Shown here piece after piece: positions 1 through 43,506 of a DNA stretch of 43,506 bases. Below the pieces are notes generated by a model that saw only the letters and a list, made by a program, of their open reading frames with translations, had not been told where the DNA came from and made no database searches. How positions within the stretch are numbered: position 1 is the stretch's first letter; each line of letters starts with the position of its first letter. Both the position numbers and the translations under genes were made by a program. The stretch comes from a virus, in IMG/VR virus record IMGVR_UViG_3300037119_008277, positions 1-43,506 of that record, one strand, 5' to 3'.

Positions 1-465
1 ACCGTTCCATAGGGTTATCTGAGTGTATTCACCCTGTACTTTCTTAGTGTATTTAGGCTCAGGTATAAGTTCCCTTTCAACAAGCCGTTGGAGACATTCA
101 TTAATCTCTCGCCAACTTGAGTCAAACAGATCATCGTAGTGAAGTCTGCTTATCACTCCCCGGTTCTTAGGTATCGTGCAAGAGAGGTAGATACATTTAA
201 TAGCGAAGGCAAGGGATTTAGCTGAGCCTACCCCGCCTTGGCAGTAGAGATACTTTGATGTGCAATCAAGGATGGTCTGTTGATGTGGAAGGATGTGACT
301 ATGTGAAGTGCCCTTCTGCTCACAGCTAGGTAACAAACACTCAGGAAAGTAGTCAATGTAGTTTGTAGGGATGGTGAATTGCTGTTTACCCCTTACAGGC
401 TTCTCTTCAATCTCATCAAGAAGATCATCGTTAAGTTCATCTATAGTTGAGGTGAGGTTATACAT
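1..465 (-). CDS. terL: Terminase large subunit, N-terminal ATPase part (continues at the right edge)
   Basis: This is the first 155 codons of the packaging motor ATPase. Start is ATG at 465, overlapping the stop of the upstream gene by 8 bases. Walker A is GGVGSAKS at residues 77-84. The gene runs off the left edge and continues in frame at 43380 downwards, giving a protein of about 546 residues, a normal TerL length. The motor pumps DNA through the portal into the procapsid and its C-terminal nuclease cuts concatemers. No strong ribosome site precedes the start, so translation is probably coupled to the gene before it. Confidence 0.93.
   Translation of the reverse strand, partial: MYNLTSTIDELNDDLLDEIEEKPVRGKQQFTIPTNYIDYFPECLLPSCEQKGTSHSHILPHQQTILDCTSKYLYCQGGVGSAKSLAFAIKCIYLSCTIPKNRGVISRLHYDDLFDSSWREINECLQRLVERELIPEPKYTKKVQGEYTQITLWNG
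2..127. repeat. Left copy of the 126-bp terminal direct repeat
   Basis: This stretch is identical to 43381-43506. The preceding base differs (a at 1, c at 43380). The repeat lies inside the terminase gene and the reading frame continues across it. The length is close to a common assembly k-mer (127), so I read it as the overlap of a circular or circularly permuted molecule, not as physical phage ends (inference). Confidence 0.9.
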
Positions 466-766
466 AAGGGTTCTCGTAGGTCTTAACAGTTTTGTTCTCG
501 TTTGGTAAATGAGCTTGAAGTGCACAAATCCAGACTTGTTGATTTGGGGTACGAGTAACAGTTATCGAGTATTCTGTACCGTCAGGTTCGGTAAAGTCTG
601 GATGATTTAGGGTGTATTTTGTTAGCTCTGAGCCTCCAACAACCAAACGTTCTCCTATTAACATACTCCCCTGTGTTAGAAACTCTTTAAGTCGATTGGG
701 AAACTCACTATCACACATAAGGAGCATGGTATCACTTATCTTGGTTGTACCGATATTTCCGCTCAT
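458..766 (-). CDS. Hypothetical protein upstream of terL
   Basis: A 102-residue protein of unrecognised family. Its ATG overlaps the stop of the preceding gene (ATGA) and its own end overlaps the terL start, so three genes are translationally coupled at the head of the late operon. Position suggests a packaging or early late-operon role, but no small-terminase helix-turn-helix is obvious. Function unknown. Confidence 0.75.
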   Translation of the reverse strand: MSGNIGTTKISDTMLLMCDSEFPNRLKEFLTQGSMLIGERLVVGGSELTKYTLNHPDFTEPDGTEYSITVTRTPNQQVWICALQAHLPNENKTVKTYENPYV

Positions 767-1122
767 GCATATACCTCTTTCTTACGTTCGATGTCAGCAA
801 AGACCATGTCGATGACGTTATCTATACGAATGGTGAGGTTGGCTTTCCAATTCTCAAGACGGTAGACTTTTGAGTCAGCAGGGCTTACAGGTTTTATCTG
901 TTTATCTTGCATGCGTTTCACCGCTACAACCCGTATAGCATCACTGCCACAACCTCTACTATCCTCTCCAACTATACCTGTGTATACCCTTACACAAATC
1001 TTGGGGTAGACGATTTTCCCGTAGACACGTTCTTTGATCTTGGGGAGTTGTAAGGGGATAAACCCTCTAAGGGTTAAGAAATCGTCCATTTCTGTAAAGG
1101 TTATGTTATAGAAAGCTCGCAT
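763..1122 (-). CDS. Hypothetical protein, first gene of the late operon (small-terminase position)
   Basis: A 119-residue protein starting at ATG 1122 behind AGGAG with 6-base spacing. It is the first gene after the minus-strand promoter at 1208-1236 and lies two genes before terL, where a small terminase subunit often sits. The sequence is a mixed, slightly basic soluble protein without a motif I recognise, so the terS idea rests on position only. Confidence 0.75.
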   Translation of the reverse strand: MRAFYNITFTEMDDFLTLRGFIPLQLPKIKERVYGKIVYPKICVRVYTGIVGEDSRGCGSDAIRVVAVKRMQDKQIKPVSPADSKVYRLENWKANLTIRIDNVIDMVFADIERKKEVYA

Positions 1123-1151
1123 AGTGGGCTCCTATGTGAGAGATTATTTTC

Positions 1152-1180
1152 TTGTCACCCCGGTGAGATGAGTATATTGT
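1152..1180 (+). promoter_or_regulatory. Sigma70-type promoter for the 1.2-9.4 kb operon
   Basis: TTGTCA (1152-1157), 17-base spacer, TATTGT (1175-1180). Predicted start near 1187 leaves a leader of about 48 bases before the ATG at 1235. It faces away from the late promoter 30 bases further on. It matches the consensus at 9 of 12 positions. Confidence 0.5.
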
Positions 1181-1207
1181 TACCCTGTACCGTGTGATTT
1201 CTGTCGC

Positions 1208-1236
1208 ATTATACCTCTTTCACATGGGTATGTCAT
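1208..1236 (-). promoter_or_regulatory. Sigma70-type promoter for the late/virion operon
   Basis: Read on the minus strand: ATGACA (1236-1231), 17-base spacer, TATAAT (1213-1208). The -10 box is perfect and the -35 matches 5 of 6. The start would be near 1201, about 80 bases before the first late gene. Its -35 touches the ATG of the divergent gene at 1235. Confidence 0.65.
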
Positions 1237-1804
1237 GAGAATTAAAGGTACGGGGAAACATGGGTTTGTGCAAGGTGTGACGGGTAATGATAGAGGTGAA
1301 GGGAAAGAGATAGTTGGGTTTATACTAATGGCAAGTCAGGTTATCTCTCTCGCAACTGCTGTATTGCCTATGGTGAGGGTTGTTTTTGAAGGAGTTAGAA
1401 AATCATTGGGGTTTGTGTTCAAACGTGGTAGACTTGAGGTTATGGATACGTATAAGGGTAAAAACTGTAGGGTGAGAACGTTAGCATATGCAGTGACAGA
1501 TAGTATCATCAATTTACTTCAAGATAAACCAGGTGGGTATTCTTTCTTTGCTGCGTTACCCAGCAGGGGTAGAAATAACGCAGATGCGCTAAGGAAGAAG
1601 ATAGCTGACACCCTCCTCTCAGGTTTCTATAACTCCTCATTTATGTCTATCCTCCTCAGATCAGCACTTGATGATAATGGTAAGCCGACACAAGGGCCAC
1701 TGTATCAGTGGTTACTTACCCATGTGTATAGTGAAGATGTAAGGAGGATGTATAAGGATTGGTTGAAGGCGTGTAACGGAGAGGTTATTGAGGGTGATGA
1801 GTAA
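1235..1804 (+). CDS. Hypothetical protein, first gene of the rightward operon
   Basis: A 189-residue protein. A hydrophobic stretch around residues 30-50 is followed by a basic segment and a helical soluble half (from residue 69 onward). The ATG at 1235 lacks a clear ribosome site. ATG 1328 (the residue-32 Met) or ATG 1439 (residue-69 Met, with GAGG close by) are possible true starts. No family recognised. It is the first gene behind the promoter at 1152-1180 and overlaps the next gene. Confidence 0.65.
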   Translation: MRIKGTGKHGFVQGVTGNDRGEGKEIVGFILMASQVISLATAVLPMVRVVFEGVRKSLGFVFKRGRLEVMDTYKGKNCRVRTLAYAVTDSIINLLQDKPGGYSFFAALPSRGRNNADALRKKIADTLLSGFYNSSFMSILLRSALDDNGKPTQGPLYQWLLTHVYSEDVRRMYKDWLKACNGEVIEGDE

Positions 1805-1988
1805 AGAGGCTCTTGTTGTAGAAACAGATCAAGTAGATGTTACACACGCCATTTACCGTCGAGGCACGTTTTATACCAACACAGATTTAGATGTAGGACA
1901 AATTGAGATTACACAGTGTACAACACACTTACCTAAAACACAGTGTACATGTGGTTTATATAAGATTATAGTGAAAGGTAAGAGGTAA
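1797..1988 (+). CDS. Small hypothetical protein with CxC motif
   Basis: 63 residues from ATG 1797, overlapping the stop of the previous gene by 8 bases (GAGGG just upstream). The C-terminal half holds three cysteines including a CTC pair. A longer TTG start at 1788 exists but is less likely. Function unknown. Confidence 0.6.
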   Translation: MSKEALVVETDQVDVTHAIYRRGTFYTNTDLDVGQIEITQCTTHLPKTQCTCGLYKIIVKGKR

Positions 1989-2003
1989 GGTAGCTATGAA
2001 ACA

Positions 2004-2324
2004 ATGGTGTTTAACCGGGCTTTCGATATGAGGAGTAGCTCTCTCAAAGCTTGCTCATTCCGACTTATATCAAGCTATCTTACCTCTTTTGTTTTATCGG
2101 GGTATAGGAGAAGAGTTGTGAGGTGTGATGTATCTATTACCCTAGATGGGTTACAAACAACAGCAACAATAGAGCGTCAGTTAGGGTTGGTATTGCCCAA
2201 TGAGGATTGGTATGTTGACTGGGTGCGTTTTGTTGCTGAGATGAAAGAACGTTGTAAGCCTATCGCAGATAAACCATTCCACTCGTTGTATGTTATACCT
2301 ATGTTTATGGATGGTGAGATATGA
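2004..2324 (+). CDS. Hypothetical protein
   Basis: 106 residues, basic N-terminus, no recognised motif. It starts at ATG 2004 with a weak ribosome site and overlaps the next ATG (ATGAG at 2321). The rightward gene order and overlaps support a real gene, though the first ~20 residues could be untranslated. Confidence 0.6.
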   Translation: MVFNRAFDMRSSSLKACSFRLISSYLTSFVLSGYRRRVVRCDVSITLDGLQTTATIERQLGLVLPNEDWYVDWVRFVAEMKERCKPIADKPFHSLYVIPMFMDGEI

Positions 2325-2626
2325 GTGAGAGTGAAGGGGATATCTCTGTCATGCTCTCTTCTGCGTTGATTTCAAAGATCACACAGGAGTATTTTAACAA
2401 GGTGATGTTTAAGCAGAAGGTGGAGATTGTTGATTTGAGACCTGCGAGTGATGGGTATATGTTTGTGGTAGCTTTCGCAAATGAGATGAAGGTATACCCT
2501 GACGTGAAGATGATTGATCCTATGTCAGAGGTGCCAGGGATTGATTTTGTAGGGAATGGTGTTACAAATAGTATTGCTGTAGTAAGAGATGGGCAGGGAA
2601 AGTTTGCTAAGGTAAAGGGGGAGTAA
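2321..2626 (+). CDS. Hypothetical protein
   Basis: 101 residues, acidic, no cysteines, and no domain I recognise. It is tightly packed between overlapping neighbours in the plus-strand operon. Residues 30-60 read as beta-strands (VEIVDLRPASDGYMFVVAF). Function unknown. Confidence 0.7.
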   Translation: MSESEGDISVMLSSALISKITQEYFNKVMFKQKVEIVDLRPASDGYMFVVAFANEMKVYPDVKMIDPMSEVPGIDFVGNGVTNSIAVVRDGQGKFAKVKGE

Positions 2627-2893
2627 ATGGCACAGCCGAAGAGAGCAGTTAGAAAAGTTGAAGATAACGAAGGTGATTTGAACCTTATGTTGTATCAAGA
2701 GATGTTGAATATGGTAAAGGATATACAGGTTAAGTCATTAGAGATTGAAAGCGGTGAGGGTTTAGCGGAGGTGTTGTATCGTTTAGGGATGCTTCAGGGG
2801 AGTATTGAGAGGGTTGTTGAGAAGATTAAGGAAGAGAGAGATATAGCAAAGGCAACAGAGGTGTTGTTAAGTAAGGAGGATGCAAGTGGCTGA
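2627..2893 (+). CDS. Small helical hypothetical protein
   Basis: 88 residues starting right behind GGGGGAG, directly after the previous stop. It is highly charged and predicted helical (residues 15-80), consistent with a coiled-coil oligomer or chaperone-like partner of the next gene. It overlaps the following gene. No family recognised. Confidence 0.7.
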   Translation: MAQPKRAVRKVEDNEGDLNLMLYQEMLNMVKDIQVKSLEIESGEGLAEVLYRLGMLQGSIERVVEKIKEERDIAKATEVLLSKEDASG

Positions 2894-3242
2894 AATTGGA
2901 TTTGAGCCGATTGCAGGTCAGGTTAATGGAAAGATGTTAAGAGCAACAGGTTTGGCTACAGGAGATACAACTGCTGTTCTTACCATTAATGAAGGAGATA
3001 GCGATATTGCTATTCATATATACGGGACTATTGGAGGGGCAACGATTGCTATAGCTGGAGGGATCAGTGCGGCTGTAGCAAGCTTTGCTACAGTTGATGA
3101 CGCGTTTGGGGTAGCAATGAGTTACACAACACTGCCAGTTATTAAGCCTCTTGGACCTGCAGCAAGGCAGATTAGGGGTACTGTAACAGGTGGCGCAGCA
3201 AGTGAGATTGTGTTTGATGTGTTTATTCCACATAAGAGGTGA
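2886..3242 (+). CDS. Hypothetical small beta-rich protein
   Basis: Chosen start is GTG 2886, six bases after AAGGAGG. The ATG at 2880 sits too close to that site. The 118-residue product is rich in Gly, Ala, Thr and Ile with alternating strand pattern, as in small virion decoration or fibre-associated proteins. Its place before two adhesin-like genes fits a surface role (inference). Confidence 0.65.
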   Translation: MAEIGFEPIAGQVNGKMLRATGLATGDTTAVLTINEGDSDIAIHIYGTIGGATIAIAGGISAAVASFATVDDAFGVAMSYTTLPVIKPLGPAARQIRGTVTGGAASEIVFDVFIPHKR

Positions 3243-3244
3243 GT

Positions 3245-3529
3245 ATGGCGATTAATTATATTTACTTAGACCCAGCTAAAGCGAGTGAGTTGGAGAATTT
3301 GTTGAGGAGAATGAGTGCTGATCTAGCAAGTCTTGAGGTGATTAGAGATGCGATGACAGAAAAGATCACTGGAGATGGAACAAGCGAGTCACATTTTACT
3401 GCTGTTATTATAGATGCCTACGGGTATCTTACCGCTGCAGATGCTAAGAGGAGTTACGATCAAATCAACTCAACAGTTGGCGGGTCGGTTGAATTAAGGC
3501 AATGTGCTGCTTACCACAGACGGGTATAA
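3245..3529 (+). CDS. Hypothetical protein
   Basis: About 94 residues from ATG 3245 (AGAGG upstream). A GTG two codons earlier (3239) is an alternative. The N-terminal half looks helical. No family recognised. It lies directly before the large beta-rich protein gene. Confidence 0.65.
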   Translation: MAINYIYLDPAKASELENLLRRMSADLASLEVIRDAMTEKITGDGTSESHFTAVIIDAYGYLTAADAKRSYDQINSTVGGSVELRQCAAYHRRV

Positions 3530-3535
3530 AGCAAC

Positions 3536-5137
3536 ATGCAAGAAACACTTATTGTGCTTCCACAGCAAGCAAGATCACCAGGGGTGTATGTAAGTAATGC
3601 TATGTTTGTTGGTGTGGAGAGTACATATGTAATGGCTGTTGCAGATGGGAGAGAGAACTGGGTTGATTTTGGGGTTAATGAGACTGTTGTAGAGTTGGGT
3701 ATTGAGATTAATGTTGATGGGGAATGGAGAGTATTAGCTGCGGTTACAACGGATGGAAAGCCGTCTGTTGATAGGAATGGGAATGTTCAGACCGCAACAA
3801 CGGTTAGGTGTAGATTACCAAGGTCAAGAGTACCTATCCCCCAAGTAAGGGCAGTGTTGCAGTGTAATAGTCCATGTGAAGGGGCTGTCAGTTTTGTTTT
3901 TGATGATACCCCGCTTCCTCTACAAGTAAGACAAGAACACCACTCTGTTACATATGATAGTGATAATGAGGCTGTAGCAACTGCGGCTTCAAGTGTTACT
4001 GTTGGGGCGTTTACCATAGCGGGTAATGCAGATAGATGTTTACTTGTAGGGCTTACCACAGATGATGCTAGTAATGCTGCAGATACAGTTGTAAGTTCGA
4101 TTACACATAATAGTTCTACTGCAGGATGGGCAAGTGTTGTTATTCAAGCTCACCCTGATGCTGCACCAACAAAAGGTCAGATATGGCGAAAGATTGCACC
4201 AAGTGCGGTATCCTCAACTGTTGCTGTTGCGATGGCAGGAGCATGTTCAGCTTTAGGTGCTCATGCACTTTCTGTGTATGGTGTGCATCAAACAACACCA
4301 ATAGGTACAGCGGTCAGTACAACAGGTCATGGAGCAAGCCTTACTTCAACTTCAGTTGATGTTACCGCTGTTACTGGGGATTTAGTTTATGATGTTGTAT
4401 ATTTATTCGGGGACGCTGTTGCAGGTATTGTAACAGGGACAGCGGGAGCGTCTCAAACACAACGAGCGAATAATCTTGTTCTTAACTACCCGCCTTACGG
4501 GAATCAGCTTATTCTAGCAAGTACAGAGCCCGGAGTAACAACGACAACAATGTCATGGGCAATAAGTAACGGTGGAGATACATGGATTATTCATGCCGCT
4601 TGTCCTATTAAAACAGCAGCGGTGTTGTACACCACAACTGTAGCGGGTGTAGTTACAGAGGTGGGTACGTTGGTGAAGCAGGTTAATAAGATTTTACTAG
4701 GGGTGATTACACCGAGTGGGTTGTTAGGAAAGAGGGTTGATAAAGGGGTGAGTGGGAGTATAGCTTTAAGTGGGATTTTGACCAGTGCTGGGTTGTATAG
4801 CGTTTTGTTGAGTGGGGCAGTAGTGATTAGTGGGGTTGTAGTTAAGAGAGTTGATAAGGTTGTGAGTGGTGTGTTGACTGTAAGTGGGGTTGTGATTAGG
4901 CAAGGGGGAAAGGTTCTTAACGGTGTATTACCTGTTAATGGAGTTGTAAGTAAGCAGGGTATGAAGGTGGTAAGTGGCGTTTTGAATGGGGTAGGGAGTT
5001 TAACGGTAACAGCAATAAGAGCTGTAATAGTAGGTGGAGTTATAAGTGCAGTGGGGAGTATAGTAAGTTTGTTTGTTGAAGGTGGTGGGGTTGTTGGTGG
5101 AAAACCGTTTATACTTTTCAGAAGGAGAAAGAAATGA
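3536..5137 (+). CDS. Beta-rich adhesin-like protein with C-terminal 18-residue repeats and basic tail
   Basis: 533 residues. Residues ~1-130 are a beta domain. Residues ~135-365 form a Thr/Ser/Val-rich beta-sandwich of the kind found in phage fibre and surface adhesins. From ~370 an 18-residue repeat recurs, for example VNKILLGVITPSGLLGKR, VDKVVSGVLTVSGVVIRQ and GGKVLNGVLPVNGVVSKQ. The chain ends in a Gly/Val-rich stretch and FRRRKK. The gene at 6789 carries the same repeats and a similar end. Likely a receptor-binding or virion-surface protein, although it is not in the tail operon. Not assigned to a family. Confidence 0.7.
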   Translation: MQETLIVLPQQARSPGVYVSNAMFVGVESTYVMAVADGRENWVDFGVNETVVELGIEINVDGEWRVLAAVTTDGKPSVDRNGNVQTATTVRCRLPRSRVPIPQVRAVLQCNSPCEGAVSFVFDDTPLPLQVRQEHHSVTYDSDNEAVATAASSVTVGAFTIAGNADRCLLVGLTTDDASNAADTVVSSITHNSSTAGWASVVIQAHPDAAPTKGQIWRKIAPSAVSSTVAVAMAGACSALGAHALSVYGVHQTTPIGTAVSTTGHGASLTSTSVDVTAVTGDLVYDVVYLFGDAVAGIVTGTAGASQTQRANNLVLNYPPYGNQLILASTEPGVTTTTMSWAISNGGDTWIIHAACPIKTAAVLYTTTVAGVVTEVGTLVKQVNKILLGVITPSGLLGKRVDKGVSGSIALSGILTSAGLYSVLLSGAVVISGVVVKRVDKVVSGVLTVSGVVIRQGGKVLNGVLPVNGVVSKQGMKVVSGVLNGVGSLTVTAIRAVIVGGVISAVGSIVSLFVEGGGVVGGKPFILFRRRKK

Positions 5138-6789
5138 TTGCTGTTATTTTGGTGATGTTAGGGTTTCTCTTTCCTTCATTTATTACCGCACAGGATACCT
5201 ATACACCTAGAGCATGTACCCATTACGCCTCAGCAACGGGTAGTGGATCAACATGCACATACACTTCACCGTGTTTGATTAATTCATTTTGGTCTATTTC
5301 TTCATTGCCAGGTAAGACATTATGTTTGTTTGATGGCACCTACACTGGTGCTAACTCAATGATTGCTCCACCTTCAGGTCTAACTGGAACAGTAAGTAAT
5401 CCAATTACAGTAAGAGCGCTCAATGATGGTGGGGTTCTTATAAACGCCCAAAATGCACGACGAGCAATCAATATCAACTGGCATGGAGGAGGGGCGAATT
5501 CTAATAATTGGTTTGTGGTTGAAGGTGTAAATATCCAAAACGGTCTTGATGGGTTAGCGACTATTTCAGCGGATAATGTAATAGGCCGTCGTGTAGTAGC
5601 CTGGAATGGAACAAGTGGACAAGCGGATTCAAACATTTTTCGTGTTGATGGATTGAACAGTCGTTGGGAGGATTGTGCTGGATGGGGGTTGAACAGTAGG
5701 AAAATCTTTGATGGAGCGCAGGGTGGTAATTTACAGACTTCTGGTTTTCGACGCTGTTGGGGAGAGTGGAATGAGCATCCACTAGGTGGCAGCACTCCAT
5801 CGAATACATATCAAATGGGATATAACTCCTCAAACCAATTCTACGAAAATGTGATTGGGACGTGGGATTCACTTGGCGATAATGCAGAGCCTCAAGGCGG
5901 CCTTAATCTCTTTTGTAACAATGAAGGCACATGCTCTGTTGCTGGGTCTCAACTTCTCGGGTCAATTTTTTATGTGTTCTCCGGCTCAAGTTACCCTCTT
6001 TCACAGTTGATACGAGCAGGGGGAATTACAGATGTATTTTTTAAGGATGTTGTCGGTTTTGTTGCGTCAGGGTATACCTCTGTGCAACCGTTTATCTTAG
6101 AAACGAGCAGTAGTAATACCTGTGACAATTGCCTGAGTATCCACGCAGGAGCGACCAGTACTCGTGCAGCATGGACAACGCCAAACTGGCGAGAGGGCAA
6201 TGGGCTCGCTGCTGCAACAGGAGGTACAAGTGCGTTTACCTTACTTCCTGGTATTTGTAGACGGTATGAAAATGGTACACTAACGACAACGCCGCTTTGG
6301 CCGTGGCCGATGAATAAAAGGATCAAAGATGCACGTAGTTCATTAGGGTATAGGACAACAGATGTAAATGCCGAGATTGCAAGTATATTAGGAACTATAC
6401 CCAGTGCGTGTATAGCAACAAGTGATAGAGCGAATGTTGGAGGGAGAACGGTTAGTGGTGAGATTGTTATGGGGCCGTTAGAGGTGTGGCCTACACGGCA
6501 AGGAGTAAGGGCGAGTATTGAGGCTGCAGGACAGACGAATGGGGGGATTGTACTGGCATTAACGGTTGAGGCAAGTTATGATGGTGGGAGTAATTGGGTT
6601 TTTGTGAGTAGTGTAAAAAGACCGGGTGGGGCTGTATTAGATGATGCTGGAAATCCGCAGCCTAATTTGTACCTTGCAACAAAGTTGAAAGCACAGTCTG
6701 GTGGAACGTTAAGATTGGTGAGAGCGAAGGTTAATATGCCCTCTTCAAGTTATGTAAGTAATGGCGGTTTTATTGAGGCCACAAACTAA
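5134..6789 (+). CDS. Right-handed beta-helix protein with signal peptide (tailspike/pectate-lyase-like)
   Basis: 551 residues, start ATG 5134 behind AAGGAG (6-base spacing), overlapping the previous stop. Residues 1-19 form a classic signal peptide: a hydrophobic core ending FITA before QD. Residues ~30-400 show repeated short turns rich in Asn, Gly and Val, as in parallel beta-helix carbohydrate-active or binding proteins, with eight or more cysteines. A beta domain follows at ~440-551. Beta-helices are common in phage depolymerases, but an N-terminal signal peptide is not usual for a virion protein. It may be exported by the infected cell or anchored outside. No catalytic residues assigned. 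Confidence 0.7.
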   Translation: MIAVILVMLGFLFPSFITAQDTYTPRACTHYASATGSGSTCTYTSPCLINSFWSISSLPGKTLCLFDGTYTGANSMIAPPSGLTGTVSNPITVRALNDGGVLINAQNARRAININWHGGGANSNNWFVVEGVNIQNGLDGLATISADNVIGRRVVAWNGTSGQADSNIFRVDGLNSRWEDCAGWGLNSRKIFDGAQGGNLQTSGFRRCWGEWNEHPLGGSTPSNTYQMGYNSSNQFYENVIGTWDSLGDNAEPQGGLNLFCNNEGTCSVAGSQLLGSIFYVFSGSSYPLSQLIRAGGITDVFFKDVVGFVASGYTSVQPFILETSSSNTCDNCLSIHAGATSTRAAWTTPNWREGNGLAAATGGTSAFTLLPGICRRYENGTLTTTPLWPWPMNKRIKDARSSLGYRTTDVNAEIASILGTIPSACIATSDRANVGGRTVSGEIVMGPLEVWPTRQGVRASIEAAGQTNGGIVLALTVEASYDGGSNWVFVSSVKRPGGAVLDDAGNPQPNLYLATKLKAQSGGTLRLVRAKVNMPSSSYVSNGGFIEATN

Positions 6790-7688
6790 TGGCATACGGT
6801 GCGTTTGTACAGAGTATTGGGGTTGATAGTGGTACGGGTACAGAAGCATCGCTTGCGTTTCAATCTGATTTGGCGAGTACAAACACTATTATTGTAGCGG
6901 TAAGGTTTAATGGGACAGCTGGTGTTGTAACGTGTACAGATAGTAGAGGGCATACCTTTACACTTATCCGACAGCAAAATGGGACTGTTCCAGTATACTG
7001 GTGGTTTGTTGGGTCTGTCACTGCAGGGGCAGATGTGGTGACGATTACAACAACAAATAGTGTTACAATGAATTGGGTTATTGCAGAGTTTGAAGGGGCG
7101 AGTGTTTTTAGTGGTGTTGAGAATGGTGGTGTTGGTAGTGGGACTGCATTAACAAGTGGGAGTTTTACAACAACACATGCTGTTGCGTTGGTTGTTGGAG
7201 TTGGGGTTTGTGATGGGCAAAGAGGGTTTACAGCAGGAGCGTTGTTTACAGAGAGAGAAGAGATTGAGCAGAGGTTGTCATTTGAGAGTAGAGTGGCAAG
7301 TTCAGCAGGTTCGATAGCAGCGACGTTTACACTGTCAAGTAGTGATACTTGGACGTGCGTAGGAGCAGCGTTTTACTCAGCAGCAGATGTAAGTGGTGTG
7401 TTGTATATGGTTTCTATTGGGGGGATTATTACATCGAGTAGTGGGGTGTTAAGGAGGGTAGATAAGGTTGTATTAGGGGTTATAACACCGCAGAGTGTGG
7501 TGGTGAAGAAGGTTAATAAGTCTATCAGCGGTGAAGCTGGAGTTGGCGGTTTGTTGGCAAGTTCATATAGGCAATATGCGATTGTGTTAGGGAGTATGTT
7601 GGGGATTGGAGCTACACTAACAACTACAGTTCCTGGTATTGGGATTATTGGTGGGTTGATGAGTCTTGTTAGGAGGAGAAGAAGATGA
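6789..7688 (+). CDS. Second beta-rich adhesin-like protein sharing repeats with the 3536 gene
   Basis: 299 residues. Residues ~1-200 form a jelly-roll-like beta domain (pattern 'D S R G H T F T L', then repeated strands). Residues ~205-265 carry the 18-residue repeat type seen upstream (VDKVVLGVITPQSVVVKK, VNKSISGEAGVGGLLASS). The end is a Gly/Ile-rich stretch followed by RRRRR. It seems a shortened paralog of the 3536 gene. Likely surface or fibre protein. Confidence 0.7.
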   Translation: MAYGAFVQSIGVDSGTGTEASLAFQSDLASTNTIIVAVRFNGTAGVVTCTDSRGHTFTLIRQQNGTVPVYWWFVGSVTAGADVVTITTTNSVTMNWVIAEFEGASVFSGVENGGVGSGTALTSGSFTTTHAVALVVGVGVCDGQRGFTAGALFTEREEIEQRLSFESRVASSAGSIAATFTLSSSDTWTCVGAAFYSAADVSGVLYMVSIGGIITSSSGVLRRVDKVVLGVITPQSVVVKKVNKSISGEAGVGGLLASSYRQYAIVLGSMLGIGATLTTTVPGIGIIGGLMSLVRRRRR

Positions 7689-8392
7689 TTAGCAATACTT
7701 TTACAGCGGTTGGTGTTGTCAAGGTGAGTAAGGTGTTACAGATACCAAGTGGAAAGTTGAGTTTGAAAGAGGTGTTATATTGGACTATGCCTCATAGTGA
7801 TGTGCAGAATGGTGAGGTGTGGAAGTGGAGAGTGGCAAATTGTAAGAGGATACTTAATCAACTGTGGAAGTTGCAGTTGATGAAGAAAGCGAGTAGGATT
7901 ACAGGGTATCCTTTTATGTATGGTACGTTGTGGGTGAGGAAGTTAGATGGGTTGACAGGGCAAGATACGTTGTTTGGTATCGCTTCGTTTAGGGTAGTTA
8001 CGAATGTAGGGAGAGATGAGATTGTTGATGAGTTTGATACAGCAACAGCTGCAGGGTTTGATTTGACTACGTTTAACTTTCATGGTTTAGGGACGGGTTC
8101 CACTGCTGAGGCTGTAACAGATACAGCGCTGGTGACTGAGTTAACAACTGAGTATACAGGGAATGTTAGGGTAACAGGACAGCAAAGTCAACCAACAAGT
8201 GATGTGTATAGGACGGTAGGGGTGAATACGTTAGATTCAGGAACACCTACTGTAACAGAGCATGGAGTGTTTTCAGCGAGTTCAACAGGGACGTTGTTGG
8301 ATAGGTCTCTTACAGGGGCTTTTCCGTTGGTAGGAACTAATGGAGATGGATTGCAGACAACGTATAATTTAACCATTGCAAGTGGGGGTTAG
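7685..8392 (+). CDS. Virion-associated-type protein (unassigned)
   Basis: 235 residues, start ATG behind AGGAGG with 8-base spacing. The C-terminal half is beta-rich with a pattern ('VTEHGVFSASSTGTLLDRS', ending 'GDGLQTTYNLTIASGG') that recurs in small structural proteins of many tailed phages. The basic N-terminal ~80 residues may be a separate domain. Exact role unknown, probably decoration or fibre-associated. Confidence 0.6.
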   Translation: MISNTFTAVGVVKVSKVLQIPSGKLSLKEVLYWTMPHSDVQNGEVWKWRVANCKRILNQLWKLQLMKKASRITGYPFMYGTLWVRKLDGLTGQDTLFGIASFRVVTNVGRDEIVDEFDTATAAGFDLTTFNFHGLGTGSTAEAVTDTALVTELTTEYTGNVRVTGQQSQPTSDVYRTVGVNTLDSGTPTVTEHGVFSASSTGTLLDRSLTGAFPLVGTNGDGLQTTYNLTIASGG

Positions 8393-8396
8393 CAGT

Positions 8397-8591
8397 GTGA
8401 TACATGTAGGTGATGTTGTGTTGTATGTACATCCTGGACCGTTGCCTATACCGAGGGGTAAAATCAAAGCGTATTCAGCAGGGGTGGTGGTGGCAAGTGA
8501 TGAGAGGTTTACAACAGTTGAAGATGTGTGTAAGGAGGTTAATGTTGTGTATACAAGGTTTGTCAGGGTGGTGAAGTGTAGGCATGAGTAG
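8397..8591 (+). CDS. Small beta-barrel-like hypothetical protein
   Basis: 64 residues from GTG 8397, eight bases after GGGGG. A TTG at 8376 would overlap the previous gene and has no ribosome site. Short strands, as in SH3-like folds (VGDVVLYVHPGP...IKAYSAGVVV). Function unknown. Confidence 0.6.
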   Translation: MIHVGDVVLYVHPGPLPIPRGKIKAYSAGVVVASDERFTTVEDVCKEVNVVYTRFVRVVKCRHE

Positions 8592-8596
8592 GGGGT

Positions 8597-8881
8597 ATGA
8601 TGAATGGTGGAGAGATCAAGAAACAATTTGAAAGGGGGTTGTATGCGCTGTTATCACTCGCTGTTAGTGGGGTGGTAACAATGGCGTATCTATGGAGTGT
8701 TGATGTGAGGAGAAGTATTGATGATTCTAGAGTGATGATTGTGGAGGTGCATAAGACTATAGCAACAGTGCAGATACAGCATGGGAGGATGGAAGAGAGG
8801 TTGAATGGGATAGAAAGGAGTTTGAAGGTGTATGAAAGGTTGTGGGGGGTGAAGCATGGAAGAGATGAGGATGAGAGGTAA
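8597..8881 (+). CDS. Single-TM coiled-coil membrane protein (lysis-cassette candidate)
   Basis: 94 residues: a short N-terminus, one membrane helix at ~15-34 (LYALLSLAVSGVVTMAYLW), then a charged coiled coil to the end. This N-in, C-out shape is that of inner-membrane spanins or holin partners, and two more small membrane proteins follow at once. Assignment to lysis is inference. No lipoprotein outer-membrane partner was seen. Confidence 0.65.
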   Translation: MMNGGEIKKQFERGLYALLSLAVSGVVTMAYLWSVDVRRSIDDSRVMIVEVHKTIATVQIQHGRMEERLNGIERSLKVYERLWGVKHGRDEDER

Positions 8882-8895
8882 ATGGGGAGAATGGT

Positions 8896-9051
8896 ATGTC
8901 GCTTTTGTTACTTATATTAGTGTTGTTGTTGGTGTTTGGTGGATTACCGCAGGTGAGTGGGCATTGGCATCATTTTGGGTATGGTGTAAGTGGGGTGGGG
9001 TTTATATTGATTATTGTGTTAGTTGTGTTGGTGTTTAGTGGGAGGTTGTAA
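8896..9051 (+). CDS. Two-TM small membrane protein, DUF3309-like
   Basis: 51 residues, start ATG 8896 behind GGAG (6-base spacing). Two hydrophobic helices (residues 2-16 and 31-48) flank a short loop with HWHHFGYG. This pattern resembles the DUF3309 family of tiny bacterial and phage membrane proteins (from memory). Role unknown. A holin-like function is possible given its neighbours. Confidence 0.65.
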   Translation: MSLLLLILVLLLVFGGLPQVSGHWHHFGYGVSGVGFILIIVLVVLVFSGRL

Positions 9052-9363
9052 GTGGATATAACTACAAATAGCTTACAGTTCTGGTTGGTGTTGATTCCCG
9101 TTATTACGACAAGTGTTGTAGCGATTATTACAGCGATGAAGGTGCAAAAGGTGCATACTTTGGTGAATAGTGCAATGACAGAGCAGAAAGTAGAGAATGC
9201 GATGTTGAGGAATTTGTTGACGGCGAAGCAGGTAGAGATTGATAGTGCAGAAAGAGCGAGGATAGCGTTGGCAAGTGTTGCAGCAAGTACGCCTGTGCAA
9301 GTAGCAGCAGCAGAGCCGTTGCCGGTTACTGTTGCGGAGAGTGAGAGGATTATTAAACCGTAG
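9052..9363 (+). CDS. Single-TM membrane protein with coiled-coil tail
   Basis: 103 residues, GTG start directly after the previous stop, with GGGAGG six bases upstream. Membrane helix at ~10-29, then a KVQKVHTLVNS-type helix and an Ala/Glu-rich coiled coil, with a Pro/Val-rich end. Small proteins of this layout are frequent near phage lysis genes. It is the last gene before the terminator at 9365. Lysis role is inferred from context only. Confidence 0.65.
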   Translation: MDITTNSLQFWLVLIPVITTSVVAIITAMKVQKVHTLVNSAMTEQKVENAMLRNLLTAKQVEIDSAERARIALASVAASTPVQVAAAEPLPVTVAESERIIKP

Positions 9364-9364
9364 G

Positions 9365-9386
9365 GTAGGGGTTATACCCCTACTTT
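9365..9386 (+). terminator. Hairpin terminator ending the 1.2-9.4 kb operon
   Basis: Perfect 8-bp stem GTAGGGGT / ACCCCTAC with a 3-base loop (9365-9383), then TTT. It lies two bases after the last rightward stop codon and contains the stop of the convergent gene, so the same hairpin separates the two facing units. Confidence 0.75.
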
Positions 9387-9632
9387 AGTCATGTAGTCGT
9401 TGAATATCCCTACAGAATCAATCTGGTTACTGTTATCCCTTCCCCATAGTTGGGCTCTATGCCACAATTCCCACAGTTTTGGTATGTATTTGTCAATGTG
9501 CTCAACGCAGCAGACAGTGATATCTGTTAGATCAACCTCACTATCAGGGTGGTGTGTTACCTTCAAGCATACAGGACAGCGTGAGGTAATGGTGTCAGTT
9601 CGTTTACCACTTAGTAAAGTGTAATGGCTCAT
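9372..9632 (-). CDS. Small Cys-rich (zinc-finger-like) protein
   Basis: 86 residues, start ATG 9632 behind AAGGGGAG. Contains RCPVC (residues 18-22) and VCCVEH (~40-45), enough for one zinc site. It has its own promoter-like extended -10 and stands apart from the helicase operon by about 545 bases. Function unknown. Confidence 0.7.
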   Translation of the reverse strand: MSHYTLLSGKRTDTITSRCPVCLKVTHHPDSEVDLTDITVCCVEHIDKYIPKLWELWHRAQLWGRDNSNQIDSVGIFNDYMTKVGV

Positions 9633-9654
9633 GCTGCTCTCCCCTTGAGCTGTG

Positions 9655-9663
9655 AGTATAGCA
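9655..9663 (-). promoter_or_regulatory. Extended -10 promoter element
   Basis: On the minus strand TGCTATACT, an extended -10, lies 23 bases before the ATG at 9632. A T-rich stretch takes the place of the spacer and no good -35 is present. Likely drives only the 86-residue Cys-rich gene. Confidence 0.45.
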
Positions 9664-10177
9664 GAAAAAAGAAAAATGAACAGTGTTACTTATTGTTTGT
9701 GTGAGACAACGGGGGTGTGAGGGGGCTTACTGTGCACAGCTTATGGGTACCCTGGAAAGTGATCGCTCCTTTCATGGGGCTGATTGCACCACCTCACCTA
9801 TGACGGCTCTCTCATTTTGATATGGTCTACATAGGTCTCACTTACTCCTTGCTCCTTCAGCGAACAGTACACTTTACTCTATAGCTAGTAGGGATTGCTC
9901 ACCACACCAGCATAGTTACTCACCTCACCAACGGGATTATTCAGCTTAGAGCTGTTAGGATGGTGTGAGTGGTATGAGTAGTACTGTAAGCACTAGTACA
10001 ACCTCTTCCCACATACCTAACCTCTCCTTCATCAAACACTTACCGCATCCACTCCCTTTTGAGGGGTATACAGGGTTCCTCTATATGTATATGGCACTCC
10101 CCCACTTGAGGTGCAGCAAGGTTGCTCTGCTCACTGCACCCCATTTATACCCGCAGACTATACCATTTCACCCCATC
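9664..10177. other. Gene-free 0.5-kb interval with inverted repeats
   Basis: No coding frame longer than about 30 codons with a ribosome site was found on the minus strand. The longer plus-strand frame is antisense to the helicase end. It contains an inverted repeat GGTGCAG...CTGCACC (10110-10140) with an inner AGCAAGGTTGCT hairpin, just downstream of the helicase stop. It may hold the operon's 3' end or an RNA. No poly-U terminator seen. Confidence 0.5.
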
Positions 10178-11605
10178 TCACATATACACCAACTCCCTCT
10201 TCGCTCGGGTGATAGCTACGTATTTGATATTCCTCTCCTGCTCCTTTTGCCAGTGCTGGCTTACTCGGCTTGTGAAGGTATCGAACATCTTGCTTTCCAG
10301 CAAGAAGGCTCTTTCAGCCTCTAACCCCTTGGCTTTGTGCACTGTGCTGAGGCAAGTCCCTCTCCCTTGATCGAAGAGCATATTGATAGCATTCACTACC
10401 GCTCTGGGCGGTTTATCCAATTTAGTCCTATTGCAAAACAACAACGCTGAGGTGTAGCGATCGTGGAGCCTTTGCTGCTTACTCTCATCTTCCCTTACCC
10501 GAGCTTTCTCCATCTCCACTTCATATTCCTCATTGAGTCTTCCAATAAGCTCCCTCACAGTAAAACACCCTTGTCTTTCAATAAGTTTCACAAGCCCATC
10601 GCCAATATCTCTTCCCCGTACATGGCATGGTGTGCCGTTAGCAAGAAGCTCATAGGCGAGCTGGATAAGTGGTCTATTTGTGCGACAAAGGATGATATCT
10701 TGTGCAGTATATTGCTCAGCGTGAGACGGATTATAGTCCCTCACAACTCCCTGTGGGCTCTCATCCCACGCCTCTATATCTGGATATATCCTATGCGCTT
10801 CCCCTACAATACTCTTTGCACACCGATAGGTGATACTCAAGGGCAGCTCAACACAGTTAAACTGCTCCTTTAACACACTCATAGCATTATTCATTGCTCC
10901 CCTGAATCCATATATCGACTGGTGCTTGTCCCCAACAAGCACATATCTCTCCGCCTCAATACGGGCGATTAGCTCAGTTTGAATAGGGTTGAAGTCTTGA
11001 ACCTCATCTCCAAGAACATTGTGGTATGCAGGCATTGATAAGTCATAGATAACAGGAAAGCGTAACTGGTCAGCGTAGTCAACCTGACGAGTTTCATTGT
11101 CGCTCAACTCTAACACATGTGCGGCTTTGTTGTATAGATTGTCCTTCACATCAAGATCATATGTATCTACAATAGCATCATACATCTGTTGAGAAAACAT
11201 ATTATCAGTGTCAATGCACTTCACAACACCTACGATTTTGCTGAGCATATATTGCTCTTCCCTTCCTTCATTGGTTCTTATCGGGTAGTGCTTTCTGATG
11301 ATATCCAGCACCTTCCTCTCATTTAACTGCAACCGGCCAAAGTGGTTGTATATTGCCCTCGCACCGAGGCTATTAAGGGTAAGAGCGACACTATTCTCTT
11401 TTCTAGGCAACTTAGCTTGCGCCTCTAGTTGGTTATGTTTAGCAAAGACAACATACAGCGTTGGCTTATCATCCATACTCCACAATCGGTCTATATTCGT
11501 TGTCTTCCCCGCTCCTGGACAAGCACTTATGATGAGATTATCTGTGGTATCGGTGTATGCACACTTGATATTTTCACTGTATGGGCTCCATTTTCTCTCT
11601 GTCAT
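10178..11605 (-). CDS. UvrD/Rep-type superfamily 1A DNA helicase
   Basis: 475 residues with the full SF1A set: Walker A GAGKTT (31-36), motif II DEVQD (200-204), motif III GDKHQSIYGFRG (225-236), motif IV region TYRC, motif V TVHKAKGLE (~421) and motif VI VAITRAKREL (near the C-terminus). It is shorter than cellular UvrD (~720), as in phage helicases lacking 2B insertions. It should unwind DNA 3'-5' during replication or recombination. Start ATG 11605 behind GGGGGGG. Last gene of the minus-strand early operon, overlapping the gene before it. Confidence 0.92.
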   Translation of the reverse strand: MTERKWSPYSENIKCAYTDTTDNLIISACPGAGKTTNIDRLWSMDDKPTLYVVFAKHNQLEAQAKLPRKENSVALTLNSLGARAIYNHFGRLQLNERKVLDIIRKHYPIRTNEGREEQYMLSKIVGVVKCIDTDNMFSQQMYDAIVDTYDLDVKDNLYNKAAHVLELSDNETRQVDYADQLRFPVIYDLSMPAYHNVLGDEVQDFNPIQTELIARIEAERYVLVGDKHQSIYGFRGAMNNAMSVLKEQFNCVELPLSITYRCAKSIVGEAHRIYPDIEAWDESPQGVVRDYNPSHAEQYTAQDIILCRTNRPLIQLAYELLANGTPCHVRGRDIGDGLVKLIERQGCFTVRELIGRLNEEYEVEMEKARVREDESKQQRLHDRYTSALLFCNRTKLDKPPRAVVNAINMLFDQGRGTCLSTVHKAKGLEAERAFLLESKMFDTFTSRVSQHWQKEQERNIKYVAITRAKRELVYM

Positions 11606-11826
11606 CTCAATCCCCCCCTTTGCATAGATTGCCCAAGTGTATACACCACAACAGCATAGTTACACGCTTCACTTAGCAATTCATCATAGGTCTTGTTGTT
11701 GTGTGATCTGTAGATAACAAGAGCGACAGGTATAGGGTGTTGGTTAATAGAGAAAAAGTATTCAATAGTTGCTACTTCTTCTGTTTTATACCTTGTAGAA
11801 GTACCGAGAAAAAGAACATCAACCAT
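11602..11826 (-). CDS. Hypothetical protein
   Basis: 74 residues, start ATG 11826 behind AAGGAG (6-base spacing), with 4-base overlap into the helicase gene. Alternating strands and helices, soluble, no motif recognised. Confidence 0.7.
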   Translation of the reverse strand: MVDVLFLGTSTRYKTEEVATIEYFFSINQHPIPVALVIYRSHNNKTYDELLSEACNYAVVVYTLGQSMQRGGLR

Positions 11827-12142
11827 TATGTGCTCCTTGGGTTAGCTGTTCGGTCCAATATGTAGATAATGTTATAAAACTCGTTTTACCTACATATCTA
11901 TCCAAGTGAATCCTATCCTGTTTGATAAAGTTATGTACATCTTTCTCCATCTCTCTTCGTATCTTCGCCAACAACTTGGGGAATGGTAACTTATCCTCTT
12001 TCATTGTTTGTAACTGTGCTCTACTTTGCAGGCATGGTGCACATAGCTCAGTTTCAATATTATACACTTGCATCATCTTAGGCAAAACCTTATAGATCAC
12101 ATCATCTGTGCCGCAGTCTTTACACACTCTACGCTTTGCCAT
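11819..12142 (-). CDS. Zinc-ribbon-type protein
   Basis: About 107 residues from ATG 12142 (AAGGAG, 8-base spacing). A TTG at 12148 would overlap more. CKDC (~6-9) and CAPC (~34-37) form a four-cysteine zinc site like that of DksA/TraR or primase-type ribbons, followed by a basic helical region. Sits between the hexameric helicase ATPase and SF1 helicase genes, so it may bind DNA or RNA polymerase (inference). Confidence 0.7.
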   Translation of the reverse strand: MAKRRVCKDCGTDDVIYKVLPKMMQVYNIETELCAPCLQSRAQLQTMKEDKLPFPKLLAKIRREMEKDVHNFIKQDRIHLDRYVGKTSFITLSTYWTEQLTQGAHNG

Positions 12143-12144
12143 TA

Positions 12145-12855
12145 TCAAAACTCCTTATCCATCCAACTTGAACCGCTCTTACTAACTGTGTTAGTCTTAT
12201 ACAACTCCCACAATCCATCCTTACCCCGCTTAATAGGCATCTCTTTCAACTCCACAATCCTCCCTTTTGCAATAATTAACTTAGTCTTAGTAAGAGCCCA
12301 TTCATTACTGCAATTTGCACCAAGGGAGTTATGGCCTGCAGCTCTATTCTCCCCGTGTGGAGGATGATGTATAAGCATCCAAGGTATCTTACCGCATATC
12401 TCTTTCATTTTATTTATAGTGACAAGTATCCCCTCTGTGTTAATTGAAATATTCGTCATGTTATACAGAGAATCAAACACAACATACCCAGGTGCAACCT
12501 TTTCGATGAACATGGCCATAGTTTCAATATACTTATTGTTACCAAAGCATTTATCCGGTACGTCAATACCAGTAAAGCCGACATTCCCTTTAGGTACAAT
12601 CCTCCTTACTATCTCTCGCCATTCTGTTGTGATTGAATCGGCCTGGAAATACAACATGTTTGTTTGGATGGTCTTACGGTCGAAGAAAGGGACGCCATCT
12701 TGCATAGCACAACAGAGCTGCATGGCGAATGTTGTTTTGCCTATACCTTTCTGTCCATAGAAAAGAGTCCATCCCACATCAGGTAACAAGCCCTCAACAA
12801 GCCAATTAACTGTCTCTTTCTCTTGAAGGAATTTGTTTATTCTCACGACCCGCAT
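12145..12855 (-). CDS. RepA-like (AAA_25) hexameric helicase ATPase
   Basis: 236 residues with RecA fold: Walker A GQKGIGKTT (34-42), Walker B VVFDS (125-129), and a following LIHHPPH histidine motif typical of RepA/DnaB-like ATPases. The size matches RSF1010 RepA-type replicative helicases. The likely role is unwinding at the fork or helicase loading. No DnaG-type primase was recognised elsewhere, so priming remains unexplained. Co-directional with the SF1 helicase and zinc protein genes. Confidence 0.85.
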   Translation of the reverse strand: MRVVRINKFLQEKETVNWLVEGLLPDVGWTLFYGQKGIGKTTFAMQLCCAMQDGVPFFDRKTIQTNMLYFQADSITTEWREIVRRIVPKGNVGFTGIDVPDKCFGNNKYIETMAMFIEKVAPGYVVFDSLYNMTNISINTEGILVTINKMKEICGKIPWMLIHHPPHGENRAAGHNSLGANCSNEWALTKTKLIIAKGRIVELKEMPIKRGKDGLWELYKTNTVSKSGSSWMDKEF

Positions 12856-12858
12856 AGG

Positions 12859-13107
12859 TTATATATCCTCTCTATACCTTTTGTGTAGGATGGTGAGGTA
12901 TTTTTGGATACCGGTGAGGACGATTTGCTCTACACCATCATGCTCGTAGTTCCTGCTTATTCTACCTACCTCAATTTGAATAACCTCAATCACTTTGAGT
13001 TGACGCATCAAATCTCTCTCAGAGGGGGCTACAAAGCGCTGTGGGGTGTTTTCTGGTAAGGGAAGTGTAACTGCTCTTCCCCGTTGCCAAGGCGGCTTGT
13101 TGGGCAT
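12859..13107 (-). CDS. Hypothetical protein before the RepA-like gene
   Basis: 82 residues with a Pro/Arg-rich N-terminus and a helical C-terminal two thirds. Starts at ATG 13107 behind AAGG and ends four bases before the RepA-like start. Could be a helicase loader or partner from position, but nothing in the sequence proves it. Confidence 0.65.
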   Translation of the reverse strand: MPNKPPWQRGRAVTLPLPENTPQRFVAPSERDLMRQLKVIEVIQIEVGRISRNYEHDGVEQIVLTGIQKYLTILHKRYREDI

Positions 13108-13136
13108 TGTGGAGCCTTATTTCACCAATAGCCAAT

Positions 13137-13167
13137 AAAAAAGGGGAGCTAGTCCTTATAGCCCCCC
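13137..13167 (-). terminator. Rho-independent terminator inside the minus-strand early operon
   Basis: On the minus strand GGGGGGCT pairs with AGCTCCCC (8 bp with one G-U), loop of 9, followed directly by TTTTTT. It lies between the 170-residue gene (end 13204) and the 82-residue gene (start 13107), so expression of the helicases probably depends on read-through or another promoter. Confidence 0.8.
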
Positions 13168-13203
13168 TACCATTCACACTATTCTGCTCGCCCACTGAGC
13201 CCA

Positions 13204-13716
13204 TTACTCAGCAGCTACAACACTTTCCTCTTTCTCCTCCGCTAAAATATTCGTAAGCCGTGTAATCAGGTTCAGCCTATCCACCGCGTCAGTAAGGATG
13301 AAATTATCTACCTCCTCTGGCATATAATCCATTGCATACAGCTTAAGCACCTTAGCGCTCATCCCATCAAGCATAGAGAACCGTGCCCTCCAAGCTACAC
13401 TCCTCTGTGCTTTAGGCGCAGTGATCTTACTGTACAACGTGACCAGCTGCACCACAGCATCTTGTAAGTGGGCCCTGTGGAGATAGACCCGATTTACATG
13501 TTTCTTGAGCTGCGCTCCAAAATTCCTTTCCCCCCCCGCTTCAATACGTTCTTTAATCTTCTCAATAATCACCTCAATACCATCAACCCCCACCACACAA
13601 CCAAGGTCCATACCTACCCATGCTTCACTGTGTCCATTCTCTCCCTCTTGCAAGACCATCCCCTCAAATCCACCATAATTCACAACACCGTTCTCGCCAT
13701 CTTCATGCTTTGCCAT
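13204..13716 (-). CDS. Hypothetical protein
   Basis: 170 residues, ATG 13716 behind GGGG, mainly helical after residue 45, with an acidic C-terminus (EEKEES). Ends just before the terminator at 13137-13167. No family recognised. An acidic tail is seen in single-strand-binding proteins, but no OB-fold pattern is evident. Confidence 0.75.
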   Translation of the reverse strand: MAKHEDGENGVVNYGGFEGMVLQEGENGHSEAWVGMDLGCVVGVDGIEVIIEKIKERIEAGGERNFGAQLKKHVNRVYLHRAHLQDAVVQLVTLYSKITAPKAQRSVAWRARFSMLDGMSAKVLKLYAMDYMPEEVDNFILTDAVDRLNLITRLTNILAEEKEESVVAAE

Positions 13717-13749
13717 TGTTTCATTCCCCGTTTTGGTTAAATTAGCTAA

Positions 13750-14097
13750 CTACTCTGTACACATTTCTTCAATGAGCATCACAGCTAACCTATGCTTACA
13801 CAACCCTGCTCTTGCTTTGCCTGAAGCGTCTGGGCAAGAGCAACCATTGCCATCAACTCTATAGTGTACAGAGTTATCCTCTAACAAGCTAGTACTTTCT
13901 TTGTATACATCCCAATGAATAGGAAACCCCATAGGGTGAGTAACGGGTTTAATATCATACCCGCTACCTAAGTTACGCATAATCTCAACAGCTCTATCCA
14001 ACCTAGCAGCAACAGACTTATCCTCAATAGGCAACCTCATAGAGAGGTTGAATTGTGCTTGTGCAAGGGATTTTTTATACTCAACGTGTGAGTCCAT
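13750..14097 (-). CDS. SWIM-type zinc-finger protein
   Basis: 115 residues. The C-terminal part has CSC (86-88), then CKH (100-102), the CxC-x(n)-CxH signature of SWIM zinc fingers, which bind nucleic acid or proteins. The N-terminal 60 residues look like a small alpha-beta domain. Start overlaps the preceding gene by 17 bases. Phage SWIM proteins are common but mostly uncharacterised. Confidence 0.8.
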   Translation of the reverse strand: MDSHVEYKKSLAQAQFNLSMRLPIEDKSVAARLDRAVEIMRNLGSGYDIKPVTHPMGFPIHWDVYKESTSLLEDNSVHYRVDGNGCSCPDASGKARAGLCKHRLAVMLIEEMCTE

Positions 14098-14326
14098 TTG
14101 CTCGTTCCCAATCCTCAGTAGCGTCTTTTACTCTCTGTGTATAGTTTGTGCTATCTTTGAGTTTGTTGAGATAGCTAAACCGCACACCACCTTTCTTCCC
14201 AATAAAATACCACCCAGCTTGTCTGTGGTGGCTGTACTTGATGTACTTACTACTATATGGTGCTGTGTAATCCCTTTTCCACCCTTGAGACTCAAGATAC
14301 ATCGTGTATCTCTCTGAGAGTGTCAT
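14081..14326 (-). CDS. Small basic protein, tandem paralog A
   Basis: 81 residues, ATG 14326 behind AAGGG. Shares with the next gene upstream the signature GWKRDYTAP, KYIKYSHH, GWY-IG, VRFS and NKL, ending WE-ANG. Basic and aromatic, it looks like a compact nucleic-acid-binding fold. The two genes are adjacent duplicates. Function unknown. Confidence 0.75.
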   Translation of the reverse strand: MTLSERYTMYLESQGWKRDYTAPYSSKYIKYSHHRQAGWYFIGKKGGVRFSYLNKLKDSTNYTQRVKDATEDWERANGLTR

Positions 14327-14337
14327 TGCTCGCCCTT

Positions 14338-14586
14338 TCAGTCAATTGTGTATCCGTTCGCTTTTTCCCACTTATTACGCCCACAGCTTGTCAACATCGC
14401 CCTATCAAAACTCCCTGACAGCTTGTTAGTCCAGCTAAACCGTACAGCACCATTTCTTCCTAGATAATACCATCCAACTCGTGCATGATGGCTATACTTA
14501 ATGTACTTACCGCTTCGTGGTGCTGTGTAATCCCTCTTCCATCCATGTGCTTCAAGATACCGTATATATCGATCACGTTGAGTCAT
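14338..14586 (-). CDS. Small basic protein, tandem paralog B
   Basis: 82 residues from ATG 14586 (GAAAGGA six bases upstream). A TTG at 14601 is less likely, because the ATG gives the same length as paralog A. Roughly 60 percent of positions match paralog A (YLE-HGWKRDYTAP-SGKYIKYSHH). Divergence is concentrated in the middle of the C-terminal half. Confidence 0.75.
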   Translation of the reverse strand: MTQRDRYIRYLEAHGWKRDYTAPRSGKYIKYSHHARVGWYYLGRNGAVRFSWTNKLSGSFDRAMLTSCGRNKWEKANGYTID

Positions 14587-14779
14587 TGTGCATCCTTTCA
14601 ACTTTCTTGAGGCATTGCTTACACGTAACCTCTTTGTTTGTTATATACAAGTAACACACTGTTCGCTTTGACATCTTATTACACAACGGCTCATACAACT
14701 CCCCTCCCCAAGTGTCAATCTTGACGAAACGCGCATGATGTACAACAGTACCAGTAAAGGTACGTCCTGTTAATTCCAT
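14573..14779 (-). CDS. Small Cys-containing protein
   Basis: 68 residues. Cysteines at ~33, ~42 and the C-terminal CKQC make a possible zinc site. Start ATG overlaps the previous stop (TAATG) and AAAGGG lies eight bases upstream. Function unknown. Part of the Cys-rich small-gene block. Confidence 0.65.
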   Translation of the reverse strand: MELTGRTFTGTVVHHARFVKIDTWGGELYEPLCNKMSKRTVCYLYITNKEVTCKQCLKKVERMHNDST

Positions 14780-15033
14780 TAATACAACCCTTTCTCTACC
14801 CTCATTGACTCTTGATACTCCATCGCAAGGTAGTCAATGATATCGTTTGTGCACTCAGTGCAGTACTTGTCTCCTTGAGGTATCTCAATTAATCCGCAAT
14901 GCTCGCAGTATGCTTTTTGCTTTTTCTCTTGTAATCCGCGCTCAACACAATACTCACAGTAGTCAACCCCATACTGTGCATGAAACTCAACAAAACAGGA
15001 TAGACAACGGGTTTGACGGATGGCTATGCTCAT
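14779..15033 (-). CDS. Double zinc-ribbon protein
   Basis: 84 residues with four CxxC pairs: CLSC, CEYC, CEHC and CTEC. These are spaced as two consecutive zinc ribbons, followed by an acidic helix. AAGGA eight bases before ATG 15033. Likely binds nucleic acid or a transcription or replication partner (inference). Confidence 0.75.
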   Translation of the reverse strand: MSIAIRQTRCLSCFVEFHAQYGVDYCEYCVERGLQEKKQKAYCEHCGLIEIPQGDKYCTECTNDIIDYLAMEYQESMRVEKGLY

Positions 15034-15045
15034 TTCATATATCCT

Positions 15046-15189
15046 TCATTTAACCGTACAACATACATGGCATATATAATATGGGTTATATATATGTGTT
15101 CCCGACATGAACTTTGCCTCGGTGATTTGCACAATAGCCTTACAGCGGAGACATAATACCTTCGCTTCTATTACAACTTCCTTCGCCAT
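15046..15189 (-). CDS. 47-residue zinc-ribbon microprotein, first gene of the early minus operon
   Basis: Short frame: 47 codons, ATG 15189 behind AAAGGGG (7-base spacing). CLRC at ~13-16 and CHVCC near the end form a single ribbon. It is the first gene behind the strong promoter at 15409-15437 and its structured 200-base leader. Confidence 0.7.
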   Translation of the reverse strand: MAKEVVIEAKVLCLRCKAIVQITEAKFMSGTHIYNPYYICHVCCTVK

Positions 15190-15402
15190 TGTAAACCCCT
15201 TTCGTTGTGTTGCACATGCAACATGGTAACTCTTCAGAGCAGGCTACCAATACCTGCTGAGGGGTTATGATGTACTTACTCCAGGGTATTGTTCTTGCTA
15301 GGCCCCAGTGGCTTTAAACCGGTTACCTAGTAGTGTCCTCACCAAAGGTCGAGTGTTCCTATCCTTTGTCTCTAACCGCCGTCTGTGTTATCCACAGTAG
15401 AT
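15190..15402 (-). promoter_or_regulatory. Structured 5' leader of the early minus operon
   Basis: About 210 transcribed bases without a gene. Contains AGCAGG / CCTGCT (15238-15258), GTTGCA / TGCAAC (15209-15222) and a long-range CTAGG / CCTAG pairing around an ACCGGT core. A perfect DnaA box lies near its 5' end. It could be an attenuator, a protein operator or a riboregulator. No known riboswitch was recognised. Confidence 0.45.
15388..15396 (+). promoter_or_regulatory. Perfect DnaA box
   Basis: TTATCCACA, identical to the strongest E. coli DnaA site. It sits 13-21 bases downstream of the -10 of the leftward early promoter, within the start of the leader, and beside an AT-rich tract. May serve an origin or allow DnaA repression of the promoter. 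Confidence 0.55.
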
Positions 15403-15408
15403 GATAAG

Positions 15409-15437
15409 AGTATAGCTATCATGTGGAGATGTGTCAA
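15409..15437 (-). promoter_or_regulatory. Strong sigma70 promoter for the early minus-strand operon
   Basis: Minus strand TTGACA (15437-15432), 17-base spacer, TATACT (15414-15409): 11 of 12 consensus positions with ideal spacing. The start would be near 15402. The best promoter match in the genome; host polymerase should use it at once. Confidence 0.8.
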
Positions 15438-15439
15438 GT

Positions 15440-16026
15440 ATCTGAGAGGGAAAAAATGCAGTGAGATGAATTATTTTATGTAAGGGTTTTTTATCGCTGA
15501 GATAGAAGAGATGGCATAGCTTTTGCAATATAACTCATTAGATAGCGGGGATAGGGGAAATAGGTATAGCAAGTAGGAGTAGAGCTAAGGTGAACAGGAT
15601 AAGTAAAGATTAGAACTAGAGAGGATAGATTGAAAGAGAATAGAGCTACGCTCTCTCTATAAGAGAGACGTGACTTGATAGATTTTATCTATATAGGTCG
15701 TTTTGAAATAGTATAGTAGACAGGCTATGAAATGTGCAGTTTGATAGGTGTTCTCTATGAGGTAAATACAGAGTAAGACCGATAGAACACTATCAAAGTA
15801 AGAGGGTATAGGTTGAACTGGGTCAATTTGAGCGGTCAACCGATTTCACTGAAATCTGAGTGGGGCTGTTACAGTGGTAGAGGGTTACAAAAAACTCACC
15901 TTACCTCACCATATATACACACACGAGCTATTAGCTGTCCAGATTGCCCCCAGGTCAGTTTGAGAGGAAATGAGGGTATCCACACACCTCTCAACCTTAG
16001 TGCAACCTGAGCAATCCTAACCTGTT
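15440..16026. other. Gene-free AT-rich interval, candidate replication origin
   Basis: No supported gene for about 590 bases. AT-rich, purine-skewed DNA (15465-15800) with repeated GATAG motifs lies next to the DnaA box. Perfect inverted repeats: TCTCTCT/AGAGAGA (15652-15668), GATTTC/GAAATC (15842-15856), GGTTGA/TCAACC (15811-15841) and TTGAGAGG/CCTCTCAA (15960-15994, with a DnaA-like TATCCACA in the loop). One member of a 25-bp repeat is at 15928. This arrangement looks like an origin or control region, not a coding region. Confidence 0.45.
15928..15952 (+). repeat. 25-bp imperfect direct repeat, copy 1
   Basis: Matches 17222-17246 at 21 of 25 positions (shared blocks CTATTAGC, TCCAG, TT, CCCCCA). 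Both copies lie in gene-free DNA, on either side of the methyltransferase and a Cys-rich gene. Possibly a binding site for a phage protein. Confidence 0.55.
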
Positions 16027-16599
16027 TCATCGGGAAAGAACTGTACCCCACTGTAAAGCCATAGCCTCAGCAATACCTGTATACGTTTTCGACCGTAATA
16101 TCCCTCTGTCTACAGATGGGGGCATCTTGTGCACACGTTGTTGCCTCCCCCAAACGTACTGAGTAGGCCGTAACATCGGTAAGCCCTTTAACCACAGACA
16201 CGTAGCCTTCGTCTCTCCATGCCCAAACTGCCAGGGTTGAATAATCTGTGTAGGCTTTGCATAGAGACGACTCATAATTCCAATAGGATTCTCAATCGCT
16301 ATATATGGACAAGAGAGCTGTGTAAAACCTAAGAAGAAATCTATTGCACGCTGCTGCTGTCCCGTTTCCCGCTTTTTGTGAAACCATCGTGCACCCGAAA
16401 CGCAGAGATGTGTACAAGGAGGAAAAGCAAGTATCATATCCCACGGTTCACTGAGAATGGTGGAAACATCACATTGTAAATGCCAGTGAGGAAAAGCACC
16501 TGAGGTGGGAAGGATATCACAGGAGTAAGCTTCATACCCACAAGCGCGAAATGCGGATGTTACAACTTGAGATTCTTCACATGCAACAAGGATTCTCAT
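16027..16599 (-). CDS. DNA cytosine C5 methyltransferase-like protein
   Basis: 190 residues from ATG 16599 (GGAG, 6-base spacing). A longer GTG frame would run through the hairpins and is rejected. N-terminus MRILVACEESQ resembles the SAM-binding start of phage methylases. PPC (60-62) is the catalytic Pro-Cys motif of C5 methyltransferases and ENP (103-105) the conserved motif VI. It is short compared with restriction-system enzymes, with little room for a target-recognition domain. It may protect phage DNA from host nucleases or mark the origin. No restriction gene nearby. Confidence 0.8.
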   Translation of the reverse strand: MRILVACEESQVVTSAFRACGYEAYSCDILPTSGAFPHWHLQCDVSTILSEPWDMILAFPPCTHLCVSGARWFHKKRETGQQQRAIDFFLGFTQLSCPYIAIENPIGIMSRLYAKPTQIIQPWQFGHGETKATCLWLKGLPMLRPTQYVWGRQQRVHKMPPSVDRGILRSKTYTGIAEAMALQWGTVLSR

Positions 16600-16616
16600 A
16601 GCATTCTCCGAGCAGT

Positions 16617-16656
16617 CCAGGCTGCAAGCCTGGTAGGGTGAGGGACGAAGTCCCTC
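16617..16656. repeat. Tandem double hairpin, REP-like, in the methyltransferase leader
   Basis: Two perfect 7-bp hairpins in 40 bases: CCAGGCT-GCA-AGCCTGG (16617-16633) and GAGGGAC-GAA-GTCCCTC (16640-16656), with GTAG before and CTAC after the second. Such GTAG-headed paired palindromes resemble bacterial REP elements. On the minus strand they precede the methyltransferase ribosome site, so they could also modulate its expression. Confidence 0.6.
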
Positions 16657-16778
16657 TACACTCACTCTCTATGCACCTAAGTAAACAAAGGGTACAAATA
16701 TGATGAATTTAGAACTAGGCAGTATTACCAGTAAAATAGCTCTCATTCCACACCATACACCACAACAAACTACAAAGT

Positions 16779-16973
16779 TTACTTTTTATCCTGTGATTTT
16801 ACTTGCACAGGGTGGTTACACACCCACGCTCTACACCCATAACATATTGATTTACAACCCTTTGGAGCGTTACAAGACACCACCTCACCCTGTGGATAAC
16901 TCCGCAGATTGTTATAGGCCTTTATAGCCTCTACCCTGTCCACAAGTCTTTGATTGTAATACTGTTGAGACAT
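16779..16973 (-). CDS. Small Cys-rich protein
   Basis: 64 residues from ATG 16973, with GAGGG seven bases upstream. Cysteines cluster in the C-terminal half (C-x5-C-x3-C-x2-C-x4-C pattern around PKGCKSICYGCRAWVC), enough for a zinc knuckle. A perfect DnaA box overlaps its coding sequence. Function unknown. Confidence 0.65.
   Translation of the reverse strand: MSQQYYNQRLVDRVEAIKAYNNLRSYPQGEVVSCNAPKGCKSICYGCRAWVCNHPVQVKSQDKK
16891..16899 (-). promoter_or_regulatory. Second perfect DnaA box (inverted)
   Basis: TGTGGATAA, the reverse complement of TTATCCACA, inside the small Cys-rich gene. Opposite orientation to the box at 15388, about 1.5 kb away. A single such 9-mer could be chance. Two perfect copies in this control region are suggestive. 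Confidence 0.4.
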
Positions 16974-17221
16974 CGTATATCCCTCATACAATAATATTAT
17001 TCACCATGTCATTAATTGAACTTGTAACCGCAGTAGTATAACTGTTCATGTAACCCTTTGATTTCATTCTCTATAGGTATATGCCGATATGGCTAATCGC
17101 TTAACAGGGCAAATTGTACTTAAGTTGAGACCTTTCTGATCTACACAAATCGTATGCACGTGGTTCAATGTAAACATACTGCACACTCCACAAAATTACT
17201 GCACAGATGTGTGAAATGGAC

Positions 17222-17246
17222 CTATTAGCCCTCCAGTTTACCCCCA
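17222..17246 (+). repeat. 25-bp imperfect direct repeat, copy 2
   Basis: Partner of 15928-15952 (21 of 25 identical), same orientation, about 1.29 kb away. It lies 17 bases upstream of a TTGACA hexamer, where an activator or initiator site could act. Confidence 0.55.
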
Positions 17247-17263
17247 CTATCGTTACAATTTGC

Positions 17264-17292
17264 TTGACAGCTTTTGTGCTGTGCTGTATCCT
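17264..17292 (+). promoter_or_regulatory. Possible promoter for a transcript antisense to the regulator-like gene
   Basis: TTGACA (17264-17269), 17-base spacer, TATCCT (17287-17292). The -35 is perfect, the -10 moderate. Downstream there is no rightward gene for ~450 bases, only the opposite strand of the 17360-17617 gene, so a transcript from here would be non-coding antisense or an alternative leader for 17743. Confidence 0.35.
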
Positions 17293-17359
17293 CTAGGAGC
17301 CCGGAGGGCGATTGCTGCGGCTGGGCTGTGTGGGCTGTGGGCTGTGTGTTAAGGTGTTT

Positions 17360-17617
17360 CTATAGGGTACCTTGCTCTCTCTGGGCATCTGTGAGGGTTC
17401 TGGTGCTCTCGACAACCTGAGTGATCCACTGTATCCCTTGTAAGCCACCAGAATGGTCTGTGAGCCTCTCCACCTCTGCCATGAGCCTCAGTGCCACTGT
17501 GAACAGCTCAGTGGTATCCTTGAGCTGGTAGCGTTCCCTAAGAGCCACCATTAGTCTGTACTCCGGTTTGGGTAACTGTCTCATCCTCAATCCGTAACTC
17601 GCCTGGCCTGCTGCCAT
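17360..17617 (-). CDS. Small helical, regulator-like protein (ribbon-helix-helix-like?)
   Basis: 85 residues from ATG 17617 (GGAG six bases upstream). The frame is open to GTG 17698, but that extension overlaps the divergent promoter. LRMRQLPKPEYRLMVALRE then two helices resembles ribbon-helix-helix repressors that follow short strands with helices. It is divergent to the replication operon and placed to control its promoter at 17656-17684. The gene is visibly more GC-rich than its neighbours, suggesting separate origin. Fold assignment is tentative. Confidence 0.6.
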   Translation of the reverse strand: MAAGQASYGLRMRQLPKPEYRLMVALRERYQLKDTTELFTVALRLMAEVERLTDHSGGLQGIQWITQVVESTRTLTDAQREQGTL

Positions 17618-17655
17618 TATTTTCTCCATCCCCATCACTTTTTTTCTCTGAGCCC

Positions 17656-17684
17656 TTGCCAAAATCCCCAGAGGGTAGTATACT
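17656..17684 (+). promoter_or_regulatory. Sigma70 promoter for the replication operon
   Basis: TTGCCA (17656-17661), 17-base spacer, TATACT (17679-17684): 10 of 12 consensus positions. The start would be near 17691, about 50 bases before the GTG at 17743. The -10 lies in the palindrome AGTATACT, flanked by AGAG and CTCT, a plausible operator for the divergent regulator-like gene. Confidence 0.7.
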
Positions 17685-17742
17685 CTCTCATGTAGCACGG
17701 ATGCCGAGGTAAAAGAAACCCTCTCTATATAGGAGCCTCAAT

Positions 17743-18177
17743 GTGTCAACTGTACCTTACCGTGAAGGAGAAATCAACCTTCCTGATGTATATGATGTTG
17801 ATGAGGTTGATGCGCTTGTAAGACAACTTGACCGTCAACAATACCGTTACGGCGCTAAGAAGCTCTCTAAGTGTTTTTTAGCCATCCGTAGTCATCTGAA
17901 TAGAATAGAACAACACAAAAACGAAGCAGAGCGATTGATAAACATTGTCAATGGTATCCCTACAGAAAACCAACAGCAATACTACACAGAGAAGAAATTG
18001 AGAACAGCAGCATTGAGGTTTTATAGCACATTGAGCTTTAAGTCTTTACAGGAAGAGTTACTTGACCGTGGGGATTACTGGGCAGGTAAGGTAGATCAAA
18101 TGACAAGAGATGCTTTGATTACTCAACTTGTAAAGGGCCATATAGAGAGGGAGTTGGAAAACGATGCCAATGGTTAA
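17743..18177 (+). CDS. Hypothetical protein, first gene of the replication operon
   Basis: 144 residues, GTG start seven bases after AGGAG. Mostly helical, charged, with a long helix at ~40-75. No family recognised. Overlaps the Sak4-like ATPase gene by 14 bases, so it is likely co-translated and may act with it in recombination (inference). Confidence 0.7.
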   Translation: MSTVPYREGEINLPDVYDVDEVDALVRQLDRQQYRYGAKKLSKCFLAIRSHLNRIEQHKNEAERLINIVNGIPTENQQQYYTEKKLRTAALRFYSTLSFKSLQEELLDRGDYWAGKVDQMTRDALITQLVKGHIERELENDANG

Positions 18178-19015
18178 GAGAGGTACAGGAGAGTTCACTA
18201 AGTTACGGGGTTTGATAACAGGCTTCTCTAACAGCGGCAAAACAACCTCCTTCCAAACATTCTTTGAAGAAGGGAGAAGTGCAGTAATACTTATGTGTCC
18301 GGGTGAGACAGGTACTCGCTCTTTACCTGAAGACGGTGAGCAGGTAACTAGCTACTACTATGAAAGTGAAGAAGGAGCAAACACACACAGTGTTGAGTGG
18401 TCTGTAAGTGCACTTGAAGCATTTGACGATACCTATGAAGAAGTGAAGAAGAACAAACCTGATATGTTGTTTATTGATGGAGCGCATAACCTCTACTCAC
18501 ATATTTTTAACAGGATTACAGGAGGTGAATATCTTGCTGGGGTTGATTTGAATATCAACGCACAAACAGGAAGGACTGATCCGTATAGATCAGCTCGCTT
18601 CTATAGCCAAGCTCATACTACCTTTGGGCAATACATTGCAGGGTTTTATGCGTGTGGTATACCGTTGGTGATTGTAACAACCCTTGAGGATTGGCAAGCA
18701 GCGAAGAGTGATAGTGAGAGAGCTGGAGGGATAGAGTCTACACGGTATCTCTGGCCTTACCTACCTGGAGGGATGGCTACTAATGTGGTAAGTAGATTTG
18801 ACTTTAGGCTCTCAGCTCGGTTGGAGAAAGAGTGTATTCATGGGGGGTGTGAGGAGTCAGCAGAGTATCGCTTACATAGAGTCTGGCAATTCCTTCCAAA
18901 AAACGATGTGATGGGTGTAGGTATCAAAGGGCTCAAGGTGAATAAGGCAATGGAGAGGAAACCTTGGATACATCAAACAGCACAAGCGTTGAATAACTTA
19001 ATGAAGAGAGTTTGA
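18164..19015 (+). CDS. Sak4-like RecA-fold recombination ATPase (AAA_24)
   Basis: 283 residues. Walker A GFSNSGKTT (20-28), Walker B MLFID (101-105), and a conserved Arg/Gln-rich region after it. This is the phage nucleotide-binding AAA_24/Sak4 type, a minimal single-strand annealing or strand-exchange ATPase used in phage recombination. Usually it works with a single-strand-binding protein, and the 210-residue product four genes on is a candidate partner by position only. Two cysteines (CIHGGC) sit near the C-terminal third. Confidence 0.82.
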   Translation: MPMVKRGTGEFTKLRGLITGFSNSGKTTSFQTFFEEGRSAVILMCPGETGTRSLPEDGEQVTSYYYESEEGANTHSVEWSVSALEAFDDTYEEVKKNKPDMLFIDGAHNLYSHIFNRITGGEYLAGVDLNINAQTGRTDPYRSARFYSQAHTTFGQYIAGFYACGIPLVIVTTLEDWQAAKSDSERAGGIESTRYLWPYLPGGMATNVVSRFDFRLSARLEKECIHGGCEESAEYRLHRVWQFLPKNDVMGVGIKGLKVNKAMERKPWIHQTAQALNNLMKRV

Positions 19016-19016
19016 T

Positions 19017-19229
19017 GTGAACACAACTGGATATAATGATGTAATCTGCAGTAAGTGTCAGATGGCAAGGCTTGCGACAGCGTATAGAGTAAGCTATGAT
19101 GACCCTCGCACACAGATATGTGATGAGTGTAAGGCTGATGATTTAGTCAGGAGGTGTATTAGTGCGATAAAGACACTTGATGTTGAGAGGAGGTTACAGA
19201 TTGTAAGAGCGTTCTTGAAGCAGGAGTAA
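19017..19229 (+). CDS. Zinc-ribbon microprotein
   Basis: 70 residues, GTG start one base after the previous stop. CSKC (~11-14) and CDEC (~35-38) form one ribbon, followed by a helical tail. Function unknown. Same style as the other Cys-pair genes around replication functions. Confidence 0.7.
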   Translation: MNTTGYNDVICSKCQMARLATAYRVSYDDPRTQICDECKADDLVRRCISAIKTLDVERRLQIVRAFLKQE

Positions 19230-19233
19230 TGAG

Positions 19234-19443
19234 ATGGAGATAAAGGGATATGTTTTTAAGGAAGATAAAGGGTCTACACTTTACGAAGCTGACCGTATGC
19301 TGGATTATATGGATAATCTAAGAGATGAGGAGTTGTTGGTGATTGAAAGGGTAGCAGGTAACGATGAACAGGTTGTTTTTAGTTGGTTTGTGAGGGAGGA
19401 TGGAGAGCAGTTGGAGCTTGATTTAGAGAGAGAGGTAAAGTAA
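19234..19443 (+). CDS. Small acidic hypothetical protein
   Basis: 69 residues, ATG behind AGGAG with 7-base spacing. Rich in Asp and Glu, no cysteines. Acidic microproteins in phage early operons often mimic DNA or inhibit host enzymes, but no such family is recognised here. Confidence 0.7.
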   Translation: MEIKGYVFKEDKGSTLYEADRMLDYMDNLRDEELLVIERVAGNDEQVVFSWFVREDGEQLELDLEREVK

Positions 19444-19638
19444 TTGAAATGGTTATCTGGATTTAAGATGGTATCAATTAACGATTTGAAATTACTTATA
19501 GCTCAAATAAGGGGAGAGAAAGCTGAGTATACAGCAAGGATAAATAAGTTAAATGCAGTAATTGACGTGATGTATGCTGAGTTAAAGATGAGACAAGGTA
19601 CTGAACTACACATAACTGAGGAACAGAAAAATGGCTAA
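19444..19638 (+). CDS. Small coiled-coil protein
   Basis: 64 residues from TTG 19444 (AGAGG eight bases upstream). ATG 19468 is an alternative start. Residues ~10-50 form a continuous amphipathic helix. Overlaps the next gene by 8 bases. Confidence 0.6.
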   Translation: MKWLSGFKMVSINDLKLLIAQIRGEKAEYTARINKLNAVIDVMYAELKMRQGTELHITEEQKNG

Positions 19639-20263
19639 CCGTAACAATGCAAACATAACACCAAACACACCAGATGATAATGATAACATTGATGACATTG
19701 CAGATGAGTTGAACGATAACGACACTACTCACCCAGCGAGCACTGACAGTAGGGCTAATGGGGAGATGGTTACTGGTGGGTTGTCTTTAGATGAACTTGA
19801 CGCACGTGGGTTTAATGACGAAAGGGATGAGCAGACACGCTTAACACTCAACACACCCGGCGGTGATTGGATTAAGAAAGAGCGTTGGGAGTTTGAGCAA
19901 CGTGTGTATGCTAATGATTGTATGCCAGATGACATCGACCCATCTGGTAGGACGTTCTTTATCTTCAAAGGCCCAGCAGAGACAAGGGTTGTTGGTGGGC
20001 ATGCCTACACACCTAACATGTTCTTACGCATGTCTCCTGATATACGGTGGAAGCCTGACGCTCCTGATACTATTGATATGGCACATAAGTTGTTTATGAG
20101 AGCAAGGGATTTGTACCTTGAGGTAAGGGGAGAGAAATCTACACCGAGGAAGCTTATTGCCTTCCTTGAGAGTGAAGAGTATGCGGTTAATACAATGCCT
20201 GGAAATGGTGGGGGTTCTCCTTACATCACTGATGTCAAGAAGATTTTTGTAAGAAAGAGGTAG
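19631..20263 (+). CDS. Hypothetical protein with acidic Asn/Asp-rich N-terminus
   Basis: 210 residues. The first ~75 are disordered and rich in Asn, Asp and Thr. Residues ~85-210 look globular and mixed, with FFIFKGPAETRVVGGHAYTP. Unrecognised. Its place after the Sak4-like gene would fit a single-strand-binding or recombination partner, but no OB fold is shown by the sequence alone. Confidence 0.7.
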   Translation: MANRNNANITPNTPDDNDNIDDIADELNDNDTTHPASTDSRANGEMVTGGLSLDELDARGFNDERDEQTRLTLNTPGGDWIKKERWEFEQRVYANDCMPDDIDPSGRTFFIFKGPAETRVVGGHAYTPNMFLRMSPDIRWKPDAPDTIDMAHKLFMRARDLYLEVRGEKSTPRKLIAFLESEEYAVNTMPGNGGGSPYITDVKKIFVRKR

Positions 20264-20281
20264 TTAGTGAGAGGTAGCGAT

Positions 20282-20470
20282 ATGAACGAGGAATATGTTG
20301 CCGAAAGGCTGTTCTTAGATATTCGGCGTGTTTTAGATGATTCTGAGTCTCTATCTGAATTAGTGAGGGTGTTTTTAATGGGTATCCTCTTACCTAAAGA
20401 GAGAGAAAAATTGCTGATGGCAATGGAAGATACGTTAGCGATGTTTGTAAAAGAGTATAAGGAGTTGTAG
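20282..20470 (+). CDS. Small helical hypothetical protein
   Basis: 62 residues from ATG 20282 (AGAGG seven bases upstream). An upstream GTG at 20267 lacks a site. Fully helical with a heptad pattern. It ends right where the structured non-coding stretch begins. Confidence 0.65.
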   Translation: MNEEYVAERLFLDIRRVLDDSESLSELVRVFLMGILLPKEREKLLMAMEDTLAMFVKEYKEL

Positions 20471-20749
20471 CTAACCAACACCTCTACACTTCACAAGGGG
20501 GTTAGTTGGTGGGTGGTGAGTGAGTCTTGATGGGACTCAAGCCATATTGCGGTGAACAATATGTGAGTACAACTTGCCGTTTACTAACCAACCAACACGG
20601 TGTAACTTGTACCACACGGTGAGGGTTTCTTTCCCCTGTGTATGTGGTGTTACTTGTGAGACATCACAGAAAGCTGTGTGGAGTGCGACAAGGAAAGGTT
20701 GTGGGAATCAACCTGTGGTGTAGGGGTTTTCTTTCAAAGGAGTAGTGAA
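20471..20749 (+). ncRNA. Multi-hairpin non-coding region inside the replication operon
   Basis: About 280 bases without a supported gene in an otherwise overlapping operon. Consecutive perfect or near-perfect stems: TGAGTC/GACTCA (20521-20539), CATATTG/CAATATG (20543-20563), ACACGG+GGG/CCC+CTGTGT (20614-20641, 3-base bulge) and GTGGTGT/ACATCAC (20644-20667). ACCAAC/GTTGGT (20473-20510) may add a fifth. CTAACCAAC recurs at 20471 and 20584. It may be a structured RNA, a processing site or a protein-binding element. No Rfam family recognised. Confidence 0.5.
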
Positions 20750-20956
20750 ATGGAAAGTGTTGTGATGGATTTAGATAAAGTGAAAGACTTTGTTGAAGCA
20801 CTTAAGAAAGATCACTATGATGATGAGCGTGCACATTCTGAAGAAGATTTAATGTATCTTGCTTTTATAAGATACTGTGCATCCTTTGCACCTTCGCCGT
20901 TCAGGGAGATAGCTGAGGTGTTGGTTACAACGCAAGAGATAGATTTTGCAAGGTGA
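20750..20956 (+). CDS. Small hypothetical protein
   Basis: 68 residues from ATG 20750 (AAAGGAG seven bases upstream), which ends the structured stretch. A longer frame from 20678 would run through the hairpin region and is rejected. Helical, acidic. Overlaps the next gene. Confidence 0.7.
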   Translation: MESVVMDLDKVKDFVEALKKDHYDDERAHSEEDLMYLAFIRYCASFAPSPFREIAEVLVTTQEIDFAR

Positions 20957-20964
20957 TATGCGTA

Positions 20965-21168
20965 ATGGAAACATTCCACGTCTTAGTGCTTGCTGAATGT
21001 GCATACGAGCAGTGGTACGCTGTTGCGTATAAGGATAGCATCGAAGAGGTATGGTATCCTGTATTTGGGGATTTACCTATAGACCATCAAAATGCTTGGT
21101 TTGCTGTAGTGAAGTTGATAAGAGGGGAGCTAAATAATGAGCCAGACTGTAGCACAACAAGCCTATGA
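20965..21168 (+). CDS. AYE-type small protein, copy 1
   Basis: 67 residues from ATG 20965 (AAGG nine bases upstream). GTG 20953, overlapping the previous stop, is an alternative. Shares AYE-W, W--LP/GDLP, Q-AW spacing with the next gene. Such small helical proteins recur in many phages without known function. Confidence 0.65.
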   Translation: METFHVLVLAECAYEQWYAVAYKDSIEEVWYPVFGDLPIDHQNAWFAVVKLIRGELNNEPDCSTTSL

Positions 21169-21337
21169 AGTGTGGATTGCTTCTTTGTACAGTAATACAA
21201 CAACTGCTTATGGAAAGGGGGTAAAGACATGGCAACAGTTGCCTGAGAGAGCGCAGAAGGCTTGGGAGGTTACTGTGGAGTTTGTTAGGCAGGGTGCCTT
21301 GACAAAGTACCTTAAAGAAACAAGTGAGATACAATGA
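21137..21337 (+). CDS. AYE-type small protein, copy 2
   Basis: 66 residues, ATG 21137 behind AGGGGAG. QQAYEVW, WQQLPERAQKAWE and FVRQG align with the upstream paralog (AYEQW, DLPIDHQNAW, LIRG). First member of a two-gene unit that seems to have been duplicated just downstream. Confidence 0.7.
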   Translation: MSQTVAQQAYEVWIASLYSNTTTAYGKGVKTWQQLPERAQKAWEVTVEFVRQGALTKYLKETSEIQ

Positions 21338-21338
21338 T

Positions 21339-21545
21339 ATGAGTGATTTAGATAAGATAGTATTCAAGCAAGATATGCTAGATGAGCTTCTAACTGAAGT
21401 AAGCGACTTATTAATAGAACTCAGGGCATTGTTAAAGAGGGAGAGTGATGTTGTATGCATATGTGATGGTGTTCCTTTACAGGATGGAAGTTATCTAATT
21501 AATAAGGATTGTAGGTTACATGGGTTTAGTGGGAGTCATAAATGA
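21339..21545 (+). CDS. Small helical-zinc protein, tandem paralog 1
   Basis: 68 residues from ATG 21339. N-terminal helical part (MSDLDKIVFKQDMLDELL), then VVCICDG and a final CRLHG: a CxC plus CxxHG zinc signature. Paired with the paralog at 21585. Weak ribosome site; a GTG at 21324 is an alternative start. Confidence 0.65.
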   Translation: MSDLDKIVFKQDMLDELLTEVSDLLIELRALLKRESDVVCICDGVPLQDGSYLINKDCRLHGFSGSHK

Positions 21546-21592
21546 AAACACCTGGACAGATTGCATATGAAGCGTACTGTAAATATGAGTAA
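21542..21592 (+). pseudogene. 16-codon remnant of an AYE-type gene
   Basis: ATG overlaps the previous stop (ATGA) and reads MKTPGQIAYEAYCKYE then stop. This is the typical start of an AYE-type protein (compare the copies at 20965 and 21137). The stop overlaps the start of the next gene by 8 bases. It looks like a decayed second copy of the unit AYE-gene + zinc gene, possibly now only a coupling leader for the gene at 21585. Confidence 0.6.
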
Positions 21593-21785
21593 TTTAGATA
21601 GGATAGGGCTTATGCAAGATGCACTAACTAATATCCTCACTGACATAAGGGCGTTATTAATAGATATTACCTATATGTTAAAGAGGAGAGATGGGGTGTG
21701 TTTGTGTTTTGAGCCTTTATGTTTGGGTGATATATCGGGGATAGATGAAAAATGCCCTTTACATGGTAATGGGGGTTATAAGTGA
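21585..21785 (+). CDS. Small helical-zinc protein, tandem paralog 2
   Basis: 66 residues from ATG 21585. Same plan as the paralog 21339: MSNLDRIGLMQDAL helix, VCLCF, and CPLHG end. Overlaps the remnant upstream and the GTG of the next gene. Confidence 0.65.
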   Translation: MSNLDRIGLMQDALTNILTDIRALLIDITYMLKRRDGVCLCFEPLCLGDISGIDEKCPLHGNGGYK

Positions 21786-22118
21786 AAATAACCATCTGCG
21801 GTTCTCTATCCTTTGAAAAACAGATAAATGAGTGGCATGAGTATCTATCCCTCGCCGGTCATACTGTGTATTGTATGGTTGTGTTACCCTCACAGAAAGG
21901 GGGGGAGTAAAGATTGGTATACACCTAAACAGAAACAAACCCTTGACCTTATCCACCTCAGTAAGATAGAAGAAAGTGATGCTATCTTTGTGGTTGATGT
22001 GGGCGGGTATGTTGGGGAGAGTACAGCAAGAGAGATAGAGTGGGCTGAGATAAGGGGAAAGAGTGTGTTTATGCTGAGTAAGAATCATGCTGCGGTGTGT
22101 AACTTGCTGGGAGTGTGA
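21782..22118 (+). pseudogene. Nucleoside 2-deoxyribosyltransferase-like gene with a frameshift at G7
   Basis: The first frame from GTG 21782 reads V K I T I C G S L S F... and stops at 21908-21910. A second frame continues KDWYTPKQKQTL...DAIFVVD-GGYVGESTAREIEWA...GKSVF to 22118. The CGS motif at the start and the D-GGY-G-S--EI--A pattern are those of small phage deoxyribosyltransferase-like (DUF4406-type) enzymes that handle nucleotides. The two halves join in frame if the run of seven G (21899-21905) is read as six. Could be a broken gene, a +1 programmed shift, transcriptional slippage, or an assembly error. Intact length would be ~111 residues. Confidence 0.7.
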
Positions 22119-22121
22119 GAT

Positions 22122-22310
22122 ATGCCAATGACTCTATGGAATGAGATTGTGGGGTATACTTGTTTGTGGTGTGGGAAGTGGGCTACACATTGGTATGGTG
22201 ACTATCCTATGTGCTGCGCTTGTCACAGTGGCAGTGAAGATGTACATATGTATAGACTTGCCGTTAAAATAAACACGGACTTTCAGAAAGGGTTAAGTAA
22301 TGGCGAATGA
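22122..22310 (+). CDS. Zinc-ribbon microprotein
   Basis: 62 residues with CLWC (~14-17) and CCAC (~31-34). Single ribbon rich in Trp and Tyr. ATG 22122 follows the previous stop by three bases. Function unknown. Confidence 0.65.
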   Translation: MPMTLWNEIVGYTCLWCGKWATHWYGDYPMCCACHSGSEDVHMYRLAVKINTDFQKGLSNGE

Positions 22311-22647
22311 TCGAATTGCTATCCGCTGTAAGTATTGTGGGGAAGGGTATACGATTGCTAAGTACTATCCAGGCAATTTATACCTTTTACATGATGTTCA
22401 CTTGAGCTTAGGTGAATGGTTAGCTTATCACATCAATGAACGTTTAGAGAAAGAGTGGAAGGTATATGGAGGTGATCTTGAGTGTGAGGCTGGGTTTGAG
22501 TTTGTTACTGAGGATTCAAGTACGGCTACAGGTATGATGTACTATCCAAAGGATTCAATGTGGAGTGGTCAACCTGTTTTCAACCCTGCACCTCACTTCA
22601 AACTAACACAGAAAGAGATAGATGATGCAGTTGTAGAAGAGTTGTAG
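22300..22647 (+). CDS. Hypothetical protein with N-terminal CxxC
   Basis: 115 residues, ATG behind AAAGGG. CKYC (~10-13) is the only tight Cys pair; a second ligand pair is not obvious, so zinc binding is uncertain. The rest is a mixed soluble domain. Overlaps the previous gene by 11 bases. Confidence 0.65.
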   Translation: MANDRIAIRCKYCGEGYTIAKYYPGNLYLLHDVHLSLGEWLAYHINERLEKEWKVYGGDLECEAGFEFVTEDSSTATGMMYYPKDSMWSGQPVFNPAPHFKLTQKEIDDAVVEEL

Positions 22648-22671
22648 AGAGATAAAAGAGGATACCGTGTA

Positions 22672-23028
22672 ATGTATAATGTAACCTTAATGCCTAATGA
22701 CACGTTAGAAGTAACTGTTAATTTCACTGATGTAAACGCTTCTATTATTGTATCTATCAATCTTGTTGAGAAGACGGTAAAGTGGGGTGGTGCAGCTATT
22801 GTGGAGGGTTTGTTTGGTGAATTACTTATACGGTTAGGGATGAAACAGAGAAGATATTACTCTATAGGTGAGAAGACTATCCCTGCTGGTATTAGAGGTT
22901 TAATGATTACTCAGGATTTTTACGATGATATGAAGCGTGTGTTAGGGGGTTTTATCAGTGTAAGTGAAAGGACGGGTACAGTGAAATTTATAAAGGATAC
23001 TGTAGATAATGATATCTTTACCGAATAG
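22672..23028 (+). CDS. Hypothetical protein
   Basis: 118 residues with beta strands in the first half (VTLMPNDTLEVTVNF). Ends DIFTE-stop, with the next gene's ATG inside that end. The same end sequence recurs one gene later (see the repeat at 23010). Confidence 0.7.
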   Translation: MYNVTLMPNDTLEVTVNFTDVNASIIVSINLVEKTVKWGGAAIVEGLFGELLIRLGMKQRRYYSIGEKTIPAGIRGLMITQDFYDDMKRVLGGFISVSERTGTVKFIKDTVDNDIFTE

Positions 23029-23191
23029 CAGTGATTTACAATTAACCTATGACGAAGTCGATACTCTCTATAGTTCCCTTGCTTGTGTTTTTATTGTGTT
23101 CGATGAGCATAGAGAAAAGCTAAGGTTGTTAATGAAAAAGATGGAAGATTACTTGAAGGAGAATAGTCACAGTGATATCTCTACCGAGTAG
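23009..23191 (+). CDS. Small hypothetical protein between near-identical gene junctions
   Basis: 60 residues. Begins MISLPNSSD and ends DISTE, while the next gene begins MISLPSSCE and the previous one ends DIFTE. The gene therefore lies between two copies of the same 25-bp junction. Helical C-terminal half, function unknown. Confidence 0.65.
   Translation: MISLPNSSDLQLTYDEVDTLYSSLACVFIVFDEHREKLRLLMKKMEDYLKENSHSDISTE
23010..23034 (+). repeat. 25-bp gene-junction repeat, copy 1
   Basis: 22 of 25 bases match 23173-23197. It spans the stop of the 118-residue gene and the start of the 60-residue gene. Confidence 0.65.
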
Positions 23192-24647
23192 CTGTGAAGG
23201 GTGCCCTTTCTACCAATACAAAGATCACCCTGAGAATGGCTTTGTGCCTGATACAGTTGTACCTAACAGCACAGTCTACTTCCTCGCTCAGAACCCTGGA
23301 AGAGATGAGGTTGAAGGGAGGAGGTTAATCAAAAGGCAATATGGAGGGAGTGTAGTTGAATACGAGAATGTTATACCTCAACCTCTCATTGGCGCTACTG
23401 GTGTGCAGTTTAATACTCGCTTTTTACCCTTGGCTGGATTGAAGAGAGGTGAGGTATCTCTTGGTAACTCCATACGGTGTAGGCCGGGGCAAGCTATGAT
23501 AGATGGTGGAGTGAAGGGGATTATAAAAGCTGATGATCTCCCTACTATCACAGCAACTATGAGGTTGGATAACGATAAAACCAAGTCAGATATAGTGAAA
23601 GCCTTGAAGCACTGTCGCTCTACTCATATGAAGATACCGCAGAGCACAAAAGTAATAGTGACCATGGGTAGACATGCTATGTTCGCTATGACTGGGCTAG
23701 CGAAAGATCAAGATGAGTATAAGAAGAAACAGGGGGTTATGGAAAGCTGGAGGGGGTATGGGGTTATATGTGCTGATAGGGATAGCATTTGTACTGTTAA
23801 TACTGATAACTACTATGATGTGAATATCTTACGCAGTACGGGGCTTATTGTGTTTTTCACCATGCACATAGCTGCTCTTAACTATGGGGATAATAAGAAG
23901 TATGTCCACGCAACATTGCAGGATTTCTATAAGTTAGGGAGGTTGATTAAAGGAGAGTGGCCTTTACCTGTACCTCAATGGAGTAATATACCCCCTATTG
24001 AATGGCCTGTATACAGCGCCTTTGATACTGAATACAACCCAGATACAGCAGAGCTATATAGATGGAGTATGTGTGATAATAACAGCAACCTTTACTGCGT
24101 GGAGTTTGCCGACACTGAGCGAGGTTCATTTATCCCTATTCAACACAATAGCACAATCCTCTTCCAAAATGCTCTTGCTGATATTGGTTATCTTTCTAGG
24201 GTTGTTGATATTAGCCGTGTTAACGTAGAGGATATGATGCTTGCCCACTCAGTGCTGTGGAGTGGTGAGCCGCATTCATTGAATTATATCAACAGTATCT
24301 ATGGGGGGTTGAATAGGTATAAACACCTCAGTGAAGGCGAACCTCAAGCCTACTCAGCCTACGATGCCTTTGAACCTATGTACATGTGGCGTTCGTACTT
24401 TATCCCTGAGTTTAAGAGGGATAAGGAGAGTTGGTTTGTGTATAAGAAATACAGACTACCTCTTATTGAGATAATAGACAAAGCGCAGAAGAGTGGAGCG
24501 AGGATTGATACAGCTCGTTTAACAGATGTTAAGTATATCCTCCAAGAAAGACTTGAGGGGTATAGGAAAAGAGCTATTGAGATTACTGGTGATCCATCCT
24601 TTAACCTTGGCGGGAGTAAGAAGTTAAGAGAGGAGATATATGGATGA
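23172..24647 (+). CDS. Uracil-glycosylase-like + 3'-5' exonuclease + N-terminal part of family A DNA polymerase
   Basis: 491 residues, GTG start with AAGGAG ten bases upstream. Residues ~1-260: family 4 uracil-DNA glycosylase-like domain, with CEGC (8,11), NPGRDE (41-46), C103, C148 (possible 4Fe-4S ligands) and MHIAAL (H232) in place of the usual HP motif. Residues ~280-400: DnaQ-type exonuclease, with FDTE (D285, E287), D354 and Y394-x3-D398. Residues ~425-491: start of the polymerase thumb, ending FNLGGSKKLREEI, after which family A enzymes normally continue. Fused glycosylase-like domains occur in SPO1-type phage polymerases. The catalytic palm is encoded separately at 25439. Confidence 0.88.
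   Translation: MISLPSSCEGCPFYQYKDHPENGFVPDTVVPNSTVYFLAQNPGRDEVEGRRLIKRQYGGSVVEYENVIPQPLIGATGVQFNTRFLPLAGLKRGEVSLGNSIRCRPGQAMIDGGVKGIIKADDLPTITATMRLDNDKTKSDIVKALKHCRSTHMKIPQSTKVIVTMGRHAMFAMTGLAKDQDEYKKKQGVMESWRGYGVICADRDSICTVNTDNYYDVNILRSTGLIVFFTMHIAALNYGDNKKYVHATLQDFYKLGRLIKGEWPLPVPQWSNIPPIEWPVYSAFDTEYNPDTAELYRWSMCDNNSNLYCVEFADTERGSFIPIQHNSTILFQNALADIGYLSRVVDISRVNVEDMMLAHSVLWSGEPHSLNYINSIYGGLNRYKHLSEGEPQAYSAYDAFEPMYMWRSYFIPEFKRDKESWFVYKKYRLPLIEIIDKAQKSGARIDTARLTDVKYILQERLEGYRKRAIEITGDPSFNLGGSKKLREEIYG
23173..23197 (+). repeat. 25-bp gene-junction repeat, copy 2
   Basis: Second copy, 163 bases further on, spanning the stop of the 60-residue gene and the start of the polymerase N-part. Suggests the small gene was inserted or duplicated through recombination at the junction. 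Confidence 0.65.
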
Positions 24648-24825
24648 AATAACCGTTGTCTACTTTGACTATGAAACACAGAAAACAGTTGTCGATCAAA
24701 AGGTACCTGATGGTATATTGATAAAAGGAATCATCTCTGTTAATGAAGGGGATAGATGTTATCGGTACGAACTGTGTTATTATAATGATAGTCAAAAGGT
24801 TGCTTTTGCACTGAGGGTTGATTGA
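24640..24825 (+). CDS. Small hypothetical protein in the polymerase gap
   Basis: 61 residues, ATG overlapping the polymerase N-part stop, GGAG four bases upstream. Beta-rich start, a single C-x5-C pair (CYRYELC). First of four tiny genes between the two polymerase genes. Confidence 0.65.
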   Translation: MDEITVVYFDYETQKTVVDQKVPDGILIKGIISVNEGDRCYRYELCYYNDSQKVAFALRVD

Positions 24826-25053
24826 TTGCGAGTGAGTATAAAAGATAGAGTTAAAGCTGTGATAAGGGGTGTATACGAGAAGTTTGAACAAGTCAAGCTA
24901 AACCCCAAACACTTCTCAATAAACCTCTGTCTTGCTTGTGAGGGGTTACTATCCCAAGAGATATATGGCTACACCAACTTTGTTGTATCGTTTGAAGGGA
25001 TGTTGATAACTGCTGTTATTAAGAGAGAGGAGTGTATACTGTGTCAGAGGTAA
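24826..25053 (+). CDS. CxxC microprotein in the polymerase gap, paralog 1
   Basis: 75 residues. CLAC (~35-38) and a C-terminal CILC make a four-Cys site about 32 residues apart. The layout FSINLCLACEGLL...ECILCQR matches the gene at 25212 (LSVKLCESCIAEVL...DCLLCLKEQ), so the two are paralogs. TTG start directly after the previous stop; GTG 24832 is an alternative. Confidence 0.65.
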   Translation: MRVSIKDRVKAVIRGVYEKFEQVKLNPKHFSINLCLACEGLLSQEIYGYTNFVVSFEGMLITAVIKREECILCQR

Positions 25054-25211
25054 AGTCGATATATTGGAAAGTAAGTGTTGATATACCAGCCTTGAGTGAT
25101 ACTTATGTAGAATCTGTAAGAAATGAGGTGTATGAGAGAATAGACTCAGTGATGTATGATGTATCTGCTGATTATGGGGTGAGTTGGAGTATTAGATGGG
25201 TGGAGGAGTAG
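25041..25211 (+). CDS. Short hypothetical protein in the polymerase gap
   Basis: 56 codons from GTG 25041 with GAGGAG a few bases upstream, overlapping the end of the previous gene and ending immediately before the next ATG. Acidic alpha-beta microprotein (SEVKSIYWKVSVDIPALSD start). Tight spacing on both sides supports translation. Confidence 0.55.
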   Translation: MSEVKSIYWKVSVDIPALSDTYVESVRNEVYERIDSVMYDVSADYGVSWSIRWVEE

Positions 25212-25457
25212 ATGCCACACAAAGCGATAGTAAAAAACAGCCCAATGAAAAGGTTTATAGAGTTAGCGGCAGATATTGAACGGTATAATATACCCTACAG
25301 AAAGGCATTATCCGTTAAACTGTGTGAAAGCTGTATAGCTGAGGTGTTAATAAGTATGGACTACCCAGAAGATAACATATCGTTAAAGATGTGTATGGGT
25401 TTTACAATACATCAATCGACATATGAGGATTGTTTACTGTGCCTCAAAGAACAGTAG
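25212..25457 (+). CDS. CxxC microprotein in the polymerase gap, paralog 2
   Basis: 81 residues, ATG directly after the previous stop with GGAGG in front. CESC (~38-41) and CLLC near the end, same plan as the 24826 gene. Its last 19 bases overlap the start of the catalytic polymerase gene, so the two are translationally linked. Confidence 0.7.
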   Translation: MPHKAIVKNSPMKRFIELAADIERYNIPYRKALSVKLCESCIAEVLISMDYPEDNISLKMCMGFTIHQSTYEDCLLCLKEQ

Positions 25458-26521
25458 TTAAAAACAACCTCCAAAGAGACACCCTACGTAAGATAGCAAG
25501 TAACCCAAAGTTCACTGATAATCAAAGAGAGCTTGCTGCGCTTAAGGTAGCATATAGTGAAGATAGCGAGCTATTAACGGGTACAGTAAATAAACTGGTA
25601 GGTACTACTCGTCTTTATCTCCATCACCTACCTACACAGACCAGTGGAAGGTGGTCAACATGGATAACCAATTGGCCGAGAGAGTGTATTAACCAAGAGT
25701 GCTCGAGGGAAGAGCATGAATGGATAGAGCAGTGTTGGTCTGTTAGAGATATCCTTTTACCAGATAGCGATGAGATACTAATCACCTGGGACCATGATAA
25801 CATTGAAGGGAAGATACATGACCTTGTCATTGATGACAGAGAAGCTATCCAAGCTCACAGTGAGGGCTTTGACCTTCATACAATTACCTGTTGTAATATT
25901 TTTAATATGGACTATCCACTTAACAAAAAGAATCCTCATGGCTCAGAGGAAGATAGTGAATGGCGTAGTAGGTATAACTGGCAAGGAAAGGATGCAAGAA
26001 TAAGAGTGTTAGCAAAGAATTTCAACCATGGGGCGAAGTATACTGAGTCATATAAGTTTGTACACAACATCAAGGGGATTGAAAGGTATGGGGTAAGCTA
26101 CAAGCAACTTGAGCAGTTGGCAAAGAATTACATAAGGAGTAAGGGAGATGCTTGGCAAAGGAAGCTGGAGATAATGAGAGATATACGGGAGAGAAGAGTA
26201 GCTCGTTCCCTCTATGGCTTTCGTAGAATCTTCTTTGACAGCTCTGCTGAGTCTGGGAGACGAGGCTTCTCTCACATGATAAGCGCAACGGTGAGTGATT
26301 ATAACAATGAGACGTTGAGGTTACTTGAGGCTCATTTCAATGATAACATACGCCTTTTACATAACGCCCATGACGGGGATAAAATTGCAATTAAAAGAGG
26401 AGTGTTTAACGGGCAGTGCTCTGTAGCTATGCATCAAGTTTTGAAGGGGATAATTGAACGCCCTATCACCTATCAAGGACGCTCCCTCACCATGACAGCG
26501 GGGATTAAGGTATATGCCTAA
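25439..26521 (+). CDS. Catalytic (palm/fingers) part of family A DNA polymerase
   Basis: 360 residues from GTG 25439 (GAGG 11 bases upstream; TTG 25430 also possible). TSGRWS (68-73) matches the T-GR-S nucleic-acid motif. Motif A D118-HDNIE123. Motif B R189-x3-K193-x7-Y201. LYGFRR (258-263) as in LFGRRR. Motif C H311-D312. All catalytic positions needed for nucleotidyl transfer are present, so the subunit is probably active with the 491-residue partner. Odd points: the residue equivalent to E. coli Phe762 is His197, Gly follows Tyr201 is replaced by Thr, and motif C reads HDG instead of HDE. Confidence 0.9.
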   Translation: MPQRTVVKNNLQRDTLRKIASNPKFTDNQRELAALKVAYSEDSELLTGTVNKLVGTTRLYLHHLPTQTSGRWSTWITNWPRECINQECSREEHEWIEQCWSVRDILLPDSDEILITWDHDNIEGKIHDLVIDDREAIQAHSEGFDLHTITCCNIFNMDYPLNKKNPHGSEEDSEWRSRYNWQGKDARIRVLAKNFNHGAKYTESYKFVHNIKGIERYGVSYKQLEQLAKNYIRSKGDAWQRKLEIMRDIRERRVARSLYGFRRIFFDSSAESGRRGFSHMISATVSDYNNETLRLLEAHFNDNIRLLHNAHDGDKIAIKRGVFNGQCSVAMHQVLKGIIERPITYQGRSLTMTAGIKVYA

Positions 26522-26717
26522 TATAGAGATAATTATATGTTGGGATGGCTCTCTATCTACTCTAACCGAAACAATTCAAGATGAGTTATCCCGTGTTACA
26601 GAGGGTAAATACAGGCACGGTAAGGTTGCAAAAACAAGCGCACATACTTATATTTGCGGAGATGGTAAATTGCCTATCAGGTATCACAGAAAATTTATAA
26701 TAGCTGTTGACGATTAA
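26514..26717 (+). CDS. Small hypothetical protein, last gene of the replication operon
   Basis: 67 residues, ATG inside the end of the polymerase gene. Alternating strands at both ends (IEIIICWDG, RKFIIAVDD). Function unknown. Only 49 bases separate it from the convergent late operon and no clear terminator is visible there. Confidence 0.6.
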   Translation: MPNIEIIICWDGSLSTLTETIQDELSRVTEGKYRHGKVAKTSAHTYICGDGKLPIRYHRKFIIAVDD

Positions 26718-26766
26718 ACCTCACCATTCCCTACAGCCCTAAAGGTCTTTGCTAGTGTGATAGCCA

Positions 26767-27282
26767 TTACGCACCTACCCTGATTGTCTGAATGGAGACA
26801 GTTGCACTGGTGATATTCACCCCTCCTGCTGTGGTGATAGTTGCACTGACTGTATATCCCCCTGCAGCAATAAGACCAGATGCTATGAGGGTTACATTTG
26901 TATCCCCTGAAGCAATGTTGTATGTGGCTAGAGTAGCAGCGTTGATGAGTACGGTCAACACCATCGCTGCAGCTCCACTACCCACATAACTTTGCACTAA
27001 TGTGCTCACGATAAGCAAAGAGCTGGTATTAGCTGTAAAGGATGCGGAGGCTAATCCTGTCGCTGGTGAGGCTGTAACTCCAATAGTCTGTGAGTTGTTT
27101 GATACAGCAACCCCATCTGTCCATCTAATGTTGTTGTCAACTGTATCATCATATACAATATGCTGCCCATTAACTCCACCACCAAAGACATGTCCATCAT
27201 TCCATTCATTCTTGCTGACAAGTGTGGTATCTGGGCTCTGTGACTTTGCAGAGACAAAAGCGTGTGTAAGTACCTCAGCCAT
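26767..27282 (-). CDS. Tail or fibre-associated beta-rich protein, last late gene
   Basis: 171 residues from ATG 27282 (G-run ribosome site). MAEVLTHAFVSAKSQSPDTT, then NEWNDGHVF, is a common start of phage fibre/appendage proteins. The remainder is Thr/Ala/Ser-rich beta structure. Probably virion surface. Confidence 0.65.
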   Translation of the reverse strand: MAEVLTHAFVSAKSQSPDTTLVSKNEWNDGHVFGGGVNGQHIVYDDTVDNNIRWTDGVAVSNNSQTIGVTASPATGLASASFTANTSSLLIVSTLVQSYVGSGAAAMVLTVLINAATLATYNIASGDTNVTLIASGLIAAGGYTVSATITTAGGVNITSATVSIQTIRVGA

Positions 27283-27292
27283 TTTCCCCCCC

Positions 27293-27694
27293 CTATTCAA
27301 TAGTAAAGATTACATGTTTCTTAGTAACCATATCGTAATCGCCGTTAGTACAGCGGAAGATAGCGGAGTAATCTCCACTAATGAAGTTTTGTATTGTTTG
27401 GTAGCTGTATGAAAAGACACCATCACCCACTTGTCTCATATCGGTTATTGTCAATATAACAACATCCAACGGATCAAATATCTCTATGTTAGGGGGTTGA
27501 AGTGGGGTAAATGGATACCGTCTACCTGGAGTTGTTGAGATGTCGATTAGATGGATAGCTACCTCAACTGCTTGCCCTGCAGCAATCTTTCTACTCTCTC
27601 TCTCCACAACAACTTTTAGCAGAGATGGGATAATATCAACCACATCAAAGGCAAAGCCAAATACATTGCCATCTAACACTGCTGTAGTGGGCAT
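27293..27694 (-). CDS. Tail-region hypothetical protein
   Basis: 133 residues from ATG 27694. A longer TTG start at 27715 would overlap the previous gene more. Beta-sandwich-like pattern (VAIHLIDIS...VVILTITDM...YSAIFRC), as in Ig-like or fibre-attachment modules of tail proteins. Lies in the tail segment of the late operon. Confidence 0.6.
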   Translation of the reverse strand: MPTTAVLDGNVFGFAFDVVDIIPSLLKVVVERESRKIAAGQAVEVAIHLIDISTTPGRRYPFTPLQPPNIEIFDPLDVVILTITDMRQVGDGVFSYSYQTIQNFISGDYSAIFRCTNGDYDMVTKKHVIFTIE

Positions 27695-27696
27695 GG

Positions 27697-28452
27697 TTAC
27701 ACAGCCCCCATCCAATTATATGAAGCTACTTGCCTTCTGTTTGGATGAAACGCTTGCTCATCCATCGGTATCTCATCGTCCTCTGGCTCATTCATTAACC
27801 CACTTGCTTTGTAGGATGAGACAATATCTGTGGTGAATTTCTTAGCTGTACCTGGAGTCATCAACCCAGCCCACTCAAGCGCTCTCAACCTGATATACTC
27901 GACACAAGCATAATCATCTGGGAACTTAGGTCTTTGATTAGCCTCAAGCTTTGCCGGTAACTTGTAATACCACAACACACATGCTGTAGCGATTGTTGGA
28001 GTGGGTGTAACCCTCATTATTTGGTATTGAGTAACAGTGCTCCCGTCATCCCCCACAACACAATACGCTATAGGGTATTTCACACTTTGTGTGTTTTGAT
28101 GCTGTAATCGTCTGTTACGGAACTTCTGTAATGATAACCGTTGTATCTTCCTATACGATGTATTATCCCCTGGAACAGTTTGTACCTCCAACCCATTTCT
28201 AACATCAAGGATAAAATCACCAGGTAACACAATAACATCACTATTAGCTGTGCAGGTTATCCCCACATCATCTACTGTAGCGGAGAAAGGCATGATATGA
28301 TACCAGAAGTCAAGTATATCTTGTAACCATTGAATGCTATACGCATCTTGCTGCACAACTCCATCAGGGGCTTCATGTACTTCAAGGTTGGGGAGTTGAG
28401 CCATGTTGAGAGCTATAAGAATTAACTCATCTCTTGTGTATCTATTCGGCAT
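27697..28452 (-). CDS. Head-tail adaptor / tail tubular A-like protein
   Basis: 251 residues. Helical start (YTRDELILIALNMAQL), a WLQDILDFWYHIMPF helix, then PGDFILDVRNGLEV and a beta segment, and a C-terminal helical part. Similar organisation is seen in adaptor (gp11/tail-tubular-A type) proteins that join portal and nozzle in podoviruses. The match is by pattern only. Neighbour to the nozzle-like gene, as expected. Confidence 0.55.
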   Translation of the reverse strand: MPNRYTRDELILIALNMAQLPNLEVHEAPDGVVQQDAYSIQWLQDILDFWYHIMPFSATVDDVGITCTANSDVIVLPGDFILDVRNGLEVQTVPGDNTSYRKIQRLSLQKFRNRRLQHQNTQSVKYPIAYCVVGDDGSTVTQYQIMRVTPTPTIATACVLWYYKLPAKLEANQRPKFPDDYACVEYIRLRALEWAGLMTPGTAKKFTTDIVSSYKASGLMNEPEDDEIPMDEQAFHPNRRQVASYNWMGAV

Positions 28453-28454
28453 AT

Positions 28455-28604
28455 CTACGGTGCCTCAACTGTTGGGCGGTATTCAAAGAGATATGATACA
28501 AGGTCTTGAATATACCCCATAATCCTTTGTATGTCCCTATCATTATCCCCAGTAAGCAATGGTGGCTCTGGTGGCTGCATAGGTGGACCGATGAGTGTTG
28601 CCAT
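28455..28604 (-). CDS. 49-residue Pro-rich small protein
   Basis: ATG 28604 behind GGAAGGAAG, fitting tightly between neighbours (three bases after the nozzle-like stop, two before the next ATG). MATLIGPPMQPPEPPLL, then a helix. Probably a small tail or chaperone component. Confidence 0.6.
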   Translation of the reverse strand: MATLIGPPMQPPEPPLLTGDNDRDIQRIMGYIQDLVSYLFEYRPTVEAP

Positions 28605-28606
28605 AT

Positions 28607-30151
28607 CTACTTCCTTCCAACTGCAGAACCGTAGATCACAGTCCCACTGTACCTAACCTTATCTACGCTACTCCAACTGTATTTAAGGCCGAAGAATCGT
28701 ACCTTTCTTCCAAATCCTTTGTATTCATTTACAGGATTTTGCTCAAGATCAATAAACTGCCCGCTTGTCTCAAGCACAGTCCCCCCTGCATTCTCCAATA
28801 TATCACTCACTACAGGCTCTACAAGCATAGCTCCATACCTCTGTCCTCTCTCCACGAATGTTTCAATAGTTACATGACTATGCAGTGCATCTGGCATAGG
28901 CTGTAAGCCTGTTTGAAAGGAACAGGTAAATGGTATATCCCCATCCATATCAACATTCTCATCGGCAATGTACGCTTTGCTTTTATCATTTGTGGCGAGC
29001 GGTGAAGAGAAGATGAATGATCTATCAATGGTATCATTCCATCTCTTCTCGCAAGCATGAGAGATACTCTTCTCACACACCCCAAGGAATGCTTTTGTTG
29101 TACTCTGCTCGTTTATATCCTGCCCTTCAAAGGGTAGGTTGACGATAACCATACCTCTAAGGATACCACTCTCACCTATCTTGGGGTAAAAGAAGGTGAT
29201 AGTGTGTAAGCGGTAGTCATATACCCCACGGATTTTGTGAGTGAGGGATTGGTTAATATCATCTTGAAGGAATAGCCAGAGACCATCTGCTATCCATCTT
29301 GGATAAGATGAGCCGTCAAATATAGCAATCCTACCATTCTTTGTCATGTAGACATGAGAACCGCCAACATTCACTACTGCATATATCCCAGCAGGGCCTT
29401 CAACGTAGAGAGGTTCAGAGAAAGCAAACGCTGTGCTCTCATCTAACCCAGCTTGCGCTCTTGCGGTGTGTATGCTTCTCTCCTTATACAAAACAAAAGA
29501 GAGAGAGGTAAGAGACCTTACACATATCCCCTCATCTCCCGTATGAGCCTTCTTCACATATGCTGTAGCATCATAGCTATACGGATTAAGTGTCGTACTC
29601 CAAACAACTGTGTGGGGGTAGACAAGAGCAATAACTCTATTAGCTGCAATACACACACTCTTTGCTTTAGGGATGTTTGTACCTGTTACAACAGTAACAG
29701 CCCTGGGTGCATTTATCCACTGTTTCAATATGTTATCTTGCTGTGCAATAAGAGCTACATACTCTCCAGATGTCTCCATGAAGGCCATATCAATAACAGC
29801 ATTATCTGTAGGGGCAAATGACACACCTGGGCTTCCTGTGAGGAGAATAGGTATCCACGTCCTTATAGCATCACTGAGTTGGTATACCCTATCCTTAGTG
29901 ATAGCAAGGATGATGTGCTCACTCACCGTAACCACCATAACCCCACCAAGGATAGGTTCAGCAAAGGAGGTGTCATCGTATAAAGTAAGCCCCGGTCTAT
30001 TCCTCAACTTCCCCTCTCTTATAAAGACATTAAGAGAATCATACACAGCATCAATAGGGACAGTATTAGCTGGTACATTTTTCCATGTACCCCTGTTAGC
30101 TACAGAGAATTGAGCTATGATAGTGCTACTGGGTTCTCTTACAAGGGTCAT
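28607..30151 (-). CDS. Nozzle / tail-stabilisation-like beta-propeller protein
   Basis: 514 residues, almost all short beta strands with recurring blade-like segments (for example VVTVSEHIILAITKDRVYQL, then later HVYMTKNGRIAIFDGS). This is what P22 gp10 and T7 tail-tubular-B-type nozzle proteins look like. Fits its place beside the adaptor-like gene and the internal proteins, and is the main argument for a short tail. Assignment from pattern, no single motif proves it. Confidence 0.65.
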   Translation of the reverse strand: MTLVREPSSTIIAQFSVANRGTWKNVPANTVPIDAVYDSLNVFIREGKLRNRPGLTLYDDTSFAEPILGGVMVVTVSEHIILAITKDRVYQLSDAIRTWIPILLTGSPGVSFAPTDNAVIDMAFMETSGEYVALIAQQDNILKQWINAPRAVTVVTGTNIPKAKSVCIAANRVIALVYPHTVVWSTTLNPYSYDATAYVKKAHTGDEGICVRSLTSLSFVLYKERSIHTARAQAGLDESTAFAFSEPLYVEGPAGIYAVVNVGGSHVYMTKNGRIAIFDGSSYPRWIADGLWLFLQDDINQSLTHKIRGVYDYRLHTITFFYPKIGESGILRGMVIVNLPFEGQDINEQSTTKAFLGVCEKSISHACEKRWNDTIDRSFIFSSPLATNDKSKAYIADENVDMDGDIPFTCSFQTGLQPMPDALHSHVTIETFVERGQRYGAMLVEPVVSDILENAGGTVLETSGQFIDLEQNPVNEYKGFGRKVRFFGLKYSWSSVDKVRYSGTVIYGSAVGRK

Positions 30152-30160
30152 TGAGGTGCC

Positions 30161-30331
30161 TTAGAAGGAGTATGTTTCGTAGGTAGAGAGTTCAGTAAAG
30201 TAACCTATACCATAACAGACGCCAAAGAGCAATGTGAGTATTGCAAATAAGAGGGATAGGTATTTACCGATAGGTACACCTAAGAGGTAAAGGAGAGCGC
30301 TACATGCTATGATGCTGAGAACGCTTGTCAT
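30161..30331 (-). CDS. Small two-TM membrane protein
   Basis: 56 residues from ATG 30331 (GGAAGG ten bases upstream). Two membrane helices (residues ~3-19, ~24-44) with a short turn. Overlaps the stop of the previous gene. Possible holin or membrane-ejection factor. Placement inside the virion genes is odd for a holin. Confidence 0.65.
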   Translation of the reverse strand: MTSVLSIIACSALLYLLGVPIGKYLSLLFAILTLLFGVCYGIGYFTELSTYETYSF

Positions 30332-32070
30332 TGTATACGTACCTTCCACTTTCTATCTTTATCTTTATCAGCTTGGCTATCAAACCAGCTCTTTATAGCT
30401 GCTTGTCCTGCTTGTTGAGCCCCGATGACTTTAGAGGTATCAGGCCCTTTAGGTGTAGGCCAAGGTGTAGATGGGCCTTGATACTTCATAGCATCTGTCC
30501 ATTGTGTGCCTTTAGGGAGAAGTTGACGGATAAGATTAAAAGTTTTCTTCCCCATCTCTTCTCCAGGAGCAGCTTCACCTGGTAAGGGAAGGTCTTTCAA
30601 TGACCTTCCTTGTCCGAGTATATCACCTATCCGCCGTAACAATGAGTCTGGCTCTTTAGTATACCCCCCTCTGATACGCTGTGCAAAGGCCATAGGATCA
30701 AACTTCTCATCTGCTCCACTTTGCTTAAGATGGTGGAGAAGGTTTGCACCATCCTCAAACGTCTTTACATAATCACTATGTTTAGACAGAGCAGCTTCAG
30801 TAGCAACAAAGTTTTTCTTACCTGGGTACATAGTGCGTATGGTATCCATCAACTCTTGCTTTCTTTCACTTACTTTTTTGAGGGCTTCATTGAATGCTGT
30901 GCTGTCACCTATGTTATCAAGAGCATTTGTTTGTGCTTCGATAATCCTACGGTTATGTGCCCGTAGGGTAGCTTGCTGTGCTGTTGTTGGTGTTGCAGGA
31001 AGAGCTGTTTTTAGTGAGGTAAGAAGTCCCTCAGCTTCCTCTGCTGCATCACCTCTAAGAGCTTTACTCATCATTGAAGTGAGGTTGGATATATCCTTTG
31101 GTGTGGAGTTGGCGATATTAAAAGCGTTAGGGTCATTTACAAGTGTAGGATACTTCTTTTTAATAGCATCCATCATTTCTGTAGCAACCTTTGTTGCGGT
31201 ATCTGGCTTAAGCATCTTTGTAAGACCAAAGCTTACTAACCCTTGCAATCCACCAGAGATAGCAGAGACAGCAAACTCCTCAGCAGCTTTGCTGAATGTT
31301 TGATCTTCACTTGTCATTATCTTAGCGCTAGTAGAGCCTAGAGCACCACCAGCACCAAAGAATGCAGGGTTCTTTAAGAGCGCATTCGCTTTAAGTAGCC
31401 TACCTGTTCCACTTACCACAGGAGCAGCAAAGGGAGCAACAGCCGCAGTACCTGCAATCATACCAAGCTCACCTGGGGTATCTACTTGTTCTCCGATGAA
31501 ATTCGCTGTAGCTCTCCCGCCAGTCTCACCAGATTGCACAGCAGATGCTTGTGTTTGTGGGCTTACTAACCCAGCCTTCACAGCAAGCTCAAGCATCTTT
31601 GAAGGGATAGCTCCACCAACAGTTTCTCCAACATTAGGGAGTATTTCTCTTGTTCCTTTATACAACCCCCTTCTAATACCCTCACTATAACTCCCTTTAG
31701 GGAGTACAAGAAACCCCTCTGTTTGCTTACCTGTGTTGTGGTTCTTCAAAGCGACACCAAAATCAGCATCACTTCTCAAGTCACCAGTGGTTGAGATGAT
31801 TGTTACCTTCTGGCCAGATTTATCTTTTATGGTATGGTACAACTCCCCTGTATCCTCTGGCTCAGGTTGAGGTATACCTTTACCTTTAAGTGGCGGTGTT
31901 GTTGGTGTAGGTGTAAGAGGGGTGTCACTGTCTACACTTGGGACAACATCTCTCAATCTGTTGATGTATGCAACAACATCTTGTACGCCAGGCATAGGAG
32001 TGCCAGATGTGTTAGGAGGGGTGAATTGATGGAGTAAGGCAGATTGCTCAAGCTCTCTATCAGTAGGCAT
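30328..32070 (-). CDS. Internal virion / ejection-type protein
   Basis: 580 residues. Low-complexity Pro/Thr N-terminus (~1-80), several hydrophobic Gly/Ala stretches (~200-300) that could insert in membrane, then long helices. Follows two other large alpha-helical proteins, as the ejection proteins of podoviruses do. No lytic-transglycosylase motif was found. Confidence 0.6.
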   Translation of the reverse strand: MPTDRELEQSALLHQFTPPNTSGTPMPGVQDVVAYINRLRDVVPSVDSDTPLTPTPTTPPLKGKGIPQPEPEDTGELYHTIKDKSGQKVTIISTTGDLRSDADFGVALKNHNTGKQTEGFLVLPKGSYSEGIRRGLYKGTREILPNVGETVGGAIPSKMLELAVKAGLVSPQTQASAVQSGETGGRATANFIGEQVDTPGELGMIAGTAAVAPFAAPVVSGTGRLLKANALLKNPAFFGAGGALGSTSAKIMTSEDQTFSKAAEEFAVSAISGGLQGLVSFGLTKMLKPDTATKVATEMMDAIKKKYPTLVNDPNAFNIANSTPKDISNLTSMMSKALRGDAAEEAEGLLTSLKTALPATPTTAQQATLRAHNRRIIEAQTNALDNIGDSTAFNEALKKVSERKQELMDTIRTMYPGKKNFVATEAALSKHSDYVKTFEDGANLLHHLKQSGADEKFDPMAFAQRIRGGYTKEPDSLLRRIGDILGQGRSLKDLPLPGEAAPGEEMGKKTFNLIRQLLPKGTQWTDAMKYQGPSTPWPTPKGPDTSKVIGAQQAGQAAIKSWFDSQADKDKDRKWKVRIQ

Positions 32071-32073
32071 AGT

Positions 32074-34071
32074 TTACCTTACCCTTTGCTGCATTCTTTG
32101 TAATTTCTTTTGAGCTGAGGATTTTGCAATCTCGTCCTCTTCACTATACCCTTGCTGAGGGCTCTCTGTCAATGTAGGCTGGCCTTTCCCAGAGGTAGGT
32201 ACCTCAACCCTCACAGCTCCACCGTTAGGCTTACCGCTCTCCTGAGCAGCTTTCCCCGTTGCCAATACAGCCCTCTTAATCCCCTCCTCAATATCCGCTG
32301 GTATCTGTATCCCACCTGGGCCATACGGGTCTCTGGTGATCTGACTCTGTGTAGGCCGTTTACCCTTCTGCCCCTTCTCAATAGCTGGTGCAAGTATCTC
32401 TGCTGGTGTTTTCTCTCTCTTCCCCTCTTGAGACTGCGTAACAGGAGGTGTCTTACCTATCAACATCTTTGTCATGTTGGATAACCTACCTCTTGCCTTC
32501 TCAACAGCAGCAAGCACTTCTTTCTCACTCTTAAAATCCCCTGAAGCATACGCTTTCAAATCAGCTATATCACTTCTATCTCCCCCTCTAATTATCCCTG
32601 GGGATACAAGAGCTGTATTCTCCATTTGCTCAATAGCTGTGTTGAGGATTGCTTTTATCGCTTGCCTTGCTTCTGTGTTTGTTCCAATGGGGTAGCCGAG
32701 GTAAGAAGAGAGCTTCTGTAATGCCCCTGCTGTCCACTTCTCACCTGTTGTCTGGAGCTTTGTTCCTTTATTCAACATCTCTCTAGTGGTATCAAGGCTG
32801 TTAATAGCCACTTGGTTTTGTTGAAGGACTGGTGCCATAGATGGAGAGACTTTAATGAGCTTACCTTTACTCGCACTCACCTCATTCTCTGTTGTTGCGT
32901 CTGTTTTCACTGTGAGAAAGGTATCCGGGTTACTTTCATCTCCATGTAAAACAACAGCTTCACCAAAGGGGATTGTTTTCTCTGCTTCAACACCTTTAAT
33001 CTCAGCTACTTTCTTTGCAGTTTCTTGCTCTCTTACGCCAGTAAGACCTTTCTCAATCGCTCCTGCAGGTAGATTGCGTGTAGCTACGTTGAGTAGTCCA
33101 TTATCCTTTAACAACTGTATAGAAGCCTCTGGAGGCAACCCAACAAGTTTAGCCATCTCTAACTGAGCGTTGATAGGTTGAGCAAGGTTGAACTGGGCTT
33201 TAATCTTCTGCGCTCTCTCACTGTTAGGGTCGATTGTCTCACCGCTGTCTGTTTTAACCGATAAGCCATTATGTAAATCTGCTAATTGCTTAGTGTTCAA
33301 GCTGTTAGATGCCGCTACAGCAATACCAGCGAAGTTATCAAAATCACTCCCGTTAAATATCGTTGGGAAGTTCTCTGTCTGTGTCTTACCTGTCAACACA
33401 TCTGTTGTGTACTTCCTTCTATCAATTACCTGCGTCTCCGGCTTGGCTCTTGTCATAAAACCCTGGAGGTTTGTTTCACTGACGAAGTTTTTATCTTTGA
33501 TAGCTGCTGTAAGTGCTTTATATGCTGAGTGTTGAGGGCTTGCTGGGTCAGAAGCTCCACTCTCTCCCATCATCTTATGCAACCCAACAAGATTACTCCA
33601 CCCTTCATGTTTCCTCTTTATATCAGCCTGCATAGCAGTGAAGTAAGGGACAAGATAATCAGCTCTGCTTCCATAGCTACCAACAAGTTTATTGACATAC
33701 TCTGCAGCTTCTTCCCACTTACCCTCATTGGTCAGTTTATTAACCCTATCCATCTCAGGTACGATAGATTTAGCAAGAGCTGTACGTTTCTTTGACTCTT
33801 CTATCTGTGCTAACCCTCTGAAATCCCCTTTAGCTGCACCTACCCAAGCGAGGATAGTTGAAAGAGTAGATGTCCCGCTTCCCTCTGCTTTCAAGTCAGC
33901 TTCAATAGAGGTAGCTACAGGAGCTACAACAGGGTTGTATTTGTTTGATTTACTCTTTTCTTGAGGCATCATACCTCTAGATACAGCTATATCGCTAGGG
34001 GCGTTCATGAAAGAAGGGTTATCATACACCTCTTTCCCCGGGTCAAGTAAGGGAGTAAATGGAGTCTCCAT
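32074..34071 (-). CDS. Large helical internal virion / ejection-type protein
   Basis: 665 residues. Disordered N-terminus (~1-70), charged helical centre (~75-500), low-complexity Pro/Lys/Gly C-terminus. Long helices without cysteines, matching podovirus ejection (core) proteins in character and operon place. Specific fold not identified. Confidence 0.6.
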   Translation of the reverse strand: METPFTPLLDPGKEVYDNPSFMNAPSDIAVSRGMMPQEKSKSNKYNPVVAPVATSIEADLKAEGSGTSTLSTILAWVGAAKGDFRGLAQIEESKKRTALAKSIVPEMDRVNKLTNEGKWEEAAEYVNKLVGSYGSRADYLVPYFTAMQADIKRKHEGWSNLVGLHKMMGESGASDPASPQHSAYKALTAAIKDKNFVSETNLQGFMTRAKPETQVIDRRKYTTDVLTGKTQTENFPTIFNGSDFDNFAGIAVAASNSLNTKQLADLHNGLSVKTDSGETIDPNSERAQKIKAQFNLAQPINAQLEMAKLVGLPPEASIQLLKDNGLLNVATRNLPAGAIEKGLTGVREQETAKKVAEIKGVEAEKTIPFGEAVVLHGDESNPDTFLTVKTDATTENEVSASKGKLIKVSPSMAPVLQQNQVAINSLDTTREMLNKGTKLQTTGEKWTAGALQKLSSYLGYPIGTNTEARQAIKAILNTAIEQMENTALVSPGIIRGGDRSDIADLKAYASGDFKSEKEVLAAVEKARGRLSNMTKMLIGKTPPVTQSQEGKREKTPAEILAPAIEKGQKGKRPTQSQITRDPYGPGGIQIPADIEEGIKRAVLATGKAAQESGKPNGGAVRVEVPTSGKGQPTLTESPQQGYSEEDEIAKSSAQKKLQRMQQRVR

Positions 34072-34073
34072 CG

Positions 34074-34409
34074 TTACGCTCCCCCTAAGACCATGCTGCT
34101 AAAGAATTTGATAATCATATCAAGAACGTTATTATCCCCACCTGTATCTTGCCCCATTGAGGTTTTATTAGCCTTTGGTGCTGTTGGAGCAAGCGGTTCC
34201 ATTTGTTGAGGTTGAGCTGCGGTTGAGGGCATTAACCCTGTAAATGCAGGAGCAGAGCTACCGGGTTTACTACCGTACTGCATAGCAGCTTTACTTACAT
34301 CCCCCCAAGTAGGCCCAACTGAAGCACCAGCATTTCCAGCAACCATTGTGTTTTGATTGACAGGTTGTGTTCCGCTCATACCCTGATTCATAAAGTCAAG
34401 GAAAGCCAT
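34074..34409 (-). CDS. Low-complexity virion-associated protein
   Basis: 111 residues, mostly disordered Pro, Ala and Gln, with a C-terminal hydrophobic helix (LDMIIKFFSSMVLGG) that could insert in or touch a membrane. Lies between two internal-protein genes. Confidence 0.6.
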   Translation of the reverse strand: MAFLDFMNQGMSGTQPVNQNTMVAGNAGASVGPTWGDVSKAAMQYGSKPGSSAPAFTGLMPSTAAQPQQMEPLAPTAPKANKTSMGQDTGGDNNVLDMIIKFFSSMVLGGA

Positions 34410-34420
34410 TGTATACCCTA

Positions 34421-35872
34421 TCAGTAATGAGGTGGAGCAGCGTTATTAACGCCACTTTCAAATGTACTGCTCAGTTGGTCAAAGATGTTACCAGTTGCAG
34501 AGCCCCCTGCTGTTGTGCTACCTGGGGTGAATGGAATGCCTGTATATGCTGTTGTAAAAAGCCCTTGACGACGTAAGAGATTGGCTTCTTGTAGTTGTCT
34601 AGAGAAGTCTGTGAGGGGTTGTAGGGCTGTTAGATTTGCTGCCCTTTGCGTTTGCATCTGTCCAGGAAGCAAACTCAACCTACTTGAAGCATCTGGTAAA
34701 GATGCAGCAAAGTTTGCTGCTTGTCCACCGTAGGTGTTCGCAAGACTTGTTCTGCTCTCTTGCTGCTGAAGGCGTAAAGCATTCTGGGTATTCATCAACT
34801 GCTGCCCAAGAGCAGACTCAGCACTTATCCCTGCTTGCTCAAGAGTTATACCGTTTGCCATTAATGCTTGTGCAAGTTGGGTTATGTTGTTTTGGTATGT
34901 GTTACCTGCTGTAGCTCTCTGCCCCATAGCTGCTGTGCTTAGTGCTCTATTCCCCTCAGCAGCACTTTGCCCAAGAGAAGCTTCTACGTTTTGTGTATTT
35001 GTACCTACGCCAGCTCTTCCTTGCATATATTGAGCGAGAGTGTTAGCTACGTTTGAGCCGTAAGCGTTTTCAATGCTTTGGAGAAAAGGTAAGGCATATT
35101 CTGCCGTTGCTCTTGCAATAGAGGAAGGGACAGCTCCACCGCTTTCAAGACCTTGGAGGGCGAGAGCTTGGTTAAGCCTGGGTGTAGCTATTTGATCTAT
35201 GTAATTCCCCGTTTGCCCTATTCCTAACTCCAGCGCTCTTGCTCTATTAGCCTCCTGTGTAGCAAGAGAGGTATCTCTATCTGCTGTCAACCCTTCAAGT
35301 GTTCTGCTCCTATTCAACTCGCTCTGTGCAATCGCCCTTGCATAATCAAAATCTCCTCTTGCTATTGCAGCGTTGTAATCGGCAGTGATACCCTCAGAGG
35401 TTCTATTGTACCCCTCTCTTGCACTTGCTGTACCTGTCCCATAATCAGCATGACTACGCTCAAGCGCGCCTTGTGTAAGCCCTCGTAAGTTCCTTTGAAG
35501 AGTGGTGTAATCATTATACCCTTTCTGTGCGCCCTCACCAGCTAACCTATCTACACCAGTAAGACTTCTCTCATAATTAGCTGTAACAGGGTCAAATGAG
35601 CTACGGTAGTCATCAAGGCTCATGAGATTACTATAATCTAATGGAGCGTCAATAACATCCCTTTGAGCAGCATCAAGTAAGGCCGTTGTCTCTGCTGTAG
35701 GGCTGTAGAACTGAGCTTGCTCATCTCCAAAAGAGCGAAGGCTTGCACTGCTAAACAAATCTTGAAGTTGTGCAAGTCTCTCAGTATTCAACGCTTGAGC
35801 GATAGGGTCTGGTGTCGTTTGTTGGTTTGTTTGGGTTGATGACCCGAAGATGGCTGTAAGTATATCACCCAT
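34421..35872 (-). CDS. Ala/Gln/Leu-rich helical structural protein
   Basis: 483 residues dominated by repeated helical heptads with Arg-Ala pairs and many A/Q/N/L residues (for example RALEL, RSRTLEGL, ALRLQQQ). Likely one of the internal head or ejection proteins. No catalytic motif. Confidence 0.6.
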   Translation of the reverse strand: MGDILTAIFGSSTQTNQQTTPDPIAQALNTERLAQLQDLFSSASLRSFGDEQAQFYSPTAETTALLDAAQRDVIDAPLDYSNLMSLDDYRSSFDPVTANYERSLTGVDRLAGEGAQKGYNDYTTLQRNLRGLTQGALERSHADYGTGTASAREGYNRTSEGITADYNAAIARGDFDYARAIAQSELNRSRTLEGLTADRDTSLATQEANRARALELGIGQTGNYIDQIATPRLNQALALQGLESGGAVPSSIARATAEYALPFLQSIENAYGSNVANTLAQYMQGRAGVGTNTQNVEASLGQSAAEGNRALSTAAMGQRATAGNTYQNNITQLAQALMANGITLEQAGISAESALGQQLMNTQNALRLQQQESRTSLANTYGGQAANFAASLPDASSRLSLLPGQMQTQRAANLTALQPLTDFSRQLQEANLLRRQGLFTTAYTGIPFTPGSTTAGGSATGNIFDQLSSTFESGVNNAAPPHY

Positions 35873-36326
35873 GTTCTACACCTACACTCTCTGCAGTTTT
35901 AATCATCACGGTACGGATAGCTTGGTAGTTGTATTTCTTCTCAAAACCTTTAGTTTGTCTTAACGCTGTAAGGGTAACTACAGTGCATGTAGCACCTTCA
36001 TGTTCTTGGAGTTTGTCAAGGTATTCAGCTATTTCACCCATATGAGATATACTTGGCTTATCGTTCTTAACTTGATGACAATACACGACTTTGTTGTTTA
36101 GTATTGTTGAGACTTCAATAATAGCGTGTTCAGTTATTTTGAAGGTATCATCAAGTTCAACTAGTATGTGTAAGGTTAAGTCACTTTGATAGAGACGTGA
36201 GAGCCAGTTATTTACCACGGCTTCTGCTGGAAATTCAGGGGTGTATTGAATGCAAAAGTCATGGATACGTTGATAGAGAACGCTGTGGAGGGCTCTTCCA
36301 AGGTTATCATTGTATATTCTAATCAT
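35865..36326 (-). CDS. GNAT-like fold hypothetical protein
   Basis: 153 residues from ATG 36326 (ATG 36338 is an alternative). Strand-helix order and central TEHAIIEVSTILNN strands vaguely resemble N-acetyltransferases, but the acetyl-CoA loop (R/Q-x-x-G-x-G/A) is not present. Overlaps the neighbours on both sides. Such genes lie beside capsid genes of several podoviruses. Function unproven. Confidence 0.55.
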   Translation of the reverse strand: MIRIYNDNLGRALHSVLYQRIHDFCIQYTPEFPAEAVVNNWLSRLYQSDLTLHILVELDDTFKITEHAIIEVSTILNNKVVYCHQVKNDKPSISHMGEIAEYLDKLQEHEGATCTVVTLTALRQTKGFEKKYNYQAIRTVMIKTAESVGVEHG

Positions 36327-36690
36327 TGTACAATCCATTTTGTTGAGCAGTAAGCCTATTTACTGCCAGCTCTTTATTCTCTTCCTCAGCATCATGCCAC
36401 CGTCTTGCTACTTGGTCAATAGACTGTCTACCAGCGAGGATGTCAAGGATGGATACAACCTTACTCCACTCATTCCCCGTACAATACTTTTCAAGTTGGT
36501 ATGCTTCAAGTAACCTAGCGTGCATTTCCATGAGGCGAGAGTCAGCTAATCGCAATGCACTATCCGCTAACTCAATAACCTCATCAAAGGTGTGTTCTGT
36601 TTCTCCAGTAACAGGATTCCATTGACAGGCGCTTACTACATATGACTCACCGCTTGCTGTTTGCTTTGTTACATCAATACGAACGGGCAT
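36319..36690 (-). CDS. Hypothetical protein in head-completion segment
   Basis: 123 residues, ATG behind AAGGG, helical in the middle (EVIELADSALRLADSRLMEM). Follows the capsid gene by one gene. Possible connector or completion protein. No family recognised. Confidence 0.6.
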   Translation of the reverse strand: MPVRIDVTKQTASGESYVVSACQWNPVTGETEHTFDEVIELADSALRLADSRLMEMHARLLEAYQLEKYCTGNEWSKVVSILDILAGRQSIDQVARRWHDAEEENKELAVNRLTAQQNGLYND

Positions 36691-36700
36691 TGTTTACCCT

Positions 36701-37213
36701 TTATGTAAGGTATATCTCATTATCCCCTAACTTCCCTAAGAACCCAGACATGTCAAACGAAGCATCATTGGAGAGATGCCTTGCACAATTTATTGTACCA
36801 TTAACCGTTCTCCTTGGTACAACAACATACTGACGTACTCTACTCTCCAACATCCTATCATCTGCTCTCCTTGCAAGCATATCTTGGTGGAGAAGATGGG
36901 TAGCAATGTTTGCAGGGATAGTAACAATACCAGGGCCATAGGTTTGGATACCGTTATTAATAACCTGCCTAGAACCATCTGGCATTACTGTAATACTCCC
37001 CCCACTTCCAACTGTATGAGCAGCAAAGAGAGTTACCTTTATCCACTTATTAGATAACTCTTCTGTGGTAGGTTGTTCTCCTTCTTCAACTTCAAGGAAA
37101 GCTGAGAGCTGTTCTGTAGGAGTGTCATCCTTAACAGCTCTCACTTCAACTTGTAAGCCATGTCGCTCAAACACAGCAAAGGCTTCATCGAGGGTTATCT
37201 TACGCTTAGGCAT
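36701..37213 (-). CDS. Hypothetical protein downstream of the major capsid gene
   Basis: 170 residues. Basic helical N-terminus, a beta-rich centre (GGSITVMPDGSRQVINNG) and helical C-terminal part. Its place right after the capsid gene suggests a head-completion or decoration role. Confidence 0.6.
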   Translation of the reverse strand: MPKRKITLDEAFAVFERHGLQVEVRAVKDDTPTEQLSAFLEVEEGEQPTTEELSNKWIKVTLFAAHTVGSGGSITVMPDGSRQVINNGIQTYGPGIVTIPANIATHLLHQDMLARRADDRMLESRVRQYVVVPRRTVNGTINCARHLSNDASFDMSGFLGKLGDNEIYLT

Positions 37214-37220
37214 ATCTCAC

Positions 37221-38516
37221 CTATGCTGGTATAGCAGCGGCTAATGCAGAACTTGTCTCAAACCGCTCAATGTAGTTGTTATCAAGGATAAATGTCTTTC
37301 TCATGTACTTAGCCCCAACCTTACGGCGTTGAGCGATAGGGTCAGAGTCACTTGCACCCTTTGGTGTGGTGAATGTTTGAAGGCTCATCCCATTCAACAT
37401 ACACGTACCATATGCTCCTTTCCCACACACAAAGCCTGGGTAAATGTTAATACCAAGTGCAGGGCTATCAGGAGCAACAGCTTCAGTTGTAGCTGGTGCA
37501 GTGGTGATAGTGAATACAGTATTTGCTGCAATCCTACTTGCTACGAGATACGCAATAGTTCCACCGGCAGCGGTCATGTATATATCATATACATAATTTG
37601 TACTTGTTGGGGTAAGTACAGCAATGCTTCCTGGGGTTGTAACAGCGATGTTACCTGTTTGCACAGATAGCCTACGTTCATAGTCTGTGGTGACTTCTCT
37701 TCCAACTATCTTGATCTGATAGTTAGCGGTAGCAAGAGTACCAGAAGTACCTACTGTATATTGAGCTTTAGTGGCTGTTGCGGCTGCGGTGGTAGCTGCT
37801 GCTACACCAACGTACACAGGGAGAAAGTTACCCATCACCCACTCAATACCCATCCACTCACCGACGTACCCTTGCATGAGGCGTTCTTGCTTAGCAAAGT
37901 TACTTGCTGTTTGAAAGGTAGCGTCACTGCCAAGGATAGAAGCCTTGTGAGGTGGTTGAAAGAACCCCATGTAATACCCACCGTTATCCATGTATTTATG
38001 CGCACCTCTCATCTCCAGCTTAGCATTAATTGCAATAGCGAGAGCTGTGTTAAATACATCTGTTGCGACAAGGGTTGCTCGGGTGGTAGCTGTGCCTGCA
38101 AAGGTTACATTGGTAGCCGCCATCAACACCTCTGCGTCCTCCCTCTCACTTGTTTCTTTCATTGCAAGAGCAACACGCTCAATAGCGAGAGATAGCATGG
38201 GGTGTTTAACAGTAAGCTCAAGTACGTCGGTGAGAGCAACCACAAGGCCCCATTGCTCAACAGTTACGTTTACCGTCTCAAGAACAAGGGTATCAGTGGA
38301 AGGGGTAACACCTTCAACAAGTGGTGCAGTAGGTAAGGATACACGAGCTACACGAGGTACACGAAGTGTTTTACCAAAGCCATTCTCAAGAGAGAATTGA
38401 TCTGCAGCTTTCTCCAGGACAAGGATTTTTTTCAACAGCTCAATCATTTTCATTGAGATGTATACATTAGGGGCATCATTCGCCATTGCTGCGTAGGTAG
38501 TATAGAAATCCACCAT
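37221..38516 (-). CDS. Major capsid protein, HK97-fold (N4 gp56-like type)
   Basis: 431 residues, ATG 38516 behind AAGGAG. Residues ~30-110 have the LRVPRVARVSLPTAPLVEG and VEQWGLVVALTDVLEL strand-helix pattern of N4-gp56-type capsid proteins, then DAEVLMAAT spine helix. An Ala/Thr-rich segment (~245-345) looks like an inserted surface domain before the C-terminal part (TCMLNGMSLQTF, KYMRKTF). Preceded by scaffold and small genes, as expected. Confidence 0.82.
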   Translation of the reverse strand: MVDFYTTYAAMANDAPNVYISMKMIELLKKILVLEKAADQFSLENGFGKTLRVPRVARVSLPTAPLVEGVTPSTDTLVLETVNVTVEQWGLVVALTDVLELTVKHPMLSLAIERVALAMKETSEREDAEVLMAATNVTFAGTATTRATLVATDVFNTALAIAINAKLEMRGAHKYMDNGGYYMGFFQPPHKASILGSDATFQTASNFAKQERLMQGYVGEWMGIEWVMGNFLPVYVGVAAATTAAATATKAQYTVGTSGTLATANYQIKIVGREVTTDYERRLSVQTGNIAVTTPGSIAVLTPTSTNYVYDIYMTAAGGTIAYLVASRIAANTVFTITTAPATTEAVAPDSPALGINIYPGFVCGKGAYGTCMLNGMSLQTFTTPKGASDSDPIAQRRKVGAKYMRKTFILDNNYIERFETSSALAAAIPA

Positions 38517-38538
38517 GTTTGTTACTCCTTAGTAGTAA

Positions 38539-38556
38539 AGAGCACATATGTGCTCT
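38539..38556 (-). terminator. 18-bp perfect palindrome before the major capsid gene
   Basis: AGAGCACATATGTGCTCT, self-complementary, with 7-bp stem and ATAT loop in RNA, followed on the minus strand by TTTACT. It lies 23 bases before the capsid ATG. It may be a partial terminator, a processing or stabilising hairpin that sets capsid mRNA level. Confidence 0.5.
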
Positions 38557-38594
38557 CCATTGTGTAGTCATTGTTAGTAGACATGTCTTTAACT

Positions 38595-38810
38595 TTACCT
38601 ATTGCTGTACTCTAGGTACAGTTCAATAGCTCTCTGTAACTCAGGTAAGGTATGTGTTTCGAGAAAGCACACAAACTTACCAAACTGATAGATAGATACA
38701 TTTTGGATAAGAGGGTCATAGTCATTACTTCTTGACTCTAACTGAAACATCTGCTTTTGTTGAGTTTCATGAAACTCTTTGAATTGTTTGTACTCAGCGT
38801 GAGCAGACAT
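38595..38810 (-). CDS. Small hypothetical protein before the capsid gene
   Basis: 71 residues, ATG behind GAGAGGG. Helical and aromatic (YKQFKEFHETQQKQMFQL). No family recognised; capsid-assembly segment by position. Confidence 0.6.
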   Translation of the reverse strand: MSAHAEYKQFKEFHETQQKQMFQLESRSNDYDPLIQNVSIYQFGKFVCFLETHTLPELQRAIELYLEYSNR

Positions 38811-38819
38811 TTCCCTCTC

Positions 38820-39038
38820 CTATAGCTCTTTTATTTTAGCTAATATCGCATCAAACTCTTCAATCCCAAACACAACCCTTACTTGAAAGTTGAAATCTTC
38901 ACTGGTGAAACGTAGTCCGACTTGTTCACCTGATTCAGTTTTCATACAGGCAAAGTCGGGGTTAGTTACGCTTACCGTAAAGGTGTTTCTAGGGATTACA
39001 GTGAGGGTGTTATTCTCTCTGATATACCATTGCTCCAT
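38820..39038 (-). CDS. Small hypothetical protein after the scaffold gene
   Basis: 72 residues. The ATG overlaps the scaffold stop by one base. Beta strands then a C-terminal helix. Possibly a small head protein. Function unknown. Confidence 0.6.
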   Translation of the reverse strand: MEQWYIRENNTLTVIPRNTFTVSVTNPDFACMKTESGEQVGLRFTSEDFNFQVRVVFGIEEFDAILAKIKEL

Positions 39039-39592
39039 TAGAACGTCACCCCCTCAAGATTCTTCTCAAGATCATCAAGGGACATGTTTTTTACATTACT
39101 CCATACAGGATCAACTTTCGCCCTATCCATAGCATTCAAGCCCATATCAACAGAGGTGTTTACTCTGTCCATTTGCGTTTTGTGTCTCTCTGCCTCAGCT
39201 TCAGTGAACTTCTTGGGATCATCACTATATGCCTTACCAATAAGATAGTTCTTGATGTCCCTACGAGGGATAGCTTTACCATTCGCTAACAACTCGTTAA
39301 ACATCTTCTCTACTTCAGCTTGGTAGGGTTTGTTACTGTCATCACTGTAGAAATCAACCTTATCAGAAGCATTAGCTGCTGCTAGCTTAGCCGCATTCAC
39401 CTCTGGGGTAATGAAAGGGTCAAGCATTTGCTTCAACTGAAGGTTCGCTTCTTGTTGTTGAGTAAGCTGGCCTTGTTGGGTAACAGGCTGCGCTTGCGCT
39501 TGATATGAAGCCATCGCTTCTTTAAAGGATTCTTGTACAACTCCTTGGATGTACTCATTGACTTTGTTGATGTCAACCTCTTCCTCAGCCAT
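39038..39592 (-). CDS. Scaffolding-type protein
   Basis: 184 residues, AGGAGG-driven ATG 39592. Acidic, strongly helical, Gln-rich centre (QAQPVTQQGQLTQQQEANLQL) and no cysteines: the composition and place (between portal and capsid genes) of podovirus scaffolding proteins. No protease motif. Confidence 0.65.
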   Translation of the reverse strand: MAEEEVDINKVNEYIQGVVQESFKEAMASYQAQAQPVTQQGQLTQQQEANLQLKQMLDPFITPEVNAAKLAAANASDKVDFYSDDSNKPYQAEVEKMFNELLANGKAIPRRDIKNYLIGKAYSDDPKKFTEAEAERHKTQMDRVNTSVDMGLNAMDRAKVDPVWSNVKNMSLDDLEKNLEGVTF

Positions 39593-40053
39593 TAGCTAAC
39601 CCTCCTAATTTGAACGGTAAGAATACCCTCAACAGAGGCTACAGTACCAGCGTATACTCTAGCAACAAGCATACCGGGGAAGATAAGGGTAGGAGAGGCG
39701 ATCAGTGTACCGTTACGTTGAAATGGAGCGGTTTCTTCAATGTCAATCGCAGCGGTAAGTTGGGATGTACCACTACCGGGAGCCACAGCAGCAGCACAGA
39801 CAAGCACATCAAGAGTTGTTGATGCACCCCCGGTTACTGAGCAATCTGCACCAACTGCAGCGACTTGCCACACTCCCTCAAAACATCTCCACATATACGC
39901 AGCAAGAGGGGTAGCGAAGATGCGATCAAAGAGAAACTCAAAGGGTGAGTATACCCTTGGGATAGTTGCACCGTCTTTGAAACCATTTTCATCAATGGTG
40001 AGGACGGTGTTACCGCTTTTATCAACTACTTTGAGATTACTTAGAACAGACAT
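39592..40053 (-). CDS. Decoration-like beta-rich protein
   Basis: 153 residues, ATG behind AGGAGG. Beta-rich middle and end (VAPGSGTSQLTAAIDIEETAPFQ, IFPGMLVARVYAG). Sits between portal and scaffold. Possible capsid decoration or head fibre protein. Confidence 0.6.
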   Translation of the reverse strand: MSVLSNLKVVDKSGNTVLTIDENGFKDGATIPRVYSPFEFLFDRIFATPLAAYMWRCFEGVWQVAAVGADCSVTGGASTTLDVLVCAAAVAPGSGTSQLTAAIDIEETAPFQRNGTLIASPTLIFPGMLVARVYAGTVASVEGILTVQIRRVS

Positions 40054-40195
40054 GTTGCCTCCTATTTTCTCTTGCTTTCCATTCAGCTTGAAAGACTTTG
40101 AGTTCTTCTAATGTTGGGTAGAATAGTTCTTTTTCGGCATATTCCGTCTCTTTCTTGAGCTGTTCTTCTGTCGGCATAAACTCACGTTTTAACAC
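40037..40195 (-). CDS. 52-residue charged helical protein
   Basis: GTG 40195 with perfect AGGAGG seven bases upstream; the stop lies 17 bases inside the next gene, with coupled translation. LKREFMPTEEQLKKETEYAE then more charged helix. Too short for most gene-finders but with the strongest ribosome site of the region. Possibly a scaffold- or portal-associated factor. Confidence 0.65.
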   Translation of the reverse strand: MLKREFMPTEEQLKKETEYAEKELFYPTLEELKVFQAEWKARENRRQHVCSK

Positions 40196-40199
40196 TATG

Positions 40200-42110
40200 T
40201 TACCTCCTGTTTACAAAGCCTTGAGTGACCTGAGGTAGGTTAAGGTTGAGACCGGGGATACCCCTTCCGTTTTGTTGGGTTGTGCTACCATTTACACCAT
40301 TGCTGTTAGGTGGAGCTTGGCCTTTGAGGTTATCTATCATCCCCTGTATCTCTGGGGGAAGGTTAGTAGGGCCTTGTTGTGGACCGACAGGCACACCACT
40401 CTCAGCAGCTTGACGTTGCATTACGGCTTGCATCTCTTGCATAGTTACAACAACTTTACTTAGGCCGCGTTCACCTATACCACTTCTCCAGATCATCTGT
40501 ATTAAATCGGGTAAGTTGATGGTGTAGCCTTGCTTGGCAAGAAGCTCTTGCATACTCGGGTTAATTGCCATGTTGAGGAAGATCATTAACCGCTGGGCTC
40601 TAGCTGCTTCATCTTGGAATTGAAGGGAGCCTACCCATTCAAACTCGTAGTCACCTATTATATCCCTCTTCCTGATAACATTACTCTTAATCTCATCTTG
40701 ACTACCATAGAGAGCTTGCCCTCCTGGTATCCTCATCAACTGAACATCCGGGATCATGTTAGCAACTTTATAGATGTCACTGAGGCTAGGAGTAAGTATC
40801 TCTTGCTCAATCACCTCAGCGATATCTTGGATATCGGCCATACCAAGGTTGATTAAAGAGGATACAGCTTCTCCAGAGCGAGGCATATTCCGTCCAGGTT
40901 GCCCTTCAGCTATAGTCCCCGCACCACCCATAGATTGCATGTAGCCATTATCAATCTGCCACGCTCGAAGGAGGTTTGTCGAGGTTACAGGAGGTTGGAT
41001 AAAGCTCATGCTTTCCTTTGGATTCTCTGAACCGAAGTCCCATTTTGCTTTGCCCTTCATAACGAAGCTATCTCTCCGCATACCATCAGAGCCACCAAAG
41101 ACCACAAACCCTTGTTCAAAGTTGACTGCATCGTGGAACATGTTGAACATATCTTGTTGAGCGTTGTTTAACTCGTCAATATCATCTGCTTGACTGTTTG
41201 TGTAGGTTTCACCGGGTAAGGGGCGATGTACAGCCATTCTATAGAGAGGGTCATCATATTGAGACCTGAAGAAGCCAACGATACGAGGCCCACCTACAAG
41301 ATTCCATGCAATGTATACTTGGTATAACTCACCCTCACGGCGTATCCACTTCTCAGTAAGAGAGACAAAAGCGTTAGTGGTTCTCTTTAACTGATTGCCT
41401 ATCTCTTCTACTCTATTATCAACGTTAGCATTAGGGTCTGTTAATCCTTGGTAGGCAAGACGTTCGGTAAGGTGGTAAGGCCAGTCTGGAGAAATTATAT
41501 CATCTCTGCGTAAAGGGTCTACTATACCCTTATCTACAAATGTTTGGTAACGTTCAAAGGAGAAAAGGAAATCTTCAAACACATCATCTGCTTCTTCTAT
41601 AGTAGGTGCTGTCTCTGGGTAGATGTAGAAGGAAAAGGGATCAACTACACGTTGTGTAGGCCATACTTCACCCTTCTGTACCATCACAGATGTCTTGAGG
41701 ATAGCAAAGCCGTAGAGAAGCATGCAGCGGCAGAGTTGAGATATGTTACTCCTACTCTTTATCTTCTTCCTCATCACATACCACATGAAAGAGTCTATGT
41801 TAGACAGCTTTTCTTGAGTAACATTCGACCCACTCATAGGAGCTACTTCAAACCATTTCACAGCAGGAGTGAGAAGTTTGACACATCGTACAATAGCTCG
41901 CTCATCCACTCTACGAGCAGCGGGTATGTTGTAACCTCCTACTGAAGTATCTGTAGGTGTGTAGTGAGGTATACTATACCCCATCCATGTTCTACGCGCT
42001 CTTAACATCCTCTCTTCAACATATTTACGACGTTGACGAATAGCAACAGTTTGCTCGCAGTAAGCCTGCCGAAGAGATTGCTTTAATTGGCTTTCCTGTT
42101 CAACGGGCAT
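40200..42110 (-). CDS. Portal (head-tail connector) protein
   Basis: 636 residues, large mixed protein with the portal pattern: N-terminal helices, WFEVAPMSGSN, then YGFAILKTSVMVQKG...DPFSFYIYPE wing strands, then the long helix-rich stem (DELNNAQQDMFNMFHDAVN, RSGEAVSSLINLGMADIQDI). Size and order after terL support it. A Gly/Asn/Gln-rich C-terminus is probably the disordered barrel end. Promoter lies between it and terL. Confidence 0.82.
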   Translation of the reverse strand: MPVEQESQLKQSLRQAYCEQTVAIRQRRKYVEERMLRARRTWMGYSIPHYTPTDTSVGGYNIPAARRVDERAIVRCVKLLTPAVKWFEVAPMSGSNVTQEKLSNIDSFMWYVMRKKIKSRSNISQLCRCMLLYGFAILKTSVMVQKGEVWPTQRVVDPFSFYIYPETAPTIEEADDVFEDFLFSFERYQTFVDKGIVDPLRRDDIISPDWPYHLTERLAYQGLTDPNANVDNRVEEIGNQLKRTTNAFVSLTEKWIRREGELYQVYIAWNLVGGPRIVGFFRSQYDDPLYRMAVHRPLPGETYTNSQADDIDELNNAQQDMFNMFHDAVNFEQGFVVFGGSDGMRRDSFVMKGKAKWDFGSENPKESMSFIQPPVTSTNLLRAWQIDNGYMQSMGGAGTIAEGQPGRNMPRSGEAVSSLINLGMADIQDIAEVIEQEILTPSLSDIYKVANMIPDVQLMRIPGGQALYGSQDEIKSNVIRKRDIIGDYEFEWVGSLQFQDEAARAQRLMIFLNMAINPSMQELLAKQGYTINLPDLIQMIWRSGIGERGLSKVVVTMQEMQAVMQRQAAESGVPVGPQQGPTNLPPEIQGMIDNLKGQAPPNSNGVNGSTTQQNGRGIPGLNLNLPQVTQGFVNRR

Positions 42111-42150
42111 GGTTTCACGCTATATAAAGGGGGTTATAGATCACATTAGC

Positions 42151-42179
42151 AGTGTACAGAGAGCTGGGAAAGATGTCAA
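42151..42179 (-). promoter_or_regulatory. Promoter before the portal gene
   Basis: Minus strand TTGACA (42179-42174), 17-base spacer, TACACT (42156-42151). The start would be near 42145, just before the portal ATG at 42110. Lets head and tail genes be expressed above terL. Matches 10 of 12 consensus bases. Confidence 0.65.
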
Positions 42180-42203
42180 GTGATAGTTTGAGAAAACGGG
42201 GAG

Positions 42204-43506
42204 CTATGCAGGTAACTCACCTCGACTTAACCATGAGATGACATTTGTATCAATACGTTGGAGAGGTTGACGTTGTACCCCTTTGCTTTCTTCGTAGGAG
42301 ATACCCCACTTTACATAGTTCTCAGCTCCATACCGCCAAGCACAAGCAATATCAGCGAATCTCAAATCCTCTGTAGGTTTAACTGCAACTACACCGTTAC
42401 GGGGTTTAGGGAAGTGATAGCCGCCCTCAAGAGCAGCTATAAGCATCTTACATTTATCACTTATCATTATCAAAGGGAGTCCGCACTTACAAGGTTGCTT
42501 AGGTCTCAATAAACCCCTCATGAATTGGAGGGATGGGGTTAAATGAGGCTGACACCATTTGAAGGGAAGTTTGTATTCAGCCATGAGTATCTTCATATCA
42601 CTTCTACTGTCTTTATTACTACTTGAGGCTCTATGCCCTGCGCGGTCTCCACAGTCTTTAATGAGAGAGGCGTTAGGGTAGAGAGCTTTGGTGTGAGGGA
42701 GTACATATTTATCATATAAAGTGTATACCGTTACACTACGAGCATCGCCTATTTCACTGAGGGTGAAGAAATGGTTGACGTTGTATTTGCACTTGAAGAG
42801 GTTTGAGAAAACGACAGCAGGGTGGTGAAAGCCAAAGTCCCACGATCTTATCAAGGGCAAGTCTGCTCTGAATTTCAAAGGGTATACGTGGATTCTAGCA
42901 TCGAATTGAGGGAAGACAGGTATACCAGTATACGCAGGTATGCTTTTACCATAGATCACACGATCTATTGTTTGTTGTGTCCCACCCATCCTTTTCTGAA
43001 TGGCGACAAGACCTTTACCATAATCAGCACCGACGAAGGGGTTATCTTCTGTAGATACTTCCATCCAGGTTACTTCGTCGTCACCAAGAGAGTGGATACC
43101 GGGTTTATCACCGAACAGTTCATGAAGCCAACTACCGTATGGGGGAGGGTTAGAGGAAACCATACCGTGTAAAGAGCCGTGTTGACGAGTTAGCTCAGAG
43201 TAGCTATCGCTATTGAAATGGATATGGGGTAAGCGTAAGCGAGAGAGAAGCCCCGCTGAGGTTGTAGTACCTACAAAAAACTCACGCTCAACCTCCATAG
43301 CATCATCCACCCAGAACCAGCCATGGTTAGCTCCAAGGGCTCTCTGCCAGTTCTTTGCTTGTACAGCCTTTATCTCACTCCCGTTCCATAGGGTTATCTG
43401 AGTGTATTCACCCTGTACTTTCTTAGTGTATTTAGGCTCAGGTATAAGTTCCCTTTCAACAAGCCGTTGGAGACATTCATTAATCTCTCGCCAACTTGAG
43501 TCAAAC
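42204..43506 (-). CDS. terL: Terminase large subunit, Walker B and nuclease part (joins the left edge)
   Basis: Continues the protein begun at 465, residues ~114-546 with the repeated end. Walker B WFWVDDAME (176-184). RNase H-like nuclease acidic triad: SWDFG (D336), GDRAG (D400), RFADIACAW (D498). The frame runs without a stop to 43506 and matches the bases at 2-127, so the join is real. An apparent GTG start at 43310 is internal. Confidence 0.93.
   Translation of the reverse strand, partial: FDSSWREINECLQRLVERELIPEPKYTKKVQGEYTQITLWNGSEIKAVQAKNWQRALGANHGWFWVDDAMEVEREFFVGTTTSAGLLSRLRLPHIHFNSDSYSELTRQHGSLHGMVSSNPPPYGSWLHELFGDKPGIHSLGDDEVTWMEVSTEDNPFVGADYGKGLVAIQKRMGGTQQTIDRVIYGKSIPAYTGIPVFPQFDARIHVYPLKFRADLPLIRSWDFGFHHPAVVFSNLFKCKYNVNHFFTLSEIGDARSVTVYTLYDKYVLPHTKALYPNASLIKDCGDRAGHRASSSNKDSRSDMKILMAEYKLPFKWCQPHLTPSLQFMRGLLRPKQPCKCGLPLIMISDKCKMLIAALEGGYHFPKPRNGVVAVKPTEDLRFADIACAWRYGAENYVKWGISYEESKGVQRQPLQRIDTNVISWLSRGELPA
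43381..43506. repeat. Right copy of the 126-bp terminal direct repeat
   Basis: Identical to bases 2-127. See the left copy. Removing one copy leaves a ~43,380-bp circular genome. Confidence 0.9.

What the first reader, a model, noticed from the sequence alone, without database searches (positions are those of the whole stretch)
23172..26521. Family A DNA polymerase split into two genes with four tiny genes in the gap
The N-part ends right after FNLGGSKKLREEI, where family A enzymes normally run on into the thumb and palm. The catalytic rest starts 791 bases later as an independent gene with its own GTG start. The gap holds four short genes with good starts, two of them paralogous CxxC proteins. 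No frameshift, intron or intein motif was seen, so a two-subunit polymerase is implied. The small CxxC proteins could be assembly or bridging factors (inference).
Basis: partly seen in the sequence, partly recalled or inferred. Interest (0 to 1): 0.85.

Follow-up and report, generated by a model that had tools for sequence, protein, structure and literature searches.

The report
Phage DNA polymerase in two genes
A group of uncultivated phages encodes its main DNA-copying enzyme as two separate proteins, cut at the same place in the enzyme's 'thumb', probably since one ancient event, and the small genes found between the two halves differ from phage to phage and are probably just passengers.

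Summary
Window 23172-24647 encodes a UDG, a 3'-5' exonuclease and the first part of a family A thumb. Window 25439-26521 encodes the rest of the thumb, the palm and the fingers. Between them lie 791 bp and four small ORFs. The halves align end to end with fused phage polymerases, with no domain missing. The tested catalytic residues are present.

It is not an assembly error. Twelve other distinct IMG/VR phage contigs have the same break. A combined tree places all 13 as one group against fused relatives (98/97), and the distances of the two halves correlate (r=0.95). Both halves are under purifying selection where testable. The junction varies from a 56-bp overlap to 791 bp and holds zero to four unshared genes, so the CxxC proteins are unlikely to be bridging factors. 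Rfam finds no intron, a split intein does not fit, and distance or reading frame argues against joining at translation.

Best explanation: an old, vertically inherited two-subunit family A polymerase whose thumb is assembled from two chains. Assembly and activity are inferred, not shown. Split phage polymerases are already known (family B gp43; family A in OM43 phages, at another site), so this is a new variant of a known kind.

The parts
23172..24647 (+). N-terminal polymerase gene (GTG start, 491 aa): family-4-like UDG domain with four conserved Cys (C8, C11, C103, C148), 3'-5' exonuclease (D285/E287, N333/D337, Y394/D398), first half of the thumb; ends FNLGGSKKLREEIYG
25439..26521 (+). C-terminal polymerase gene (GTG start, 360 aa): rest of thumb, palm, fingers; motif A D118/E123, motif B R189/K193/Y201, motif C H311/D312
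24640..24825 (+). gap ORF 1 (61 aa), start codon embedded in the last codons of the N half (8-nt overlap); no clear homologue
24826..25053 (+). gap ORF 2 (75 aa, TTG start, CxxC); no homologue in related phages
25041..25211 (+). gap ORF 3 (56 aa, GTG start)
25212..25457 (+). gap ORF 4 (81 aa, CxxC), overlaps the start of the C half; no homologue in related phages
26514..26717 (+). small gene after the C half; its homologue in L004 lies between the halves (52% identity), showing turnover of passenger genes around the split

Best explanation
The two genes encode two separate polypeptides of one phage replicative family A DNA polymerase. The large N subunit carries the UDG and proofreading exonuclease domains and the first half of the thumb. 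The C subunit carries the second half of the thumb, the palm and the fingers. The break lies at the tip of the thumb, an exposed loop. The two antiparallel thumb helices, one from each chain, probably pack together and re-form the thumb without a covalent bond (inferred). The split probably arose once, before a broad phage group diverged (supported by the trees, given the few fused outgroups), and both genes were inherited together since. The small genes between them are replaceable operon passengers.
For: Same break in 13 distinct contigs: window; L004 and L005; L010; L011; L030, L031, L033, L034, L035; L048, L049, L050. L032 holds the same sequence as L033 around the polymerase. The split rows form one group against fused MW202572 and vir526 with 98/97 support. 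Distances of the two halves correlate, r=0.947, Mantel p 0.0002. Tested catalytic residues are kept in all 13, except one Y-to-F in motif B of L049. dN/dS is about 0.06-0.14 in both halves in the four comparisons where dS could be estimated. Each of five records tested has only this family A polymerase. The N half profile ends at chain position about 268 of Klenow, FNLSSTKQLQTILF. In the phrog_17 profile L010's N half ends at 902 and its C half begins at 929. The template-free C half model matches Bst, Taq and Klenow polymerases, probability 1.00, E 2e-8. The genes are closely packed on the + strand, with no terminator-like site on the + strand in the region scanned. Precedent: split gp43A and gp43B of Aeromonas phage 25 co-purify and are active (PMC2988022).
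Against: There is no biochemical or complex-prediction evidence. The N half model was too poor to use (pLDDT 41) and the C half model is low confidence (pLDDT 54). Coupled descent is also expected for neighbouring genes that act separately. dS is near saturation or undefined in most pairs. All split records are metagenomic.
Confidence: 0.8

Rival explanations
1. Two independent enzymes: the N protein works alone as a UDG plus 3'-5' exonuclease and the C protein works alone as a polymerase without proofreading, with no stable complex.
For: Each half keeps complete catalytic centres of its own domains. From established knowledge, the isolated Klenow polymerase domain (about residues 515-928) is active without the exonuclease domain.
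Against: The break cuts through the thumb, not at the exonuclease-polymerase border, and each half keeps its own part of the thumb. The active Klenow C-terminal fragment carries the whole thumb; this C half does not. Conservation of both thumb parts would be unexplained.
Confidence: 0.12
2. Intron or intein: the gap is removed at RNA level or the halves are joined by trans-splicing, giving one chain.
For: Phage family A polymerase genes often carry group I introns (SPO1-type, Bastille, phiL7; cited in PMC10580990).
Against: No Rfam match in the gap at E<=1 or in the other split loci at gathering threshold. Gaps are filled with ORFs; L010 has only 217 bp, and others have almost no gap or overlap. 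In the window the N half ends within about 2 residues of the last homologous position and the C half starts about 10-12 residues before its first thumb helix, so intein halves do not fit.
Confidence: 0.03
3. Programmed frameshift or stop readthrough joins the halves where they abut or overlap (L011, L031, L035, L049, L050), so the split is partly apparent. In L011 a run of seven G precedes the N stop and could be an indel.
For: N and C frames differ and the genes are close in these five loci.
Against: Not possible in the eight loci with 135-791 bp gaps. C halves have their own start codons, some with Shine-Dalgarno-like upstream sequence. L011 falls in one group with loci that have separated genes.
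Confidence: 0.03
4. Decayed polymerase: the gene is broken and the phage relies on another polymerase.
For: The PF00476 score of the C half is below the Pfam cut-off.
Against: Purifying selection, invariant catalytic residues, and no second family A polymerase in the record.
Confidence: 0.02

Closest known systems
Split family A polymerase of OM43 phages MEP401 and MEP402, Zobellviridae (PMC10580990; OP830906 gp13, gp14, gp15)
   Same: [quoted passage not shown] also seen in most related metagenomic genomes.
   Different: MEP401 breaks just before motif A in the palm, about 100 residues after the break here; it has no UDG domain; its authors left open whether an intron is involved.
Split family B gp43 of Aeromonas phages 25 and 44RR (PMC2988022)
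   Same: A phage replicase encoded as two genes with an intervening segment; the halves of phage 25 co-purify and are active.
   Different: Family B, other fold and site; phage 25 carries a seg-type homing endonuclease there, 44RR an untranslated segment.
UDG-exonuclease-polymerase fused family A enzymes: MW202572 (UOF78753) and PaBG gp205 (PMC7412058)
   Same: Same domain order, UDG then 3'-5' exonuclease then polymerase; MW202572 is the nearest fused relative found.
   Different: One continuous chain.
L026 (IMGVR 3300006880_000287), found here
   Same: UDG-exonuclease-polymerase interrupted into two ORFs.
   Different: Break between thumb and palm, with an Endonuclease VII-type HNH gene in the gap (PF02945, E 7.7e-20); shows one route by which such splits can arise.

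Membership tests
Family A DNA polymerase | Motifs A, B and C catalytic residues (D/E, R/K/Y, HD) | tested here: met
   D118, E123, R189, K193, Y201, H311, D312 in the window and in nearly all relatives
Family A DNA polymerase | Sequence and fold similarity to Pol I polymerases | tested here: met
   PF00476 above the cut-off in L010, L011, L026 and L049, below it in the window; phrog_17; Foldseek top matches Bst, Taq, Klenow, on a low-confidence model
Family A DNA polymerase | Single continuous chain (usual, not strictly defining) | tested here: not met
   Two genes, 791 bp apart
Family-4 UDG fused to phage polymerase | Four cysteines for an iron-sulphur cluster and NPGxxE-type motif | tested here: met
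   C8, C11, C103, C148 in all 13 split rows; P42, G43, E46, H232 conserved; PF03167. The cluster itself is not testable here
Proofreading 3'-5' exonuclease (DEDD) | DxE, NxxxD, YxxxD motifs | tested here: met
   D285, E287, N333, D337, Y394, D398 invariant
MEP401-type split family A polymerase | Break just before motif A | tested here: not met
   Break here is at the thumb tip
Group I intron-interrupted polymerase gene | Ribozyme core in the gap | tested here: not met
   No Rfam match at E<=1; gaps too small or absent in relatives
Split-intein fractured gene | Intein halves at the ends of the two proteins | tested here: not met
   No spare residues at the N half end in the window clade and only about 10-12 at the C half start
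Two-subunit polymerase | Physical assembly and activity of the halves | not testable with these tools
   No complex prediction or biochemistry available

The most novel reading that the evidence does not exclude
An obligate two-subunit family A replicase, conserved over a broad phage group, whose thumb is built from two chains, so that the UDG/proofreading subunit could bind and leave the polymerase subunit during replication and act as a removable damage and error checkpoint.
Probability: 0.12. Interest if true: 0.85.

Novelty: new variant of a known kind. Interest (0 to 1): 0.6.

Why it matters
Family A polymerases are textbook single-chain enzymes. A whole lineage that keeps the enzyme as two genes cut through the thumb would show that the thumb can be assembled from two chains over long evolution, would give a natural split site for engineering, and supplies sequences to test whether splitting a replicase is only tolerated or useful. 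It also strengthens the case that the split polymerase of OM43 phages, reported but left unexplained, could be a real two-chain enzyme.

Tried and rejected
Intron: Rfam at gathering threshold on the window and related loci and at E<=1 on the gap found nothing (the only match was a tRNA in L005). Mis-assembly: rejected by 12 other contigs. L011 as a homopolymer artefact (G7 before the N stop): first suspected, then judged unlikely because four other loci also have abutting or overlapping halves in different frames; it remains untested by reads. Human gut polymerase hits (L037, L038, L039) are ordinary fused bacterial-type Pol I. Searches in 84,980 bacterial and archaeal genomes found no relative. 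Structure prediction of the N half failed and its Foldseek result is not used. CxxC bridging idea: rejected. Literature searches for an earlier report of this thumb-tip split found none in the open-access library.

Full report
OBSERVATION. The window carries, on the + strand, an N-terminal polymerase gene (23172-24647, GTG, 491 aa) and a C-terminal polymerase gene (25439-26521, GTG, 360 aa), 791 bp apart. Four small ORFs fill the gap almost completely. The first starts inside the last codons of the N half (8-nt overlap) and the fourth overlaps the start of the C half. All three frames of the gap hold many stops (18, 26, 18). Two of the four starts are not ATG, and the paralogy of the two CxxC ORFs is weak (p about 0.007).

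WHAT THE HALVES ARE. The N half matches UDG (PF03167), the 3'-5' exonuclease (PF01612, below its cut-off) and phrog_17 DNA polymerase. A profile of three N halves matches Klenow chains over the end of the exonuclease domain and the start of the thumb, ending at FNLSSTKQLQTILF, chain position about 268. If the chain is numbered from residue 324, that is about residue 591 of E. coli Pol I. The C half matches DNA_pol_A below the cut-off in the window but above it in L010 and L011. L010's N half ends at phrog_17 position 902 and its C half begins at 929. A template-free model of the C half (pLDDT 54.5) finds Bst, Taq and Klenow polymerases as its best solved structures (probability 1.00, E 2e-8). 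Aligned with the fused enzyme of MW202572, the halves are collinear and lack no domain; the break falls in the loop at the thumb tip.

CATALYTIC RESIDUES. Motif A D118/E123, motif B R189/K193/Y201 and motif C H311/D312 are conserved in all 13 split enzymes, except Y-to-F in L049. The exonuclease D285, E287, N333, D337, Y394, D398 are invariant. The four cysteines C8, C11, C103, C148, the pattern of an iron-sulphur family-4 UDG, are present in all 13 split enzymes. No second family A polymerase was found in the window record or in the four related records tested.

RELATIVES. Close relatives L004 and L005 (C half 73% and 72%) have the same break but other small genes in the gap. L010 (N 57%, C 61%) has the same break with one 73-aa gene. 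More distant relatives were found with alignments of the halves: L011, L030, L031, L033 (with L032 holding the same sequence), L034, L035, L048, L049 and L050. Every one has separate N and C genes broken at the same place. The junction ranges from a 56-bp overlap (L049) through -31, -1, 4, 17, 135, 143, 151, 217, 492, 541 and 565 to 791 bp, and the C frame differs from the N frame in 11 of 13. None of 15 gap proteins has a clear homologue in another gap. The one clear cross-match is L004's 70-aa gap gene, whose homologue in the window lies just after the C half (52% identity).

EVOLUTION. A combined tree puts the 13 split enzymes on one side of a branch (98/97) from fused MW202572 and vir526. 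The N tree alone agrees (97/98, with MW202572 as nearest outgroup), while the C tree alone leaves MW202572 unresolved. Distances of the N and C halves correlate at 0.947 (Mantel p 0.0002). In the window clade dN/dS is about 0.06-0.14 for both halves in the pairs where dS could be estimated; dS was undefined in the other eight comparisons. One split event with joint vertical descent fits best. Only two fused outgroups on long branches were available, so the root of the split is not firm.

MECHANISM. Shown: two genes, one break site, conserved active sites, a shared history. Inferred: the two chains assemble. The reason is anatomical: the N half keeps the first part of the thumb and the C half keeps the second, so neither has a whole thumb alone, and both parts are kept. 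The thumb tip is an exposed loop, and from general knowledge T7 DNA polymerase carries its thioredoxin-binding insertion in the same thumb region. Translational coupling is likely, because in the window, L004, L005, L010, L033 and L034 the start of the next gene overlaps the N stop. No terminator-like site lies on the + strand in the region scanned.

WHAT THE GAP GENES ARE. They look like variable passengers. Five of 13 split loci have no gene between the halves (L011, L031, L035, L049, L050), so no bridging factor is needed in general. L010's gap protein has a weak match to the zinc part of HNH/Endonuclease VII proteins (E 0.006-0.018). A distant UDG-exonuclease-polymerase, L026, is interrupted at another site by a full Endonuclease VII-type HNH gene (PF02945, E 7.7e-20). 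Insertion of a homing-type endonuclease is therefore a plausible origin of such splits, but for the thumb-tip split this is inference.

KNOWN OR NEW. Split phage replicases are known: gp43 of Aeromonas phages 25 and 44RR (family B), where 43A and 43B of phage 25 co-purify and are active (PMC2988022), and family A polymerases of OM43 phages MEP401/402 (PMC10580990). The MEP401 break is in the palm just before motif A, so it is a different split. UDG-exonuclease-polymerase fusions are known from PaBG gp205 (PMC7412058). I found no report of the thumb-tip split; only open-access papers were searched. Verdict: new variant of a known kind.

Noticed in passing
window 25439-26521 (C half residues 83-99): A C-x4-C-x4-H-x5-C insert in the palm, resembling a zinc knuckle, is present in 9 of 13 split polymerases and absent from the fused relatives.
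   Followed up: partly
window 22993-23034 and 23156-23197: A 42-nt direct repeat (74%) repeats the N-half start and flanks the 60-aa gene 23009-23191; L005 has a similar 18-aa duplicate of the N-half start at 3448-3501. Small genes may be added between short repeats of gene ends.
   Followed up: partly
window 21324-21545 and 21561-21785: Two adjacent small paralogous genes (local score 108, shuffled mean 25).
   Followed up: no
L026 2562-4304, 4201-4665, 4655-5680: UDG-exonuclease-polymerase interrupted between thumb and palm by an Endonuclease VII-type HNH gene: an independent split at another site.
   Followed up: partly
L011 7410-7435: Run of seven G just before the N-half stop in a locus where the halves are 4 bp apart in different frames; reads are needed to check it.
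   Followed up: partly
L033 3267-3482 and 4792-4998: Weakly similar small genes (37.5%, E 0.01) lie on both sides of the N half.
   Followed up: no
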